A stretch of DNA of 64,000 nucleotides from Frigoribacterium sp. CFBP 13712 (GTDB lineage Bacteria > Actinomycetota > Actinomycetes > Actinomycetales > Microbacteriaceae), in NCBI RefSeq assembly GCF_014842255.1, contig NZ_JACYVH010000003.1:391223-455222 (forward strand), in the 5' to 3' direction. A program made the translations under genes and the position numbers. Below, piece by piece: positions 1 through 64,000 of this stretch. The notes below the pieces were generated by a model. The model ran no database searches, was not told the origin of the DNA, and was given only the letters and a program-made list of their open reading frames with translations. Position 1 is the stretch's first letter. Every line of letters starts with the position of its first letter.

Positions 1-1068
1 CGCCGACCCGCCGATGGCCCGCAGGGCGGGCACGACCTGATCGGGCCGCACCGTCCGCACCCCGACGGACCGGGCGCTGATGGCCGAGTAGGTCACCGCG
101 TCGGAGTCGACGGCGTCCACGACCGACTCGGCGTCGGACAGGTCGCCGTCCACCTCGCGCGACTCGTCGGGCGACGAGACGGTGGCGATGGTCGTGCCCG
201 AGACGCCGGACGTCGCCGCGAGGGCGCTCGCGATCCGCTCGGCACGGCCGGACGCCTCGGCCACCTCGTCCGGTGGCTGCTGCCCTGTGACGGTCGGCTG
301 CTTCAGGTCGACCCTGATGCCCTCCGGCAGGACGAGGACCCGCCCCGCACCGAGGTCGTCGTCCCCCACCGCGGCGAGCAGATCCGCCTGCTCGGCGGCG
401 TCGAGGACGACGTCGGACGTCGCGGGGTCGTCGAGCGCCGAGGGGAACCCGCTGACGTTCTCGGTGATGAACCGGCGCGAGTCCTGGCTCCAGGCGGACA
501 CGTCGACCTCGGCCAGCTGCGGTTCCGCATCCCGGAGAGAGCGCGCCCGCTGCCACGCCGTGAGGACGTCCGACGACGCCGAGGGGATCACCGTGATCCC
601 GAACCCCCGCCGCGGCGCTTCCGAGTCGCTCGTCGTCGCACCGAACTCGTGCGTGCCGAGGGACGCCTCGGCGAAGACCGAGTCGTCGGCGACCCGGCGG
701 GCGAGGTCGAGCTGGGCCGCCGTGTCGGCCTCGTCGGCCAGCACCTCGAAGGTGACGGCGCCCCGGCGCACGTCGACGTACTGCCACTCGTCGCCGACCT
801 CGCGGGCCACGAACGGCCTGATCCGCTCGGCCACGGCGGCGAGGTCGTCGTCGCCGAGATCGCTCTCGACCACGACCGTGGCCTGGGCCGTGGCACTGCC
901 CAGGGGGTAGTCGATGCCGCCGGTCTCGATCTCGACGATGCCGTCGACGCCCGCCATCGACGACTCGAAGCGCTGGCCCAGTTCGGCGGAGTCGGCGCAC
1001 CCGGCCCCGGCGAGGACGACCGCCGCGACGACGGACCCCGCGACGCATCGTCTCAGACCGCTCCGCAT
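1..1068 (-). CDS. secreted lipoprotein, C-terminus outside window
   Basis: The reading frame stays open from an ATG at 1068 to the left window edge (356 codons), so the C-terminus is missing. The N-terminus has basic residues (MRSGLRRC), a hydrophobic stretch and a lipobox ending LAGAGC, so the protein should be lipidated on Cys24 and anchored outside the membrane. The mature part is Asp/Ala-rich without Cys or membrane segments. I do not recognise the family and no enzymatic motif stands out. It is divergent from the jetA-type gene, with about 100 bases between the two starts, so a shared promoter region is likely. Confidence 0.75.
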   Translation of the reverse strand, partial: MRSGLRRCVAGSVVAAVVLAGAGCADSAELGQRFESSMAGVDGIVEIETGGIDYPLGSATAQATVVVESDLGDDDLAAVAERIRPFVAREVGDEWQYVDVRRGAVTFEVLADEADTAAQLDLARRVADDSVFAEASLGTHEFGATTSDSEAPRRGFGITVIPSASSDVLTAWQRARSLRDAEPQLAEVDVSAWSQDSRRFITENVSGFPSALDDPATSDVVLDAAEQADLLAAVGDDDLGAGRVLVLPEGIRVDLKQPTVTGQQPPDEVAEASGRAERIASALAATSGVSGTTIATVSSPDESREVDGDLSDAESVVDAVDSDAVTYSAISARSVGVRTVRPDQVVPALRAIGGSA

Positions 1069-1165
1069 CCGCTCAGTCTGGCCCCGGACCACCGTCGGCG
1101 CTTCCGTCGCAGGGCGGAACGCGCCAGTTGGTATCCTCGTCCGACGACTGCCGGAGGTCCGCTTG

Positions 1166-3007
1166 GTGAACGAATCGTCAGGGCCCGACGACGCCCTGAG
1201 CCGTGACGACGTGCGCGTCGCGCACGAGGACGACCCCACGTGGGCCCTGCTCCGCAGCTACAACAGCCGCTGGATGCTCCCGCTCTTCTCCCGTCACCTC
1301 GAGCACGCCGAGGGGCCCGTCTCGGCCGACTGGTTCCACCAGCAGGTCGCGCAGGCCCTCGAGCTGAACGCGCTCGATCAGACAGCGCCGCATCAGACAG
1401 CGCCCGCCGAGACCGCGCCCGTCCGGGCCGGAGCCGAGGAGGCGCGGGTCGGCGACTCCGGGGCGACGCCCGCCCCCGAGACCCGCACCACCCCGGCCGA
1501 CTACTGCCGGAGCTGGGTCGACAGCCGGTGGCTGATCCGCACCCGCGCCTCCTCGGCGGACGACGACGGGGCACGCCACGGCGGCCCGAGCAGCACGACG
1601 ACCGGCACCTCCCCCGCGGCCGACGGTTGGGGCGCGCTCGGCGCCGCGCACCCGAGCGGCGCGGCGGCGGGGTCGGCCCCGACGCGCGCCTCGAGCCCGC
1701 CCCCGCGCGGCGAGGCTCGCGCGCAGTACCGGCTCTCGCCCCACGCGCTCAAGGCGCTGCGGATCGTGCGCGAGCTGGTCGAGCAGGACAACGCGGTGAG
1801 CGAGGCGAGACTCGGCAGCATCGCCCACGCCGTCGGTCAGCTCGCCGGTCTCGCCGACCCGAGCCGCGAGGCGCAGACCGCTCGGATCGACGAGCAGATC
1901 GCCGAGCTGCAGCGTCGCCGCGATCGCATCGAGCAGCATGGCACCGAACCGGTCAGCCCCGACGTCCTCAAGCGGCAGGTGCGCGAGGTGGTGCGGCTGA
2001 CGGCGTCGCTGCCCGAGGACTTCCGGCAGCTGAGCAGCATGGTCGAGCAGCGGCACCGCGAGGTCGCGCGCCGGGCGACGGTCGAGCACGTCGGCAAGGG
2101 CGCGCTCGTCGAGCAGTACCTCCGTGAGAACGATCTGCTCGAGCAGACCCCCGAGGGCAGGGCCTACCGCGGTTTCGCGCAGATGCTGTCGTCGCGTGAG
2201 ATCGACGTGATGCGCGCCGACATCGAGCTGATCCTCGATCACCCCGCCGCGGCCGAGCATCTGACCGATCGGCAGCGGACGCAGCTCGAGTCGCTGATCT
2301 CGTCGCTGCTCGCCGAAGAGCAGTCGGTGCAAGAGACCTACGGGCGCTGGACGTCGTCGCTCCGCCGGTTCCTCAGCCGCTCGTCGACCGAGCGTCACCA
2401 GCGCCTCCTCACCCTCGCCGAACGTGCGCTGCACGCCGGCGGCGTCTGGGCCGAGCGACGACCGGGCCCGGCCGTGCTGCCCGTCGACGTGCTCGGGCTC
2501 GGCGCGCTCGACGTGGTCGACATCAGCCAGGCGCAGCTGCACAGCGACCGGGGGCGCCCGACCGTCGACGTGCAGGTGACCGAGGGCGACGCCACGCTGC
2601 CCGCCGCCGACCGCGCCGCGCTCCGCATCAGCTCGGGCACGAGCACCGCCGCCGTCGCGGCCACCCTCGACCGCCTGCTCGACGAGCACGAGACCGTCAC
2701 GAGCGCCGAGCTGTACGAGGCCACCGACCCCGAGTTCCGCCGACTCGGCCTCGTGCTGAGCATGCTCGACCTCGCCATCGACCGCGGCGTGGTCGACGAG
2801 ACCACCGAGACCGTCACCCTGACCGCCGGCGAACCGGCCGCACCAGGAGGCAGCAGCCCAGGAGGCGCGGGTCGAGGAGGCGCGGGTCGTCGCGTCGTCC
2901 TCCCCCGGCTCGTCTTCCGCCGACAGCCCGCACCGGGCGACGACGCCCCCGCCCCCGGCGACGACGCCTCCGCCCCGACCCCGCAGCCCGAGAGAGACAC
3001 CGTATGA
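1166..3007 (+). CDS. jetA: JetA/MksF-like condensin subunit (DUF3375)
   Basis: This resembles the kleisin-type subunit of Wadjet/MksBEF condensins (DUF3375): an N-terminal segment around PTWALLRSYNSRWMLPLF and a helical core. The gene order DUF3375-DUF4194-SMC-like ATPase supports it. I chose GTG 1166 because GGAGG lies at 1153-1157; a TTG three bases upstream is possible and longer starts lack a ribosome site. At 613 residues it is longer than the roughly 500 I expect. The excess is a low-complexity insert (about residues 74-187) and a Gly/Arg tail, both carrying copies of the window's dispersed repeat (EEARV, TRASS, GGAGRGGAGR). Its stop overlaps the next start (ATGA). Family call is from sequence pattern only. 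Confidence 0.8.
   Translation: MNESSGPDDALSRDDVRVAHEDDPTWALLRSYNSRWMLPLFSRHLEHAEGPVSADWFHQQVAQALELNALDQTAPHQTAPAETAPVRAGAEEARVGDSGATPAPETRTTPADYCRSWVDSRWLIRTRASSADDDGARHGGPSSTTTGTSPAADGWGALGAAHPSGAAAGSAPTRASSPPPRGEARAQYRLSPHALKALRIVRELVEQDNAVSEARLGSIAHAVGQLAGLADPSREAQTARIDEQIAELQRRRDRIEQHGTEPVSPDVLKRQVREVVRLTASLPEDFRQLSSMVEQRHREVARRATVEHVGKGALVEQYLRENDLLEQTPEGRAYRGFAQMLSSREIDVMRADIELILDHPAAAEHLTDRQRTQLESLISSLLAEEQSVQETYGRWTSSLRRFLSRSSTERHQRLLTLAERALHAGGVWAERRPGPAVLPVDVLGLGALDVVDISQAQLHSDRGRPTVDVQVTEGDATLPAADRAALRISSGTSTAAVAATLDRLLDEHETVTSAELYEATDPEFRRLGLVLSMLDLAIDRGVVDETTETVTLTAGEPAAPGGSSPGGAGRGGAGRRVVLPRLVFRRQPAPGDDAPAPGDDASAPTPQPERDTV
1434..1450 (+). repeat. reference copy of the dispersed 17-bp repeat
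   Basis: CCGAGGAGGCGCGGGTC is repeated, intact or with one to three changes, about 40 times in this window. Forward-type copies include 2860, 2874, 10506, 10521, 13471, 17388, 17609, 22557, 27478, 29472, 30227, 33313, 34279, 42324, 42614, 52162, 52207, 53628, 55235, 56640, 58347, 60526 and 62060. Reverse-type copies include 1541, 12630, 13565, 14606, 17101, 21533, 22601, 27330, 27777, 29586, 30196, 31657, 33275, 42168, 53645, 57308 and 62973. Copies sit in intergenic DNA and in coding linkers or termini. I see none at about 35-42 kb or 43-51.5 kb, apart from a TauB-type motif. Confidence 0.85.
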
Positions 3008-3945
3008 CCCCCGACCCGATCGACGACGTCAGCACCGAGGCAGTCGGCACCGTCCTCGGCAGCATCGATCCGAACGGCGCCGAGCCGGACGGCGCCGATC
3101 CGGACAGCGCCGATCCGGACGGCACGACGGACGCGGACGGCGCTGCTACCGACCCGTCGAGCGGGCTCCGCGACGAGCTGCCGCTGGCCGGTCGCAAGGC
3201 GCTGGTCACGCTGCTGACCCACCGCTTTATCTCGCGGGCCCGGCAGGGCGAGGCGTGGGCCGCGCTGCTCGCGTACGAGCCCGAGATCCGGGCCCGGCTC
3301 GACGAGATGTTCCTCGTGCTGGTCGTCGACCACGAGTACGAGGTCGCGTTCAAGCGGCAGAGCGGCCAGGACGACGTGCCCATCCTGCTGCGACGCGAGA
3401 AGCCGCTGTCGCGCGACGCGTCGCTGCTGATGGTCTTCCTGCGGCGCGAGCACGCGTTCAGCGACGCGCACGACGAATCGGTCGTGGTGTCGCGCGATCA
3501 GGTCGCGGAGTTCCTCGGCCGGTACCACGACGACACCGCGCACGACGAGATCCGCTCGATGCGTCGCGTCGACGCGGCCCTCGCCGCCATGGTGTCGCGC
3601 GACCTCCTCGAACCGGAGCCCGACGACCCCGCCCTCTTCGTCGTCGCCCCCGCGATCGTGCCGCTGATCACGGCCGAGCAGCTGGCTCACCTCGAGCGCG
3701 TGTTCCTCGAGGCGGCGGGGGCCGATGCGCCCGCCGACGCGAGCACGCTCGACGCCGTGGAGGAGGCGGGAGCCGACGCCGACGGACCGGTCGACGACGA
3801 CTCGGAGCCCGACGGCGACGGCGACGACGACTCCGACCTCGACGCGGACGCCGAGGCCGACCCCGATCAGGCCGCCGAGCCCCGACCCGACCCGACCGCC
3901 GTCGCCCTCGATCTCCCCCTCGACCCGGAAGCAGACCAGGCATGA
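3004..3945 (+). CDS. jetB: JetB/MksE-like condensin subunit (DUF4194)
   Basis: This is the second gene of the condensin-like operon, overlapping its upstream partner by four bases (ATGA at 3004-3007). Residues about 55-225 look like the winged-helix KITE-type subunit (DUF4194): a helix with RFISRARQGEAWAALL, then LVVDHEYEVAFKRQ and PLSRDASLLMVFLRR. In known complexes this subunit binds the kleisin. The first 50 and last 85 residues are acidic low complexity (repeats of DGADP type and DDDSEPDGDGDDD), so the folded part is about 170 residues. The stop overlaps the jetC start. Role in chromosome organisation or plasmid control is inferred from the family. Confidence 0.8.
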   Translation: MTPDPIDDVSTEAVGTVLGSIDPNGAEPDGADPDSADPDGTTDADGAATDPSSGLRDELPLAGRKALVTLLTHRFISRARQGEAWAALLAYEPEIRARLDEMFLVLVVDHEYEVAFKRQSGQDDVPILLRREKPLSRDASLLMVFLRREHAFSDAHDESVVVSRDQVAEFLGRYHDDTAHDEIRSMRRVDAALAAMVSRDLLEPEPDDPALFVVAPAIVPLITAEQLAHLERVFLEAAGADAPADASTLDAVEEAGADADGPVDDDSEPDGDGDDDSDLDADAEADPDQAAEPRPDPTAVALDLPLDPEADQA

Positions 3946-6900
3946 TCCCCGCCGACGCGACCACCGCCTCCTCGGCTCCCGCCGCCGCCGACGCCGCCGC
4001 GGCGACCGACACGGCGGACCACGCCGCGGCACCCGACCTCGGCATGTTCCACTCGGGTCAGTACCGCATCGAGCAGGTGCAGCTGCTGAACTGGGGCAGC
4101 TATTCGGGGCTGCACCGCATGCCGGTGGGGCGTGGCGGCATCGCGATCCTCGGGCCGACCGGGCGCGGCAAGTCGACGGTGCTCGACGCGATGGCCGCGG
4201 TGATCATGCCGAACCCGCAGGAGTTCAACCGGGCCGCGCGCGACGACAGCCGTCAGCGCTCCGAGCGCACCGTCTACAGCTACGCGCGCGGCAAGACCGA
4301 CGAGGTGCGCGACGCGGCGTCCGATCGAACGACGACGCGGTTCCTCCGTCCGCTGGGCGAGGCGTTCGCGAGCGGCGCCGCCATCACGTACGCGACCGAG
4401 CTCGGGCAGACCCTCACCGCGGTGCGTCTCGCCTGGATCGGCACCGACACCTCCAGCCAGGACGACGTGACGCAGGCCAGCGTCTACCTGCTCGTCCGCG
4501 GGCCCTTCGATCTCAGCCGGCTGACCGAGGTCAAGCGCGATGCGAGCAGCTCGAGTCCACTGACGAAGGGCTCCCTCGCGCGCCTCCTCGACCCCGTCCG
4601 CGATCTCGTCACGTACTCGCAGCCCGAGTTCCGCGTGCAGCTGTGCGGCGAGCTCGGGATCGGCGGCAGCGACGAGTCGCAGCTGAAGGCGCTGACGCTG
4701 CTGCGCCGTGCGCAGGCGTCGAAGGGCGTCTTCTCGATCGACGAGCTGTTCAAGTCGTTCGTGCTCACGCAGCCCAAGGCGCTCTCGCGCTGGGAGACCA
4801 CGCTCGGCACGTACCGCGAGGCCTCGGCGCTCTACGACGTCTTCGAGACGACGCGCAAGAAGCTCGGCGTGCTCGAGCCGGTGCCCGCGCTGGCCGACCG
4901 CTACGAGATCGCCGGCCACGACGCGACCGAGAAGCGCCGCCTCGTCGACGAGCGCCACGGCCCGAGCCGACTGCGCGTCTGGCTGGCCGAGAAGGTCGGC
5001 AGCTGGGTCAGCGGTGAGGTCGACCGGGTCACGACCGAGAAGCGCGCCCTGTCCGAGGCGAGGAGGCGCGCGGCCGACGACGACACCGCCGCGTTCCGTG
5101 CCCGTGAGCAGGCTCTGGCCCGCATCGGCGATCTCGGCGGCGACCCCTCCCAGTCGCTCCGTCAGCTCGTGGCGACCGCCGAGCGCGACCTCGCCGTGGT
5201 CCAGCGCGAACGGCGGCGCTTCGCGACGGCCCTCGACGGCACGGGCGAGTCGGTGCCGACGTCCGAGAAGCAGCTCGTCGCGCTGCGGCAGCGTGCCGAG
5301 CGACTCGCCGACGAGGACGCGGCCGCCCGGGCCGCCGCGGACGACGTCCGCGGCGAGCTCGCCGCCCGCATCGGCGAGACCAAGCGCGCCCTGTCGGCCC
5401 GCGAGGCGCAGCGCCGCTCGTTCGAGCTGCGCGGCAGCAACGTGCCCGACGACGCGGCCGAACGACGACTGCGCATCGCCGAGGGCACCGGGATCCCCGT
5501 CGCGGGTCTGCCTTACGCCGGCGAGCTGTTCGAGGTCGCCGCCGCGCACACCGACTGGACGGTCGCGATCGAGCGGGTCGTCGGCGACCTGGCCACGCAC
5601 CTCCTGGTCGACCGCGCGCAGTTCGACGCCGTGCGCCGCTTCGTCAACGACCACGACATGCGCGGCCGCATCACGCTGGTGCCCGCGGCGACCGGCGTCG
5701 AGCCCGAGCACGACGCCGTGCCGCGCACCGTGCCCGCGATGCTGCAGTTCGACGAGGGCAGCCCGTTCTTCGGCTGGCTGTTCGACGAGATCGTCGCCGA
5801 GCGCAGCGTGCTCTGCGTCGAGGGGCCCGACGACCTCGACGGCTCGCTGCCCGCCGGGGCCCGGGGCGCCGTGACGCGTGCCGGTCTCCGCACGGGCACG
5901 CGGGGCCGCGTCGTCAAGGACGACCGCCGCTCTCGCTCGTGGATCGGCCTCGACAACGGCTCCCGCGTCGCCGAGCTCGCGGACGAGATCGCGTCGCTCG
6001 AACGCGACCTCACCGTCGCACGCGCCGCATGGGACACCGCCGAGGCCGAGTCGACGGCGCGACGCCGGGTGCTCGACGCCGTCGCGCGGTCGACCGAGTT
6101 CTCGTGGGCGGACATCGACACCGCGCCGGCTCAGGCGCGACTCGACGATCTGCAGGGTCAGCTCGACCGGCTCGCCGACGAGCGGCCCGAGCTCGCCACG
6201 CTCCAGGCCGACGCCCGCCGTCACGACGACGAGCGCTCGGCGGCGACGCGTCGTCTGGCCGAGCTCGACCACGAGCTCGCGCGACTCGAGGCGGAGCACT
6301 CGACCCTGGTCGACATCGAGGACGCCTTCAGCGACGCCCTGACCGGGGCCGATCCGCTCACCGACCACGAGCGCGCCCTGCTCGCACCGCTGCCGTTCGC
6401 CGCGCCGCGCGAGGTGGCCGACGTCGAGCGGTCGCACCGCGAGGCGCTGTCGCTGCTGCGCGGGCAGATCGACGGCCACGACCGCGAACGCACGCAGGCC
6501 GAGAACACCCTCGTGCTGATCTTCGAGCGGTACCTCGAGCTCGACCGCACGGCCGGGATCGACGCGTCGATCGACAGCCTCGACGCGGTCAAGGCGATCC
6601 ACCGCACGCTCGTCGACGACGCCCTGCCGAACGCGAAGGAGGACTGGCTGGCCAAGGCCGGCGCCGACATGGGCGACAGCCTGCGCGCGCTGCTCGTGCA
6701 GATCGAGGAGGACGGCCACGTCATCCGTCGCGGCGTGCGGCCCATCTCGCAGGCGCTTCGGGCGATCGAGTTCCGTCAGGGGTCGACGCTCGACATCGAG
6801 CCGAAGCCCGTGTCGAATAGCGACCTCGTCGAGTTCAAGCGGACGCTGCGCACGCACATCGGCGATCGGGCGGGTGCTCCCCGCGACGCGGCCGAGATCG

Positions 6901-7427
6901 AGCGGCGGTTCGTCACCCTCCGACGCGACCTCGCGCACCTCGAGGAGCGCTCGAAGATCGGCGACGCCTGGCGCCGCCGCGTGCTCGACGCGCGCGAGCA
7001 CTACCAGTTCCGCGCCATCGAGACCCGGGTCGACGGCACGCAGATCGTGCACGAGGGCGTGGCCGGCAAGTCGGGCGGCGAGGGGCAGGAGCTGATCGCG
7101 TTCGTGCTCGGCGCGGCCCTCCGCTTCCGGCTCGGCGACGGCACCGACCGGGTGCCGACCTACGCGCCGATCGTGCTCGACGAGGGGTTCGTCAAGGCCG
7201 ACGACGAGTACACCGGGCGGTCGCTCGCGGCGCTGACGTCGCTCGGGTTCCAGCTCGTCGTGGGTGCGCCCCGCGACAAGGTGAACGCGTTCGAGCAGCA
7301 CGTCGAGAGCGTGGCGTACATCTCGAGCGACCCCGCGCATCCCGAGCTGTCGCGCATCTACCCGCTGACGATCCGCCAGGCGATGGAGGTCGAACGCCAC
7401 GGCCTCGACCCCGCCGCGCTCGCCTGA
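3942..7427 (+). CDS. jetC: JetC/MksB SMC-like ATPase
   Basis: This 1161-residue protein is the ATPase of a Wadjet/MksBEF-type condensin. It has an N-terminal Walker A (GPTGRGKST, residues 71-79), two long Glu/Arg/Ala-rich coiled-coil arms around a central hinge-like segment near residues 500-640, and a C-terminal signature (GKSGGEGQ, about 1042-1049) followed by Walker B (PIVLDEGF, about 1076-1083). ATG 3942 overlaps the jetB stop and gives an Ala-rich lead of 30 residues before the head. In the family it dimerises and translocates on DNA. The next gene is CsbD-like, not the DUF3322/DUF2220 JetD/MksG nuclease, so this locus looks like a three-subunit version. Confidence 0.88.
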   Translation: MIPADATTASSAPAAADAAAATDTADHAAAPDLGMFHSGQYRIEQVQLLNWGSYSGLHRMPVGRGGIAILGPTGRGKSTVLDAMAAVIMPNPQEFNRAARDDSRQRSERTVYSYARGKTDEVRDAASDRTTTRFLRPLGEAFASGAAITYATELGQTLTAVRLAWIGTDTSSQDDVTQASVYLLVRGPFDLSRLTEVKRDASSSSPLTKGSLARLLDPVRDLVTYSQPEFRVQLCGELGIGGSDESQLKALTLLRRAQASKGVFSIDELFKSFVLTQPKALSRWETTLGTYREASALYDVFETTRKKLGVLEPVPALADRYEIAGHDATEKRRLVDERHGPSRLRVWLAEKVGSWVSGEVDRVTTEKRALSEARRRAADDDTAAFRAREQALARIGDLGGDPSQSLRQLVATAERDLAVVQRERRRFATALDGTGESVPTSEKQLVALRQRAERLADEDAAARAAADDVRGELAARIGETKRALSAREAQRRSFELRGSNVPDDAAERRLRIAEGTGIPVAGLPYAGELFEVAAAHTDWTVAIERVVGDLATHLLVDRAQFDAVRRFVNDHDMRGRITLVPAATGVEPEHDAVPRTVPAMLQFDEGSPFFGWLFDEIVAERSVLCVEGPDDLDGSLPAGARGAVTRAGLRTGTRGRVVKDDRRSRSWIGLDNGSRVAELADEIASLERDLTVARAAWDTAEAESTARRRVLDAVARSTEFSWADIDTAPAQARLDDLQGQLDRLADERPELATLQADARRHDDERSAATRRLAELDHELARLEAEHSTLVDIEDAFSDALTGADPLTDHERALLAPLPFAAPREVADVERSHREALSLLRGQIDGHDRERTQAENTLVLIFERYLELDRTAGIDASIDSLDAVKAIHRTLVDDALPNAKEDWLAKAGADMGDSLRALLVQIEEDGHVIRRGVRPISQALRAIEFRQGSTLDIEPKPVSNSDLVEFKRTLRTHIGDRAGAPRDAAEIERRFVTLRRDLAHLEERSKIGDAWRRRVLDAREHYQFRAIETRVDGTQIVHEGVAGKSGGEGQELIAFVLGAALRFRLGDGTDRVPTYAPIVLDEGFVKADDEYTGRSLAALTSLGFQLVVGAPRDKVNAFEQHVESVAYISSDPAHPELSRIYPLTIRQAMEVERHGLDPAALA

Positions 7428-7577
7428 CCTCGTCGGCGCCGTCCGGCGCCGCCGCGCGCTGCCTGCACCCCTCCCGTGCAGCGGCTGGGAACTCGCCCGG
7501 GGGCCGTCCCGGCGCCCGGCTTCGGCCTACCGTCCACGTCTGCCGGGACTCTCCGGCGAGAGACCGAAGGGGACAAC

Positions 7578-7751
7578 ATGTCCGTTGGAGACAAGGCAAA
7601 AGATTTCGTCCAGAAGGCAGCCGGTCACGTCGAGGAGGCCGTCGGCAAGAAGACCGACGACCCCGAGCTCACCGCGCAGGGCCAGAAGGACAAGTCGATG
7701 AGCGAAGACCGTCTGCAGACCGAGAAGGCCAAGGACGGCGACCTCAAGTAG
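7578..7751 (+). CDS. CsbD-like small stress protein
   Basis: The 57-residue, highly charged product starts MSVGDKAKDFVQKAAGHVEE and ends in Lys/Asp-rich sequence. The pattern K-A-K-D...A-G-H-V-E-E-A-V-G-K-K, with a short linker and a KDK...Q-T-E-K-A-K-D end, matches the CsbD/YjbJ family of small soluble proteins linked to general stress. The start is set by AAGGGGACAAC just upstream of ATG 7578; a longer frame from 7476 has no ribosome site. It stands alone between the jetABC operon and the hairpin at 7773. The biochemical role of the family is unknown. Confidence 0.8.
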   Translation: MSVGDKAKDFVQKAAGHVEEAVGKKTDDPELTAQGQKDKSMSEDRLQTEKAKDGDLK

Positions 7752-7772
7752 GCAGCCCCACCGCATCACGCA

Positions 7773-7824
7773 CCGCGAGGTGGACGAGACGCCGCGATCA
7801 CGCCGGCTCTCGTCCGCCTCGCGG
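7773..7824. terminator. bidirectional hairpin between convergent genes
   Basis: Arms 7773-7789 (CCGCGAGGTGGACGAGA) and 7808-7824 are complementary at 16 of 17 positions around an 18-base loop. The site lies between the stops of the convergent CsbD-like and TetR genes, so it probably ends both transcripts. There is no T-run, as is usual in high-GC actinobacteria. Confidence 0.65.
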
Positions 7825-7832
7825 TTCGTCGT

Positions 7833-8483
7833 TCAGGCGCAGCGGGCGCCGGTCTCGTGCTCGACGAACACCCACATCCACTCCAGGGCGAGCTCCGAGG
7901 TCAGCCCCGGCGCCTTCTGAGCGAGCTGCGTCGCCACACCGTCGCTGTAGGCCGCGAGCTTGAGCGCCAGCTCCGACGCGTCGCCGACCGCGAGCGACGG
8001 GAACACCCCGCCGGCCCCACGACGCAGCGTGCGCGTCAGGCAGGCCTCCCACACGCGGATCCGCTCGACGTACTCCTCGGCCACCGCGGGCTTGCGGGCG
8101 ACCGCCGTCCAGTAGTCCGACCACAGACGCCAGTGCTCGTCGCTCGCGTCAGTCGCGGCGAACAGGGGCTCGATCAGCATCCGCACCCCGGCGACGGGGT
8201 CGGGCTCGGCGTCGACCGCCTCGATGATCGACGAGTAGAACCGCGCCGTCTCGAGCACGACGACCTCGTTGAGGATCTGCGCGACGCTCTCGAAGTGATA
8301 CGTGACGGTGCCGACCGACACCCCTGCCTCCCCTGCGATGTCGCGCAGCCGGGTCGCACCGAGCCCCTCGCGGAGGATCACCCCGCGCGCCGCTTCGACG
8401 ATCTGCGCCCGGCGTTCGGCGGGCTTCCGCCGTGCCCCGCCGCCGGCGGCGCCCGCTGCCCCGGCACCCTGCGCCGACATCAT
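7833..8483 (-). CDS. TetR-family transcriptional regulator
   Basis: A 216-residue one-domain regulator. Residues about 45-64 form the helix-turn-helix (LRDIAGEAGVSVGTVTYHF), typical of TetR; the rest is the variable ligand-binding helical domain. ATG 8483 overlaps the hydrolase stop (ATGA), so it is the last gene of a transporter-hydrolase operon. A natural target is the perfect inverted repeat at the operon head (16315-16336), which would give feedback control by the imported or hydrolysed substrate. The ligand is unknown. A Gly/Ala-rich lead (residues 5-17) precedes the domain. Family call is firm; the operator link is inference. Confidence 0.9.
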   Translation of the reverse strand: MMSAQGAGAAGAAGGGARRKPAERRAQIVEAARGVILREGLGATRLRDIAGEAGVSVGTVTYHFESVAQILNEVVVLETARFYSSIIEAVDAEPDPVAGVRMLIEPLFAATDASDEHWRLWSDYWTAVARKPAVAEEYVERIRVWEACLTRTLRRGAGGVFPSLAVGDASELALKLAAYSDGVATQLAQKAPGLTSELALEWMWVFVEHETGARCA

Positions 8484-10546
8484 GCCGACGTCCGCGGCAC
8501 GACGTCCTCGAACCGCCGGTCGGCGACGAGCACCGCTTCCGTCGACGGCCCGCCGTCGCGCGCCCATGCCCGCACCGTGTTGACGATCACGAAGTCGTCG
8601 TGGGTGGCCGAGACGTGCGACGTCGTCTCGAGCCAGGCCCGCCAGTCGGGCTTCTCGAGTCCGATCGCCCAGCGCGACTCCGCCGAGGCCGACAGCGGGT
8701 CGCCGTCGACGATGCGGTAGGTCTCGCGGCTGTCTTCGGTGAAGACGAGCCCGTCGGGGTACTCGCGTCCGCCGCCGTAGCCGGGGTCGACGTCGAGCAC
8801 CCACTCGCCCGTGCCGACGTCGTGCGTGACGCTGCGCTGGGGCAGATCCGACGCGGGCGGCAGGGCCCGCACGGCGAGCGGCGTCGCGCGGGTCGGCTCG
8901 TCGAAGCGCACCCCGTCGTCGCCCGCCCGCGTCCACACCGGCAGCGTCACGGCGCTGCGCTGGGGGTCGATGGTGAGCGTGGCCTCGTCGGAGTGCGGCC
9001 AGATCCACGGCCAGTAGGCCGATGACACGGCGATCCGGAGGCGGTGGCCGGCCGGGAAGGAGTGCCCGGTCGAGACCAGCGGGACGCGCACGGTCTGCTC
9101 GACCCGCACCTCCATCGGGTCGTCGCGGTGCCGGCCGTTCCGCTTGTTCAGGTTGAGGACTCCGCGGGTGACGAGCGTCGAGCTGCCGTCGGGCGCCACG
9201 TCGCAGAGCCGCACGATGACGTTCGCATCGGGCCGGTCGCTCGTGATCGCGAGGTCGACGACGACGCTGCCGAGCACGTCCAGCGGCGCACCGGCCCCGC
9301 CGGCCCCGTCCGCAGACGCCCCCACGTCGAGGTCGAAGCACACCGACCGGCCGTCCTCCGCGCGCTGGTCGGGCGGCAGGTCGGTGGCGTTGCCGAACGG
9401 GAAGAACCGCCCGGCGTCGAGCCCGGTGCTCTGCGGCGAGCGCACGACGACGAATCCGTGCTCGCCGCCGGTCAGCAGCTCGAGCGGCTCGACGCGGGCC
9501 CGGGTGGCGGTCGAAGGCCAGCCTTCGGCGCCGACCCAGCGCCCGGTCCGCTCGGCGTAGTACGTCGCGGGGGGCTCGGAGTCGTTGATCCAGGCGCGCA
9601 GGGCCGGCTCGTCGTCGACGCCGTTCGGCTCGTCGAGCAGCCAGCGGTCCCACCAGCGCAGGGTCTCCTGCAAGAATCCGATGCCCGGGCCGGGGGCGAG
9701 CCCGCGGTCGGGGTACTGGTGCGACCAGGGCCCGATGATGCCCTTGACCGGCGCGTCGAGCTCGGAGACGAGGCGCAGCACGGCGTCGCGGTACGGGTCG
9801 GCCCAGCCGCCGACGGCGAGGACGGCGGCGGTGATCGACGAGTAGTCCTCGCAGACGCTGCCGTGCCGCCAGTAGTCGTCGCGCTCCTGGTGCGCGAGCC
9901 AGACCGGGGTCATCGGCCGGTTGTGCTCGAGGCGCTCGCGCCAGCGCGCGACCCAGTCGGCGCCGACCACCTCGGGGCGCGGCGGGCGGGAGTTGAACGC
10001 GAACATGGTGCCGCCCCACGCGGCCATGTCGATGCCGAGCACGGCGCCGCCCATGTAGTGCACGTCGTTGTCGTAGCGGTCGTCGGTCGAGCAGACGGTG
10101 ACGATCGCCTTGAGCGCGGCCGGGGCGCGACCGGCGAGCTGCAGGGCGTTGAACCCGCCCCACGAGATGCCGAACGCGCCCACCGCGCCCGTCGACCAGG
10201 GCTGCGCGGCGAGCCACTCGATCAGGGCGATGCCGTCGGCGAGCTCCTGCTCGGAGTACTCGTCGTCGAACAGCCCGTCGCTCGAGCCCGTGCCGCGGAT
10301 GTCGACGCGCACCGACGCGTACCCACGGGCGGCGTACCAGGGGTGCCGTTCGCTGTCGCGGGGAGCCGTCCAGTCGTCGAGCCGGTACGGCAGGTACTCG
10401 AGCAGCACGGGCACCGGGTGCTCGACGCGTGGGGCCCAGACGCGGGCGTGCAGTCGCGTGCCGTCGGGCAGCGGCACCCACTCGTCGCGCACCTCGATCT
10501 CGTGTAGGAGGCGCGGGTCGCCGAGGAGGCGCTGGTCGCCGCTCAC
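8480..10546 (-). CDS. CocE/NonD-family acyl hydrolase
   Basis: An alpha/beta hydrolase of the Xaa-Pro dipeptidyl-peptidase/CocE family (S15), 688 residues, with the C-terminal jelly-roll domain of that family. The candidate triad is Ser128 in GISWGG, Asp250 in GGWADPY and His276 in GPWSHQY. No signal peptide is seen, so it is likely cytoplasmic. Family members cleave esters, acyl side chains or prolyl peptides; substrate is not predictable here. It sits behind an oligopeptide-type transporter, so it may process an imported compound. The GTG start overlaps the previous stop (GTGA). The first 14 residues (SGDQRLLGDPRLL) are encoded by two copies of the dispersed repeat. Confidence 0.88.
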   Translation of the reverse strand: MSGDQRLLGDPRLLHEIEVRDEWVPLPDGTRLHARVWAPRVEHPVPVLLEYLPYRLDDWTAPRDSERHPWYAARGYASVRVDIRGTGSSDGLFDDEYSEQELADGIALIEWLAAQPWSTGAVGAFGISWGGFNALQLAGRAPAALKAIVTVCSTDDRYDNDVHYMGGAVLGIDMAAWGGTMFAFNSRPPRPEVVGADWVARWRERLEHNRPMTPVWLAHQERDDYWRHGSVCEDYSSITAAVLAVGGWADPYRDAVLRLVSELDAPVKGIIGPWSHQYPDRGLAPGPGIGFLQETLRWWDRWLLDEPNGVDDEPALRAWINDSEPPATYYAERTGRWVGAEGWPSTATRARVEPLELLTGGEHGFVVVRSPQSTGLDAGRFFPFGNATDLPPDQRAEDGRSVCFDLDVGASADGAGGAGAPLDVLGSVVVDLAITSDRPDANVIVRLCDVAPDGSSTLVTRGVLNLNKRNGRHRDDPMEVRVEQTVRVPLVSTGHSFPAGHRLRIAVSSAYWPWIWPHSDEATLTIDPQRSAVTLPVWTRAGDDGVRFDEPTRATPLAVRALPPASDLPQRSVTHDVGTGEWVLDVDPGYGGGREYPDGLVFTEDSRETYRIVDGDPLSASAESRWAIGLEKPDWRAWLETTSHVSATHDDFVIVNTVRAWARDGGPSTEAVLVADRRFEDVVPRTSA

Positions 10547-10787
10547 AGACCGGTCCCGTCGGACGGCCGCCCGCCCTTGCGGGTCTGCTCGCGGCGGCTC
10601 GCGCTGCGCTCGAGGTGAGCCTCCGTCGCGAGGCCGGCCTGCGCCTCCTCGTCCAGGGCTCTGTCGTAGCGGCTGGGCTCGTGCGAGGCCTTCTCGCGCG
10701 AGGCGCGCTCGTGCGAGGCGCGCTCGTGCGAGGCCCGCTCGTGCGAGGTCTCGTCGCGCAGGCGGTCGTCGTTCGGGTGGGTGATGC

Positions 10788-10791
<4 letters not shown>
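10543..10791 (-). CDS. small charged protein with SHERA repeats
   Basis: An 82-residue product with a run of five-residue units (SHERA, SHERA, SHERA, SREKA, SHEPS) in residues about 16-40, followed by an Arg-rich tail. It is held in the operon by GTGA overlaps at both ends: its start overlaps the ABC ATPase stop and its stop overlaps the hydrolase start. That favours real translation, at least as a coupling device. I see no membrane segment and recognise no family. It could also be a spacer frame kept open between two coupled genes. Confidence 0.5.
10679..10750. repeat. 15-bp tandem repeat inside the SHERA gene
   Basis: Units of the type GAGGCGCGCTCGTGC follow each other about five times with small changes. 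The unit length is a multiple of three, so copy-number change would add or remove pentapeptides without breaking the frame or the coupling to the genes on either side. Confidence 0.75.
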
Positions 10792-12661
<1,870 letters not shown>

Positions 12662-12665
<4 letters not shown>

Positions 12666-13606
12666 GAGGTGGCGCCCTTCTGCGCGCGGTCGACGCCGAG
12701 CGTCTTGCTCAGTCCGTCGGCGCTGAGGTTGAGGCCGATCACGAGGGTGGCGAGGGCGACGACGGGGGCGAGCGTCCCCATCGGCACGACGGTGAGGGCG
12801 GTGCGGTTCTCCTGCACCATCAGCCCCCAGTCGGGAGTCGGCGGGTTGGCGCCGAACCCCAGGAACGACAGGGTCGAGATGAGCAGCACGATCCACGACG
12901 CGCGCATCGCGAACTCGACCAGCACGACGTCGAGCACGTTCGGCAGGATCTCGCGGAACACGATGCTCAGCGACCCCTCGCCGCGCGCGCGGGCGGCGGT
13001 GACGTAGTCCTGGGTGATGACGGTGCGGGCGGCGCCGCGCACGACGCGGGTCACGGCCGGCGCGTACACGACGGTGACGGCGAGCACGATGACCCAGAGC
13101 CCCGAGTCGAACACGGTCACGACGACCAGCAGCGCGAGGATCGACGGCACGCTGAGCAGCGCGTCGACGATGCGCATGACGACCTCGTCGAACCAGTTGT
13201 CGGCGTACGCCGTGATGCAGCCGAGCACCGTGCCGATGCTCACCGCGATCGTCGTCGCCAGGAACGTCACGAGCAGCGCGTACTGCCCGCCGTGCAGGGT
13301 GCGCGAGAGGATGTCGCGGCCGTACTGGTCGGTGCCGAGCCAGTGCGACCAGCTCGAACCGGCGAGAGCCGCGGTCGAGTCGGTCGCGACGGGGTCGTGC
13401 CCGGCGATCAGCGGGGCGAGCAGGGCCAGCGCGATGTGCAGCGCGATGAGCCCCAGACCGATGCCGAGAGCCGAGGAGGCGCTGATGCTGCTGCTGAGAC
13501 CGGTCGCGAGACCGCGCAGTCGCGCCCCGACCGTCTTCGGGGCGTCGGGTCGACCGGTCGAGGCGACCCGCGCCTCCTCGGTTCCGTTCGTCGTCGTCGT
13601 GCTCAT
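12662..13606 (-). CDS. DppC/OppC-type ABC permease
   Basis: A 314-residue inner-membrane permease with the DppC layout: first hydrophobic segment (LGLIALHIALALLAPLIA), the LGTDQYGRDILSR motif, several membrane spans and the EAA loop (AARARGEGSLSIVFREILPN) that contacts the ATPase. It partners the DppB-like protein encoded just before it (ATGA overlap at 13603-13606) and overlaps the ATPase start. The first 30 residues are a non-conserved cytoplasmic tail with TEEARVAST from a dispersed-repeat copy at 13565. Confidence 0.93.
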
Positions 13607-14673
13607 GAGCGGGCCTTCCGTCGGGTGCGGAGTCGGGGGTCGAGCGCGAGGGCGATGAGATCGGCCGCGAGGTTGCAGACGACGTAGACCAGGGCGCTGA
13701 CGACCGCGATCGCCTGGATCGTGGGCAGATCGCGGTTGAACACCGACTCGAGCATGAGCTTGCCCATGCCCGGGTAGTTGAAGACGTTCTCGACGACGAC
13801 CACGCCGCCGAGCAGCCAGGCGACGTTCAGCGCGACCACGTTCAGGGTCGGCAGCAGCGCGCTCGGCACGGCGTGACGCCAGACGACCTGACGCGTCGAG
13901 AGGCCCTTCAGCTCGGCGGTGGTGACGAACTCGGACGCCATCACGTCGATCGTCGACGACCGCGCGGTCCGCACGATGTAGGCGGCCATGGCGAGGGTCA
14001 GCACGATCGCCGGCAGCCAGACGCTCGGCAGCAGCTCGACGACGGTGGCGCTGTCGCCGCGCAGCACGACCGCGGGGAAGATCGGGATCGCCACGGCGAA
14101 CAGCAGCACGAGGATCGTCGCGACCATGAACTCGGGCACGCTCATCACGATCAGGCTGATCAGCGAGATCGCGTGATCGCTCGGACGGCCTCGACGCACC
14201 CCCGCGACGACGCCGAGGGTGAGCGAGATCGTGACGCCGACGAGCATCGCGGGCACGGCGATCAGCATGCTGTTGCGGAACGCGATCAGCAGATCGGGGC
14301 CGACGGGCGCGCCGCTGACGAGCGAGACGCCGAAGTCGCCGTGACTCGCGCCGAGCAGCCACTCGCCGTAGCGGGCCCAGACGTTCTGATCGAGGCCGAG
14401 CGTGTCGCGCAGCGCGGCGACGGCCTCGGGCGTGGCGTCCTGGCCGAGCAGCTGCTGCGCGACGTCGCCGGGCAGCGCCTGCACGGCGAAGAACACGAGG
14501 AACGAGGCGAGCAGCACCGTGAGCAGCGCGGTGCCGACGCGACGCAGCACGAGCAGCAGGGTGCTGAGGGCCGGGCTGCCGGGGCGTGACGGGCGCGGGG
14601 TCGTGGGCGCGCCTCCTCGGCTCGTGAGATCGGCCTCGACGGCGGATCCGGTCGGGGTGTCGGTGGGGCTCAT
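13603..14673 (-). CDS. DppB/OppB-type ABC permease
   Basis: A 356-residue permease of the DppB type: first membrane span near residues 42-62 (LLVLRRVGTALLTVLLASFLV), periplasmic segment with LPGD and GDFGVS, then five spans and the EAA loop (TTAELKGLSTRQVVWRHAVP). It forms the channel with the DppC-like protein. Its ATG overlaps the binding-protein stop (ATGA). The N-terminal 35 residues are an extra Pro/Thr/Ser-rich tail that includes SRGGAPTT, encoded by a dispersed-repeat copy at 14606. Confidence 0.93.
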   Translation of the reverse strand: MSPTDTPTGSAVEADLTSRGGAPTTPRPSRPGSPALSTLLLVLRRVGTALLTVLLASFLVFFAVQALPGDVAQQLLGQDATPEAVAALRDTLGLDQNVWARYGEWLLGASHGDFGVSLVSGAPVGPDLLIAFRNSMLIAVPAMLVGVTISLTLGVVAGVRRGRPSDHAISLISLIVMSVPEFMVATILVLLFAVAIPIFPAVVLRGDSATVVELLPSVWLPAIVLTLAMAAYIVRTARSSTIDVMASEFVTTAELKGLSTRQVVWRHAVPSALLPTLNVVALNVAWLLGGVVVVENVFNYPGMGKLMLESVFNRDLPTIQAIAVVSALVYVVCNLAADLIALALDPRLRTRRKARS

Positions 14674-16295
14674 GCGCGCAGTCCGATCTGGAGGTAGTCG
14701 AACTCGAAGCCGTACTCGCGGTAGTTGACGACGTCGCGACCGATGCCGACGAGGCGGTCGCCGAACATCGGCGTCATGTCGGCGCTGTCCTCGACGATCA
14801 GGCGCTGGGCGTCCTGGTAGAGGGTGGCGCGACGGCTGTCGTCCATCTCGGCGCGGGCGTCGTCGAGCAGGGCGTCGAAGGTCGGGTTCGACCAGGCGCT
14901 CTCGTTGTACGACGAGCCGGTGCGGAAGATCTGGTTCAGCAGCTGGTCGATCGGGCGACCGGTGAACCAGTAGCTGACCATCAGCGGCTTCTGCATCCAG
15001 ATCTGCGTGTAGTACGAGTCGGCGCTGGCGTTCTTGACGACGAGGTCGATGCCCGCCTGCTTCACCTGGTCGCGGTAGGCGACGGCCATCGGCGTGAAGA
15101 CCGACTCGTAGCTCGAGGTGTGGATGTCGGTGCGGAAGCCCTCGCGGCCGGCCTTCTTCAGCAGGGCGCGGGCCTTCTCGGGGTCGTACTCGCGCTGCTC
15201 GTCGAGCCAGACGGCCTGGGTGGGAGGCACGGGGTTGTCCCAGCCCGCGGTGCCGGTCCCCTGCAGGGCCGTGTCGACGATCGCCTGCGGGTCGTAGGCG
15301 AGCTTCATCGCCTGGCGCACCAGCGGATCGCTGAACTCGGCGCTCGTGAACAGCATCGGGATCGTGTACCACTGCGCGTTCGCCGAGCGGGCGACCGTGG
15401 CGGTGCTCGACGCGCTGACGACCTGCGCGGTCGCGAAGTCGAGGTTCGTCTGCGAGATGAGGTCGATCTGACCGGCGAGCAGCGCGTTGACGCGGGCCGT
15501 CGTGTCCTGGATCGAGTAGAAGTCGATGCCGTCGAGGGCCGGGCGGCCGGCGAAGTGGTCGTCGTACGCCTCGATGCTGCCGGTGCCCGCGGGCTCGAAC
15601 CCGCTGAGGCGGAACGGGCCCGTGCCGATGCCGGTGGTGCCGATCGTGGGGCCGTTGGCCGGGTCGGCGCTGCCCTCGGGGATGATGTAGCACTGGTACG
15701 CCGTCAGCAGCGAGGGGAACTCGGCGTTCGGCGTGAGCAGCTCGATGCGGAGGGTGAGCGGGTCGGGGGCGCTCATGCTGCCGGGGCCGATCATGGCGGC
15801 GAGCACCTCGCCCTGCGGCGACGCGGTCTCGGGGTCGAGGATGTGCTCGATCGAGTAGATGGCGTCGGCGGCGGTGAAGCGGCGGCCGTCGTGGAACCGC
15901 ACGCCGCTGCGCAGGCGGAACGTCCAGGTGACGCCGTCGGGTGTGGCCGACCACTCCTCGGCGAGATCGGGCACGGTGACGCCCTGCTCGTCGAGCTTGA
16001 CGAGGCGGTTGTAGAGGGCGCCGAGGTACTCGTAGGCGGAGAGTGAGCTGGCCGAGTCGAGGGTCTCGGCGGCGGAGGCCGCGGGGCGCGCGATGCGGAG
16101 GCGACCGCCGCGCTGCGCGGTGCCGGTGGCGGCGGCCTCGGGGATGGTCGGGTCGCTGCGGGCGGGGGCGCAGCCGGCGAGGGTGAAGAGGCCGGCGAGG
16201 CTCGCGAGCCCGGCGGCGCCGGCGAGGACGGTGCGGCGGCTCGGGCCTCGGGATTCTGCGCCCGGGCGCGGGTGTTCGGGGACGATCGGTGTCAT
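14670..16295 (-). CDS. solute-binding lipoprotein, DppA/OppA family (SBP_bac_5)
   Basis: A 541-residue solute-binding protein (family 5). The signal combines a twin-arginine-like motif (GPSRRTVLAGAAG) with a lipobox (LAGC), so it may be exported folded by Tat and lipidated. The SBP_bac_5 core is clear: DLAEEWSATPDGVTWTFRLR, VRFHDGRRFTAADAIYS and GTGPFRLSGFEP. It is the first gene of the seven-gene operon; the stop overlaps the DppB-like start. The substrate could be a peptide or another medium-size compound; the hydrolase at the operon end suggests an ester, amide or prolyl compound. A perfect operator-like inverted repeat lies 20-41 bases upstream. Confidence 0.93.
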   Translation of the reverse strand: MTPIVPEHPRPGAESRGPSRRTVLAGAAGLASLAGLFTLAGCAPARSDPTIPEAAATGTAQRGGRLRIARPAASAAETLDSASSLSAYEYLGALYNRLVKLDEQGVTVPDLAEEWSATPDGVTWTFRLRSGVRFHDGRRFTAADAIYSIEHILDPETASPQGEVLAAMIGPGSMSAPDPLTLRIELLTPNAEFPSLLTAYQCYIIPEGSADPANGPTIGTTGIGTGPFRLSGFEPAGTGSIEAYDDHFAGRPALDGIDFYSIQDTTARVNALLAGQIDLISQTNLDFATAQVVSASSTATVARSANAQWYTIPMLFTSAEFSDPLVRQAMKLAYDPQAIVDTALQGTGTAGWDNPVPPTQAVWLDEQREYDPEKARALLKKAGREGFRTDIHTSSYESVFTPMAVAYRDQVKQAGIDLVVKNASADSYYTQIWMQKPLMVSYWFTGRPIDQLLNQIFRTGSSYNESAWSNPTFDALLDDARAEMDDSRRATLYQDAQRLIVEDSADMTPMFGDRLVGIGRDVVNYREYGFEFDYLQIGLRA

Positions 16296-16314
16296 ACGGG
16301 TATGGCCTTCCGGT

Positions 16315-16336
16315 TTATCGTTCGGGTGAACGATAA
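16315..16336. promoter_or_regulatory. operator-like inverted repeat at operon head
   Basis: A perfect 9-bp inverted repeat, TTATCGTTC and GAACGATAA, separated by GGGT, ends 20 bases before the ATG of the binding-protein gene. Size and spacing fit a TetR-type operator, and a TetR gene closes this operon. Binding here would block transcription. Confidence 0.65.
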
Positions 16337-16413
16337 GGCAGTCGCGGCGTATCCACGATTCGAGGCCCGAGGCTTAACGCACTCGTTACGTCGCGGCGCC
16401 GCGCGGCGGGCCC

Positions 16414-16573
16414 TGCGTCGAAGTGACCCGAAGCGGGCCTTGCGGCGCCCCCGGGGCCCTTTTCGCGTCACCTCGACGCGGGGCCTGCGGCCCCTCGCGG
16501 CGGGGCGTGCGTCGAGGTGACGCAAAGGGCCGCCTGCGGAGGCCGGAGGCGCCCTTTCGCGTCACCTCGACGC
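16414..16573. repeat. double inverted-repeat module, left copy
   Basis: Two imperfect hairpins in tandem. The first has arms at 16414-16432 and 16461-16480; the second at 16509-16529 and 16552-16573. Both share the stem core GTCGAGGTGACGC followed by AAAGGG. A closely similar double module lies at 17428-17599, on the other side of the intervening gene. It fills the divergent promoter region, so it is not just a terminator. Confidence 0.8.
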
Positions 16574-16599
16574 GCCGCACCGGCCCCTAGGGTGGAGCG

Positions 16600-17370
16600 A
16601 TGAACGACGTCGAGCTCGCCGAGCACCTCGTCCGCCGAGCGGCGGACCTCGCCATCCGGATGCGAGACGAGGGCGTCGCGTCCGAGCGCAAGACCTCGAA
16701 CGCCGACCTGGTCAGCGCGGCGGATCGCGCCGCCGAGGAGCTGATCGGCGAGACCCTGGCGCGCGAGCGGCCCGACGACGGGCTGATCGGCGAGGAGGGC
16801 GCGGCGTCCGTGTCGCGCGACGGTCGCGCCTGGGTCGCGGACCCGATCGACGGCACGTTCAACTTCCTGTCCGCTCTGGCGTCGTGGTGCAGCGCGGTCG
16901 CCCTCGAGGTCGACGGCGTGCTCGCGGCCGGCGCCGTCCACCGCCCTGCGCTCGACGAGACCTGGGTGGCCGACGCCGACGGAACGCGCCTGAACGGTCG
17001 TCGTGTCGCACCGCTGGTCGATCGACCCCTCGCGGAGTGCGGCGTGGCCACGTTCGTGAAGTCGGGGGATCTCGGTGACGGGAGGTCCGTGGCGGTGATG
17101 GCGCGCCTCCTCGGCTCGTCGGCGACCGTGCGGGTCAGCGGTTCGGGCACCTGCGATCTGGCCGACGTGGCAGCCGGGCGGATCGGGCTGTGGGTGCAGG
17201 CCGACTGCGACGACTGGGACTGGCTGCCCGGGCGCGCCCTGGTCGAGGGAGCGGGAGGCGGCACCGAGATCGTCGAGCATCTCGGTCGCCGCTGGCACCT
17301 CGCCGGTTCGGCCCGGGCCGTCGCCGAGGCCGTCGAGGCTGTGCTCTCCGCGGAGCTCGCGACCGGCTGA
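16600..17370 (+). CDS. inositol monophosphatase-family phosphatase
   Basis: A 256-residue member of the Mg-dependent, Li-sensitive phosphatase family. The metal-binding motifs are seen: GEEGA (about residues 65-69), WVADPIDGTFNF (about 86-97) and the C-terminal DWDWLPG (about 206-212). Family members act on inositol phosphates, histidinol phosphate or nucleotide bisphosphates; I cannot choose between these. It is a single gene flanked by two repeat modules. A TRxLGSS-like stretch (MARLLGSSATV) coincides with a dispersed-repeat copy at 17101. No strong ribosome site; GGTGGAGCG just before ATG is the best candidate. Confidence 0.88.
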   Translation: MNDVELAEHLVRRAADLAIRMRDEGVASERKTSNADLVSAADRAAEELIGETLARERPDDGLIGEEGAASVSRDGRAWVADPIDGTFNFLSALASWCSAVALEVDGVLAAGAVHRPALDETWVADADGTRLNGRRVAPLVDRPLAECGVATFVKSGDLGDGRSVAVMARLLGSSATVRVSGSGTCDLADVAAGRIGLWVQADCDDWDWLPGRALVEGAGGGTEIVEHLGRRWHLAGSARAVAEAVEAVLSAELATG

Positions 17371-17427
17371 CGGGCCTGACCGGCGGCCCCGAGGAGGCGC
17401 GGCTCGCGTCACCCTGCGGGCGGCCCT

Positions 17428-17599
17428 GCATCGAAGTGACGCGTCTAGGTGCCTTCGCAGTCCGGAGGGCCCCTTTCGCGTCACCTCGATGCGGCGCCTG
17501 CGGCCCCTCGCGGCGTCGCGCGCGGCGGGCCGTGCGTCGAGATGACGCAAAGGGCGGCCTCCGCGGGCCGGAGGCGACCTTTCGGGTCACCTCGGTGCG
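17428..17599. repeat. double inverted-repeat module, right copy
   Basis: Two imperfect hairpins with arms at 17428-17443 / 17477-17492 and 17533-17552 / 17578-17599. Stem sequence and the spacer between hairpins (CTGCGGCCCCTCGCGGCG) match the left module at 16414-16573 in the same orientation. It lies between the convergent stops of the phosphatase and GH42 genes and could terminate both. A dispersed-repeat copy flanks each side (17388, 17609). Confidence 0.8.
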
Positions 17600-17647
17600 C
17601 CCGCGGACCCGAGGAGGCGCGGCTCGGGTGGCGGCGCGGGGCGGGCG

Positions 17648-19711
17648 CTACTCCTCGCGGACGACCGCCACGCCCCCGGCGGGCACGACGCCGCGCCCCT
17701 CCCACGCGGTCCCGGTCAGCAGGTCGACCCCGGTCGCCTCGACCCAGCCCTCGCCGGAGCCGTGGTTGATCGCGAACAGCCAGGACGACTCCCCCGCGGC
17801 GCGCCGGACGACCTCGACACCGGCCGAGGCGGCGGCCGCCGGCCGCACCCCGCTCTCGTCGAGCAGCCGCTCGAGCAGCTCCCCCAGCCCCTCGGGCTCG
17901 AGGTCCGACGCGAGGTACCAGGCCGCTCCCGCTCCGACTGGTCGGCGGGACACCGCGAGCCCGCCGTCGACTCCGTCGGCGACGACGCCCGAGTCCGCGG
18001 CCACCCGGTACGACGCGACGACCTCGGTCCCGGCGTCGACCGGCGACACGACCTCGGCCCAGCGCCGAGCGCGCCAGCCGGTCGAGAGCTCGATGGTCTG
18101 CTCGTCGGTCAACGGCGAGAACTCCTCGCCCCGCACGCCGAGGAGCTCGCGGAAGGCACCCGGATAGCCGCCCGTCCGCACGGTGTTGCTCACGTCGACG
18201 ATGCCCGAGAACCAGGTGACGAGCACGGTGCCGCCCGCCTCCGCGAAGCGTCGCACCGCGTCGGCGGCGGCGTCCGACACGAGGAACAGCCCCGGCACGA
18301 CGACCAGGTCGTAGGCCTCGAGCGGATGCCAGGCCGGCACGACGTCGACCGTCACGCCGCGCTCGAACAGTGCGGTGTGGATCGCCCGCGCCGTCGCCGC
18401 GTAATCGGGCCGGTTGATCGGCTTCAGACCGCTCTTCAGCGCCCACCCGGCCTCGTCGTCGTGCAGCAGCGCGACCCGGGCGCCGACCACGACGCTCCCG
18501 CGCACCTCGCGCAGCGCCTCGAGATGACGCCCCAGGCGCGTGATCTCCGCGAACCGCCGTGACGACGGACCGGCGTGCGGCAGCATCGCCGAGTGGAACT
18601 GCTCGGTGCCCGACCGCGACGCCCGCCACTGGAAGAACATCACGCTGTCCGACCCGCGCCCCAGGTGAGCGATCGCGTGCCGGATCATCTCGCCCGGCGC
18701 CTTCGGCTGGTTGATCGGGTGCCAGCTCGCCGCCCCCGCCGCGTGCTCCATGAGCATCCACGGGCCGCCGCCCGACATCCCGCGCATGCGGTCCCCGCTG
18801 AAGGCGAGCTCCTCGTGCCGCAGCGGATCGGGGCCGTAGGTGTAGTGGTCGTTCGCGGCGATGTCGACCTCGGGCGCCCAGCGCGCGTAGTCGACGACGT
18901 CGGGCCCCAGCCCGACCATGAAGTTCGTCGTCACCGGCAGCTCGGGCGTCACGCGCTTCAGCACCGCCTTCTCGGCCCGGTAGCACTCGAGCAGCGCGTC
19001 GGACGAGAACCGCTCGTAGTCGAGCAGCTGCCCGGGGTTGTGGGCCGTGACGCCGCTCGGCGTCGTGACCTCGTCGAACGACGAGTAGCTGTTGCCCCAG
19101 AACGCCATGCCCCACGCGGTGTTGAGCGCGTCGACCGACCCGTGGCGCGCCTCCACCCAGCGACGGAACGCTTCGTTCGACACCGGGCAGTGGCAGCGGG
19201 CGTTGCCGCCGCCGAGCTCGTTGCCGACGTGCCACATCCGCACGGCGGGGTGCCCGGCGACGTGCTCGGCGAGCGCCTCGACGATGCGCAGCGCGAAGCG
19301 GCGGAACGTCGGCGACGACGGGCAGAAGCCGAGGCGGCCGCCGGGGGCCAGCGGGTGGCCGAGCTCGTCGTGCGGCAGGATCTCGGGGTGCAGCCGGTGC
19401 AGCCACATGGGAACGGCGGCCGTCGGGGTGGCGAGGTCGACCGCGATGCCGTTCTCGTGCAGCAGGTCGAGCATCCGGTCGATCCAGGTGAAGTCGAACA
19501 CGCCCTCGCGGGGCTCGTGCACCACCCACGAGAACACGCCGAGCGTGACGAGGGTGACCCCCGCCTCGCGCATCAGCCGCATGTCGTCGAGCACGACCTC
19601 CCACGGCCACTGCTCGGGGCTGTAGTCACCGCCGAACGAGAGCCCGTCCGTCGGCCAGGCGACGCGAGAGCCGGCACCGGCACCGCCACCGCCCCCGTCA
19701 GACCCGCGCAC
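17648..19711 (-). CDS. GH42 beta-galactosidase
   Basis: A 687-residue glycoside hydrolase of family 42. The N-terminal barrel begins GGDYSPEQWPWEVVLDDM; the acid/base Glu is E165 in WHVGNELGG and the nucleophile is E322 in WMLMEHAAG. A cluster GFCPSSP and CHCPVS contains Cys residues that fit the GH42 zinc site. A trimerisation domain and a small C-terminal domain follow. No signal peptide, so it acts inside the cell on imported oligosaccharides with terminal beta-galactose. Start is GTG 19711, overlapping the ATPase gene by 14 bases. This ties the transporter to glycan rather than peptide uptake. Confidence 0.92.
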   Translation of the reverse strand: MRGSDGGGGGAGAGSRVAWPTDGLSFGGDYSPEQWPWEVVLDDMRLMREAGVTLVTLGVFSWVVHEPREGVFDFTWIDRMLDLLHENGIAVDLATPTAAVPMWLHRLHPEILPHDELGHPLAPGGRLGFCPSSPTFRRFALRIVEALAEHVAGHPAVRMWHVGNELGGGNARCHCPVSNEAFRRWVEARHGSVDALNTAWGMAFWGNSYSSFDEVTTPSGVTAHNPGQLLDYERFSSDALLECYRAEKAVLKRVTPELPVTTNFMVGLGPDVVDYARWAPEVDIAANDHYTYGPDPLRHEELAFSGDRMRGMSGGGPWMLMEHAAGAASWHPINQPKAPGEMIRHAIAHLGRGSDSVMFFQWRASRSGTEQFHSAMLPHAGPSSRRFAEITRLGRHLEALREVRGSVVVGARVALLHDDEAGWALKSGLKPINRPDYAATARAIHTALFERGVTVDVVPAWHPLEAYDLVVVPGLFLVSDAAADAVRRFAEAGGTVLVTWFSGIVDVSNTVRTGGYPGAFRELLGVRGEEFSPLTDEQTIELSTGWRARRWAEVVSPVDAGTEVVASYRVAADSGVVADGVDGGLAVSRRPVGAGAAWYLASDLEPEGLGELLERLLDESGVRPAAAASAGVEVVRRAAGESSWLFAINHGSGEGWVEATGVDLLTGTAWEGRGVVPAGGVAVVREE

Positions 19712-20603
19712 GCGCCCCGCCCTTCTCGCGCGCCGTCTCCCACTCGCCCGTGTAGTGGTCGAAGCACACCGAGTTGTCGAGGGAGGCGCGGTCGGGGGCG
19801 GCCTCGTCCGAGACGATCTTGCCCACGCGCTCGGGGTCGGGCGCCGCGAGTGCGAGCAGCTTCGTGTAATCGTGGTGAGGGTCGAGGATGACGGCGTCGG
19901 CGGGCCCGCGCTCGACGACGCGACCGCGGTAGAGCACGAGGATCTCGTCGGAGAAGTGCCGGGCGGTCGCCAGGTCGTGGGTGATGTAGAGCACCGCGAG
20001 GTTGTCCTCCCGCTGCAGTCGGCCCATCAGGTTCAGCACGCCGAGGCGGATCGACACGTCGAGCATCGAGACGGGCTCGTCGGCGATCAGCACCTGCGCG
20101 CCCGGCGCGAGGGCCCGTGCGATGGCGACGCGCTGCCGCTGCCCGCCCGACAGCTCGTGCGGTCGCCGGGCCGCGATGTCCGCGGCCGGTCTCAGGTTCA
20201 CGCGCTCGAGCATCTCGAGCACCCGCTCGTGCGTCTGTGCAGCGCCCCGGGTGCGGCGGTGGATCCTGAGCGGTCGGGCGACGTGGTGCTCGATCGAGTG
20301 GAACGGGTTCAGCGACGCGAACGGGTCCTGGAAGACCATCTGCACGTGCCGTCGGTACAGCGACCCCATGACGGGCGTGCCGTCGTCGAGCTGCACGTCG
20401 ATGGTGCCCGAGGTGGGCTTCTCGAGCTTGGCGAGCATCCGGGCGATGGTCGACTTGCCCGAGCCGGACTCGCCGACGAGCGCGACGGTGCGACCCGGCA
20501 GCAGGTCGAACGAGACGTGGTCGACGGCCCGGAAGGCCTTGCGCGACAGCCCCGAGCCGACCGCGAAGTCCTTGGTCAGGTCGGTGATCTGGATGCTCGT
20601 CAT
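19698..20603 (-). CDS. ABC ATPase, DppF/OppF type
   Basis: A 301-residue ATPase with Walker A GESGSGKST, Q-loop (MVFQDPFASLNP), signature LSGGQRQR and Walker B (VLIADEPVSMLD). It is one of two ATPases of the second Dpp-type importer; the pair energises the permeases upstream in the operon. The start overlaps the DppD-like stop (ATGA at 20600-20603). The C-terminus has an extra tail (SVCFDHYTGEWETAREKGG) beyond the usual oligopeptide end. It overlaps the GH42 start, linking transport and hydrolysis. Confidence 0.93.
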   Translation of the reverse strand: MTSIQITDLTKDFAVGSGLSRKAFRAVDHVSFDLLPGRTVALVGESGSGKSTIARMLAKLEKPTSGTIDVQLDDGTPVMGSLYRRHVQMVFQDPFASLNPFHSIEHHVARPLRIHRRTRGAAQTHERVLEMLERVNLRPAADIAARRPHELSGGQRQRVAIARALAPGAQVLIADEPVSMLDVSIRLGVLNLMGRLQREDNLAVLYITHDLATARHFSDEILVLYRGRVVERGPADAVILDPHHDYTKLLALAAPDPERVGKIVSDEAAPDRASLDNSVCFDHYTGEWETAREKGGARARV

Positions 20604-21556
20604 CGGGGCCCCTCCTCGAGGTCGTCCGGCGTGGGCAGCACGACGGAGCGGGTGTCGGTGTCGACGGGCGAGCCCTCGTCGACGCCGGTGCGGATGAACG
20701 CCCCGCGCGACCCGCTGAGGCTCGGGAACGAGCTGAGCAGCCGCCGCGTGTACGGGTGCTGCGCGTCGGTGTAGATCCGCTGCGCCGTCGACAGCTCGAC
20801 GATCTCGCCCTGCAGCATCACGGCGATCCGGTCGCTGATCTCGAGCAGCAGCGGCAGGTCGTGCGTGATGAAGATGACGGCGAAGTCGAGCTCGTCGCGC
20901 AGGCGGACGATCTCGCGCAGGATGTCGCGCTGCACGACGACGTCGAGCGCCGTGGTGGGCTCGTCCATGATCATGATCTGCGGCTCGAGCAGCATCGCCA
21001 TGGCGATCATGACGCGCTGCCGCATGCCGCCCGACAGCTCGTGCGGGTACGACGACAGGCGCACCGGGTCGACCCCGACGCGCGTCAGCACCTCGGCCGC
21101 CCGCTCGCGGCGTTCCTTCTTCGACATGCCGCGACGATGCGTGATCAGGACGTCCTCCAGCTGGGTCCGCACCGTCGTCACGGGGTTCAGGGCGTTCATT
21201 GCGCCCTGGAACACCATCGACAGCTTCGACCAGCGGAACGCCCGCAGCTCCTCCGACTCGAGGGCGAGCAGGTCGACGTCGGTGCCGTCGCGGTCGTGGA
21301 AGGTCACCGACCCCGTCGCGATGCGCGCCGGCGGCCGGTGCAGCCGGTTGATCGCGTAGGCGAGGGTCGTCTTGCCGCAGCCGGACTCGCCCGCGAGCCC
21401 GAGGATCTCCCCCGGTCCGAGGGTGAGGCTGGCCGCCTTCACGGCGGTGACCGGGTTCTCGACCTCGTAGACGACGGTGAGGTCATCGATGGTGAGCACG
21501 GCGTCGCGGCGGGTGCGCGTGCGCGACGCGACCGGCGCCTCCTGGGTGGGGGTCAT
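20600..21556 (-). CDS. ABC ATPase, DppD/OppD type
   Basis: A 318-residue ATPase with Walker A GESGCGKTT, Q-loop (MVFQGAMNALNP), signature LSGGMRQR and Walker B (IMIMDEPTTALD); the AMNALNP and GGMRQRV variants are typical of the DppD branch, including sugar-type importers. The C-terminal HPYTRRLLSSFP matches the oligopeptide ATPase end motif. Start overlaps the permease stop (ATGA). The first 20 residues are a variable tail. Confidence 0.93.
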   Translation of the reverse strand: MTPTQEAPVASRTRTRRDAVLTIDDLTVVYEVENPVTAVKAASLTLGPGEILGLAGESGCGKTTLAYAINRLHRPPARIATGSVTFHDRDGTDVDLLALESEELRAFRWSKLSMVFQGAMNALNPVTTVRTQLEDVLITHRRGMSKKERRERAAEVLTRVGVDPVRLSSYPHELSGGMRQRVMIAMAMLLEPQIMIMDEPTTALDVVVQRDILREIVRLRDELDFAVIFITHDLPLLLEISDRIAVMLQGEIVELSTAQRIYTDAQHPYTRRLLSSFPSLSGSRGAFIRTGVDEGSPVDTDTRSVVLPTPDDLEEGPR

Positions 21557-22533
21557 CGTGCTGCCTTCCGGGCCCGACGCGCCTGCTTGCGGTGCAGTCG
21601 GACGTTCTTGAGCTTGGGGTTGATGATCTCGTCGATCGAGAAGTTGATCAGCGAGAGGCCGGTGCCGAACAGGGCGATGATCAGACCGGGAGGGCCGAAC
21701 CACCACCAGGCGCCGAGCGGCAGCGCGAAGCCGTTCTGGGCGTAGAACAGCATCGTGCCGAGGGTCGACGAGTTCGACGCCCCGAGCCCGAGGAACGACA
21801 GCCCCGCCTCGCCGAGGATCGCGGCGATCACCGCGAAGACGAACTGCGATGCGAGCACCGGCAGCAGGTTCGGCAGGATCTCCACCGTGATGACCCGCCA
21901 CGGCCGCTCGCCCGCCACCCGCGACGCGGCGACGTAGTCGCGCGACCGGATCGACAGGGTCTGCGCCCGCAGCACCCGGGACGACGCGGCCCAGCCGGTG
22001 ATGGCGAGCACGACGCCGATCGTCCACAGCCCGCGCTGCTCCTGCGGTACGAAGCCCGAGATCACGATGACGAGCGGCAGACCGGGGATCACCAGGAACA
22101 CGTTCGAGAACAGCGAGAACGCCTCGTCGGTGAACCCGCCGATGTACGCGCCGAGGATCCCGAAGAACGCCGACAGCGCCGTCGCGAGCACGCCCACGAT
22201 CAGCCCGATCTGCAGCGAGCCCCGGGTGGCCCAGGCCAGCTGCGCGAAGACATCCTGCCCGGTCTGGGTGGTGCCGAGGAGGTGCTGGGCCGACGGTCCC
22301 GTCAGTCCGATGTCGCGGATGGCCGCCGGGTCGCCGACGAAGAACGGGCCCACGACGCCGAACAGCACGATCACGCCGATCAGGGCGAGGCCGGTGGCGA
22401 GCCACGGCGTCATGGTCGGCAGCATCAGCCGCCAGGGCGAGCGGGGCGGCTTGCCGCTGTCGGCGGACGCCGACGCGAGCTCGGCGGTCGGATCCGCGAC
22501 CGCGGCCTCCGTGAGGGGCGCGACGTTCGTCAT
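21553..22533 (-). CDS. ABC permease, DppC type
   Basis: A 326-residue permease: span near residues 44-66 (WLATGLALIGVIVLFGVVG), the LLGTTQTGQDVFAQ segment (equivalent of LGTDxxGRD), further spans and an EAA loop (AASRVAGERPWRVITVEILPN). The LGLGASNSSTLGTML segment with large aromatic content (GAWWWFGPPG) is common in the oligosaccharide subgroup of these importers. ATGA overlap with the ATPase; a 100-base gap separates it from the DppB-like gene. Confidence 0.92.
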   Translation of the reverse strand: MTNVAPLTEAAVADPTAELASASADSGKPPRSPWRLMLPTMTPWLATGLALIGVIVLFGVVGPFFVGDPAAIRDIGLTGPSAQHLLGTTQTGQDVFAQLAWATRGSLQIGLIVGVLATALSAFFGILGAYIGGFTDEAFSLFSNVFLVIPGLPLVIVISGFVPQEQRGLWTIGVVLAITGWAASSRVLRAQTLSIRSRDYVAASRVAGERPWRVITVEILPNLLPVLASQFVFAVIAAILGEAGLSFLGLGASNSSTLGTMLFYAQNGFALPLGAWWWFGPPGLIIALFGTGLSLINFSIDEIINPKLKNVRLHRKQARRARKAAR

Positions 22534-22556
22534 GAGTCTTCTCCGAGATCGGCCTT

Positions 22557-22615
22557 CAGGAGGCGCGGTGTCTGTGTCCGGGAGCGGCCCACCCGGGTGG
22601 GTCGCGCCTCCTGGG
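22557..22615. repeat. inverted pair of dispersed repeats between permease genes
   Basis: A forward copy (22557-22569) and a reverse copy (22601-22615) of the dispersed repeat face each other with GGAGGCGCG and CGCGCCTCC arms. They flank CCCACCCGGGTGGG-like sequence, itself palindromic. The pair fills the only gap in this operon and could form a hairpin in the transcript. Confidence 0.7.
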
Positions 22616-22636
22616 CTCCGGTCCGTGCGCCGCGCA

Positions 22637-23626
22637 TCAGCTGCGGGCCCGGGTGCGGGGGTCGATGATCCCGTAGAACAGGTCGACCACGAGGTTGGCG
22701 CCGAGCACGGCCAGCGTGATGAACAGGAAGATGCCCTGCATCAGCGCGTAGTCGTTGTTCGTCACGGCCGAGAGGAGCTTGCCGCCGATGCCCGGGTACG
22801 AGAACACCTGCTCGGTGACGATCGACCCCGAGACGACGAAGCCGAGCGAGATGGCGAACCCGGCGACGCTCGGCAGCACCGCGTTGCGGGCGGCGTAGCC
22901 CCGCAGGATGCGCCCCTGGCTGAGTCCCTTGGCCTGCGCCGTGAGGATGTAGTCCTCCGAGAGGGTCGACACCATCATGTTCCGCATGCCGAGCAGCCAG
23001 CCGCCGAGCGACGCGATCACGATGGTGAGCGCCGGCAGGAAGCCGTACTCGATCGCCGACGAGATGAACGCCCAGTCCCAGCCCGGGTCGAGGACGACGT
23101 CGTAGCCGCCCTGCGAGGGGAACAGCCGCATCGACGTGGCGAGCACGTAGACGAGGATCAGCGCGAGCCAGAAGTACGGCACCGCCGCGAGCAGCGTCGT
23201 CGCCGGCACGAGCGAGTCGAGCCAGGTGCCCGGCTTCCAGCCGACGAAGGCGCCGAGCAGGACGCCGAGGGCGGCGCCGATCACGGTGGCGATGCCGACG
23301 AGCATGATCGTCCACGGCAGCGACCCCGCGATGACCTCGCTGACCGGTGCCGGGAAGTAGCTCACCGAGACCCCGAGGTCGCCGCGGAGGATGTTGATCA
23401 GGTAGTTCCAGTACTGCACGGGCAGCGGCTCGGACGAGTCGCCGCCGAGGAGGAGCGTGTAGGCCTCCCGGGTGTCCGCCGTCACCACGCCGCCACGCTG
23501 CTGCAGCTTGGCCAGCAGGATGTCGACGGGGTTGCCCGGCAGCAGGCGCGGGATCATGAAGTTCAGGGTCAACGCCGCCCACAGCGCGATGGCGTAGAAG
23601 CCCAGCTTCCTGACGAAGTAGTTCAC
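22637..23626 (-). CDS. ABC permease, DppB type
   Basis: A 329-residue permease with the usual DppB start (MNYFVRKLGFYAIALWAALTLNFMIPRLLPGNPVD), a periplasmic part with RGDLGVSVSYFP, five further spans and an EAA loop (TAQAKGLSQGRILRGYAARN). It pairs with the DppC-like protein downstream. The gap of 65 bases to the binding-protein stop holds no clear terminator, so it is probably cotranscribed with that gene. Confidence 0.93.
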   Translation of the reverse strand: MNYFVRKLGFYAIALWAALTLNFMIPRLLPGNPVDILLAKLQQRGGVVTADTREAYTLLLGGDSSEPLPVQYWNYLINILRGDLGVSVSYFPAPVSEVIAGSLPWTIMLVGIATVIGAALGVLLGAFVGWKPGTWLDSLVPATTLLAAVPYFWLALILVYVLATSMRLFPSQGGYDVVLDPGWDWAFISSAIEYGFLPALTIVIASLGGWLLGMRNMMVSTLSEDYILTAQAKGLSQGRILRGYAARNAVLPSVAGFAISLGFVVSGSIVTEQVFSYPGIGGKLLSAVTNNDYALMQGIFLFITLAVLGANLVVDLFYGIIDPRTRARS

Positions 23627-23691
23627 GAACCCTCACCCGGCCTCGACGTCGTCTCGGGGGCCGCCGTCTCCTCCTCGGTCACGACGATCGC

Positions 23692-25395
23692 CTACTCGCC
23701 CGTGGGCTTCAGGTTCTTGAAGACCTGAGCGTTGTCGGGCGAGGCCCAGATCGCGGGGAACGCGTACAGGTCGTCCATCGTGGGCCAGCCGCTGAACTTC
23801 GACGAGTGGAACTCGCTCGTCGTGCCGCCGGTCATGACGGGGATGTAGGGCATGTCCTCGACGATCGCCGCCTGGATGACGTCGAACTGCGCCTGACGGG
23901 CCGCGGTGTCGGCCGGGTCGACGGCCTTCAGCTCGGCGAGCGCGGCGTCGACGGCGGGGTCGCTGAAGCGCGCCATGTTCGTCGGGGCGGCCTCGCCGAC
24001 CTCGGCCGTGTAGGCCGTGTTGAAGTACTGGTCGTAGAGGTAGAACGGGTCGGACGCGGGGCCCTGGCCGAGCGAGTCGATCGCGAGCTGGTAGTTGCCC
24101 TTGCTCTTCTTGTCAGTCCACTCGTTCCACGACGACTGCGAGGCGGTGAGCTCGATGCCGGCGGCCTTCAGCTGCTGACCCATGGTGTCGATGGCGGTGA
24201 TGTAGTCGGTCCAGCCGGTGACGACCTCGACCGTGAGCTTCAGCGGCTCGCCGTCCTTCGCGTACACGCCGTCTCCGCCCTTGGTGTAGCCGGCCTCCTC
24301 GAGCAGCTCGCCGCTCTTGTCGAGGTCGGGGGCCGAGGGCGCGACGGGCTCGGCGACGTCGGCCGAGATGAGGTCCTCCTGCGTCGAGGTGAGCGCGAAC
24401 GTGGGCGAGATCTCGCTGGCGGTGTTCTGGAACGCGAGCGAGTTCACCTGATCACGGTTCAGCGCGTAGTAGATGGCCTGGCGGACGGCCGGGTCGGTCT
24501 GGGGGCCCTCGCAGCCGAGCTCGACGCTCGAGCAGGTGAGCAGGGCGACCTGGTTCTGCGGGATGGTGACGGCGTCGTAGCCGGGGTAGTTCTCGGAGAC
24601 GTTCTCCATGTCGGGCACGGGGCCGGTCTGCCAGTCGATGGTGCCGGCGGCGAGCGCGTCGGCGCCGGCTGTGTTGCCCGACAGCGACAGGTAGCGGACC
24701 TTCTTCACCTCGGGCTCGCCGCCCCAGTACTCGGGGTTCGAGGCAAGCGTGAACGCCTGCGCCTTGAAGTCGTCGAGCGTGAACGCGCCGGTGCCGACGG
24801 GCTCGGCCATGACGTCGGTGGTGGGGTCGATGCCCGACCAGAGGTGCTCGGGCACGATGGGTGTGCGACCGAGCAGGGTGGGGCCGGCGACGAACGCGGG
24901 CTTGCTCCAGGTGAAGACGACGTGGGTGTCGTCGGTCGCCGTGACGGTGCCGTCGAAGCCGCTGGTGTTCAGCGACGGGGTGTCGAGCAGCATCTGGAAG
25001 GTGAAGGCGACGTCGTCGGCGGTGAAGGGCTCGCCGTCGCTCCAGGTGGCGTCGTCGCGGAGGGTGACGGCCAGCTCGGTGCCGGCCTCGTTCCAGGTGT
25101 ACTCGGTGCCGAGCAGGGGCTCGTAGGCCTCGGTGTTGACGTTCGTGACGAAGAACAGCGACTCGTAGATCGCGCCGATGCCGCCGATGCTCGAGGGCGA
25201 GTACGGGTTGAAGTTGATCTGGTAGTCGCCGGCCTGACCGGTGTAGACGACCAGGGTGTCGGAGGGGGTGGAGCTCGAGTTGGAGCCGCCGGCGGAGCAG
25301 CCGGTGAGGACGAGCGCGAGGGAGGCGGCGGCCGCGGCCCCCAGGACCCATCGGGGGCGGACGGGCCGGTGGCCGGTCGAAGCACGGAGGAACAT
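23692..25395 (-). CDS. solute-binding lipoprotein, SBP_bac_5 family
   Basis: A 567-residue solute-binding protein with a signal peptide and lipobox (ALVLTGC). ATG 25395 is chosen over an upstream frame because GAAAGGAT lies at the right distance. The core has WSDGEPFTADDVAFTFQM, GTGAFTLDDF and ADALAAGTIDWQ, all typical of family 5. These proteins bind peptides or, in glycan loci, oligosaccharides. With GH42 and GH2 enzymes beside it, a plant-type beta-linked oligosaccharide is the likely ligand. A consensus-like promoter and two operator-like sites lie upstream. Confidence 0.92.
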   Translation of the reverse strand: MFLRASTGHRPVRPRWVLGAAAAASLALVLTGCSAGGSNSSSTPSDTLVVYTGQAGDYQINFNPYSPSSIGGIGAIYESLFFVTNVNTEAYEPLLGTEYTWNEAGTELAVTLRDDATWSDGEPFTADDVAFTFQMLLDTPSLNTSGFDGTVTATDDTHVVFTWSKPAFVAGPTLLGRTPIVPEHLWSGIDPTTDVMAEPVGTGAFTLDDFKAQAFTLASNPEYWGGEPEVKKVRYLSLSGNTAGADALAAGTIDWQTGPVPDMENVSENYPGYDAVTIPQNQVALLTCSSVELGCEGPQTDPAVRQAIYYALNRDQVNSLAFQNTASEISPTFALTSTQEDLISADVAEPVAPSAPDLDKSGELLEEAGYTKGGDGVYAKDGEPLKLTVEVVTGWTDYITAIDTMGQQLKAAGIELTASQSSWNEWTDKKSKGNYQLAIDSLGQGPASDPFYLYDQYFNTAYTAEVGEAAPTNMARFSDPAVDAALAELKAVDPADTAARQAQFDVIQAAIVEDMPYIPVMTGGTTSEFHSSKFSGWPTMDDLYAFPAIWASPDNAQVFKNLKPTGE

Positions 25396-25440
25396 CGTCG
25401 ATCCTTTCGCTGCACCGCCGCGGGCTGCCCGGGGCGGTGC

Positions 25441-25454
25441 TGACATCGTTGTCA
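25441..25454. promoter_or_regulatory. LacI-type operator candidate
   Basis: TGACATCGTTGTCA is a near-palindrome (TGACA and TGTCA around TCGT) between the -10 box and the binding-protein start. It differs by one base from the perfect palindrome TGACAACGTTGTCA, a form used by LacI-family sugar repressors. No LacI gene is present in the window, so the regulator would act from elsewhere. Confidence 0.5.
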
Positions 25455-25480
25455 CAGGGCGTCGTCGCCCCGATGGCCCA

Positions 25481-25509
25481 TTGTTACCCCACTAAATAAA
25501 GCTCGTCAA
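25481..25509 (-). promoter_or_regulatory. sigma-70-like promoter of the glycan transporter
   Basis: On the minus strand TTGACG and TAACAA are separated by 17 bases, a good match to the vegetative consensus in a high-GC region. The spacer contains CTTTATTTAG, an AT-rich block nearly repeated at 28276-28285 beside the ROK gene, suggesting control by the ROK protein. Confidence 0.6.
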
Positions 25510-25532
25510 GTTTCTCGTGCGTCCTGTGCTTC

Positions 25533-25594
25533 GGCGGGTTCCCGTCATCGGCGGCGGGTCGGCGCTGACCCGCCACGGATGACGGGAACCCGCC
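25533..25594. terminator. long palindrome after the GH2 gene
   Basis: Outer arms of about 28 bases, reading GGCGGGTTCCCGTCATC and its complement, close on a small centre near 25561. It follows the GH2 stop and precedes the promoter of the transporter operon, so it should isolate the two units. The same palindrome recurs at 41307-41371. Confidence 0.7.
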
Positions 25595-25682
25595 GCACCC
25601 CCGCGCGGAACTCCTCCGCGCGAAACCCCTCCGGGCACGCCGAAGGGCCGCGCGGCACGTGCCGCGCGGCCCTGCGCTCGAC

Positions 25683-28214
25683 TCAGAGCGCCGCGACCCC
25701 TGCGAGCGCCCCGGCATGCCGCACGACGTCGTCGGCCGCGAAGCGCTCGGGCTCGACCCCGCCGGCCCCCGACACCCGGAATACCGCGCTCTCCCCCGCG
25801 AGCAGCGTCACCAGACCCCGGTCGACCGTGGCCCGGGGTGCGGCCCGGTCGACGAGCAGCGTGACGTCGCGGGCGTACGCCGACGCCGTCACGGTGACGA
25901 GCACGTCGCCGTCCGAGTCGTCCGACAGCACGGCCGTCGCCGTGACCGCACCCGGATCCAGTCGCTGCCCCACGACCTCGGCGGCGTTCCAGACGGCGCG
26001 CCCGGCCCCGAACCCGTCGAGGTCGACGACGAGCACCTCGGTGGCCGGGTCGAGGCCGGCGACCAGTTCGGCCGGCAGCAGCGTCGTCGACGCGCCCCGC
26101 GCATCCACGGCCACCGGCACCTCGACGGCCACCCGGCCCGCACCCGCACCTGCGCCTGCGCCTGCGCCAGCACCCGCACCTGCACCGCGCTCGAGCGGCA
26201 CCACCCGCACGCGCGCCACCCCCAGCCACTCGGCGGCCGTGTCGTTCAGCAGCACCAGCGACAGACCGGAGGCGCGGGGCTGGATCGTCGCCAGCCGCGG
26301 TTCGTAGGCGGCCCGCAGCGCGAACCAGAGCGGCTTGCGGTGCTCGTCGAAGTCGACGGCGGCCCACGAGACGACGGGCCAGTCGTCGTTCAGCTGCCAG
26401 ACGATGGTGCCGGTGTTGAGCGGTGCCAGCGACCGGAAGTGCTCGACGCCGAACCGGATCGCCGCCGCCTGGTTGAGCTGCGTCGCCCAGTGCCACTCGT
26501 CGATGGAGGTCGGCGTCGGCAGGTGCCCCCGCAGCCCGCGTTCGAGCTTGAGGTTGCCGTCTTCGGCCTTCTGGTGCACCAGCATCTCGTGGCCGTAGGG
26601 CGCCATCGGCTCGTCGTGCACGACCGCGGCGAGCGTCGACCAGGCGGGCGGCCCCTGGAACCCGAACTCCGAGACGAAGCGAGCCGGGTACTCGGCGTAG
26701 GCGGTGTAGTCGCGGTCGTTCCAGACGTCCCAGATGTGCATGGTGCCGTGCCGGTGGTCGTTCGGGTGCAGGTAGTCGCCGAACGAGTACGGGCTGCCGG
26801 GCGAGTACGGGCGGGTGCCGTCGAGCTCGGCGACGAGGCTCGGCAGCAGGGTGCGGTAGTACCCGTCGCCCCAGGTGCGCCCGGCCAGCGCGGCCCGCCA
26901 GCCCCATTCGACGAAGCCCCAGATGTTCTCGTTGTTGCCGTTCCAGATCGCGAGCGACGCGTGGCGGCTCAGCCGCGTGATCGCCTCGCGGGCCTCCGCC
27001 TCGACCTCGCCTGCCAGCCAGTCCTCCTCGGCGTAGGCGGCGCAGGCGAACAGGAAGTCCTGCCAGACGAGCACCCCGGCCTCGTCGCAGGCGTCGTAGA
27101 AGTCGTGCGACTCGTAGATGCCGCCGCCCCACACGCGCAGCAGGTTCATGTTCGCGTCGACGGCGTCGGCGACCCGGCGACGGTACCGGGCGGCGTCCAT
27201 CTCGGTGAGGAACGCGTGGTCGGGGATCCAGTTCGCCCCGCGGATCTGCACGACCTCGCCGTTGACCGACACCGTGAACGGCGTGCCGTGGGCGTCGGGT
27301 GCGGTGTCGAGGGTCACCGTGCGGAAGCCGACCCGCGCCTCCCACGGCTCGTCGGGCGAGGTGCTCAGCGTGACGCTGACGGGGTAGAGCGGCTGGGCGC
27401 CGTGACCGCGCGGCCACCAGAGCTCGGCGTCGGGCACGACCAGTCGAAGTCGCGCCGAGGCCTCCCCCGCCGTCACGGCCGAGGAGGCGCGGTGCCCGTC
27501 GACCACGACGGTCACCTCGGTCGACCCGCCGCCCGCACCCTCGCCGCCCGCCCACTCGAGCTCGACGTGCGCGTCGAGCACGCCGCCCTCGTCGGTGACG
27601 TCGACGAGCGGCCTGACCGACGCGATCCGCACCCCCGACCAGCTGTCGAGGCCGATCGGCTTCCAGATGCCGCTGGTCGCGACGTCGACGCCCCAGTCCC
27701 AGCCGAAGTTGCTGGCCGACTTCCGCAGCATGTTGAAGGGGTGGTGGTTGACGTGCGGGAGGGCGCCGTGCCGCTCGACCCGCGCCTCCACCTCGGCGAC
27801 GGGGGCGGCGAACGTGATGGTGAGGCGGTTCGCCCCGGCGACCAGCGCCTCCTTCACGTCGAACCGGTAGCTGCGGTGCTGGTTCTCGGTCTCGGCGACG
27901 AGCACCCCGTTGAGCTCGACGCGGGCGACGGTGTCGAGGCCCTCGGCCACGAGGTCGTGGCGGTCGGAGCCGTCGTCGCTCCAGTCGAAGACCGTCGAGT
28001 AGCGCCAGACGGTGCTGCCGATCCACTGCTGGGCGGCCTCGGCGTCGCCGTCGAACGGGTCGGTGATGAGACCGGCGGCGAGCAGGTCGGTGTGGGCGCA
28101 GCCGGGGACGGTCGCGGGGATCGTCGCCCGGACGAGCCGGGCGGCCGCGGCGTCGGGGACGGGGCCGGAGACGGCCTCGAGTGTCCAGCCGTCGTGGAGG
28201 GGTGAGAAGACCAT
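25683..28214 (-). CDS. GH2 beta-mannosidase
   Basis: An 843-residue family 2 glycoside hydrolase of the beta-mannosidase branch. It has an N-terminal galactose-binding-like domain (WIGSTVWRYSTVFDW; RVELNGVLVAETENQHRSYRF), the HVNHHPFNMLRKSASNFGWDWG segment and a TIM barrel. The acid/base Glu is near residue 428 in WNGNNENIWG and the nucleophile near 516 in SEFGFQGPP. No signal peptide, so it is cytoplasmic. ATG 28214 follows AAGGG; a start at 28271 lacks support. The C-terminal part has a Gly/Ala run (about 15 residues) from a GC-rich simple repeat at 26140-26190. Exo-glucosaminidase or a related activity cannot be excluded. Confidence 0.88.
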   Translation of the reverse strand: MVFSPLHDGWTLEAVSGPVPDAAAARLVRATIPATVPGCAHTDLLAAGLITDPFDGDAEAAQQWIGSTVWRYSTVFDWSDDGSDRHDLVAEGLDTVARVELNGVLVAETENQHRSYRFDVKEALVAGANRLTITFAAPVAEVEARVERHGALPHVNHHPFNMLRKSASNFGWDWGVDVATSGIWKPIGLDSWSGVRIASVRPLVDVTDEGGVLDAHVELEWAGGEGAGGGSTEVTVVVDGHRASSAVTAGEASARLRLVVPDAELWWPRGHGAQPLYPVSVTLSTSPDEPWEARVGFRTVTLDTAPDAHGTPFTVSVNGEVVQIRGANWIPDHAFLTEMDAARYRRRVADAVDANMNLLRVWGGGIYESHDFYDACDEAGVLVWQDFLFACAAYAEEDWLAGEVEAEAREAITRLSRHASLAIWNGNNENIWGFVEWGWRAALAGRTWGDGYYRTLLPSLVAELDGTRPYSPGSPYSFGDYLHPNDHRHGTMHIWDVWNDRDYTAYAEYPARFVSEFGFQGPPAWSTLAAVVHDEPMAPYGHEMLVHQKAEDGNLKLERGLRGHLPTPTSIDEWHWATQLNQAAAIRFGVEHFRSLAPLNTGTIVWQLNDDWPVVSWAAVDFDEHRKPLWFALRAAYEPRLATIQPRASGLSLVLLNDTAAEWLGVARVRVVPLERGAGAGAGAGAGAGAGAGRVAVEVPVAVDARGASTTLLPAELVAGLDPATEVLVVDLDGFGAGRAVWNAAEVVGQRLDPGAVTATAVLSDDSDGDVLVTVTASAYARDVTLLVDRAAPRATVDRGLVTLLAGESAVFRVSGAGGVEPERFAADDVVRHAGALAGVAAL

Positions 28215-28275
28215 GGGTGCCCTTGCTAGGAGAGGTTCGGACGTCGGTGTCGCGCGCTCGCACTTTGTCAATCGA

Positions 28276-28285
28276 CTTTATTAAG
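28276..28285. promoter_or_regulatory. candidate ROK operator between divergent genes
   Basis: CTTTATTAAG lies between the GH2 and ROK starts, next to a TTGACA hexamer on the minus strand. It differs by one base from CTTTATTTAG in the transporter promoter at 25492-25501. AT-rich decamers are rare in this DNA, so a shared regulator site is plausible. Confidence 0.5.
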
Positions 28286-28321
28286 CCGTGCAGAGCCTAC
28301 GATATCGCCAGGAGGTACGAC

Positions 28322-29587
28322 ATGGTCAACCCGCGTCCGCTGTTGGCGGTGCCCACGAGCCGAGCGCTCGCGTTCGACCTGATCCGCTCGCAGGGGCCGA
28401 TCAGTCGAGTCGAGCTCGCCGAGTCCACCGGCCTCACTCAGGCGACCATGTCGAACGTGGTGCGCCAGCTGCTGCTCGACGGACTCGTCGTCGAGTCGGG
28501 GCGTCGCGAGTCGACCGGCGGCAAGCCCCGTGTGCTGCTGACCATCGACCCACGAGCACGGTATGCCCTCGGGGTGCAGCTCGGGGCGGACTTCGTGACG
28601 GTGGTGTTGACGGATCTCGGCGGCGCCCTCGTGGGGAGGAGCCGCGTCGCCGGCGTCTGGGGGCAGTCGCCCGAGTCGGCCGTCGCGTGGATCGCCTCGA
28701 CGGTCTCGGCCTTCCTGGCATCGATCGGCGTCGAGGCCGACCGGGTGACCGGTCTCGGCCTCGTGACGCCCGGGCCGATCGATCTGACGACGGGCAGCAT
28801 CCTCGGGGCGCCGCCGTTCGAAGAGTGGGCGGGTTTCCCGCTGCGCGAGGCGACGGCCGAGGCGACGGGTTTCGCGGTGATCCTCGACAACGACGCGACG
28901 GCTGCGGCGATCGGCGAGTTCTGGGGCGGTGCCGTCGGCGACAGCGCCGCGCACTGCACCGTGTACTTCGGGGCGGGGATCGGCGCCGGGATCGTGCTCG
29001 ACGGGGCGATCTACCGGGGGGCGAGCTCGAACGCCGGCGAGCTCGGGCAGATGCGGTACCGGGGGCCGGGGCCGGTGGCGCACCGGGTGTCGGCCGAGCA
29101 GCTCGCCGGGCCGGTGAGCGTGGCGCTCGGGGCGCGGGCGGCGGTGGCGGCGGGGCGGGCGACGAGTCTGGTGCTGACCGACAACGAGGATCCCTTCGCC
29201 GACTTCACGCTGGTCGCCGAGGCGGCGGTCGAGGGTGATGCGCTGGCCGTCGAGCTGATCACCGAGTCGGCGGACCACCTGGCGAACGCGGTCGTGTCGA
29301 TGGCGAACCTGCTCGATCTCGACTCGGTGGTGCTGGCCGGGCCGTCGCTGACGACCGCGGGGCCGCTCTATCTCGAGGTGGTGCGGCAGCGGATCGCCGA
29401 CGACTTCTTCGCCAAGGGGCGGCACCGGGTGAGGGTCGAGCTGTCGGCCTACGTCGCCGATGCGGCTGCTGTAGGAGGCGCGGCGCTGGTCCTGCAGAGA
29501 GAGGTCGGGGCGCGTCGTGGGCCGGGTGGTGCGGGTGCTGGTGCTGGTGCTGGTGCTGCGGGTGCTGCGCCGGTGTCGCCGGTCTGA
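28322..29587 (+). CDS. ROK-family transcriptional repressor
   Basis: A 421-residue regulator: N-terminal MarR-like winged helix (SRVELAESTGLTQATMSNVVRQLLLDGLV), then a ROK sugar-binding domain with the Asp motif (ILDNDATAAAIGEF) and glycine-rich GAGIGAGIVLDG. The ROK signature is altered: ExGH reads ELGQ, and the Cys-rich zinc motif is absent. It is therefore a repressor without kinase function and perhaps without structural zinc. ATG 28322 is preceded by AGGAGG. It is divergent from the GH2 gene and probably controls it and the transporter. The C-terminus ends in a Gly/Ala run and holds a dispersed-repeat copy. Confidence 0.9.
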   Translation: MVNPRPLLAVPTSRALAFDLIRSQGPISRVELAESTGLTQATMSNVVRQLLLDGLVVESGRRESTGGKPRVLLTIDPRARYALGVQLGADFVTVVLTDLGGALVGRSRVAGVWGQSPESAVAWIASTVSAFLASIGVEADRVTGLGLVTPGPIDLTTGSILGAPPFEEWAGFPLREATAEATGFAVILDNDATAAAIGEFWGGAVGDSAAHCTVYFGAGIGAGIVLDGAIYRGASSNAGELGQMRYRGPGPVAHRVSAEQLAGPVSVALGARAAVAAGRATSLVLTDNEDPFADFTLVAEAAVEGDALAVELITESADHLANAVVSMANLLDLDSVVLAGPSLTTAGPLYLEVVRQRIADDFFAKGRHRVRVELSAYVADAAAVGGAALVLQREVGARRGPGGAGAGAGAGAAGAAPVSPV

Positions 29588-29626
29588 CCCGCGCCTCCTC
29601 GGTGCTCCGGGGGTATTCCGCTCCAG

Positions 29627-29747
29627 TGGTCAGAAGATGTCCTTCATCGGCGCGAGAAGGACCACTTCCGACCACCGAAGCCCCACGCCAGTCTCAGGGT
29701 GGGCAGAAGACGCCCTTCGTCGGCACGCGAAGAGCATCTTCTGACCA
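29627..29747. terminator. two tandem GGTCAGAAG-type palindromes
   Basis: Hairpin one spans 29627-29675 (TGGTCAGAAGATGTCCTTC and its near-complement). Hairpin two spans 29699-29747 (GGGCAGAAGACGCCCTTCG and its near-complement). They lie between the convergent stops of the ROK gene and the next minus-strand gene and probably end both transcripts. A third copy occurs at 31262-31311. Confidence 0.7.
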
Positions 29748-29765
29748 ACGACGTCGCGCGCGGGT

Positions 29766-30128
29766 TCAGTCCGACGCCAGCGCCGACGCCGAGACCGCGG
29801 TCGCAGCCTGGTCCGCGCGCCACGCCCCGACGAGTGTGCCGATCAGCATGCAGATGATGCTCACGATGATCCACAGCGCTTCGACGCCTTCGCGCAGCGG
29901 CACCGCCACGGGGACGAACGCGGCTCCCACGGCGAGCGCGCAGCCGATGGCGACGGGCACGAGGGCGGCGCGGTGCCCGGCGCGCCAGGTCTCGGCCGAC
30001 TCCATCACGTGGCGGAACCGGATGCCGGCGAGCTGGTTCACGCCGAGGCGTCCACGGGCGGCGGCGAGGGTGGTGCCGAACACGACGGCGCACCCGGCGA
30101 GGACGATGAACGGCACGACGAGGGGCAT
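29766..30128 (-). CDS. SdpI-like small membrane protein
   Basis: A 120-residue protein with three hydrophobic stretches: VVPFIVLAGCAVVFGTTLAA at the start, LVPVAIGCALAVGAAFVPV in the middle and ALWIIVSIICMLIGTLVGAW near the end. Between the first two is RLGVNQLAGIRFRHVMESAETWRAGHR, which fits the SdpI/YhfL pattern (G-x-R...W...H). SdpI confers immunity to the SdpC toxin in Bacillus, but many actinobacterial members have no known role. The stop lies just past a double terminator. Confidence 0.6.
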   Translation of the reverse strand: MPLVVPFIVLAGCAVVFGTTLAAARGRLGVNQLAGIRFRHVMESAETWRAGHRAALVPVAIGCALAVGAAFVPVAVPLREGVEALWIIVSIICMLIGTLVGAWRADQAATAVSASALASD

Positions 30129-30195
30129 CCCTCCACGCTAGGTCACGCTCGGCGCGCCCGCATCCGTCGAGTGTCGTCCACGGGGTGACCCTGGT

Positions 30196-30238
30196 GACCC
30201 GCGCCTCCTCGGTGGGCACCCCCACAAGGAGGCGCGGC
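30196..30238. repeat. intergenic pair of dispersed repeats
   Basis: A reverse copy (30196-30212, full 17 bases GACCCGCGCCTCCTCGG) and a shortened forward copy (30227-30238) face each other upstream of a small membrane-protein gene. They show that the repeat is not tied to coding sequence. Confidence 0.75.
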
Positions 30239-30270
30239 GCCGGTCTCACCTGCGCCCCTAGTGTGGAGGA

Positions 30271-30552
30271 ATGATCAAGTCCGAGAAGACCCTGCTCGTC
30301 TACGCCATCGTCGGGCTGGTGTTCGGCGCCGTGCTGCTCGTCTTCGGGCAGCCGATGGGCTGGCTGCTGCTGGTCGGCGGTCTCGGGCAGTTCGGCTTCA
30401 TCTTCTACCTGAAGCGCAAGCGGCAGGAGGCCGAGGCGGCGAACGTCGCGCCCGCCTCCTCCATCGCACCCGCGGCTCCGGTCGCGCAGACCGCGGCAGC
30501 CGACGCCGGGACGGACGCCACGGACTCCCCCGACGCCCCGACCCCCCGCTGA
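30271..30552 (+). CDS. small two-span membrane protein
   Basis: A 93-residue protein with two adjacent hydrophobic segments (LLVYAIVGLVFGAVLLVFGQ and GWLLLVGGLGQFGFIFYL), a basic hinge KRKRQEAE, and an Ala/Pro/Asp-rich tail. The likely layout is a hairpin in the membrane with the charged tail in the cytoplasm. No family recognised. It is followed by a short hairpin at 30569-30594, consistent with a single-gene transcript. Confidence 0.6.
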   Translation: MIKSEKTLLVYAIVGLVFGAVLLVFGQPMGWLLLVGGLGQFGFIFYLKRKRQEAEAANVAPASSIAPAAPVAQTAAADAGTDATDSPDAPTPR

Positions 30553-30568
30553 CCGGAGTCGCATTCGA

Positions 30569-30594
30569 GCTCTTACGCATGCAGACGTAAGAGC
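30569..30594. terminator. GCTCTTACG hairpin
   Basis: GCTCTTACG (30569-30577) pairs with CGTAAGAGC (30586-30594), with weaker flanking pairing (GATTC / GAATC type). It follows the small membrane-protein gene. A similar hairpin (GCTATTACGC) lies at 52387-52412. Confidence 0.55.
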
Positions 30595-30738
30595 GAATCC
30601 GCGAAGCCCCACCTGTCGCCGGCCACCGCACCCGCCCCTCCTGCTCGCTCGGAGGTCGGCCGTGTTCCGTCCCAGAGGACGACCTCACTGCACCCTGCGG
30701 ACGACGCCCCCGCCGCCGGTTCTGCCTAGCGTCGAACC

Positions 30739-31293
30739 ATGGCCCTCACCCACGCTCCCGCAGCCGCCGCCAGCACGCCCGCCCGGGCCGAGCCGCAGCG
30801 CCGCCGCTCGACGCTGCTGCCGCTGCTCCCCTGGACGACGGCCTGGGGAGGCGCGGCCGCGTTCTGCCTCATCCCCATCGGCTTCGTCCTGTTCTCGGTG
30901 GTCGTGGAGCAGTCGGCAGAGGGGCTCGCCGCACTCGCGATGGTCTTCCCCGTGATGCTCGGCGGGGCGGTGGCCCTCTGGTTCTACGGCCTCGTCGCCG
31001 GCATGCTCGCCGGCCTCCCCGACTGGCTGCTGCGCCGCCGCCCCCGCCTGCGGCCGCTCGGCGCAGCACTCGCCGTCGTCATCCTCACCGTGCTGGTCGC
31101 GGCACCCTGGGTCGTGGCGAACAGCCGAGTCCTCGACCTGCCCCTGATGGCCCCGACCACCCTCACGTCGACCGCGATCATCGCGGGGGCGACCGCACTG
31201 GCCACGCTGGTGGTCGTCCTACTGCACGGGAGGCGCCAGCGCCGCCTCGAACGCGACTCGACTGGTCAGAAGATGTCCTTGCAGCAGCCTTGA
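30739..31293 (+). CDS. four-span membrane protein, unknown role
   Basis: A 184-residue protein with four hydrophobic segments, starting after a Pro/Arg-rich lead: GGAAAFCLIPIGFVLFSVVV, LAALAMVFPVMLGGAVALWF, LGAALAVVILTVLVAAPWVV and STAIIAGATALATLVVVLL. A basic loop (RRRPRLRPL) lies between spans two and three. No family recognised. Its last dozen residues (STGQKMSLQQP) and stop codon are made by the left arm of the palindrome at 31262-31311. Confidence 0.6.
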   Translation: MALTHAPAAAASTPARAEPQRRRSTLLPLLPWTTAWGGAAAFCLIPIGFVLFSVVVEQSAEGLAALAMVFPVMLGGAVALWFYGLVAGMLAGLPDWLLRRRPRLRPLGAALAVVILTVLVAAPWVVANSRVLDLPLMAPTTLTSTAIIAGATALATLVVVLLHGRRQRRLERDSTGQKMSLQQP

Positions 31294-31311
31294 AGAGCAG
31301 TTTCTGACCAC
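31262..31311. terminator. third copy of the GGTCAGAAG-type palindrome
   Basis: GGTCAGAAGATGTCCTTGCAG and its near-complement ending TTTCTGACCA form an imperfect hairpin. It overlaps the 3' end of the upstream gene and lies before the convergent stop at 31390, so it should act as a bidirectional terminator. Confidence 0.65.
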
Positions 31312-31389
31312 TCGAGGGCGGCACCATCGACGACCCCAGCACCGACGACGAGCGCCGGAGCCGAACCCGATCCCGACACCGCGCAGCGA

Positions 31390-32124
31390 TCACCCCGAGG
31401 TCCGCACCTGCCGCACGTACCGGTACACCGTCGGCTCCGACACGCGCAGCGCGACGGCGACCTGCGCCACGGCCCCCTTCAGCAGGAACACCCCCGCCCG
31501 CTCGATCTCGCGCACGGTCGCGATCTTCTCCTCGGGCGTCATGCGCTGCGGGTCGACTCCCCGTGCCGCCACGATGCGCGCGACCCCGTCGAGGGCGAGC
31601 TCGTCGACGTTCATGCTCAGCCGCTCCGCGACCAGGGCGGGCCACTGACCGGCGTCGCCCGCGCCTCCTCGGCTGGCGCCCTTGACCAGCCCCGTCGTCG
31701 CCGTGATCGCCTCGAGCAGATCGCGCGCCCGGGTCAACGGCTCGTCGTCGATGTTGACGCAGAGCATGCCGACGACCCCGCCGTCGACGTCGCGGATGAA
31801 GAACGTCGACGAGCGGAACGTGCCGCCCGTCCGTGACTCGGCCAGGTAGTTGGCGAGGAAGTCGCGGTCGTCGTGCTCGTGGTTCTGCAGCACCTTGAGC
31901 ACGAGGTCGGTCGCTGGCCCGCCGACGCTGCGTCCGCTGACGTGACCGTTCGTCAGCGCGACGATCGACCGGCTGAGGTCGCTGGTGTCGTGCAGCACGA
32001 CCTCGGTGCGCGGTCCGAGCAGCTCGGCCAGGAACCCCATCAGCGGCAGGTAGGGCCCGAACTCGGCCCGGAGCTCGCGGCTGCGGTCGACCTCGGTCGC
32101 CCTCGCACCGTCGTGACTAGTCAT
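31390..32124 (-). CDS. YheO/DauR-like regulator (PAS + HTH)
   Basis: A 244-residue regulator. Residues about 25-140 match the YheO-like PAS domain (PLMGFLAELLGPRTEVVLHD; FRSSTFFIRDVDGGVVGMLCVNID). The last 60 residues are the family's helix-turn-helix (MTPEEKIATVREIERAGVFLLKGAVAQVA; SEPTVYRYVR). Known relatives include DauR, which controls D-arginine catabolism. It is divergent from an amino-acid importer and aminotransferase operon, its likely target. The linker holds ASRGGAGDAG from a dispersed-repeat copy at 31657. Confidence 0.85.
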   Translation of the reverse strand: MTSHDGARATEVDRSRELRAEFGPYLPLMGFLAELLGPRTEVVLHDTSDLSRSIVALTNGHVSGRSVGGPATDLVLKVLQNHEHDDRDFLANYLAESRTGGTFRSSTFFIRDVDGGVVGMLCVNIDDEPLTRARDLLEAITATTGLVKGASRGGAGDAGQWPALVAERLSMNVDELALDGVARIVAARGVDPQRMTPEEKIATVREIERAGVFLLKGAVAQVAVALRVSEPTVYRYVRQVRTSG

Positions 32125-32162
32125 GCCCCCAGGCTACCGACGCGCGATCGAATCCTCGCACT

Positions 32163-32180
32163 GTGATAATTTCTTCTCAC
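32163..32180. promoter_or_regulatory. operator-like site before amino-acid importer
   Basis: GTGATAA and TTCTCAC, separated by TTTC, form a near-perfect inverted repeat (6 of 7 pairs) between the divergent regulator and transporter genes, 58 bases before the binding-protein start. GATAAT inside it could also serve as a -10 box. Confidence 0.45.
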
Positions 32181-32237
32181 GCAGCCGGTGACCCGGCCAG
32201 CTCGCGATGACCGACGACGTTCACGAAAGGCTCGACC

Positions 32238-33233
32238 ATGACACGACCCCGCACCCGCTCCGCCCTCTGGGGCACCGTCGCGACCGGTGCCGTGCTCGCA
32301 CTGAGCCTCACGGCCTGCGGCGGACCGAGCGCCCCGCAACCCGGCGACGCCGGCGACGGCAGCGGCAGCGGCAGCGGCAACGGCGGCAGCGGCAGCGCCT
32401 CGTCGACCATCCCCGACACGAGCGCCCTGCTCGACGCCGTCGAGGTCGACGACGCCCTCGCCTCGCAGGTCCCCTCCGACATCGCCGACGCGGGCACCCT
32501 GAACGTCGGCTCGAACGTGCAGTCGGCCCCGAACAACTTCTTCGCCGAAGACGGCTCGACGGTGATCGGCTCCGACCACGACCTGATCACCGCGGTCGGC
32601 AAGAAGCTCGGTCTCGAGGTCGAGTACCAGAACCAGGACTTCGGCTCGCTGATCACCAGCCTGCAGTCGGGTCGCGTCGACGTGACCATCGCGGCGATGA
32701 ACGACACGGCCGAGCGGCAGGAGGCGATCGACTTCGTCGACTACCTCACCTCGGGCATCACGCTGATGGTGCAGAAGGGCAACCCGGCCGACATCACCGG
32801 CCCCGACACCCTGTGCGGCAAGTCGATCGCCGTCGTCACCGGCACGAGCCAGCAGGAGTTCGCCGAGGCGACCAGTACGCAGTGCGAGTCCGACGGCGAC
32901 GAGCCCCTCGAGGTCACCGTGACCGACAGCGACAGCCAGAACCAGACCCAGCTGCGCACCGGTCGCATCGACGCGATCGTCAACGACCTGCCGAGCGCGG
33001 TCTACATCTCGAAGACCGCGCAGGGCGGCGAGGCCTTCGAGGTCGTGCCCGGCGACGTCATCGACGGCGCCCCCTACGGCATCGGCGTCAATAAAGACGA
33101 CCCCGAGCTGCGCGACGCCATCGCGGCCGCGCTCGACTCGCTGATCGACGACGGCACGTACGGCGAGGTCCTCGACGCCTGGGGCATCACCTCGGGCAGT
33201 GTGACCGAGGCCGTCGTCAACGGCGGCGAGTAG
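32238..33233 (+). CDS. amino-acid-binding lipoprotein (SBP_bac_3)
   Basis: A 331-residue solute-binding protein of family 3. It has a signal peptide ending in lipobox LTAC, a Gly/Ser linker, and the core: GTLNVGSNVQSAPNNFF, GSDHDLITAVGKKLGLEVE, FGSLITSLQSGRVDVTIAAMNDT and GKSIAVVTGTSQQ. Such proteins deliver polar amino acids or related compounds to HisMQP-type transporters. The permease gene starts immediately after its stop (TAGATG). RBS-like GAAAGG precedes the ATG. Confidence 0.92.
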   Translation: MTRPRTRSALWGTVATGAVLALSLTACGGPSAPQPGDAGDGSGSGSGNGGSGSASSTIPDTSALLDAVEVDDALASQVPSDIADAGTLNVGSNVQSAPNNFFAEDGSTVIGSDHDLITAVGKKLGLEVEYQNQDFGSLITSLQSGRVDVTIAAMNDTAERQEAIDFVDYLTSGITLMVQKGNPADITGPDTLCGKSIAVVTGTSQQEFAEATSTQCESDGDEPLEVTVTDSDSQNQTQLRTGRIDAIVNDLPSAVYISKTAQGGEAFEVVPGDVIDGAPYGIGVNKDDPELRDAIAAALDSLIDDGTYGEVLDAWGITSGSVTEAVVNGGE

Positions 33234-34256
33234 ATGGCGACCACACGGCCTCCGGGCGGTGACGGGTCCGACACGACCCGCACCTCCTCGGCTCGGTCCA
33301 CCCCCGGGAGCGCAGGAGGCGCGGGTCGCGTCGGAACCCTCACCCGCGAGCTGCTCCCCCAGGTCCGTCTGAAGCACTGGGGCCGCTGGATCAGCGCGGT
33401 CGTCATCGCGGTGCTGCTGCTGGCGCTCGTCTACGGGGCGTCGCAGGGCGACATCTCGTATCGCGACATCCCGTACTACCTGGTGTCGCCGATCATCCTG
33501 CAGGGTCTGGTGGGCACGATCGTGCTGGCCGTGGTCGCGCAGGTGAGCGCGGTCGTGATCGGCGTGCTCATCGCCCTGATGCGCATCTCGAAGAACCCGG
33601 TGGCGCAGGCGTTCGCGGCCGGCTACACCTGGCTGTTCCGCGGGCTGCCGGTGCTGCTGCAGATCCTGCTCTGGTACAACCTGGCGCTGATCTTCCCGCG
33701 GTTGCAGCTCGGGGTGCCGTTCACCGACGTGGTGTTCGTCGACGTCAGCACGAACGACATCATGACGACGTTCGTCGCGGCGTTCCTCGGTCTCGCCCTC
33801 AACGAGAGCGCCTACATGGCCGAGATCGTGCGCGCCGGGCTGAAGAGCGTCGACCGCGGTCAGATCGAGGCCGCGCAGTCGATCGGTCAGACCCCGATGC
33901 AGCGCATGGCCCGCATCGTGCTGCCGCAGGCGATGCGCATCATCATCCCGCCGACGGGCAACGACTTCATCAACATGCTGAAGGGCACGGCGATGGCGTC
34001 GGTCATCGGCTACCTCGAGCTGATCAAGGCGGCGAACAACATCGCCTCGTTCAACCTGCAGGTGATGGAGACCCTGATCGCCGCGGCCATCTGGTACATG
34101 GTCATCGTCAGCGTCGCGAGCGTCGGACAGTTCTATCTCGAGCGCGGCTTCGACCGGCAGGACCGCCGCCCCGGCGGCCCGCCGAATGCCCGTGCGCTGC
34201 GTCGCAAAGTCGCTGCCGACCTCGGCCGCGCACCCCTCGTGAGGAGCACCCCGTGA
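33234..34256 (+). CDS. amino-acid ABC permease (HisM/GlnP type)
   Basis: A 340-residue permease with the HEQRo pattern: span near 58-78, [68 protein letters not shown] (the EAA-like motif) and [17 protein letters not shown]. It likely works as a homodimer. The first 45 residues are extra; they carry [18 protein letters not shown], made by two oppositely oriented dispersed-repeat copies. The stop overlaps the ATPase start (GTGA). Confidence 0.92.
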
Positions 34257-35068
34257 CCGCGACAGAGAGCACACCCGCAGGAGGCGCGGGTCCCGTCGAC
34301 GACGCCGCCCCCGTCCTCGAGGCGATCGGCATCGGCAAGTCGTACGGCAGCAACGAGGTGCTGCGCGACGTGTCGATGACGGTGCGGAGCGGCGAGGTGG
34401 TCTGCATCATCGGACCGTCGGGCGCCGGAAAGTCGACGTTCCTCCGCACGCTGAACCGGCTCGAGGAGCCCGACGCGGGCGAGGTCTGGGTCGGCGGCGA
34501 GCCGATGGGCTTCGAGCTGCGCGGCGGCGTGCTGCACGAGCTGAGCGAGCGGCGGCTGTCGGCGCAACGGGCGCGCACCGCGATGGTCTTCCAGCACTTC
34601 AACCTGTTCCCGCATCTGACCGTGCTCGGCAACATCATCGAGGGCCCGGTGCGGGTGCAGAGGCGGAATGCGAAGGAGGCGCGGGCCGAGGCCGTCGAGA
34701 TCCTCCAGCGGGTGGGCCTCGGCGACAAGGTCGACGCCTACCCTGGCCAGCTCTCGGGCGGGCAGCGGCAGCGGGTCGCGATCGCGCGGGCCGTGGCGAT
34801 GAAGCCGCTCTTCCTGCTGTTCGACGAGCCGACGTCGGCGCTCGACCCCGAGCTGGTCGGCGAGGTGCTGAAGGTGATGGGCGACCTCGCGCGCGACGGC
34901 ATGACGATGCTCGTCGTGACGCACGAGATCCAGTTCGCGCGGGAGGTCGCCGACCGGGTGGTCTTCATGGCCGACGGCGGGATCGTCGAGCAGGGGCCGG
35001 TCGAGCAGGTGCTCGGTGCGCCGCGGGAGGCGCGGACGAAGCAGTTCCTGCAGCGGGTGCTCGCGTGA
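34253..35068 (+). CDS. amino-acid ABC ATPase (HisP/GlnQ type)
   Basis: A 271-residue ATPase: Walker [11 protein letters not shown]-loop ([15 protein letters not shown], typical of polar amino-acid importers), signature LSGGQRQR, Walker B ([15 protein letters not shown]) and the H-loop ([13 protein letters not shown]). The GTG start overlaps the permease stop and is preceded by GAGGAG. The N-terminal [10 protein letters not shown] comes from a dispersed-repeat copy at 34279. Its stop overlaps the aminotransferase start (GTGA). Confidence 0.94.
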
Positions 35069-36246
35069 CGGCTGGTGCGGGCGCCGGCGTGACGGCTGCT
35101 GCCGACGTGACTGCTGGCGTCGGCGCGAGCTCGGCGCTCGATGCGTATCTCGCGTCGTTCGCCGAGCCCGTCGGGTACCTCAACTTCGGCAGCTACGGTC
35201 CGCCGTCGCGAGACGTGGTCGAGACGATCACGCGTCTGGCGACGGCGGCGAGCGCCGGGGTGCCGTCGTCGGGTCTGCATGCGGAGGACGAACGGGCGTT
35301 GGCGGCGGTGGCGCGTCTCTCCGGGTTCGACCGCGGTGGGGTGGCGTTGGCGAGCAGCACCTCCCTGGGGCTGATGCAGATCGCGTTCGGTCTGCCGCGA
35401 GGCGAGGTGCTGGTCAGCAGTGCGGAGTTCCCGTCGAATCTCTACGCGTGGTGGCGCTCGGAGGAGGCGGGGCTCACGACGGTCCGGCCGCTGCCCGCCG
35501 TCCCGGGGCAGCCGCTCGCGCCTGTCACGCCCGAGCGGGTCGCCGATGCGGTCGGGCCCGACACGGTGGCCGTGGCGGTGAGTGCGGTCGACTTCCGCAC
35601 CGGCACCGTGGCCGACCTCGCCGGGCTCCGTGAGGCGGTCGGCGATCGCCTCCTGGTCGTCGACGGCATCCAGGGCTTCGGTGTGCTCGACGCCGACTGG
35701 ACCCTGGCCGACGCACTCGTGGTCGGTGGTCAGAAGTGGCTGCGGGCGGGGTGGGGAACCGGCTTCGTGGCGCTGTCCTCGCGGGCCCTCTCGCGCCTCC
35801 GTCCGGTTCTGGGTGGTTGGACGGGTGTCGAGGGCACCTCCCGGTACGACGGAGTGCCGCATGAGCCGCTGCCCGGGGCGCAGCGTCTGTCGGTGACGAA
35901 CGGTTCGCCCTTCGCGTCGGGTGCGCTGGCGACGGCGCTGGAGCAGGTGGAGTCGGTCGGCGTCGACGTGATCGCGTCGAGGATCGCCGACACGGCGGGT
36001 GAGCTGATCGCGCGGCTGGGCGCTGTGGGCGTGCCGGTGCTGTCGCCGATCGCGCGGGCGGAGCGGGCCGGGATCGTCGTGGCGGGTGTCCCCGCCGGCT
36101 CGGCAGCGTCGGTCGGCGCCCAGCTCGAGGCCGCCGGCGTGACGGCGACGCTGCACGGCGATGACCGCGTGCGCCTCAGCGTGCACGCGACGACGACGCC
36201 AGCGGCGCTCGACGCGGTCGTGAGCGTCCTGGGCGCCCCGGCGTAG
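35065..36246 (+). CDS. class V aminotransferase-like PLP enzyme
   Basis: A 393-residue fold-type I PLP enzyme. The Schiff-base Lys is in [16 protein letters not shown] and the cofactor Asp in [43 protein letters not shown] is the phosphate-binding and substrate region of the class V (NifS/isopenicillin epimerase-like) group. Candidate activities are a desulfurase-like lyase, epimerase or aminotransferase. It is last in the amino-acid importer operon (GTGA overlap), so it probably acts on the imported compound. The first 22 residues are Ala/Gly/Val low complexity. Confidence 0.85.
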
Positions 36247-36390
36247 CCGTGCGGCGCCCATCGGCGGGAAGAACACACTCCAGGGGACAGACCACTCCTG
36301 GATCGACGACACGCGTCCTGAATCAGTCGAACTGCTTAGCGCGAACGTCCTTCTCACGACGCCGGAGCCGTAGTGAGGCCACCCTTTTGG

Positions 36391-36735
36391 TCAGGCGACG
36401 ACCGGAACGGAAGGTGCGGTGGCCGCCGTGGCGTCTAGGCCATTCACTCGTGCCAGCACGATGGCTTGGCCGATGTTTCCGAGCAGGAGCATGAGGGCGT
36501 AATTACCGCCTGTGCCGAGGCCCGTGACGGCGTTGATGCCCTTTGCGAGCGACCAGAAGTACCAGAAAGCGCCGAACGGGCACAGCAGCCACCAGGTGCT
36601 CATCGGAGCACCGGCACGCTTGACTTCGCCTCGGGTCTTCGCGCACCACACGATCGAGTAGATGCCGAAGGTGATGAGAGGCAAGAGCAGGACAGCCGCC
36701 GCGGATCGTCGCACCAGCTGAGTATTTGTCGTCAT
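36391..36735 (-). CDS. DUF4234-like membrane protein
   Basis: A 114-residue protein with RRSAAAVLLLPLITFGIYSIVWCAKTRGEVKRAGAPMSTWWLLCPFGAFWYFWSLAKG, the pattern of DUF4234 (R-S...I-T-x-G-I-Y...W). Two to three membrane spans; the third (LMLLLGNIGQAIVLARVNG) is weaker. ATG 36735 is chosen; a GTG two codons upstream is possible. No clear ribosome site. It marks the left border of the accessory stretch, with moderately lower GC after it. Confidence 0.65.
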   Translation of the reverse strand: MTTNTQLVRRSAAAVLLLPLITFGIYSIVWCAKTRGEVKRAGAPMSTWWLLCPFGAFWYFWSLAKGINAVTGLGTGGNYALMLLLGNIGQAIVLARVNGLDATAATAPSVPVVA

Positions 36736-37045
36736 CCGCACTAGCTATGGGCCAGGGAGACATAACACCTAGCCCCCCTTACGGGGCCCTTGCCTACAAG
36801 GTCGGCCGCCGTCGCGCCGATTCAGTGCAGCCTGACCGAGACGGTGAACGATCAGATAACGGTCGCTCCGTCGGGAACTCGTCCGTTCGCAAGAAGGGGA
36901 ATCGACTTCTTCCACCGTTGTGCCTTGTCGACATATCGAGCGTGGCACCGAGAATCAAGCTCCTTGCGACGACGATCATTGTCGGGGGTGCTCAGTAGTG
37001 TCTCCTTGAGCAGCAATGGGCTGTTCATCGACAAAGGAGTCACCC

Positions 37046-37197
37046 ATGCGAGTACCGCCTATCATTCAATCGTTTTGACCGACCCCGACGTGCATCACGT
37101 CTTCAGCAACTGCCCCAACGGGCAACAGATTCCAGCAGCCAACAAGCGCACCGGAACCCATAATTGGCCGCTCTGCGGAAACTGCAAGCGCATGTAG
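37046..37197 (+). pseudogene. small Cys/His protein, frame broken near the start
   Basis: An ATG at 37046 with AAAGGAG before it opens a frame of only 10 codons. In the +1 frame a continuous sequence runs to 37197: STAYHSIVLTD, DVHHVFSNCPNGQQIP and RTGTHNWPLCGNC, which looks like a small metal-binding protein (HH, C, CxxC). One missing base after the ATG would restore M-x-STAYHSIVLTD. A 13-bp hairpin follows the stop, as for a real gene. Either a frameshift, a sequencing error, or use of a non-ATG start (TTG near 37006). Confidence 0.55.
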
Positions 37198-37203
37198 CAA
37201 TCC

Positions 37204-37233
37204 GGTGGGAGACGGCTGATGCCGTCTCCCACC
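37204..37233 (+). terminator. strong hairpin terminator
   Basis: GGTGGGAGACGGC (37204-37216) and GCCGTCTCCCACC (37221-37233) form a perfect 13-bp stem around TGAT, seven bases after the stop of the small Cys/His gene. Confidence 0.8.
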
Positions 37234-37408
37234 TCGGCAAGTTGGTCCCGTCCTTCGAGCCGGCGATCTGAACTCAGATGCACCTGCCGTCGATCATTCG
37301 GTCATGCGGCCGGCCAGGTCGGCGCACTCTCGACAATCGCCGTGTCAACGCCTTGGTCGTGAATCCTCTACTCTTTGGTACCGCGCACCCAGCGACTAGA
37401 GGCATCGG

Positions 37409-38149
37409 ATGACTGACGAGAAAACTCCGTACGAGACCAGAACGATCCGCTCATTACGAGGCCTCGAAGCCCGTACGCGATCAAAATGGGAAGCCGATGG
37501 CTGGGAAGTAATGAGCGAGACACCGCGCGGGGTGAGAACAGACATCACGTTGAGGCGACCCAGACCACGACGCCCTGTTCTGCTCTACACCGTCGGCGGC
37601 GCAGTGCTTGCCCTCGCGATAGGTGCCATTGCTCTGGCCGGAGCGCTGTCGGGAGACACCCCTGGGGAGAATTCGTCGGCCGCCTCAGCGGAACCCTCTC
37701 GAACGGTCTCGAGACTGCCGACGCCTACGAGCGTCGATAGTCCGTCTCCCGTGGCGACCTCGACTGGTGTCGCTGAGGACAGAGATGCAGAATTCAAGGC
37801 CCTCCTGAACCTTGGTGACTACTGCGATCCCTCCATAGCGTTGTTTGCAGAAGAGCATGATGACCAGATCGTCACCTTCGACGGCCACATAGCCGCATTG
37901 AACAACCATGGAAGCAGTGCGACGCGGTACGACATCCTGCTTGGATCCGGTGACTTCAGCCCGACAACTGCTTTGGGGCCTGCTTTTCAGTACCGTGACG
38001 TGAATACGATCAGTGATCTCAATTACTCGTCCAGGACGAACGATTCCGTCGGCGTGGGCACGAACCTACGACTCACAGCGCGCGTCGGTGACTTCGAACC
38101 CGAGTCGTGCCTCTTCCAGCTCGAACCCATCGAGACCACATTCCGCTGA
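37409..38149 (+). CDS. membrane-anchored protein with DUF4839-like domain
   Basis: A 246-residue protein: charged N-terminal part (RSLRGLEARTRSKWEADGWEVMSE), one membrane span near residues 59-80 (LLYTVGGAVLALAIGAIALA), a Ser/Thr/Pro linker, and an extracytoplasmic domain (FKALLNLGDYCDPSIALFAEEHDDQIVTFDGHIAAL; GTNLRLTARVGDF). The latter resembles DUF4839, a domain without known function found in actinobacteria. ATG follows AGAGGCATCGG. Its base composition is lower in GC than the surrounding operons. Confidence 0.6.
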   Translation: MTDEKTPYETRTIRSLRGLEARTRSKWEADGWEVMSETPRGVRTDITLRRPRPRRPVLLYTVGGAVLALAIGAIALAGALSGDTPGENSSAASAEPSRTVSRLPTPTSVDSPSPVATSTGVAEDRDAEFKALLNLGDYCDPSIALFAEEHDDQIVTFDGHIAALNNHGSSATRYDILLGSGDFSPTTALGPAFQYRDVNTISDLNYSSRTNDSVGVGTNLRLTARVGDFEPESCLFQLEPIETTFR

Positions 38150-38622
38150 GATCGCGTTCTTCATTGGTTTAAGCCGTAGCCAGCGGGCAAACTTTGCCTA
38201 TACGCGGCAGGCAAGGGACTCTGACGTCCGCTTCTCCAAGTTTGAATCAAACGAGTAAAACCTGCGGCGCCGAGGACATAAGAACGGGCTTCCTGTACTC
38301 AACCAGGCGGGCGGCAGGCGGGCAGTCTTTCGCCGTGAACGAGACCAGTTCCCGGGTGAGGGTTACCTTCCCGGGGCGTCAGAGACGGAGAGAGCCTCGT
38401 CGGCGTGGTCGTAGGCAAGGTAGGAGGCGAGGCTCCACAACCACGCCCTGAGTGAGAAGAAAAGACCGGCCTCATCGGCACCTCTCGTTGCGCGGCGGTG
38501 CAGACCAGGCGGCGGGCTCAGACCGCGTCGCTGGGGCCCCCGGGGGCAGAACTAAGTTCAGGGCTGCCCGGTTCCGGGTGAGGCTCAGGTGTTCCAGGGT
38601 CGACGTCAAGTTCCCGACTGCC
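38150..38622. other. no gene seen
   Basis: About 470 bases between convergent genes. Short frames only, none with a convincing ribosome site or family pattern. Purine-rich and GC-rich blocks alternate (for example GAGACGGAGAGAGCC near 38385). No strong hairpin or tRNA found. Confidence 0.5.
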
Positions 38623-39780
38623 TTAATCAGGATCGACGTCTAAGTCGAGAGGCACACTCGTCCGATCGGCAAACACTCGCCGGTTTGCGTTGTTCTCCAG
38701 CACAATGTTAGTGACCAGGAGCCGTTCCGGATCCTCTATGTCAATCTCGACGACGAGACGTGCTCGGACTTCATCGGAGTCGCCGAACAGGTCACCCGCT
38801 TCGATCGCGAGAACGACATCGGCCCGGCCAGTGACGATGTCCCCGTCCGGCGGATCGAACTCGAATTCGGACTCAATGTCGTAACCGTAGATCGAAAGAC
38901 TCTCGCCGATCCAAGGTACGTCAAACTGAACCCAGCTCGGCCGGTCATAGTTACCGCCGTAGGCCAGTTCCTCGTCCATCGGCTCGCCAACGAGCTTGTC
39001 GAGAGCTCCCGTCGCCGCGCGAACCAACTCGGTTAGACGAGATGCATCGAACGCGTATCCGCGAAGCAAACGCGCGATGTCGTGAGCTTGACCGTCAGTC
39101 GGCGTGGAAGCAGCCCTGGCTTCGGCGGCCCTCGCTTCGGCCTCGGCGGCCGCCGCTCGGACGGCCGCGACGACGTTCGTAAGACTGTCGATCGAGACTC
39201 GCTTCCGATCGATGCCGTGCGTGTCGAGGTCCTCGAGAAGGTGCTGGTGCAGAGCCTTCGGCTGCTGGTCGTCGAGAAAGCCCTTGTCCTCGGTCAGAAA
39301 GTAGACGGCATCCATAGCGTCATCTGGACCCAAGAAGTCCAGAACGGTCTCCCAGATTACCGCGTCCCGGAACCCGTACGCCTTTTTTCCGCCGTTGGCC
39401 TCCATGAATGGGCGACGCTCTGCAAGATCCCGATCCAGGAGGGCGCGAATCGTGCCCTCAGGGACCGGGGCGACGCTGACGCCGGTCGCAGCAAACAGCG
39501 CATCGCGCGCCGCAATACTTTTTGCGCTGAGGCTGTCGAACGCCGCGTCGATGGCAGTCGCGTTAATGTCATCGCTGACCTCGCTCAGTGCACCTTTTGC
39601 CTTATCGCGCTTCGACCTCAGCGTCTTGCCGTGTTGGCGGTCGAGTTCGTCGACGACGACTTGCGGGAGCACCACCTGGCACTTGCCCGCCACCGCCAGG
39701 TCGACGAGGCTCCTACCCAGCGTCGTCGTCAACCACTCGTGTCCAAAGAGCGCGTTGGTGTCCGGGACGACCGTGATCAT
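38623..39780 (-). CDS. PIN-like domain protein
   Basis: A 385-residue protein with a PIN nuclease domain in residues 1-170: VVPDTNALFGHEW (first Asp), VVDELDRQHGKT (Glu), AYGFRDAVIWETVL (Asp) and YFLTEDKGF (Asp). This set fits the PIN/DUF4935-like metal site. After an Ala/Glu-rich helix (about 195-230) comes a C-terminal domain of unknown type (about 240-385), rich in acidic residues. ATG 39780 is the only start in line with the fold. PIN proteins usually cleave RNA; some defend against phage or act as toxins, and no antitoxin gene is adjacent. Located in the accessory stretch. Confidence 0.75.
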   Translation of the reverse strand: MITVVPDTNALFGHEWLTTTLGRSLVDLAVAGKCQVVLPQVVVDELDRQHGKTLRSKRDKAKGALSEVSDDINATAIDAAFDSLSAKSIAARDALFAATGVSVAPVPEGTIRALLDRDLAERRPFMEANGGKKAYGFRDAVIWETVLDFLGPDDAMDAVYFLTEDKGFLDDQQPKALHQHLLEDLDTHGIDRKRVSIDSLTNVVAAVRAAAAEAEARAAEARAASTPTDGQAHDIARLLRGYAFDASRLTELVRAATGALDKLVGEPMDEELAYGGNYDRPSWVQFDVPWIGESLSIYGYDIESEFEFDPPDGDIVTGRADVVLAIEAGDLFGDSDEVRARLVVEIDIEDPERLLVTNIVLENNANRRVFADRTSVPLDLDVDPD

Positions 39781-40325
39781 TCTCCCATCATGCCGGACCA
39801 CTCCAACGGGACGGGTACGCGACGACACCTCACACACAGCACTTCGAACGCTTGGAGCAGGACGAGTCACGCACTCACCAATCCATTGACGCGAGCCCTA
39901 CGCAGTGTCCGGTGAAGCTCTAGGCGGTTCGCGCTTTCGCCAGGTTGGTCAGGGACCAGCAACGCGTCGCCAACTCGCTCGGGGCTCCTGACGACTAGGG
40001 GCAGGGACTCTCCACTCCGAGATGTCAGTCAAGTCAATTGTCCGCAAGACACATCCAGCAACAGGCATGGGCAGTGCGACAGCAGGCGGTTGCCTTTTTC
40101 TGGCTAGGCGGCGTCTGGAACCCCTAAACGCGACGAAGCCCTCGCATCACCGCGGAACGACTTCCTATACGCCTTCATCCAGGCGCAAATCCTTCCAGAA
40201 GGAGTTCGTGCCCCCGCCTGCCAGGAGCCCACGGAAACTGCAGTAGTCCCGCCGGGTGTTGCCGTTCGGCCAGAGCGCCTCTGGTCGCAGTTCCGACTTG
40301 CAATCCAATGGACAAGAATTAGCGT
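39781..40325. other. no gene seen
   Basis: About 545 bases between the divergent PIN gene and the membrane nuclease-like gene. No frame with a credible start and no palindromic repeat of the types seen elsewhere. It should contain both promoters; I could not pick reliable boxes. Confidence 0.5.
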
Positions 40326-41282
40326 GTGAACAGTGAGAAGCGGCGCCGGCGTCAGACAACAGCCTGGGTAGTGGTAGCTGGCCTCGTCGGCGCAGCCGTC
40401 GGGGCATACCTTGCGCTGACACTGGCCACCGCAAACCTAGGTAACCTGGGTTTTTGGCTCCGTGATTTCGCCAAGAGCCCCGGTGCCGCCGCGACCGCAG
40501 CGGTGATAGCTGCCGGCGTCGCTCTCACTGGCATTATCCTCAATCGTCGGGCGGCAAGCGAGTCCCTACTGCTGCAGGAAACGACCTCCGCAACGGACTC
40601 GTGGTGGGTCATGTTCGAGTGGGCATCTGAGCGCGCGGTTCCTTCACGATCGGACGACACTGCATTGCCCGGAAGCGTGACAGTTGCGACGCTCGCACGT
40701 TTGGCAGACACGGCCACTGCCGAGGTGCAACAGGCGGCCTGCGCCGGAATGATCGATATGCTCGCGGCACAAGTGGAGCCGAGGGTGCCTGCCGAGTCGG
40801 CGCTATTGGTCGACAGCGAAACGAATACGGCCTCAACCGAGGTGGCGAACGAGTCGGCCCTCGCCGCTCTAGATTCATACGTGCGGGCGAATCGTGGCAC
40901 CAGGGCTGCATCGTCAGTAGCGGAGGCGGTGGTTTACGAAAATTCGGTGACGAAGGCTCTCATCGCGATGTCTTGGGCCCACGACGACCTCCGCGTCTTC
41001 CGGAACCCGCCCGACGCTGGTCTTGCGGACGCCATCGTGGAAATCGGCGATCAGCGGGTAGCAGTCATCATCAAGAGACTGAATGTCGCCTCTGGATACG
41101 CAAACTGGTTCCGTCACATCGGCGCCCTCTCGCCCGGCCCCTTCCCGATGGTCGTCGTCACACCGCACCCCATTTCAAAGAGTCTCGGCGCCGAGTCAGC
41201 CGCGTCGATCGCCGTGGTGCAGTGGATCGACCCAAATGACGATCCAGCGCTACTGGCAGCGCTCTACAGTGCCGTTGATTAG
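40326..41282 (+). CDS. two-span membrane protein with nuclease-like domain
   Basis: A 318-residue protein: basic start (MNSEKRRRRQ), span 1 (WVVVAGLVGAAVGAYLALTL), span 2 (GAAATAAVIAAGVALTGIIL), a helical middle (about 85-190), and a C-terminal domain with ALIAMSWAHDDLRVFRNPP then LADAIVEIGDQRVAVIIKR. The last pattern resembles PD-(D/E)XK nucleases (D...V-E-I...V-x-x-K), but the usual ExK is IxK, so it may be inactive or a binding domain. Membrane-anchored nuclease-like proteins occur among phage-defence genes. The call rests on one motif. Confidence 0.5.
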   Translation: MNSEKRRRRQTTAWVVVAGLVGAAVGAYLALTLATANLGNLGFWLRDFAKSPGAAATAAVIAAGVALTGIILNRRAASESLLLQETTSATDSWWVMFEWASERAVPSRSDDTALPGSVTVATLARLADTATAEVQQAACAGMIDMLAAQVEPRVPAESALLVDSETNTASTEVANESALAALDSYVRANRGTRAASSVAEAVVYENSVTKALIAMSWAHDDLRVFRNPPDAGLADAIVEIGDQRVAVIIKRLNVASGYANWFRHIGALSPGPFPMVVVTPHPISKSLGAESAASIAVVQWIDPNDDPALLAALYSAVD

Positions 41283-41306
41283 CAGAAGGAGCCGAGCCGG
41301 CAGGTG

Positions 41307-41371
41307 CGGCGGGTGGGTGTCATCCGCGGCGGGTCAGCGCTGACCCGCCACGGATGACAGGAACCCGCCCC
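41307..41371. terminator. long palindrome, second copy
   Basis: Near-copy of the palindrome at 25533-25594: GCGGCGGGTCAGCGC at the centre and TGACCCGCCACGGATGAC with GGAACCCGCC outward. It lies between convergent stops (41282 and 41390), as expected for a bidirectional terminator. Confidence 0.7.
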
Positions 41372-41389
41372 ACCCCGCCAGCACGCACC

Positions 41390-42100
41390 TCACTCCCCCT
41401 CCATCGCAGGCAACCCGACGGTCACGAACAACGCGGTGGACATCATCGCCGCGGCCGCCACAGCGATCGCGTCGCCCGCCATCCGCGCACCCCACTTCCC
41501 CTGCTGCAGCGCCCTCCCCCGCGCGTACACATCGCCCGACCACGGGATCTCGCGGTGCATCGCCGGCAGCGACCCGCTGGCCGACACGAGGGTCGCGAGC
41601 GCCGCCTCCCGCACCGACGGCTCCGCGCCGTCCACGAGCACGCGCCGCAGGGAGGCGACGAGCTCGCCCCGCCGACCCGCGCCGCCTTCGACCAGCCGAG
41701 ACCCCGGGATGAACCCGAGCATCCTGGTCGCCTCACGCCTCAACACCCCGCGCTCGACCAGCCGCTCGATCGTCGGCGCCCGAAGCCCGGGTCCGATCTC
41801 GAGCACCAGCGAGTACGCGTCGGTGGGCTTCTTCTCGACCCGCTGCCAGGTGCCGAGCAGCAGCGGATCGGTCGGCGCCGGCAGGTCCGTCACGCGCACC
41901 GGCCTCCCCCGCAGCGTCGTCTTCCGGTCGATGTCGACCTGGCCGGCGAGTGCGACCTCGGTCAGCACCGCTCCGGCGAGCACATGGAACAGCGGCGACC
42001 CCTCGCTGTAGATCGACCCCGACCCCGGGTCGAACAGCACGAGCAGAACGTCTTCGGCCAGTGAAGGAGCAGGAGCGGCAGTCGTCGTCGCATCGGTCAT
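41390..42100 (-). CDS. GPP34-family (GOLPH3-like) protein
   Basis: A 236-residue protein of the GPP34 family: LAEDVLLVLFDPGSG, LAGAVLTEVALAGQVDID, then TIERLVERGVLRRE and a helical C-terminus. In eukaryotes GOLPH3/Vps74 binds phosphoinositides; actinobacterial members are common but uncharacterised. A hydrophobic C-terminal stretch (AIAVAAAAMMSTALFVTVGLP) may touch the membrane. The start overlaps the end of the decayed MerR gene (ATGA), so the two formed one unit. Confidence 0.82.
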   Translation of the reverse strand: MTDATTTAAPAPSLAEDVLLVLFDPGSGSIYSEGSPLFHVLAGAVLTEVALAGQVDIDRKTTLRGRPVRVTDLPAPTDPLLLGTWQRVEKKPTDAYSLVLEIGPGLRAPTIERLVERGVLRREATRMLGFIPGSRLVEGGAGRRGELVASLRRVLVDGAEPSVREAALATLVSASGSLPAMHREIPWSGDVYARGRALQQGKWGARMAGDAIAVAAAAMMSTALFVTVGLPAMEGE

Positions 42101-42946
42101 CGGTCGTCTCCTCGGGTGGGCGGGGTCGTCGTGGGGTCGGGGCTGGTGACGGGCGGACGGAAGGGGCCCCGCGCCTCCTCGGGGCTGTCATCAGGGGGAA
42201 GCGCGGCCTCGAGGGCGGCCAGCGCGTCGACGGAATCGCTGCTGAGCCAGCTGGCGCGATAGAGAACCTCGCGCTGGGCGCCGTTGTCGAGCTCGCCGAC
42301 GGACTCGGCGACGGTCGCCTCGGCCGAGGAGGCGCTCCCTCGCGCCCGAGACCCCGGATCGTTCAACCACGGATACTTCTCGACCATCGCGGCGAGCACG
42401 GGCGCGTACTGCTCGTTGAGACGGCCCCGGGTGGCGCGATCGGCGTCGTCCGGCAGCTCGTCGAGGGCGATGTCGGCGGCGATGCGCAGGGTGTCGACGA
42501 GCACCTGTCACAGGTCGCGCATCGCGTCGGCGTCGAAGCCGCAAGACCAGATGAGGAGGAGCGACTGATCCGCAGCACTCAGGTCGCGCCCCGCTTCGGC
42601 GAACCCCTCGGGCAAGGAGGCGCTGGTCCCGTGCTGCAGGATGGCCACCAGTTCGCGCCGGATCAGTTGCAACCGTTCGATCGTGGCCGCGAGTTCGGCG
42701 TCGATGGTGCGCAGGGCGCCCTGGGGGTCGTCGTCGGTCGAGCCGATCACCTCGATCTGGGAAAGGGGAACGCCCAGCTCGGTCAGCCGGGTGATCTGCA
42801 GGAGGCGCACCAGGTGTCGCACCTGGTACTGCTTGTGACTGTTACCTAGCCGTTCAGGCTCGTCGAGCAACCCCAGCTGGTGGTGATAACGCACCGACTT
42901 CACAGTCGTACCCGCTACTGGGCAGCTCGCGGATGCTCCAGGCGAC
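42097..42946 (-). pseudogene. decayed MerR-family regulator
   Basis: A MerR-type protein is recognisable: SIRELPSSG, then TTVKSVRYHHQLGLLDEPER, HLVRLLQITRLTELGVPLSQI, an effector domain, and a C-terminal part LVDTLRIAADIALDELPDDAD. Three lesions are visible. The first helix is in a different frame from TTVKSVRY (frameshift near 42913). The codon after AMRDL is TGA (42508-42510) and the frame continues in register, so TGG to TGA is likely. The expected start codon after AGAGGAG reads GTC. Two dispersed-repeat copies fall inside. Confidence 0.75.
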
Positions 42947-43072
42947 GGGTGGGCTCCTCTCGATCGCGCCGGCTGATGTGCCGGCGTGTACCCAGTAGAG
43001 ACCGTGACCTCGGGGCAGGGTCAAGGGGTGCACGCACATCGACGACGAGTTGCCGCCATCGGGTTGCAGCAG

Positions 43073-43453
43073 CTACTCGGTCCGCGCTCTCCAAGTCGTC
43101 GCTATGGTCTCCACGGTTGTGTCGACTTCCTCGTGTTCCCAGAACCGCAGCACCGTCCATCCGAGCGCTTCGAGCCTAGTGGTCGTCTCGAGGTCGCATT
43201 CCGCATTGCGCTGGAGCTTGGGCACCCAGTAGTCGGAATTGCGCTTCGGTCGCGTGGCGTGCACCGGACACCCCTGCCAGAAGCAGCCGTCGATGAAGAC
43301 GGCAATCTTCTGTCTCGTGAAGACGATGTCCGCGCGGGTGCGCAAATCGAGGCTTGGCCTGACGTCCACCTGGTATCGGGACATAGAAAGTACGGGCACC
43401 GCGTGGAGTTGCAGGGCCACTTCGTCAAAGGAGCAATACGTACCGCCACCCAA
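43073..43453 (-). CDS. vsr: Vsr-like endonuclease, N-terminus short
   Basis: The core of a very-short-patch-repair endonuclease is clear: ADIVFTRQKIAVFIDGCFWQGCP, the zinc-binding Cys/His set, NSDYWVPKLQRNAE, then GWTVLRFWEHE. Vsr nicks at T:G mismatches left by deamination of 5-methylcytosine, which fits the cytosine methyltransferase in the same operon. The first 25 or so residues of the family are missing or weak; the frame is closed upstream by TAA and only TTG 43453 or a GTG further in can serve as start. It may be truncated. It lies 36 bases after the DUF4420 gene. Confidence 0.7.
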   Translation of the reverse strand: MGGGTYCSFDEVALQLHAVPVLSMSRYQVDVRPSLDLRTRADIVFTRQKIAVFIDGCFWQGCPVHATRPKRNSDYWVPKLQRNAECDLETTTRLEALGWTVLRFWEHEEVDTTVETIATTWRARTE

Positions 43454-43488
43454 AAAGCCACACGCTTTACCGCATGAGGGATCGCGGG

Positions 43489-44544
43489 TCAGTTATTGAG
43501 TATGAGATAGGCAACCTGATTCGCACCCTCCACAGGGTTGTCTACACTGACCGCTCCATGAAATGAAAGATTTACTCGAAAACGCACAGAACCATCGACG
43601 ACATGTCTGTGTTTCTCAACATCTTCACTTCTCAGGACACCTATGTCCGAACTATCCATGTTATACGCACGAAAAAACATTGTCTGATATGGGACATTGT
43701 ATCCCGACTCTGACGATTGGGTGTTGTGATCGTATCCATTCCAGGAAACGGCACCATACTCCGCAATTCGTGCAATGAATTGATCAATAACGAGTGACGA
43801 CACTCCAACGCTTGCCATGCGAGTCTTAATTCGCTCTACAAGACTCGGCACCGTGAAAGCGTTGTCCGTATCGATGCCGGCATGCTGCAACCCGATACTT
43901 ACAAGTAAGAAGCGGGCTTCATCGCCCCCTTGTTCGCGCTCAACCTGGTGCACTCCTTCGACATGATGTGATGACGTAAAGCCAGTGGTTGTCTTCACTT
44001 CAATGCCGGTGTCATCAAGCACGAAATCTCGTGCCGATCGTCTCCAACCATGCCAACCACTAACGATGTCCAAGACGCGAGCATCGGCTGCCTGGCGACA
44101 CAATACTTCGAGAAGAAGAAGTTCACCTGCGAGGCCCAGTAGGGCCTCATTAGACAACGTAAGTTTCTCCATGGCTAGTCGAATAATTGGCTCAGTTAGG
44201 GTGAAAGCTCGACCGAGGTCACTATCCGCACCATTCCTCAGTAGTTCAACACAGACGAATGCAGCCACCTGATCGAAGTGTGAAAGAGCCGGCAAAACGA
44301 GTCGGGTGGCCTCAAAAGAGGAACCGTCATCCCTGTAAACCGTCCGATATTCGGACGCTTCCTTAACAGAACTGGAATGGGGCCTTACTTCGATACCTCT
44401 AAGAAAAATCTCGACTTTGCCATCGGCGTCCCGTGCGACTCCTATGACGGCGGCGGAGGTCATCCATTCGACCGTTCGAGATCCCACTTGCCGCGACACC
44501 GGAAGGCGCTCTATGCGCTGCCGGACATCTTCATAACTCGTCAT
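43489..44544 (-). CDS. PD-(D/E)XK nuclease-like protein (DUF4420)
   Basis: A 351-residue protein with the DUF4420 pattern: LAGELLLLEVL (about 138-148), then RDFVLDDTGIEVKTTTG with Asp and the ExK pair (E182, K184), the putative nuclease site. The rest is a beta-rich domain with many aromatic residues at the end. The gene overlaps the Z1 gene by 14 bases. In known neighbourhoods DUF4420 accompanies Z1 ATPases and a methyltransferase, presumably as the restriction nuclease. Its base composition is clearly lower in GC than the chromosome. Confidence 0.8.
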   Translation of the reverse strand: MTSYEDVRQRIERLPVSRQVGSRTVEWMTSAAVIGVARDADGKVEIFLRGIEVRPHSSSVKEASEYRTVYRDDGSSFEATRLVLPALSHFDQVAAFVCVELLRNGADSDLGRAFTLTEPIIRLAMEKLTLSNEALLGLAGELLLLEVLCRQAADARVLDIVSGWHGWRRSARDFVLDDTGIEVKTTTGFTSSHHVEGVHQVEREQGGDEARFLLVSIGLQHAGIDTDNAFTVPSLVERIKTRMASVGVSSLVIDQFIARIAEYGAVSWNGYDHNTQSSESGYNVPYQTMFFRAYNMDSSDIGVLRSEDVEKHRHVVDGSVRFRVNLSFHGAVSVDNPVEGANQVAYLILNN

Positions 44545-47356
44545 TAGACATTTCCGAGGTGTCGATCAGCGAACCTGCTCGCGTGGCGGCGAACTGCTCG
44601 GGTCCGCCAGCTGGTATGCAAACGCCGACGGCGACTGCCGGATGAGGTTGGTCTAGCCGCTTGTTGAAGTAAAACAGAATTTGGCCATGCGACCCCTGCG
44701 GTCGCCACGAGCTCGTTCCCGCTGTCGCCGGAAGAGACTCGTGGCGATGGTAGTAGTCGAAGAACTCGTCGCCGCGGTAGTCCAACATACCCGCGCTTGG
44801 GTCGTTCGTACCCCAAGTCGTGCTGAGGTCGCCTTTGGCATTGAGGCCCTTTCGAGTGGCCCGAATTGCAAACCCGAGACCAGGTAACGCATCGCCTGTC
44901 ACACTCTCGCCATCACCGTAACGGATGCCAACGGAAAACCGCGGCTGGTGAAGTTGCTTGGCCGCCAGGTTAGCCATGGCCCATCGCCCGGAGGGCACCC
45001 CCGCGACGAAGAGACCACGAACAGGGCGCGTAAGGCACGCCTCCCACAAGCGAAGATAAGCAGCAATGGAATATGGGTCCTCAAACCGCGCCTCGGAAGT
45101 CGGCCCACTCGGGCGCTCTGGGGCATTGTAAAAATTCATGCCGGCAGGGAGCTTTACCACACCGTCCACACGCACTTGAATCTCCTGCCACAACTCCGCC
45201 AACCGACTTTCCTGGCCAGGGGCGTAAGAGTCAAACGATAAGCTCTGAAGTAGGTCTGCCGCCTCGGAGAGGGAAAGCGTCCGGTCCAAAGCGCGTCCGC
45301 GCGTCACGCTCCCAACGTTAACGTCAGAAGATGCTGCGGCGAAGAGATTAGCGACCAGTTGCGCATTTGGGTCGACGCGCTGTCCATCGTTGACCAATCT
45401 AACGAAAGGCCTCGAACCTGGACAAAGCGGCAAACGGCCGATATTGGCGATCTTTGCTGTGGCAAGAAATCCCATGCCATGCAAAACCACCGGGGAAGGC
45501 GCAGCACCCTCAGCCATCTTTGCCGCAACCCCTTCACGCAATGCCTCATCTACGTGATGGTACGAGCGAAATAATTCAATCTGTTGCTTTCCGGCGAACA
45601 TGCGACATAGAGCAATATATTCGCCTCTGTAGCCAAACCAGCGTTGCATCTGCATTTGCGTGTCAGCAACGGGGCTTGCGGAGTTGCGGCGGAACAAAGC
45701 CGTAGTCATGCCCTCGAGGGTAAGCCCTCGGGCCATCACGTTGCCGGACACGAATATTGTCGAGAGGTCGCGCGCAGCGTGCCATTTCCCGGTCGATTGG
45801 TTGAGAATCGGCTTGTACTCGGGTCGATCGTCGGCACTTGGGTCGCTGTTCACAACGGATACGCGCGTGCCCGGGATAATTTCCGCTTCCAATATGCCAC
45901 GCACTGTCGACCAATCAGGAATCGACCGTGGATTCATGACATTAAATTCTAAGGAAATAGCCGCTGACGACGATGTGTAACGATCTATCCATGCCTCCCA
46001 CAAGGACTCCTCAGCGTACATCTTCGCAACCAGTTGACTCGGGAGGCGTGCATCGCCCGATTCGATCATGTCCCGTGCCACGGCGCGGTCTAGAACGCCA
46101 GCCCATAGAAGAACGTCTTCGGCCGCCGCGAAGTGAGCACCGATGTCAGCTGCCGGGTGCAACAGCATTGAGTGAGCGGGCGGCGAAATGACTTCTAAGT
46201 CTTCTTGAGAGGAGAAATCCAAGGATCTTACCGAATGCGGCCCGATTACACCTGACGTGGACGTCGAAGCCCAATGCAATCTTATAGCCCCAGCGATGAG
46301 GAAAGCCCGGAGAGAATCAGCGAGATCCCCGTCGGCCGCCTCCGACGTTTCGACGCAAAGCCCAGCACCCGCTCCACGCTCGTAATAGACCTCACCCCCA
46401 GTGTAAAAGTTCTTAAGGCCAGTCGGTTCTGGATACGTGGACGAGCGAAGGGCATCTAGATTGTCGTGATCGACTTGTTGGCCCACATCCAGAGGTGTCC
46501 TGAGTGAGATGACAAAATCTCGCGGAGCCAAAGGATTGTGGTCTTCTTGCAGCAAATTAGCCTGAGGAGTAGCTGTGTACCCAATGTATGATGCGAAAAG
46601 GTTATTCGGTGCACTGCTGGATCGCGGCTCCCACAGGTCGGCAATCGCACGAGGAATCTGCTTGAGAGTAGGCGTCAGCGGGTCTTGAGCCTGTTCCACG
46701 ACCGCATCAAGCACGGATCCATCATCGGCCTCATCGTCAAGAACGAGCATGTGCACAGGACGACCGAGCTGCTCAACTTCCCCGAAGACGCTCTGCCTTA
46801 GTTCACGGCCAAGGGCATACAAGTGATCCGTATGCTTCATCGCGACAATCACTAACGGTAAACCACGAGTCAATTTGCGCCTGACTTGCGCAGAAGGCAA
46901 TTTGTACATCTTGTCAAGCGAGCTAGAATTGCCGGACGTTACAAAACCGGGGCTCGGAGACAACATTCGACGCCGCGATTTTTCTACGCCCTCCTCGCCC
47001 GCGTCTAACTGCTCAACTAAACGCTCGTAGGTTTGACGCCAAAGGGATAGACGTGTACCCGCAAGTATGACAACTATGTCAATACCCTGATCGAGCGCGA
47101 GCGCAGTTACCCCGAACATTGAGGCTGTTTTACCCGATTGCACTGACCCTAAAACAAGCCCGGTGCGTGCTCTGTCTTTGGGCCACGTATCCGTACCCGG
47201 ATGACCGCCACCCAATAATCCCCGGTCGACAATGTACGTACAATCAGCCTCAAGTACGCCACGTGCGGTCGACGTCATCTGATGCAGCGCGGCAGAATAG
47301 CGGTCCCACCACGTGCTTTCCGATTTGGACGGCCCGTCGAAGTGCACTTGTTCCAT
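44531..47356 (-). CDS. Z1-domain superfamily II ATPase
   Basis: A 941-residue protein. It has Walker A GSVQSGKTA (residues 70-78), a DEAD-like motif (VLDDEADD, 206-212), GYTATPQAN (259-267), and the Z1 domain with FVSGNVMARGLTLEGM (about 545) and QMQMQRWFGYR (about 575). These are superfamily II helicase/translocase features, so it should move on DNA for a restriction system. It follows the DUF262 gene by 7 bases. The C-terminal 250 residues look like a separate substrate or partner domain. Family call is firm; the role is from family knowledge. Confidence 0.87.
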   Translation of the reverse strand: MEQVHFDGPSKSESTWWDRYSAALHQMTSTARGVLEADCTYIVDRGLLGGGHPGTDTWPKDRARTGLVLGSVQSGKTASMFGVTALALDQGIDIVVILAGTRLSLWRQTYERLVEQLDAGEEGVEKSRRRMLSPSPGFVTSGNSSSLDKMYKLPSAQVRRKLTRGLPLVIVAMKHTDHLYALGRELRQSVFGEVEQLGRPVHMLVLDDEADDGSVLDAVVEQAQDPLTPTLKQIPRAIADLWEPRSSSAPNNLFASYIGYTATPQANLLQEDHNPLAPRDFVISLRTPLDVGQQVDHDNLDALRSSTYPEPTGLKNFYTGGEVYYERGAGAGLCVETSEAADGDLADSLRAFLIAGAIRLHWASTSTSGVIGPHSVRSLDFSSQEDLEVISPPAHSMLLHPAADIGAHFAAAEDVLLWAGVLDRAVARDMIESGDARLPSQLVAKMYAEESLWEAWIDRYTSSSAAISLEFNVMNPRSIPDWSTVRGILEAEIIPGTRVSVVNSDPSADDRPEYKPILNQSTGKWHAARDLSTIFVSGNVMARGLTLEGMTTALFRRNSASPVADTQMQMQRWFGYRGEYIALCRMFAGKQQIELFRSYHHVDEALREGVAAKMAEGAAPSPVVLHGMGFLATAKIANIGRLPLCPGSRPFVRLVNDGQRVDPNAQLVANLFAAASSDVNVGSVTRGRALDRTLSLSEAADLLQSLSFDSYAPGQESRLAELWQEIQVRVDGVVKLPAGMNFYNAPERPSGPTSEARFEDPYSIAAYLRLWEACLTRPVRGLFVAGVPSGRWAMANLAAKQLHQPRFSVGIRYGDGESVTGDALPGLGFAIRATRKGLNAKGDLSTTWGTNDPSAGMLDYRGDEFFDYYHRHESLPATAGTSSWRPQGSHGQILFYFNKRLDQPHPAVAVGVCIPAGGPEQFAATRAGSLIDTSEMSNDEL

Positions 47357-47363
47357 GGTTCAG

Positions 47364-49256
47364 TCACACGCCCTTCGGCAAAATACGACTTGCCAGGAGA
47401 GACTCGACGCCGGAAGAACCATAATTGGAACGAATTTGCTCCGAGGCCAGAGAAATATCTATTCCAAGCTCCTCAACGACACCCGCGGCGATACGGGCAA
47501 TGAAGTCCCATTGCGTACGAGTTTGAGTCTTGGAAGGACGCGTCCACCGGCTAAGCGCAGCCTCCCGAATCCCTTCGGCATGCGCCTCGAGTTGTTCTTC
47601 TACAGTCAATGGCGCATACGCCGTGGCAATAGCAACTCCGAGTAGTGTCCCGACCAATTGAAGATCTTGCCATCGGCCGCTCTTCCCATCCCCCCGGAAT
47701 CTCTCTGGCCAAAGCTCATCGTAAGCTGCGTGCAGACTGGCCGCTTTTGAAACAAGAATGAACAGGTCAGCGAGAATTGCTGTCTTGCGCAGCGGATGTG
47801 AAGGATTATCCTGTACCCGCTTTAAGAGGTCATCAGTGTGTCGTGCAGTTGAGGGAAGCAGCTTGCTCCCCGAATCGTTTACAAGCGCCGCTATGATCCA
47901 TCCAAGCACCTTGGTGCGGCGATAGCGGGCTTCGCCGAATCCGTAGTCAGCAAGAGTCTTTCCAAGTTCCCCAATACCAGATACTTGCACGAGCGAAGGC
48001 GCGATGTCTGCGACTTGCGCGCTAGCACTTGCGTCACCTGCGGCCACGAGGATGGCGCGAGTCAGTTCTACATCATGAAAGACCGCGTTACGTATCTCCT
48101 CAGCATTTAAGTGCATGCCTTGCTTGTTATACAGATTGAAAACTTCATGAATCTGACGCTGGCTAGCCTTTGTATATTCAATGACAGGCACTTTATAGTC
48201 TGGCGCGCCTTCAAATAATTCCTCGACCGTCACTTCTTGGTCGGCTACTTGAATCGTATGGCCCTTAATTTGCGTGTAATACTTGCCACGCAATTGCTCT
48301 AAATCTTTTCCGACCAGCACTCCGCTTTTGTCGTCGCGAAGACGAAAAGGAAAATAGTAATCATCTTCCAACTTGGTGGTGAGCGGCTCACCCATATACG
48401 CTTTCCATGCCGTTCGGAATTTTGGATAATCATTTTGAAATTTATCCAGAAATCCAGCCTCTGGATTTGATTTGTCAGCCTCAGCTACTCTCGCTACGGC
48501 TGCGGGATGTTTGCCTACGAAGCGTAAAATAGCCGTCAGTCGCTGCTTACCATCGACAACATCGTCGGGTTCCGCACCAGCCTTACGGAGCAATATGATG
48601 GAAGGCAATGGAATGCCACGAAGAATCGACTCAATGAGCTTCTGCCGATCCCCAGTTCGCCACACGTCTCCCCGCTGATATGACGGCGTCAGGTTCAGTT
48701 TTTTCTTGGTCAATTGAAAAATATGCCAGACGTCAGCTTTCGCAGTTACAGGTTCAGCCGGCGTGACATCTTCGTCATCACCTTCAGTTTCCCAACGACT
48801 CACCCACGTCGCAGTTCCGGACGCGTAAGTACCGCCCACGGCAGTAAGTTCCGCTAGAAACTCATCTTTAAGCCGGGTGGCCACTTCAGCTCGCGCGGCG
48901 AGGCGCTCCATGGCATCGCCAGTCAGCCTCGCAACTCCATTCTCCTCTTCAACGCCTCCTGCGACTGGAGCAAAACTGAGACTTCTAGCAATACTAAAAA
49001 TAAATGCTTCGCGGTCGTTGTCCGAGAGATCATCATCGAAGTGCAGCCAGCCCTGGACATCGACTAGCCTTGAAATCCAAGCGTCGGACTCGAAGTCGAC
49101 GTCGGCGGGCGTAAAGCTAGCGCACGCTTGAACCCCCTCGGGACAATCACTTACGTCCGATAGTTCGGAGAGAGCTTCAGCAACTCGATCCTGCGCTTGG
49201 CCGCGCAAACTTTCGTCGGGCCCATCCTCGAGAGTCTCAGGAGATTCGTGAGTCAT
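47364..49256 (-). CDS. DUF262-domain protein (ParB-like NTPase/nuclease)
   Basis: A 630-residue protein. The first 170 residues are helical and acidic. DUF262 follows: LTPSYQRGDVWRTGDRQKLIESILRGIPLPSIILLR (about 189-223) and the VDGKQRLTAILRF motif (about 234-246), a form of D-G-x-Q-R seen in GmrS/Dnd-related proteins. No C-terminal HNH (DUF1524) domain is visible, so it resembles the NTP-sensing half alone. ATG 49256 has GGGAGG upstream. It sits between the methyltransferase and Z1 genes, where related systems carry a MutL/MORC-like ATPase or AIPR gene. Confidence 0.82.
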   Translation of the reverse strand: MTHESPETLEDGPDESLRGQAQDRVAEALSELSDVSDCPEGVQACASFTPADVDFESDAWISRLVDVQGWLHFDDDLSDNDREAFIFSIARSLSFAPVAGGVEEENGVARLTGDAMERLAARAEVATRLKDEFLAELTAVGGTYASGTATWVSRWETEGDDEDVTPAEPVTAKADVWHIFQLTKKKLNLTPSYQRGDVWRTGDRQKLIESILRGIPLPSIILLRKAGAEPDDVVDGKQRLTAILRFVGKHPAAVARVAEADKSNPEAGFLDKFQNDYPKFRTAWKAYMGEPLTTKLEDDYYFPFRLRDDKSGVLVGKDLEQLRGKYYTQIKGHTIQVADQEVTVEELFEGAPDYKVPVIEYTKASQRQIHEVFNLYNKQGMHLNAEEIRNAVFHDVELTRAILVAAGDASASAQVADIAPSLVQVSGIGELGKTLADYGFGEARYRRTKVLGWIIAALVNDSGSKLLPSTARHTDDLLKRVQDNPSHPLRKTAILADLFILVSKAASLHAAYDELWPERFRGDGKSGRWQDLQLVGTLLGVAIATAYAPLTVEEQLEAHAEGIREAALSRWTRPSKTQTRTQWDFIARIAAGVVEELGIDISLASEQIRSNYGSSGVESLLASRILPKGV

Positions 49257-49291
49257 TTTGGGTTCCTCCCAGATGCTGTCGTAAGTTGCCT

Positions 49292-50698
49292 CTATGCAGC
49301 ATTGCACGTCATCCCGACATCCGACGACACAATTTTCATCCGGCTCTCGCCTGCAACGAGATCCTTGACGAGAGTCTCTGCAATCTTTCGGACGACCATC
49401 GCGTTCACGGCGTTGCCCAAAGCCTTGTACGCGTCAGAGTCATTAGCGGGAAGAGTAATTCCTCCAAGGCTTTGCAGCCTTGCGCATTCGCCAGGTGTCA
49501 TGTAGCGCCGCGCACCCGTACCTGAAATATTAGATCCTAAGATTGGAACCTGTGTCTGCGTCATAGCGATCAACGCAGGCGCCGTTGTTGGCCGCTTCAC
49601 TCGGATTCCTGATGCTCGAACTTGCATCACATAGTCATCTATATCTCTGACGCCACCTTGAGCATTCCATTCGAACTTCTGGAAGCTAGAAGGGTATGTC
49701 CACGGCTTCCACTGAGCCAGCCACGGATCGATCCAGGCTTCGTTGTCACGATAGAAATGTCGGTTCTGCCGAATGAAGGCGCGCTTCCACTGAGGGAATA
49801 CAAGGCTGCCTTCACGTCGCGAATGGCTTGGAATTATTTCTTTTTGCTCAGCGATATCAAGTCCTCGAAGCGGCCAACCAAACGAACCACTAAAGTTATA
49901 GAGTTCGTCTGAAGATCCCTCCGACCAAGCTCGAGGTGGCGTCATCTCCTCAAAGGGATAATTCGCCCGAAATTCCATTGACCAAATTGGAAAAGATGGA
50001 AGTTTTACGTTCTTCGGTGCACGTTGCAGAAAGTCACTCCACATGTTGATCGCCATCTGAGTCCGAGGAGGTACCTCACGGACAGGACGAGCATCCGGAT
50101 CTAGTGCAGTAGAAATGGTCGTTATCTCTTGGCCCTCAACTGGCCACTTGAATCCACTCAGTCCTCCCTCTGATGAAAGGGAGCCAACAAAATACGCCCG
50201 TTCGCGAACCTGCGGGATACCGAACTGATGCGGCGACAATTTTTTAACATCGACCTCGTAGCCAAGATCGACAAGCATCCTGAGGATGGTCGCTAATGTC
50301 GAACCACCATCATGTTTTAAAATATTTGCGACATTTTCCAAGACGAATCGACTGGGACGCTTCACGCGCAAAATATCATGTACTTTGAAGAATAGATGAC
50401 CTTGGAGCGTGTCCTCAAATCCTTGCTGAGCACCTGACTTAGAGAACGGCTGACACGGAAAGCCGGCTGTGAGAACTTCATGGTGTGGCACTTGTTCGGC
50501 AATCACCTCATCCGTGTCAAGTTGGTTTACGTCCGACCATGGGGCGACACCAAAATTCGTTTTATAGAGAGCGTTGAGGCCTGACTCCCACTCCGCCGCG
50601 AATACGCCCTGGCCACCGAGTTCCGCGAGCGCGACGTGAAAACCTCCGAGCCCAGCAAACAAGTCAACAAACCTGAACGAGGGAGGTTGGCCTACCAT
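49292..50698 (-). CDS. dcm: DNA cytosine-5 methyltransferase
   Basis: A 468-residue C5 methyltransferase with motif I (FAGLGGF, 14-20), motif IV with catalytic Cys82 (GFPCQPFSKSG), motif VI (FVLENVAN, 118-125), motif VIII (QVRERAYFVG) and motif X (YKALGNAVNAMV). Between VIII and X lies a target-recognition region of about 220 residues, larger than in minimal enzymes. ATG 50698 with AAGGAG is chosen over a 45-residue longer frame. It would protect host DNA from the neighbouring nuclease genes. First gene of the operon. Confidence 0.9.
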   Translation of the reverse strand: MVGQPPSFRFVDLFAGLGGFHVALAELGGQGVFAAEWESGLNALYKTNFGVAPWSDVNQLDTDEVIAEQVPHHEVLTAGFPCQPFSKSGAQQGFEDTLQGHLFFKVHDILRVKRPSRFVLENVANILKHDGGSTLATILRMLVDLGYEVDVKKLSPHQFGIPQVRERAYFVGSLSSEGGLSGFKWPVEGQEITTISTALDPDARPVREVPPRTQMAINMWSDFLQRAPKNVKLPSFPIWSMEFRANYPFEEMTPPRAWSEGSSDELYNFSGSFGWPLRGLDIAEQKEIIPSHSRREGSLVFPQWKRAFIRQNRHFYRDNEAWIDPWLAQWKPWTYPSSFQKFEWNAQGGVRDIDDYVMQVRASGIRVKRPTTAPALIAMTQTQVPILGSNISGTGARRYMTPGECARLQSLGGITLPANDSDAYKALGNAVNAMVVRKIAETLVKDLVAGESRMKIVSSDVGMTCNAA

Positions 50699-51133
50699 TT
50701 TGCGCGTTCTCCTTAAAATCCGAGATATCGTTCGATTTGCTTCTGCCCCTGAGGTGAGGCACGAAGCAGAATACGGCGGTTCACCGCAGATTCCACGGGC
50801 CGTTACCTCAACAGTAGGAGCAGCGTCCGACATAGCTGGTGTCCCGCGCCGGCGAGGCCGCCCCGATGAAGTCAGGCAGTGGACTGTCCCCAGCTCTAGT
50901 TGGCGCTCGTATCAGAACGTGCCAGCGGTCCTCTACTGCTACGGGGCACACTTCGCAACTTCGCCAGCTAACCCACAGGCGCGGGAGCCCCGGTTATTTG
51001 GACATCGGAGGCACCACAGAAGTGCAGCGTCCGCGCGATCAGTACCCACCATCCCCTGACAGCGGGAGCAGAAATGCGAGTGGCTGTGCCTCGATTGTCA
51101 CACGGCCTTAGCAAGCATTACTCGCATCATTGG
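50699..51133. other. no gene seen; left of tRNA-Pro
   Basis: About 435 bases between the methyltransferase start and the tRNA. It should hold the promoter of the defence operon. Short frames only. No integrase or clear attachment repeat was found. Confidence 0.5.
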
Positions 51134-51207
<74 letters not shown>

Positions 51208-51469
51208 AGAAAACTGTCGCTGAGCAACCGATTCCTTGGTGTTGCCCCGACCGAGGCAACCTGACCAGCATAGCGGATCGTCGAGGCGGTTCGCGCCACA
51301 CGAGACACGAACGAGTCGCAGCCGGTCGACCGCGCCCAACACACTCGCCTCAAGACGACGCCATGCACTTCAACCCGGTCCGCGACGACACATCGCCACC
51401 ACACACCCCAAGTTGCGCCGAGTTACGCCCACCAAGCGCCGACTCCCCCGTCGCACCTACCGTCAGGGC

Positions 51470-52387
51470 ATGCCCACCACCGCGACCACCGCCTCCCGCG
51501 CCCTGCCGATCTCAGTCCGCGGTGTCGGGCGACGGTTCGCGCGCGACGTGCTGCGCGGGGTCGACCTCGAGGTGGCGGCCGGCGAGATCGTCGCCGTGCT
51601 CGGGCCGAGCGGATGCGGCAAGTCGACGTTGCTGCGCCAGATCGGCGGACTCGACGTGCCTGACAGCGGCAGCGTCATCATCGGCGACTCCCCCAGCCGG
51701 CCCGCCGACCAGCGGTGCGCGATCGCGTTCCAGGAGCCGCGCCTCCTGCCCTGGCGCACCCTCCGCGACAACGTCGCCCTCGGCCTCCCCAAACGCAAGA
51801 CCGACGGCAGCAAGCCCACCAAAGACGAGAACCAGGCCCGCATCAGCGAGCTGCTCGACCTCGTCCAGCTCGGCAGCGTCGGAGGGCACCGCCCCCGCCA
51901 GGTCTCCGGAGGCATGGCCCAGCGCACCTCCCTCGCCCGCGCCCTGGCCCGCGAACCGAAAATCCTGCTGCTCGACGAGCCGTTCGGAGCCCTCGACGCC
52001 CTCACCCGACTCCGCATGCAAGACCTGTTGCTCGACGTGCACGACGCCCTGCCCACCACCGTCGTCCTCGTCACCCACGACGTCGACGAGGCCCTCTACC
52101 TCGCCGACCGCATCGTCCTTCTCGACGACCTCGCCGCGGCCGACGCCACCCCCGACCGGCCCCGAGGAGGCGCGGTGCCAGCCCCCGACACCGCCCACCC
52201 CACCAGCCGAGGAGGCGCGGTGCCAGCCCCCGACACCGCCCACCCCACCAGCATCCGCCGCATAGTCGACGTCCCCGGAGCCGGCCTCGGCCGCCGCGAT
52301 CGCGACGACCCCGCCCTCGCCACCCTCCGCCACGACCTGCTCGCCGAGCTCGGAGTAGTCCGCACCCCCCGCGCCGCCCCTCACTAG
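51470..52387 (+). CDS. sulfonate/nitrate/taurine-type ABC ATPase
   Basis: A 305-residue ATPase of the SsuB/TauB branch: Walker A GPSGCGKST, Q-loop (AFQEPRLLPWRTLRDNV, diagnostic for this branch), signature VSGGMAQR, Walker B (ILLLDEPFGALDALTR) and H-loop (LVTHDVDEALYLADRI). After the domain is a tail in which a 15-residue unit (RGGAVPAPDTAHPTS) is directly duplicated, each starting with a dispersed-repeat copy. ATG 51470 is the start that fits the fold; the ribosome site is weak. First gene of the transporter cluster. Confidence 0.88.
   Translation: MPTTATTASRALPISVRGVGRRFARDVLRGVDLEVAAGEIVAVLGPSGCGKSTLLRQIGGLDVPDSGSVIIGDSPSRPADQRCAIAFQEPRLLPWRTLRDNVALGLPKRKTDGSKPTKDENQARISELLDLVQLGSVGGHRPRQVSGGMAQRTSLARALAREPKILLLDEPFGALDALTRLRMQDLLLDVHDALPTTVVLVTHDVDEALYLADRIVLLDDLAAADATPDRPRGGAVPAPDTAHPTSRGGAVPAPDTAHPTSIRRIVDVPGAGLGRRDRDDPALATLRHDLLAELGVVRTPRAAPH
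52162..52251. repeat. 45-bp tandem duplication including the dispersed repeat
   Basis: Two identical 45-bp units start at 52162 and 52207, each with CCGAGGAGGCGCGGTGCC at its head. The unit is a multiple of three, so the ATPase gene stays open. Confidence 0.85.
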
Positions 52388-52412
52388 CTATTACGCATCC
52401 ACGCGTAACAGC
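52387..52412. terminator. GCTATTACGC hairpin in the transporter cluster
   Basis: GCTATTACGC (52387-52396) and GCGTAACAGC (52403-52412) pair with one mismatch around a 6-base loop, right after the ATPase stop. Similar to 30569-30594. It may lower expression between ATPase and binding-protein genes or stabilise the mRNA. Confidence 0.5.
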
Positions 52413-52458
52413 CCCTCCCCACGAACCGCACCGCCCCCGACAGCACGGAGACGACACG

Positions 52459-53541
52459 ATGACGACCCGCCCCTCCTTCACTCGCCGCACCCGCACCTCC
52501 TGGGCCGGCGCCCTCGCCCTCACCGCCGCGACCGCACTCGCCCTGACCGGCTGCGTCGCCGGCGAGGACGCCCAGGGCAACGCGGCCGGTGCGGGCACCG
52601 GCTCCGACGACGCCGCTGCAGGCAGCAGCAGCAGCGGCGAGTGGTCCACCGACACCCTTAACATCGACTTCGCGACCTACAACCCCCTCAGCCTCATCGT
52701 CAAAGACCAGGGCTTCATCGAGGAGGCGCTGGGCGACGACGTCGAGGTCACCTGGACTCAGTCGGCCGGCAGCAACAAGGCCAACGAGCTGCTGCGGGCC
52801 GGAGCCGTCGACGTCGCATCCACCGCCGGCTCCGCCGCCCTGCTCGCCCGCTCGAACGGCTCGCCGATCCACACCATCGACATCTACTCGCAGCCCGAGT
52901 GGTCGGCCCTCGTCGTCCCCGAAGACAGCGACATCAGCGACGTCGACGACCTCGAGGGCAAGACGATCGCGGCCACGACCGGCACCGATCCGTACTTCTT
53001 CCTGCTGCAGGCGCTCGACGAGGCCGGGCTCAGCGCCGACGACGTCACCATCGAGAACCTCCAGCACGCCGACGGACGCGCCGCCCTCGAGAACGGCAGC
53101 GTCGACGCCTGGTCGGGCCTCGACCCGATCATGGCCGCCAGCGAGGCCGAGTCGGACACCAAGCTGATCTACCGCAACGTCGACTTCAACACGTACGGGT
53201 TCCTCAACGCGACCGAGTCGTTCATCGACGAGTCGCCCGACGTCGCCCAGGTCGTCGTCGACGCCTATGAGAAGGCCCGCGCCTGGGCGGAGGACAACCC
53301 CGACGAGACCGCGAGCATCCTCGCCGACGTCGCCGGCATCGACCCCGCCGTCGCGACCAGCGTGCTCGAGCGCACCCACTTCGACGTCGACCCCGTGCCC
53401 GGCGACGACCAGCGCGCCGTCCTCGAGGTCGTCGCGCCGATCCTCGTCGAGACCGGAGACGTCGCCTCGCAAGACACCGTCGACGACGCCCTCGACTCGC
53501 TCTTCGACCCCTCCTTCGCCGAGGAGACCGACCCGTCGTGA
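52459..53541 (+). CDS. sulfonate/nitrate-type substrate-binding lipoprotein
   Basis: A 360-residue binding protein of the SsuA/NMT1 family. Signal peptide with lipobox (LALTGC), low-complexity linker, then LNIDFATYNPLSLIVKDQGFIEEALG, SAGSNKANELLRAGAVDVASTAGSAALLARSNG and LEGKTIAATTGTDPYFFLLQALDEAGL. These are hallmarks of the aliphatic-sulfonate group, though nitrate or taurine is possible. The stop overlaps the permease start (GTGA). Confidence 0.9.
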   Translation: MTTRPSFTRRTRTSWAGALALTAATALALTGCVAGEDAQGNAAGAGTGSDDAAAGSSSSGEWSTDTLNIDFATYNPLSLIVKDQGFIEEALGDDVEVTWTQSAGSNKANELLRAGAVDVASTAGSAALLARSNGSPIHTIDIYSQPEWSALVVPEDSDISDVDDLEGKTIAATTGTDPYFFLLQALDEAGLSADDVTIENLQHADGRAALENGSVDAWSGLDPIMAASEAESDTKLIYRNVDFNTYGFLNATESFIDESPDVAQVVVDAYEKARAWAEDNPDETASILADVAGIDPAVATSVLERTHFDVDPVPGDDQRAVLEVVAPILVETGDVASQDTVDDALDSLFDPSFAEETDPS

Positions 53542-54419
53542 CCGATCTCGTCTCCGGCAGCACCCGCGAGGCCGACGCCCGTCAGGCCGTCCGCGACGCG
53601 ACCGTCCCTCCGACCGCAGCAGCAGCAGCCGAGGAGGCGCGGCGCACCTCCTCGGCCCCCTCCCGTCGTCGACGCCTCCCCCTGGCACTGCTCGGGGTGC
53701 TGTTGCCCGTCGCCGTGCTCGCCGCCTGGCTCCTCGCCACCAGCGTCGGAGGCGTGCCGAGCTATCGCGTGCCGTCGCCGCTCGACGTCTGGACGGCCGG
53801 CGTGCAGCTCGCCGGCACCGGGCAGCTCGGGCAGTACGTCGCGATCTCGGTGCAGCGGGTGCTGATCGGCTTCGCCGTCGGCTCGCTGATCGGACTCGTG
53901 CTCGGCGCCGTCGTCGGGCTGTCGCGGGTCGGCGAGGCCGTGCTGGCGCCGTCGATCGCGGCCGTGCGCGCCGTGCCGTCGCTCGCGTGGGTTCCGCTGC
54001 TGATCCTGTACCTCGGCATCGGCGAGGACTCGAAGGTCACGCTGATCGCGATCGGCGCGGCGTTCCCGGTGTTCACGACCGTTGCCGGGTCGCTGCGGCA
54101 CGTCGACCCGCACCTGGTCGAGGCGGGGCGGGCCTACGGGCTGCGTCGCGTGTCGCTGTTCACGCGGGTGCAGCTGCCGGCGGTGATCCCGTCGCTGGTG
54201 TCGGGGCTGCGGCTCGCGCTCGCGCAGGCGTGGCTGTTCCTGGTCGCGGCGGAGCTGATCGCGTCGTCGATGGGGCTCGGGTTCCTGCTGACGGAGTCGC
54301 AGTCGAACGGTCGCGTCGACCGCATCTACCTGGCGATCCTGCTGCTGGCGCTGCTCGGGACGCTGAGCGACACCGTGCTGAACGTGGTGCAGCGAGTGGC
54401 GCTGCGCCGCTGGCGCTAG
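53538..54419 (+). CDS. sulfonate/nitrate-type ABC permease
   Basis: A 293-residue permease of the SsuC/TauC type with six spans: from LALLGVLLPVAVLAAWLLA through GFAVGSLIGLVLGAVVGLS, and the EAA-type loop EAGRAYGLRRVSLFTRVQLPAVIPSL. The N-terminal 50 residues are extra and carry EEARRTSSA, made by two facing dispersed-repeat copies at 53628 and 53645. With the ATPase and binding protein it completes the importer. It is followed at once by a minisatellite. Confidence 0.92.
   Translation: MTDLVSGSTREADARQAVRDATVPPTAAAAAEEARRTSSAPSRRRRLPLALLGVLLPVAVLAAWLLATSVGGVPSYRVPSPLDVWTAGVQLAGTGQLGQYVAISVQRVLIGFAVGSLIGLVLGAVVGLSRVGEAVLAPSIAAVRAVPSLAWVPLLILYLGIGEDSKVTLIAIGAAFPVFTTVAGSLRHVDPHLVEAGRAYGLRRVSLFTRVQLPAVIPSLVSGLRLALAQAWLFLVAAELIASSMGLGFLLTESQSNGRVDRIYLAILLLALLGTLSDTVLNVVQRVALRRWR
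53628..53657. repeat. facing pair of dispersed repeats in the permease gene
   Basis: Forward copy GCCGAGGAGGCGCGG and reverse copy GCACCTCCTCGGCC face each other with almost no spacer, forming a hairpin inside the coding sequence. The pair encodes the non-conserved segment EEARRTSSA. Confidence 0.75.
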
Positions 54420-54611
54420 CCGACCCGCTCGCGCCAGCCGACCCGCTCGCGCCAGCCGGCCCCCTCGCGCCAACCGACCCGCTCGCGCCAACCGACCCCC
54501 TCGCGCCAACCGACCCCCTCGCGCCAGCCGGCCCGCTCGCGCCAGCCGCCCCGCCCACGCCAGCAGACCCGCGCGCGCCAGCCGACCCGCTCGCGCCAGC
54601 AGACCCGCTCG
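54420..54611. repeat. 18-bp minisatellite
   Basis: About ten to eleven tandem units of the type CCGACCCGCTCGCGCCAG start directly at the permease stop. Units vary at a few positions (CTCGCGCCAA, CCCGGCC). No credible gene is present. It runs into the long hairpin at 54620. Confidence 0.85.
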
Positions 54612-54619
54612 GCCGCCTC

Positions 54620-54683
54620 ATGAACCGCGTTCGCGAAGATGAACCGCGATCTATCGCAGCTCATCTTCGCGAACGCGGTTCAT
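54620..54683. terminator. perfect 23-bp hairpin
   Basis: Arms 54620-54642 (beginning ATGAACCGCGTTCGCG) and 54661-54683 are perfect complements with an 18-base loop. It lies between the convergent stops of the permease and the next minus-strand gene. Confidence 0.75.
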
Positions 54684-54706
54684 CGGAGCACGAGCGCCCA
54701 GCGCGG

Positions 54707-55270
54707 TCATCGCCTCGACGATGCCGCGGGCCGCACCGGCTTGGGGAACGCGGCGCGCATGTGATCGCTGGTGAGCAGGTCGCCGATGCCGATCATGAGC
54801 AGCGAGAACACGATCTGCTCGACGACCATCCAGCCGGGGTAGAGCCCGGGGATGGTCGCGACGATCAAGGTGACGATCGGGAAGATGCGGCTGAAGAGCC
54901 TGAGTCGTGCGTACGCCCAGTAGTAGCCGAGCTGAGCGCGCCAGGCGAAGACGTAGAGCGAGGCGGTGATGAACAGGACGACGGTCGACCGGAACCACAC
55001 CGCCCAGGGGACGTGCTCGCCCCGGCTGGCGAGGACCGCCGCGATGAAGATCGCGGTCAACCCGACGACCGTCTCGCCGAACAGCAGCCATCGGATGCCC
55101 CCGAAGCTGCGGACAGTGCGCGGGTGCTCGCGCATGTCTTCGTGGATGACGTAGCCCGCGTGCCGCCCGCCCGCGAACCGGTCGAGCTGCAGCCGCTGCC
55201 ACACCCGGTCGGCGGCCGCCGACAGCCCGGTCACCGAGGAGGCGCGGTGCCACAGCCCAGCGCCCGTCAC
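54707..55270 (-). CDS. four-span membrane protein, unknown role
   Basis: A 187-residue protein. The soluble N-terminal part (RVWQRLQLDRFAGGRHAGYVIHEDMREHPRTV) precedes four hydrophobic segments (WLLFGETVVGLTAIFIAAVL; TVVLFITASLYVFAWRAQLG; FPIVTLIVATIPGLY; VVEQIVFSLLMIGIGDLL). No family recognised. Start is GTG 55270; the HRASSVTG segment near the start is a dispersed-repeat copy. A later start is possible, but conserved-looking sequence begins near residue 20. Confidence 0.6.
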   Translation of the reverse strand: MTGAGLWHRASSVTGLSAAADRVWQRLQLDRFAGGRHAGYVIHEDMREHPRTVRSFGGIRWLLFGETVVGLTAIFIAAVLASRGEHVPWAVWFRSTVVLFITASLYVFAWRAQLGYYWAYARLRLFSRIFPIVTLIVATIPGLYPGWMVVEQIVFSLLMIGIGDLLTSDHMRAAFPKPVRPAASSRR

Positions 55271-55365
55271 CTTCGCACCTCGCCCACGCGTCTCACGAGA
55301 GACAATGCTGCCCTACCCGAGCCCTCCTCGCGCTCCGACTGCTCGGGATCGGCGGTGGATCACGC

Positions 55366-55920
55366 TCAATAGCTCGGCCCTCGGACCTCGCCGGGCTCGA
55401 TGTCCGCGCTCGGCGACATGCTGGAGAGGTGCGCCGATCGACGGTCCAGGGCCATGGACAAGAGATACACGGACCCTCCCGGGCCGGTGATCACCAGCTG
55501 CGGGGAGCCGTCGGGCATCTCATCGCGTTCGGCGGTCCAGCCGTCACACCCTCCCCAGTCCTCGACCGCCGTCTCGAAGTACGGCTCGGCGTCGACAGGC
55601 CCGGTGAAGACGATGTCCAGGTGCCCGGCCCAGTGATGGGTCCCGTCAGAGGAGGTGAGGATGCTGCCCTTCGGGTTCTGCACCACCGACGCGACGAGGG
55701 GCTGCGGAATGACCTTCGCCACCTCCAGAGCCGTCTCCTGCGTCTGTTCCTTCGCCTCCGCCAGGGCGACTCCTGCGATCGGCTCCGTCATCTCGACCTG
55801 CTCCGTCATATCCACCTGCTCCGTCATATCCACCTGCTCCTCCTTCTCCGTCGAACATCCGCAGATGACGAGAGCTGCAGCGAGAACGACCGACGGCACG
55901 AACACGGACGTCAGTCTCAC
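55366..55920 (-). CDS. small lipoprotein of the WXG/DUF1023 module
   Basis: A 184-residue lipoprotein with signal peptide and lipobox (VICGC). Three six-residue units (EQVDMT, EQVDMT, EQVEMT) follow the lipid anchor, then a domain with LDIVFTGPVDAEPYFETAVEDWGGCDGW. I do not recognise the family. The start overlaps the stop of the DUF1023-type gene (ATGA), so it is part of that three-gene unit. The hexapeptide repeat is from an 18-bp tandem at 55795-55850. Confidence 0.7.
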   Translation of the reverse strand: MRLTSVFVPSVVLAAALVICGCSTEKEEQVDMTEQVDMTEQVEMTEPIAGVALAEAKEQTQETALEVAKVIPQPLVASVVQNPKGSILTSSDGTHHWAGHLDIVFTGPVDAEPYFETAVEDWGGCDGWTAERDEMPDGSPQLVITGPGGSVYLLSMALDRRSAHLSSMSPSADIEPGEVRGPSY

Positions 55921-57680
55921 CGCGTCACCAGCCGTTCGATCCGCTCGAGTGCTTGCAGATTCCGGGCATTGTTCTGCGCGATGAGCGAGTGGTTCTCGAC
56001 CAGGATCTCCATCTTCCGTTCGAGTGACGTCGTCAGAGCGAGTTCCGCATCATGCGGACCCTTGAGGAGTCCCTCGTTGTCGAACGCCCAGTGGTTGCCG
56101 GGGTTCCTGCCGCTCCACACCTGACCCGACCACTGCGCGACCTGCAGGAAGTCGAGGTAGCGGTAGTCCGTGTAGGTCGTCCCCTCGCGGGGCTGCCAGG
56201 TGCTCGGCATGCCCGCGCCGGCCAGGGACACGACGTGGTCGTAGTGAGCACCCGCCACCTCCGACGACGTCACGTTCGCCAGGCCCCAGCTGTGCCCGAT
56301 GCCCGCCTCGCTGACGAGCGCGGGGTCGTAGGACTGCCGGAGTCCGTTCTGCAAGCCGACGAGCCGGGCGGCCGTGGGCTCTGCCAGGACCGGCACATTC
56401 GCCTCGGGGATCGTCTGCGGGAATCGCCCGTCTTTCGCGACGAACGTGACCGTCCGTCCGTCACGCGCGGCGAACCAGTCCCCCACCTGCTGCACGCCTC
56501 GTGGCTCTCGATAGAACGAGTCCAGCGTCGTCCCGGTGCCTGGCACGTAGGTGATGATCGTCGTCGTCTCGGGGCCGAACTCGCCGATCATCTCGATGAT
56601 CCGATCGGCGGCCGGGTCGAAAAGATACAGCTGCACGGTAGGAGGCGCGGCGACGGCCCCCTCGAGATAGGCCCGCTCTCGCGTCATCGCCGCGATCTCG
56701 TCGGCGGTGAACCGGGCGCCAGGTGGCCCCCCGGAGGCCATCATCGCCTCGAGCTCGTCGCGACGACGTCCGGCGTTCACCCGGTTCGCGAGCACCCGCG
56801 CCGACGGCGGCAGACCATCGAGCGACCCGACCACCATGGGCGCCCCCACCACCAGCGCCGCCTGCTCAGGGCTCAGCCCGTCGTCGTCGATCGGCCCTGT
56901 GCGACCCAGCTCGTCCCACCACGCTCGCACCCGCTCGGGGTCGGCCCGGAACGCCTTGTCGACCAGCTCGGGGTGGTCGTCGAGCAGCAGCCCGAGATCC
57001 GTCCGTGACAGCCCACCCAGCAGCGCCAGCAGCTGCTCGGCCGACGGGGTCGCGACCGCCGCCTCGCCGATCGCCCGCAGTCGACCGATCGCGACCGGGT
57101 CCGTCAGCTCGTCGATGCATCGACGATCGGCCGCCGCCCGCTCGTGCTCCAGCTCGTCGACGGCACGCTCGACGGCGCGCAGCTCGCCCTGGTCGTCGTC
57201 GATATGGCGCTGCAGCGTCGACCTCTCGCCCGCCCGGAAGTCGACCGCCGCCGCGACCCCGGTCGGATCCGCCACCGCCAGCTCGGCTGCCTCGCGCGTG
57301 ATCGCCTCGACCCGCGCCTCCCCCAGCATCAGCGACGTGTGCGCCTTCGTGCGCCGCGCCTCCAACGCCCGCAGCCGGTCTTGGATCGCCTCGACCGCAC
57401 GCGCGTAGACCCGCAGAGTCGACGCGTGCCGCTCGAGCCCGGCGGCCAGCGCCGTCAACTCGGCGGCGACGTCGGCGGTCGCCGCCGCGAACTCCCGCCC
57501 CGAACGCCCCTGCCACGAATCGGCCGCCCACGACGCCGCCTCTCTCAGCTGGAAGGCGGCCAGCTCGTGGTCGTCGGCCTTCTGCGATCGCGCTCGTGCG
57601 GCCCGCTCGATCGCCTCCACCGACCCCGACCCCGGACCGGCACCCGATCCCGTCCCGCCGAGAACCCCCGTCGCGGTCAT
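55917..57680 (-). CDS. WXG100-like/DUF1023 alpha-beta hydrolase-type protein
   Basis: A 587-residue protein. Residues about 20-210 are helical with a WQGRSG motif (W-x-G type turn) and long Ala/Glu/Arg coiled coil, like large WXG100-related effectors. The C-terminal part matches DUF1023: TIITYVPGTGTTLDSFY, AGIGHSWGLANV (nucleophile Ser candidate in GHSWG) and AHYDHVVSLAGAGMP. DUF1023 proteins are predicted alpha/beta hydrolases. Such proteins may be type VII-like substrates, but no ESX machinery is in the window. ATGA overlaps link it to genes on both sides. Confidence 0.75.
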   Translation of the reverse strand: MTATGVLGGTGSGAGPGSGSVEAIERAARARSQKADDHELAAFQLREAASWAADSWQGRSGREFAAATADVAAELTALAAGLERHASTLRVYARAVEAIQDRLRALEARRTKAHTSLMLGEARVEAITREAAELAVADPTGVAAAVDFRAGERSTLQRHIDDDQGELRAVERAVDELEHERAAADRRCIDELTDPVAIGRLRAIGEAAVATPSAEQLLALLGGLSRTDLGLLLDDHPELVDKAFRADPERVRAWWDELGRTGPIDDDGLSPEQAALVVGAPMVVGSLDGLPPSARVLANRVNAGRRRDELEAMMASGGPPGARFTADEIAAMTRERAYLEGAVAAPPTVQLYLFDPAADRIIEMIGEFGPETTTIITYVPGTGTTLDSFYREPRGVQQVGDWFAARDGRTVTFVAKDGRFPQTIPEANVPVLAEPTAARLVGLQNGLRQSYDPALVSEAGIGHSWGLANVTSSEVAGAHYDHVVSLAGAGMPSTWQPREGTTYTDYRYLDFLQVAQWSGQVWSGRNPGNHWAFDNEGLLKGPHDAELALTTSLERKMEILVENHSLIAQNNARNLQALERIERLVTR

Positions 57681-58204
57681 GGACGACCCCCCGCCGCAGC
57701 CCCGACCCCAGTCCCGGCCCCGGTGAAGGCCCCCGCCCCGACCCCAGTCCCGGCCCCGGTGAAGGCCCCCGAGCCCGAGCCAGCCTCAACCCCGGTCCCG
57801 GCCCCAGCCCTGGCGCCAGCAGCAGCCGCAGCCCCAGCCCCAGCCCCAGCGCCAGCCCTAGCCCCAGCCCCAGCCCCAGCCCCAGCCGCGACCCTCGACG
57901 AGACGTCGCGAACTGCACCCCCGGCCCCCGACACCCCCGCCGCGAGTGCCGAGTCGGTCCGCCCCACCTCACGCACGAACGCCGCGGGGAACAGACTCAG
58001 GCGCTCGAGCACCCCACCCAGGAACTCGACACGACGACGGAGCTGCCGCGTCGTCTCGTCGAGCGCCTCGGCCACCCGGGCGGCTCCCACCGCGTCCGAC
58101 GACCCTCGGGTCAGAGCCGCGTCGAACCCGATGTCACCCCGCGCCCCCGACACGGCCGATGCCACCCCCGACAACGCCGACTCGTCGACCTGCAGATCCG
58201 CCAC
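57677..58204 (-). CDS. small helical WXG100-module protein with Gly/Ala tail
   Basis: A 175-residue protein. The first 105 residues are helical: DLQVDESALSGVASAVSGARGDIGF, then ALDETTRQLRRRVEFLGGVLERLSLFPAAFV, like the small partner proteins of actinobacterial WXG100/DUF1023 modules. The rest is a Gly/Ala/Thr tail with 12-residue units of the type GAFTGAGTGVGA (36-bp tandem repeat). GTG 58204 with AGAGGGAG upstream is favoured over an earlier start at 58240. First gene of the module. Confidence 0.65.
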   Translation of the reverse strand: MADLQVDESALSGVASAVSGARGDIGFDAALTRGSSDAVGAARVAEALDETTRQLRRRVEFLGGVLERLSLFPAAFVREVGRTDSALAAGVSGAGGAVRDVSSRVAAGAGAGAGARAGAGAGAGAAAAAGARAGAGTGVEAGSGSGAFTGAGTGVGAGAFTGAGTGVGAAAGGRP

Positions 58205-58417
58205 TCGCTCCCTCTTCCACCTCGCCTCACGGCTTCGCATACCGTACGTGATTCACATCACACTAGCAAGGTGAACGAGGGGGTCAGGACATCGTGGAGA
58301 CGCCCTATCCGGCCGACGCCTGTGGAGGGAGGGTCCTAGACGCCCCCGGAGGCGCGGTGCAAGATCGGCCCGGCAGCCCTCGAGTCCGCAGATCGCCGCA
58401 CTCTCACCGCCACGGAC

Positions 58418-58455
58418 TCGACACCCCGCCACCAGATCAGATGGCGGGGTGTCGA
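58418..58455. terminator. 14-bp perfect hairpin
   Basis: TCGACACCCCGCCA (58418-58431) and TGGCGGGGTGTCGA (58442-58455) pair perfectly with a 10-base loop. With the hairpin at 58492-58551 it fills the gap downstream of der. Confidence 0.6.
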
Positions 58456-58491
58456 CAAGGTGGCGGCGTATCACGGACGCCCAGCCCCACA

Positions 58492-58551
58492 ACGCCAGAA
58501 GGTGGACACAGCACCAGGCTTAAACCCGGCGTCGTGTCCACCTTCTGGCGT
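58492..58551 (-). terminator. 18-bp perfect hairpin after der
   Basis: ACGCCAGAAGGTGGACAC (58492-58509) and GTGTCCACCTTCTGGCGT (58534-58551) are perfect complements with a 24-base loop, 17 bases past the der stop. It most likely ends the rluB-tyrA-cmk-der transcript. Confidence 0.7.
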
Positions 58552-58567
58552 CGAGCGACCAGCCCGA

Positions 58568-60076
58568 CTACGCGCGCTTGCGCTTCTCGCGCACCCGCAT
58601 GTTCACGGTGATCGGCGTCCCCTCGAAGCCGAAGATCTCGCGCAGGCGGCGCGTGATGAAGCGGCGGTACTGCGGGTCGAGGAACCCGGTCGTGAAGAGC
58701 ACGAAGGTCGGCGGGCGGTTGGCCGCCTGGGTGCCGAACAGGATGCGCGGCTGCTTGCCCGAGCGCAGCGGGTGCGGGTGCTCGGCGACGAGCTCGGCGA
58801 GCAGGGCGTTGAACTTGCCGGTGGGGATGCGGGTGTCCCACGACTCGAGGGCGAGCTCGAGCGCGGGCACGAGCTTCTCGAGGTGGCGACCGGTGCGGGC
58901 CGAGATGTTGACGCGCGGCGCCCACGACACGTGATCGAGGTCTTGTTCGATCTCGCGCTCGAGGTAGCGGCGACGGTCGTCGTCCAGGAGGTCCCACTTG
59001 TTGAACGCGAGCACGAGCGCGCGGCCCGACTCGAGCACCAGGTCGATGATCCGCAGGTCCTGAGTCGAGATCGACTCGGTGACGTCGATGACGACGACGG
59101 CCACCTCCGCCTTCTCCAGCGCGGCCGAGGTGCGGAGCGACGCGTAGAAGTCGGCGCCCTGCTGGAGGTGCACGCGCTTGCGGATGCCGGCGGTGTCGAC
59201 GAAGGTCCACACGCGCCCGGCGATCTCGACCTGCTCGTCGACGGGGTCGCGGGTCGTGCCCGCGAGCTCGTTGACGACGACGCGCTCTTCGCCGGCCGCC
59301 TTGTTCAGCAGCGAGCTCTTGCCGACGTTCGGGCGACCGAGGATCGCGACGCGGCGGGGCCCGCCGATCTCCTCCTTCGCCACGGTCGACACCGCGGGCA
59401 GCTTCGTCATGCAGAGGTCGAGCAGGTCGGCGACGTTGCGACCGTGCACCGCCGAGGCGGGGAACGGCTCGCCGAGACCGAGCGACCAGAGCGATGCGGC
59501 CTCGAGGTCCTTGCGGGCGTCGTCGCTCTTGTTGGCGACGAGGATGACGGGCTTGTGCGAGGCGCGCAGCATGCGCACGACGGCCTCGTCGGTGGCGGTC
59601 GCTCCGACGTTCACGTCGACGACGAACAGCACGGCGTCGGCGAGGTCGACGGCGATCTCGGCCTGCATGGCGACGGACTTGTCGATGCCGATGGCGTCGG
59701 GCTCCCACCCGCCGGTGTCGACGAGGGTGAAGCGACGCCCGCCCCACTCGGCCTTGTACGAGACGCGGTCGCGCGTGACGCCGGGCTTGTCTTCGACGAC
59801 GGCCTCGCGCCTCCCGAGGATCCGGTTGACCATGGCGCTCTTGCCGACGTTCGGGCGACCGACGATGGCGAGCACCGGAAGGGCCGGGGCGTAGGTGAGG
59901 GCGTCAGGGTCCCATTCGCCGCCCTCGAGGACGTTGACGTCCTCTTCGTCGAGGTCGTAGTCGGCCAGGCCTGCGCGCAGTGCGCGAGCGCGCTGGTCGG
60001 CGTCTTCGTCGGGCATCGCCTGGATGCGGCCGACCATCTGCTCGTCGAGCTCGGGGTACTTGTCGTCGTCTGCCAT
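58568..60076 (-). CDS. der: ribosome-associated GTPase Der (EngA)
   Basis: A 502-residue double GTPase essential for 50S ribosome assembly. Domain 1: G1 GRPNVGKS (73-80), G3 DTGG, G4 NKSD. Domain 2: G1 GRPNVGKS (about 245), G3 DTAG, G4 NKWD. The C-terminal KH-like domain includes [17 protein letters not shown] and ends with a basic tail (VREKRKRA). An acidic lead of about 65 residues is typical of actinobacteria. It follows cmk by 12 bases. Confidence 0.97.
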
Positions 60077-60088
60077 GGTGATTCCTTA

Positions 60089-60913
60089 TTAAGAGGGGGT
60101 GCTCGCTCGCACGAGCCCGACCACGGCGTTCACCGTCTGGTCGAAGTCGAGATGGGTGGAGTCGACGGTCGACACGCCGGGGGCGGCGGTCATGAAGTCG
60201 ACGACCTTGCTGTCAAGCCGGTCACGGTTCGACAGCTGCCGAGCTGTCTCATCGGCACTCTGCCCGGTGACCTCGGCGGAACGCCTGGCCATTCTAGCCT
60301 CTTCGGTCGCCGTCAGCAGGATCCGCACCTGGGCATCGGGTGCGACGACGGTCGTGATGTCGCGCCCCTCGGTCACGATGCCGGGCTTCTCGGTCGACGC
60401 GATGATGCGGCGGAAGAGGTCGACCATGTACCGACGCACCTCCGGCAGCTTCGCGACGTGGCTCACGGCGGTGGTGACCCGCGGCGTCCGGATCTCGTCC
60501 GTCACGTCGCGACCGTCGATCGTCACCGAGGAGGCGCGGGCCGGGTCGATCGTGATGTCGTACCGGAACGAGGGCAGCACCCCGATGATCGCCTCGGCGT
60601 CGTCGAGGTCGACGCCGCTGTCGAGGGCGTGCAGGGCGAAGGCCCGGTAGGCGGCCCCTGTGTCTTGGTAGTCGAACCCGAGGGCCGACGCGGAGGCGCG
60701 GCTCACGCTCGACTTGCCGCTGCCGGCCGGGCCGTCGACGGCCACCACGAGGTGACGGTGCACGGCCTCGGCGGTCTCGTCGCGCAGCTCGGCGGTGTGG
60801 GCCTCGCCGGCCGGCCCGCCCACGCCGTGCTCGCCGGGCGAGCGCTCGACGTCGAGGGCCGGGTCGACGGCGGGGTCGACGCCCGGGTCGACGGTGGGCT
60901 CGGTGCCGCTCAT
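60089..60913 (-). CDS. cmk: cytidylate kinase
   Basis: A 274-residue (d)CMP kinase: P-loop DGPAGSGKSS (about 59-68), YQDTGAAYRAFAL, EGRDITTVVAPDAQVRILLTATEEARMARR and RQLSNRDRLDS. It phosphorylates CMP/dCMP. The lead of about 50 residues is extra: PTVDPGVDPAVDPALD is a tetrapeptide repeat. ASSVTIDG is a dispersed-repeat copy in a surface loop. The start overlaps the tyrA stop (ATGA); the downstream gene is der, a conserved order in actinobacteria. Confidence 0.96.
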   Translation of the reverse strand: MSGTEPTVDPGVDPAVDPALDVERSPGEHGVGGPAGEAHTAELRDETAEAVHRHLVVAVDGPAGSGKSSVSRASASALGFDYQDTGAAYRAFALHALDSGVDLDDAEAIIGVLPSFRYDITIDPARASSVTIDGRDVTDEIRTPRVTTAVSHVAKLPEVRRYMVDLFRRIIASTEKPGIVTEGRDITTVVAPDAQVRILLTATEEARMARRSAEVTGQSADETARQLSNRDRLDSKVVDFMTAAPGVSTVDSTHLDFDQTVNAVVGLVRASTPS

Positions 60914-62088
60914 GCGAACGCCCCCGCGATGGTCCAGCCGCGCCGTTCGAGTTCGGCGACGAGTCGTTGTTCTTGGTCGGGCACGATGGCCACCTCCGCG
61001 AGTCCTACCGGGGCGCCGGGCGAGTGCTCCAGGCGCAGGTCTTCCAGGTTGACGCCGATCTCACCGATCTCGGTGAGCAGCCGGGCGAGCTGCCCCGGGG
61101 TGTCGTCGACGAGCACGATCACCGAGCTGAACTGGGTCGTCGAGCCGTGCTTGCCGGGCAGGCGCGAGACTCCCCCGTTGCCGGCGCCGATCGCCTCGGC
61201 CACGGCCCGGCGTGCGCCGGGCGCCTCGGGGGCGGCGAGCGCGCCGATGACCCCGTCGAGGTCGACGCGCAGGGCGCGCAGCACCTCGACGACGCGCGAG
61301 GCGTTCGCACCGAGGATCTGCACCCAGAGCGCCGGATCGCTGGCGGCGATGCGGGTGACGTCGCGCACGCCCTGGCCGGCGAGGTCGAGCGACGAGTCGG
61401 GGGCGTCGGCGAGTCGGCTGGCCATGAGGCTGGCGACGACCTGGGGCACGTGGCTGACGAGCGCGACGCCGGCGTCGTGCTCGTCGGGGGTCATCTCGAT
61501 CGGGGTGGCCCCGAGATCGAGGGCGAGGTCTTCCACGGCCGCGGCGCGTCGGTAGGTGATGTCGTCGTGCCCGGCGATGACCCACGGGCGGCCGATGAAG
61601 AGGTCGGCGCGGGCCGAGACGGCTCCGCCCCGTTCGCGACCGGCCATGGGGTGCGAACCGATGTAGCGCGAGACGTCGGCCCCGAGTGCTCGCAGCTCGA
61701 CCAGGGGCGCGACCTTGACCGACGCGACGTCGGTGACCAGTGCCTCCGGAAATCTCTCGAGCTCGGTCGCGACGATGGTCGCGGTGACGTCGGGCGGCAC
61801 GGCGACGACGACCAGCGTGGGCCGGTCGTCGCTCGCGGGTGCGCGACCCGCGCCGTAGTCGATGGCGAGGCTGCGGGCGGCCGGCGAGACGTCGTCGAGG
61901 ATGACGTCGACGCCGTGCTGCCTGAGCCGCAGCCCGATGCTCGTGCCGAGCAGGCCGGAGCCCACGATCCGCACCTGACCGGCCAGCCGTCGGCTGCCGT
62001 CGGCGAGATCGTGGGCGTCTGCCTGCTCGTCGGTCTGTTCGTCGATGCCGACCGCGTCAGCCGAGGAGGCGCGGGTCGGCTCGGTCAC
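60910..62088 (-). CDS. tyrA: prephenate dehydrogenase with ACT domain
   Basis: A 392-residue enzyme of tyrosine synthesis. NAD site VRIVGSGLLGTSIGLRL (about 39-55), prephenate site with GSHPMAGRERGG (His in SHPMAG), DEHDAGVALVSHVPQVV, and a C-terminal ACT domain (VIVLVDDTPGQLARLLTEIGEIGVNLEDLRLEHS) for feedback by amino acids. The GTG start overlaps the pseudouridine-synthase stop (GTGA). The first 35 residues are extra and begin with PTRASSADAV from a dispersed-repeat copy at 62060. Confidence 0.95.
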   Translation of the reverse strand: MTEPTRASSADAVGIDEQTDEQADAHDLADGSRRLAGQVRIVGSGLLGTSIGLRLRQHGVDVILDDVSPAARSLAIDYGAGRAPASDDRPTLVVVAVPPDVTATIVATELERFPEALVTDVASVKVAPLVELRALGADVSRYIGSHPMAGRERGGAVSARADLFIGRPWVIAGHDDITYRRAAAVEDLALDLGATPIEMTPDEHDAGVALVSHVPQVVASLMASRLADAPDSSLDLAGQGVRDVTRIAASDPALWVQILGANASRVVEVLRALRVDLDGVIGALAAPEAPGARRAVAEAIGAGNGGVSRLPGKHGSTTQFSSVIVLVDDTPGQLARLLTEIGEIGVNLEDLRLEHSPGAPVGLAEVAIVPDQEQRLVAELERRGWTIAGAFA

Positions 62089-64000
62089 GACCGGCCACCC
62101 CCGCGAGGACCACGCCCTCCGTCGTCGCCACGGGGCTTGTACGGACGGTCGCCGCCGCGCGACCCCCCGCGACGGTCGTCGCCGCCGCGGTCGTCACGAG
62201 CGGGACCGCCACGCGAGCCGCCACGGTCGTCGCGTCCCTGGTAGCCGCCGCGGTCGGCGCCACGGTCGTTGCGACCCTGGTAGCCGCCACGGTCTCCGCC
62301 GCGCTGCTCGCCACCACGGTCGTTCCGACCCTGGTAGCCGCCGCGCTCGGAGGAGCCGCCGTCGCGTCCCTGGTATCCACCACGGTCGTTGCGACCCTGG
62401 TAACCGCCACGGTCTCCACCGCGCTGCTCGCCACCACGGTCGCTGCGACCCTGGTAACCGCCGCGCTCGGCACCACGGTCGTCACGACCCTGGTAGCCAC
62501 CGCGCTCGGCACCGCGGTCGTCGCGTCCCTGGTAACCGCCGCGGTCGCCGCTGCGGTCCTCACGGCCGCCACGACCCGGGCCGCCGGCGCGGACACCGGA
62601 GGGACGCCCGGTGCGGGGGTCTCGGTTCTGGTCGCGGTTCGGGTAGCCCGCCGCACGCTCTTCGCCGGGGCTCAGCGGACGGTCGCCGCCGCGAGCGCCA
62701 GGCCCGCCACGGTCGTCACGCGAGACGAAGCCGCCGCGCTCGGGTCGGCCGCCACGGTCGTCGCGCGACACGAAGCCGCCGCGATCCGGGCGTCCGCCGC
62801 GCTCAGGGCGCGCACCACGGTCGTCACGGTTGTAGCCACCGCGCTCGGGGCGCGCACCGCGGTCATCACGGTTGTAGCCACCACGCTCGGGCCGCGCCCC
62901 GCGCTCGTCACGGTTGTAGCCACCACGCTCAGGTCGCGCACCGCGGTCGTCACGGGCGGATCCACCCTGCGCCGCGCCTCCTCGGCTGCCGCTGTAACCA
63001 CCACGGTCGTCACGCGAGCCGTAGCCGCGGTCGTCACGAGCCGGGCGGGCGCCACGGTCGTCACGCGACGCGTACCCGCGGTCGTCACGAGCCGGTCGAG
63101 CGCCACGGTCGTCACGCGAGCCGTACCCACCACGGTCATCACGAGCCGGGCGAGCCCCGCCCGCACCGCGGTCGTCGCGCGTCTCGCGGCGGCCGGCCTG
63201 CTGGCGGCGCACCTCCGAGCGGCGCGAGGTGGCGGCGCCGGTGTCGCCCTTGAAGCCCGACGGGCCCCGGCGGCGCTTGGCGTCGCGGGCGTCGGTCGCG
63301 GGGTCGAACTCCTCGTCGTCCTCGTCGTAGAACTCCTTCTCGACCTCGTCGTCGTCGAGGGCGACCTCGACCACGTCGGCCTCGACGACCGGCGCATCGG
63401 CGCTCTCGGTCACCGGGGCGGCGTCGACCCTGGGCGAGGGCGTCGCGTCGCGCGCGATCGTGAGGATCGCCCCGAGCTCGGCCTTGTTCAGCGTGCGCAT
63501 GTGGCCGACCTTCAGCGTGCCGAGGTGCAGCGGCCCGAACGAGCGGCGCACGAGGTCGATGACGGGGTGACCCACGGCCTCGAGCATGCGGCGGACGACG
63601 CGGTTGCGACCCGAGTGCAGCGTGATCTCGATCAGCGACGAGTCGTTCGAGCGGGACAGCCCCGCGCCGCCGCCGACGAGCGCGGCCTTGTCGGCGGAGA
63701 TGGGGCCGTCGTCGAGCTCGACGCCCGACAGCAGCTGGGCGATGACGTTGGGCGTGATGACGCCGCGCACCTTCGCGATGTAGGTCTTGGTGACGCCGAA
63801 CGAGGGGTGCGCCAGCACGTGGGCCAGCTCGCCGTCGTTGGTCAGCAGCAGCAGACCCGAGGTCTCGACGTCGAGGCGGCCGACGTTGAAGAGGCGCTCT
63901 TCGAACTCGTTGGTGAACTGACGCAGGTCGGGTCGCTCGTTCTCGTCGCTCAGAGTGCTGACCACGCCGACGGGCTTGTTCAGCATCACGTAGCGGCGCG
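62085..64000 (-). CDS. RluB-type pseudouridine synthase with RGG-like tail (N-terminus outside)
   Basis: The start lies beyond the right window edge; sequence enters at RRYVMLNKPVGVVST. The catalytic region NVGRLDVETSGLLLLTNDGELAHVL contains the Asp of the RsuA/RluB family, and HSGRNRVVRRMLEAVGHPVIDL is the family's second motif. It should modify 23S rRNA. After about residue 210 comes a tail of about 400 residues: repeats of DDRGGYQGR, RPERGGYNR and SRDDRGARPAR type, very rich in Arg/Gly/Asp/Tyr. One dispersed-repeat copy (62973) gives SRGGAAQGG. GTGA overlap with tyrA. Confidence 0.9.
   Translation of the reverse strand, partial: RRYVMLNKPVGVVSTLSDENERPDLRQFTNEFEERLFNVGRLDVETSGLLLLTNDGELAHVLAHPSFGVTKTYIAKVRGVITPNVIAQLLSGVELDDGPISADKAALVGGGAGLSRSNDSSLIEITLHSGRNRVVRRMLEAVGHPVIDLVRRSFGPLHLGTLKVGHMRTLNKAELGAILTIARDATPSPRVDAAPVTESADAPVVEADVVEVALDDDEVEKEFYDEDDEEFDPATDARDAKRRRGPSGFKGDTGAATSRRSEVRRQQAGRRETRDDRGAGGARPARDDRGGYGSRDDRGARPARDDRGYASRDDRGARPARDDRGYGSRDDRGGYSGSRGGAAQGGSARDDRGARPERGGYNRDERGARPERGGYNRDDRGARPERGGYNRDDRGARPERGGRPDRGGFVSRDDRGGRPERGGFVSRDDRGGPGARGGDRPLSPGEERAAGYPNRDQNRDPRTGRPSGVRAGGPGRGGREDRSGDRGGYQGRDDRGAERGGYQGRDDRGAERGGYQGRSDRGGEQRGGDRGGYQGRNDRGGYQGRDGGSSERGGYQGRNDRGGEQRGGDRGGYQGRNDRGADRGGYQGRDDRGGSRGGPARDDRGGDDRRGGSRGGDRPYKPRGDDGGRGPRGGGRS

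Follow-up and report, generated by a model that had tools for sequence, protein, structure and literature searches.

In Frigoribacterium sp. CFBP 13712, the minus strand of the analysed stretch of DNA (64,000 nucleotides, hereafter the window) carries four intact, tightly packed genes for a C5-cytosine methyltransferase, a DUF262 protein, a Z1 ATPase and a DUF4420 protein, followed by a remnant of vsr as a fifth (Table 1). The operon lies directly 3' of a tRNA-Pro gene. DUF262 and Z1 are separated by 7 nt, DUF4420 and Z1 overlap by 14 nt, and the gap between the methyltransferase and DUF262 genes is 35 nt if DUF262 starts at ATG 49256, the most likely start judging from the GGAGG upstream of it. 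A sequence-only reading of this DNA had described five co-directional, closely packed genes; five minus-strand frames are indeed present, four of them intact, and the fifth, vsr, is decayed. Its domain calls were borne out by Pfam, which matched DNA_methylase, GmrSD_N (DUF262), Z1 and DUF4420. The four-gene set can be read as one gene marking the cell's own DNA and three genes probably cutting unmarked invading DNA.

Table 1. Features of the operon region, in window positions.
Feature	Position	Strand	Details
C5-cytosine DNA methyltransferase (Dcm-like), 468 aa	49292..50698	-	PF00145 (DNA_methylase) 6.6e-58; ATG 50698, RBS at start
DUF262 (GmrSD_N, ParB/Srx-type) protein, 630 aa	47364..49256	-	PF03235 9.8e-24
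Z1 superfamily II ATPase, 941 aa	44531..47356	-	PF10593 1.9e-27
DUF4420 PD-(D/E)XK nuclease (predicted), 351 aa	43489..44544	-	PF14390 1.4e-17
vsr remnant, decayed judging from its sequence	43073..43453	-	Pfam Vsr 1.9e-6; first possible start TTG
tRNA-Pro(GGG)	51131..51207	-	3' end toward operon; one edge of variable block (synteny with same-genus genomes)

The methyltransferase has all of the motifs PCQ, ENV, QVRER and GNAVN, and none of the positions conserved at 95% or more in the alignment is altered. Its start at 50698, already chosen in the sequence-only reading, is preferred to that of the longest frame (50833), because AAGGAG lies upstream and the resulting 468 aa fit the relatives. 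The DUF262 protein carries the motifs PSYQR and DGKQR, and residues Y210-Q211-R212 and D252-G-K-Q-R256 are kept in at least 95% of 76 aligned DUF262 proteins; two positions conserved at this level are altered, both mildly. Its N- and C-terminal regions are mostly helical and match no named family. GmrSD_N was found in 55 of 55 aligned members and a DUF1524/HNH half in none (E<=0.001); Pfam gave no such match in the window protein either (E<=0.1), in keeping with the earlier description of a DUF262 protein devoid of an HNH half. The structure model (pLDDT 89.1, pTM 0.69) had no Foldseek match at E<=0.001. ParB/Noc chains, some of them in complex with CDP or CTP analogues, recur among the weak matches (prob 0.08-0.35); this agrees with the published ParB/Srx assignment and proves nothing. 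Searching with the alignment profile retrieved a single PDB entry (7p9k, E 0.041); it is a DUF262 protein, which we take to be BrxU.

The Z1 ATPase contains GxxQSGKT (70-77), DDEADD (207-212) and QMQMQRWFGYRG (567-578), and E141, D173 and E182xK184 of DUF4420 are invariant in an alignment of 53 proteins; in both proteins, no position conserved at 95% or more is altered. The DUF4420 model (pLDDT 93.6) gave no Foldseek match at E<=0.001. The hits of highest probability were the DNA-binding domain of T4 MotA (0.54-0.77) and, at 0.60, a chaperone of type III secretion; EcoRV appeared at 0.15, and none of these was significant.

The Vsr endonuclease of the sequence-only reading did not hold up. The frame is the sole Vsr match in the genome, scoring slightly above the Pfam cut-off (28.1 vs 27 bits) and below that of TIGR00632 (87.8 vs 97.85 bits). 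The conserved N-terminal part is gone. Of the 20 positions that 95% or more of 26 aligned Vsr proteins share, the frame departs at 5, one of them the His after GCFW (GCFWH to GCFWQ). By these marks the vsr of the window is a decayed remnant, lacking the combination of an intact catalytic core and an N-terminal region.

The G+C content is 50-57% across 43-51 kb, compared with 66-77% elsewhere in the window except at 37-41 kb (59-63%). Integration by a phage-type element was considered and rejected: the tRNA 3' end was not found a second time within the window, allowing for up to 3 mismatches, and an attachment repeat is therefore not claimed. Of 60 related loci that were scanned, 13 have a tRNA or tmRNA gene, of varied identity. 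Phage records gave six weak partial matches to Z1, none covering 80%, and viral contigs gave no confirmed match to DUF262. No defence island was recognised in the window, ten ORFs of 25-41 kb having no PADLOC match at 1e-5. Z1 of the DUF262-linked type is absent from three same-genus genomes searched.

The four-gene set is widespread in bacteria and not a local oddity. The neighbourhood search for DUF262-Z1-DUF4420 sets proposed earlier was carried out on 78 related loci, fetched by Z1 similarity and covering five phyla. DUF262 lies immediately upstream of Z1 in 74 (the exceptions being three loci cut by a contig edge and one whose Z1 is truncated), and their adjacency is therefore more than chance. 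DUF4420 lies immediately downstream of Z1 in 76/78, and a C5 methyltransferase is found within 8 kb in 73/78, with three of the five misses at contig edges. Misses of DUF262, DUF4420 or methyltransferase are contig-edge cases except in L061 and L105. A vsr gene is present in 25/78 loci, and no further recurrent gene was found, the largest unnamed cluster occurring in 8/79 loci. All four genes are under purifying selection in one close pair, L032 and L033 (dN/dS about 0.10-0.15). Among 68 complete sets, in which pairs are not independent, identities of DUF262, Z1 and DUF4420 are correlated with r 0.89-0.96, and those of the methyltransferase catalytic part and Z1 with r 0.74.

A tree of 54 Z1 proteins sets the 23 that are linked to DUF262 apart as one side of a branch, with SH-aLRT support of 100 and a stem of 1.57. 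For comparison, 30 non-DUF262 Z1 loci were drawn from class and family samples; 22 encode a GHKL protein at some place in the stretch, and AIPR is present in 10. The DUF262-type set, window region included, has a GHKL match once (L091, opposite strand) and AIPR never. Four GHKL proteins were checked by Pfam: three are directly upstream of Z1 (L155, L170, L173), and in L167 DUF4420 lies between. The earlier view that DUF262 occupies the slot of the MutL/MORC-like (GHKL) ATPase of other Z1-DUF4420 loci is thus supported. The word "variant", used earlier for the operon, understates a set with a Z1 lineage of its own.

Within the window's clade, the methyltransferases share an unusually conserved recognition domain, not a hypervariable one, which suggests one target there; a single methylome might therefore define the target for many members. 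Two natural instances of methyltransferase exchange between loci were compared along the core proteins. In L109/L089 core identities are 0.70-0.83 and that of the methyltransferase recognition domain is 0.40. The core proteins have no internal swapped block and are less alike solely at their N-terminal ends (DUF262 0.45, Z1 0.30-0.63), where starts are uncertain. In L068/L071 (Z1 94% alike) most of the differences fall in the N-terminal third of DUF262 and in the methyltransferase; since these parts adjoin on the DNA, one recombination tract explains them as well as function does. Window-wise distances of the restriction proteins were also correlated with recognition-domain distances of the methyltransferases in 66 sets, leaving out L074 and L092 (distant methyltransferases). 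The best regions disagreed among three clades, and no co-evolving specificity region in the restriction proteins is therefore claimed.

The operon probably encodes a multi-subunit, NTP-dependent restriction-modification system based on 5mC. It would belong to the Z1 branch, and DUF262 would act in it as a nucleotide-driven switch. Dcm would methylate a motif in host DNA, and DUF262, Z1 and DUF4420 would form a restriction complex with Z1 as DNA-stimulated ATPase/translocase and DUF4420 as PD-(D/E)XK nuclease. DUF262, taking the slot of the GHKL ATPase of other Z1-DUF4420 systems, would hydrolyse nucleotide, read DNA and let motor and nuclease act where the motif is unmethylated; self would be told from non-self in this way, and the function would be antiphage. 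Vsr, where present, would repair T:G mismatches from deaminated 5mC and would be dispensable. CglI/NgoAVII may serve as mechanistic precedent for such an ATP-dependent system, its N-protein being described as active as an ATPase on DNA with non-methylated sites (PMC4267653). A point against this reading is that no recognised sequence-specific domain such as B3 of R.CglI was found in the proposed restriction complex by Pfam of the operon or Foldseek of the DUF262 and DUF4420 models.

The earlier proposal was that DUF262 could sense modified DNA or nucleotides and so give a different trigger. The nearly constant C5 methyltransferase indicates, in the first place, ordinary protection of self DNA; taken alone, it is compatible with restriction of unmethylated DNA and with methylation-licensed action alike. 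In licensed defence of the SspE kind, which we consider unlikely, DUF262 would read the host 5mC motif, its NTPase would be stimulated, and Z1-DUF4420 would be armed or released against unmethylated DNA, the methyltransferase being an activator and not just a shield. The DUF262 protein SspE reads phosphorothioate via Y30/Q31 beside a DGQQR GTPase motif and depends on host modification (PMC9646914), and the window family keeps its own YQR and DGKQR as noted above; BrxU, also DUF262, acts on 5mC DNA (PMC12707154), and methylated DNA is likely what the DUF262 of Dazbog recognises (PMC10952713). However, Y30/Q31 is equated with the window YQ from motif order, not from an SspE alignment, the third motif residue in the window protein is Lys instead of Gln, and simple restriction-modification explains the methyltransferase equally well. 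It is rather doubtful, too, that the operon represents a restriction machine of a class apart, whose DUF262 switch (ParB/Srx fold), and not nuclease or motor, would read the cell's own cytosine methylation and license Z1 translocase and PD-(D/E)XK nuclease against unmarked DNA, as a 5mC counterpart of SspE phosphorothioate logic with one target motif common to a phylum-crossing clade.

The DUF262 enzymes GmrSD and BrxU are directed at modified cytosine (PMC12707154), and a type IV-like module, with DUF262-Z1-DUF4420 attacking phage DNA with modified cytosine and Dcm/Vsr as an independent or addiction-like partner, would suit a methyltransferase that is exchangeable between loci and that, in 20 of the 73 having one, does not sit immediately upstream in the same orientation. 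The presence of the methyltransferase in nearly all loci speaks against this, as does the risk to a host that keeps a 5mC-attacking enzyme next to its own 5mC methyltransferase; the results gave no support for a trigger by phage-modified DNA specifically, and such a module is very unlikely. That the operon is a decaying relic which no longer has a function in this genome is more improbable still: vsr is decayed and the same-genus genomes searched have no such Z1, but the other four genes are intact, with near-invariant positions unaltered or, in DUF262, mildly altered at two.

The preferred restriction-modification reading places the operon next to several known systems. No named system with DUF262, Z1, DUF4420 and methyltransferase was found in PADLOC-DB protein models or the literature searched. 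The best PADLOC-DB 2023 matches of the operon proteins belong to other systems (DruM, NsnA, MzaC, MzaD, Vsr), so that PADLOC would be expected to call generic type II RM at most; bit scores for its type II RM models, taken from the protein models alone, were 236.7 (MTase_II), 84.4 (Helicase_II), 26.2 (REase_II, by DUF262) and 38.6 (Vsr). The composition of MZA includes a MutL-like GHKL ATPase and AIPR, whereas the window operon has neither GHKL/MutL nor AIPR. MZA (PADLOC-DB, NCBIfam) shares the Z1 and DUF4420 partners, the window proteins matching MzaC and MzaD far below the family cut-offs (121.9 vs 1500 bits and 31.8 vs 420 bits, respectively).

Iyer et al. (2008; PMC2292703) described SFII helicase operons with MORC/paraMORC ATPases, a predicted endonuclease, Dcm and Vsr. 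These resemble the window in having a distinct SFII helicase, read as Z1 from its motif; their GHKL slot is filled by DUF262 in the window, a term absent from the main text of that paper. An island of Corynebacterium diphtheriae BH8 likewise brings together Z1 helicase, Dcm-like methylase and DUF4420, but has an EcoRII-like nuclease and an HTH-fused methylase, and the part of the report describing it leaves three proteins unclassified and DUF262 unmentioned (PMC5379612). CglI/NgoAVII, an ATP-dependent system on GCSGC, shares with the window a C5 methyltransferase, a separate nuclease and an SF2-Z1 ATPase (PMC4267653), N.CglI being likened to the window Z1 by description and not by direct sequence comparison. 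Its nuclease is PLD-B3, with no DUF262 described in the relevant part of that paper (PMC4267653), whereas the window has DUF4420 and DUF262 and no Pfam match in the operon to a PLD nuclease with a B3 DNA-binding domain. The effectors GmrSD, BrxU and SspE share the DUF262 core and the DG(K/Q)QR motif with the window protein, which differs from them in having no DUF1524/HNH, in its nuclease and motor being separate proteins, and in the C5 methyltransferase alongside. If the preferred reading is true, the multi-subunit Z1 restriction systems would gain a phylum-crossing lineage, and a DUF262 switch would be able to stand in for the GHKL ATPase of MZA/MORC-like loci.

The five minus-strand reading frames that the sequence-only reading had proposed as a Dcm-DUF262-Z1-DUF4420-Vsr defence operon are all present in the reading-frame listing of the window. 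Pfam agrees with the identities given to the C5 methyltransferase, the DUF262 (GmrSD_N) protein, the Z1 ATPase and the PD-(D/E)XK protein DUF4420, and with the absence of an HNH half from the DUF262 protein. The genes are tightly packed, with gaps of 35 nt and then 7 nt, followed by a 14-nt overlap. Vsr did not hold up as a working fifth gene. Its frame is without the conserved N-terminal part and has changes at five of 20 positions conserved at ≥95% in an alignment of 26 Vsr proteins that contains the window's own, among them the His after GCFW, which we take to be the equivalent of catalytic His69 in E. coli Vsr. The frame scores under the TIGR00632 cut-off and slightly over that of Pfam, and is the sole Vsr match in its own genome. 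Since the same measure gives no altered positions in Dcm, Z1 and DUF4420 and two mild ones in DUF262, the operon is, as judged from conservation, a set of four intact genes with a vsr remnant.

Features of the window and of two other Z1-bearing loci (L166, L172)
Feature	Sequence	Coordinates	Strand
Dcm (C5 methyltransferase)	window	49292-50698	-
DUF262	window	47364-49256	-
Z1	window	44531-47356	-
DUF4420	window	43489-44544	-
vsr frame	window	43073-43453	-
tRNA-Pro(GGG)	window	51131-51207	-
GPP34 protein	window	41390-42100	-
Palindrome	window	41303-41376	
Palindrome, also	window	about 25532-25601	
NERD-kinase frame	L172	8558-12841	
NB-ARC/TPR protein	L166	9738-11900	

The G+C content is 50-57% across 43-51 kb, against 66-77% elsewhere in the window except at 37-41 kb (59-63%). 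The operon starts about 430 bases 3' of the tRNA-Pro gene, and no further minus-strand frame of at least 100 aa is listed between them. This side of the tRNA is a variable region, because genomes of the same genus differ there: Z1 of the window type was found in none of the three searched; in two of them, G330 and G402, the distance between this tRNA and a homologue of window 13.4-16.3 kb is about 9.4 and 12.5 kb, compared with 34.8 kb in the window, and the stretch examined of the third, G457, gave no such match; and window 33.0-36.2 kb has matches at distant places in all three. A GPP34 (Golgi phosphoprotein 3-like) protein is encoded near the operon. Close by is a near-perfect palindrome of roughly 75 bases (predicted RNA fold -69.4 kcal/mol over 100 bases), found among the matches listed at dozens of sites in its own genome, on both strands (82-92% identity), and at one site in one same-genus genome (G402); it is reminiscent of REP/BIME- or MITE-like elements.

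A Z1-seeded scan of genome contigs (one genome per species, 84,980 species; the seeding favours close relatives) gave at least 78 distinct loci. The suggested neighbourhood search bore out the gene set, with DUF262 as the gene directly preceding Z1 in 74 of the 78 listed loci; the exceptions are L051, L088 and L099, each cut by a contig edge, and L105, which has a partial Z1. DUF4420 is immediately downstream in 76 (L038 and L055 end there), and a C5 methyltransferase is within 8 kb in 73, in 53 of them directly upstream on the same strand; it is missing from this range in the three contig-edge loci, L061 and L105. Vsr occurs in 25/78, on the same strand in 12 and on the opposite strand in 13. 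Titles and tree name Actinomycetota, Pseudomonadota, Myxococcota, Planctomycetota and Chloroflexota, and one set is borne by a conjugative Neorhizobium plasmid, where annotation splits the methyltransferase into two genes and the match to Z1 runs across a Z1 gene and a hypothetical gene. No recurrent extra gene was found beside the set (largest cluster, 8 of 79 loci).

In samples that include the window's own genome, DUF262 relatives covering most of the query were present in 3/296 genomes of the class (any DUF262 match, 40/296), and Z1 of the window type in 6/199 of the family (any Z1 match, 26/199). At E ≤ 1e-20, DUF262 matched one of 396 genomes of the phylum, the own genome, among the rows listed with two candidates scored per genome. 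The class sample has 34 Z1 places in 30 of its 296 genomes, three adjoining a full-length DUF262 relative, the arrangement called DUF262-type here. Longer stretches from the class and family samples (36 loci) include six of this type; the other 30 contain a GHKL (MutL/MORC-like) protein somewhere in the stretch in 22 cases and AIPR in 10. In an unrooted tree of 54 Z1 proteins, 23 DUF262-type (hand-picked for diversity) and 31 others (all from one class), a branch of length 1.57 (SH-aLRT 100) separates the DUF262-linked proteins from the rest; L166, L172 and L185 are labelled 'other' there, though their stretches contain a GHKL match. L172 has a 1427-aa frame joining NERD and protein kinase matches beside Z1-DUF4420, and L166 an NB-ARC/TPR protein close to Z1.

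Recognition regions are usually the most variable part of restriction-modification systems. Among 68 complete sets with a methyltransferase within 5 kb, the window's actinobacterial and proteobacterial clade (28 sets) has median identities of 0.63 in the recognition region and 0.72 in the catalytic part of the methyltransferase, and of 0.56, 0.62 and 0.53 in DUF262, Z1 and DUF4420. Because this usually variable region is conserved, the clade likely shares one target. This applies to the window's clade and not to the sets as a whole, since recognition-region identity falls to 0.25-0.39 between clades and inside the other two (catalytic part, 0.43-0.62). Methyltransferase exchange was seen in L109/L089 and L068/L071. 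The latter pair has nearly identical cores (Z1 94%), and the divergent tract comprises the methyltransferase and the N-terminal third of DUF262, ending inside DUF262. A covariation scan of 66 sets (L074 and L092 dropped) gave no consistent specificity region.

A further conserved domain, some 110 residues long (consensus SKAEAVARMYxLG..PLGPGSKEKxSA...GDTITLxGLNRLVDG), occurs, by our own count, in 22 of the 27 relatives whose DUF262 N-terminus is long, including those of L068, L071, L075 and other Actinomycetota; Pfam gave no match besides GmrSD_N on two such proteins. In L092 (Myxococcota), MTaX1 (methylase-associated X1) is fused ahead of DUF262 at residues 118-217, the one case among 55 scanned relatives.

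The best PADLOC-DB matches are DruM for Dcm, NsnA for DUF262, MzaC for Z1, MzaD for DUF4420 and Vsr for the vsr frame. As type II models were also matched (MTase_II, REase_II at 26.2 bits by DUF262, Helicase_II and Vsr; individual protein models only), PADLOC might call the set a generic type II restriction-modification system. Full-text literature, which mostly leaves out subscription journals so that absence is not proof, did not give DUF262 together with either 'Z1 domain' or DUF4420. The latter two occur together, without DUF262, in PMC5379612, and a paper since 2018 combining 'Z1 domain' with phage and methyltransferase has Z1 as a table row, as a restriction-modification family. The main text of a GmrSD neighbourhood study, whose 169 enriched domains are listed in its supplement, mentions neither 'Z1 domain' nor DUF4420 (PMC4619093), and a DUF262 review names, in its accessible part, GmrSD, BrxU, SspE, PD-T4-2, Menshen and Dazbog but not Z1 (PMC10952713).

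In the window set the place of the GHKL ATPase is taken by DUF262. The set would most probably be an ATP-dependent 5mC restriction-modification system, a prediction held with some reserve and favoured because parts of two precedents combine in it. A methylation-licensed version of the system is the main rival and is rather unlikely. The precedents are CglI and NgoAVII, in which a C5 methyltransferase together with a separate nuclease and an SF2-Z1 ATPase makes up an ATP-dependent restriction system (PMC4267653), and SspE, whose DUF262 reads a DNA mark and relays it via nucleotide hydrolysis (PMC9646914). Compared with these, the window set joins parts of both kinds.
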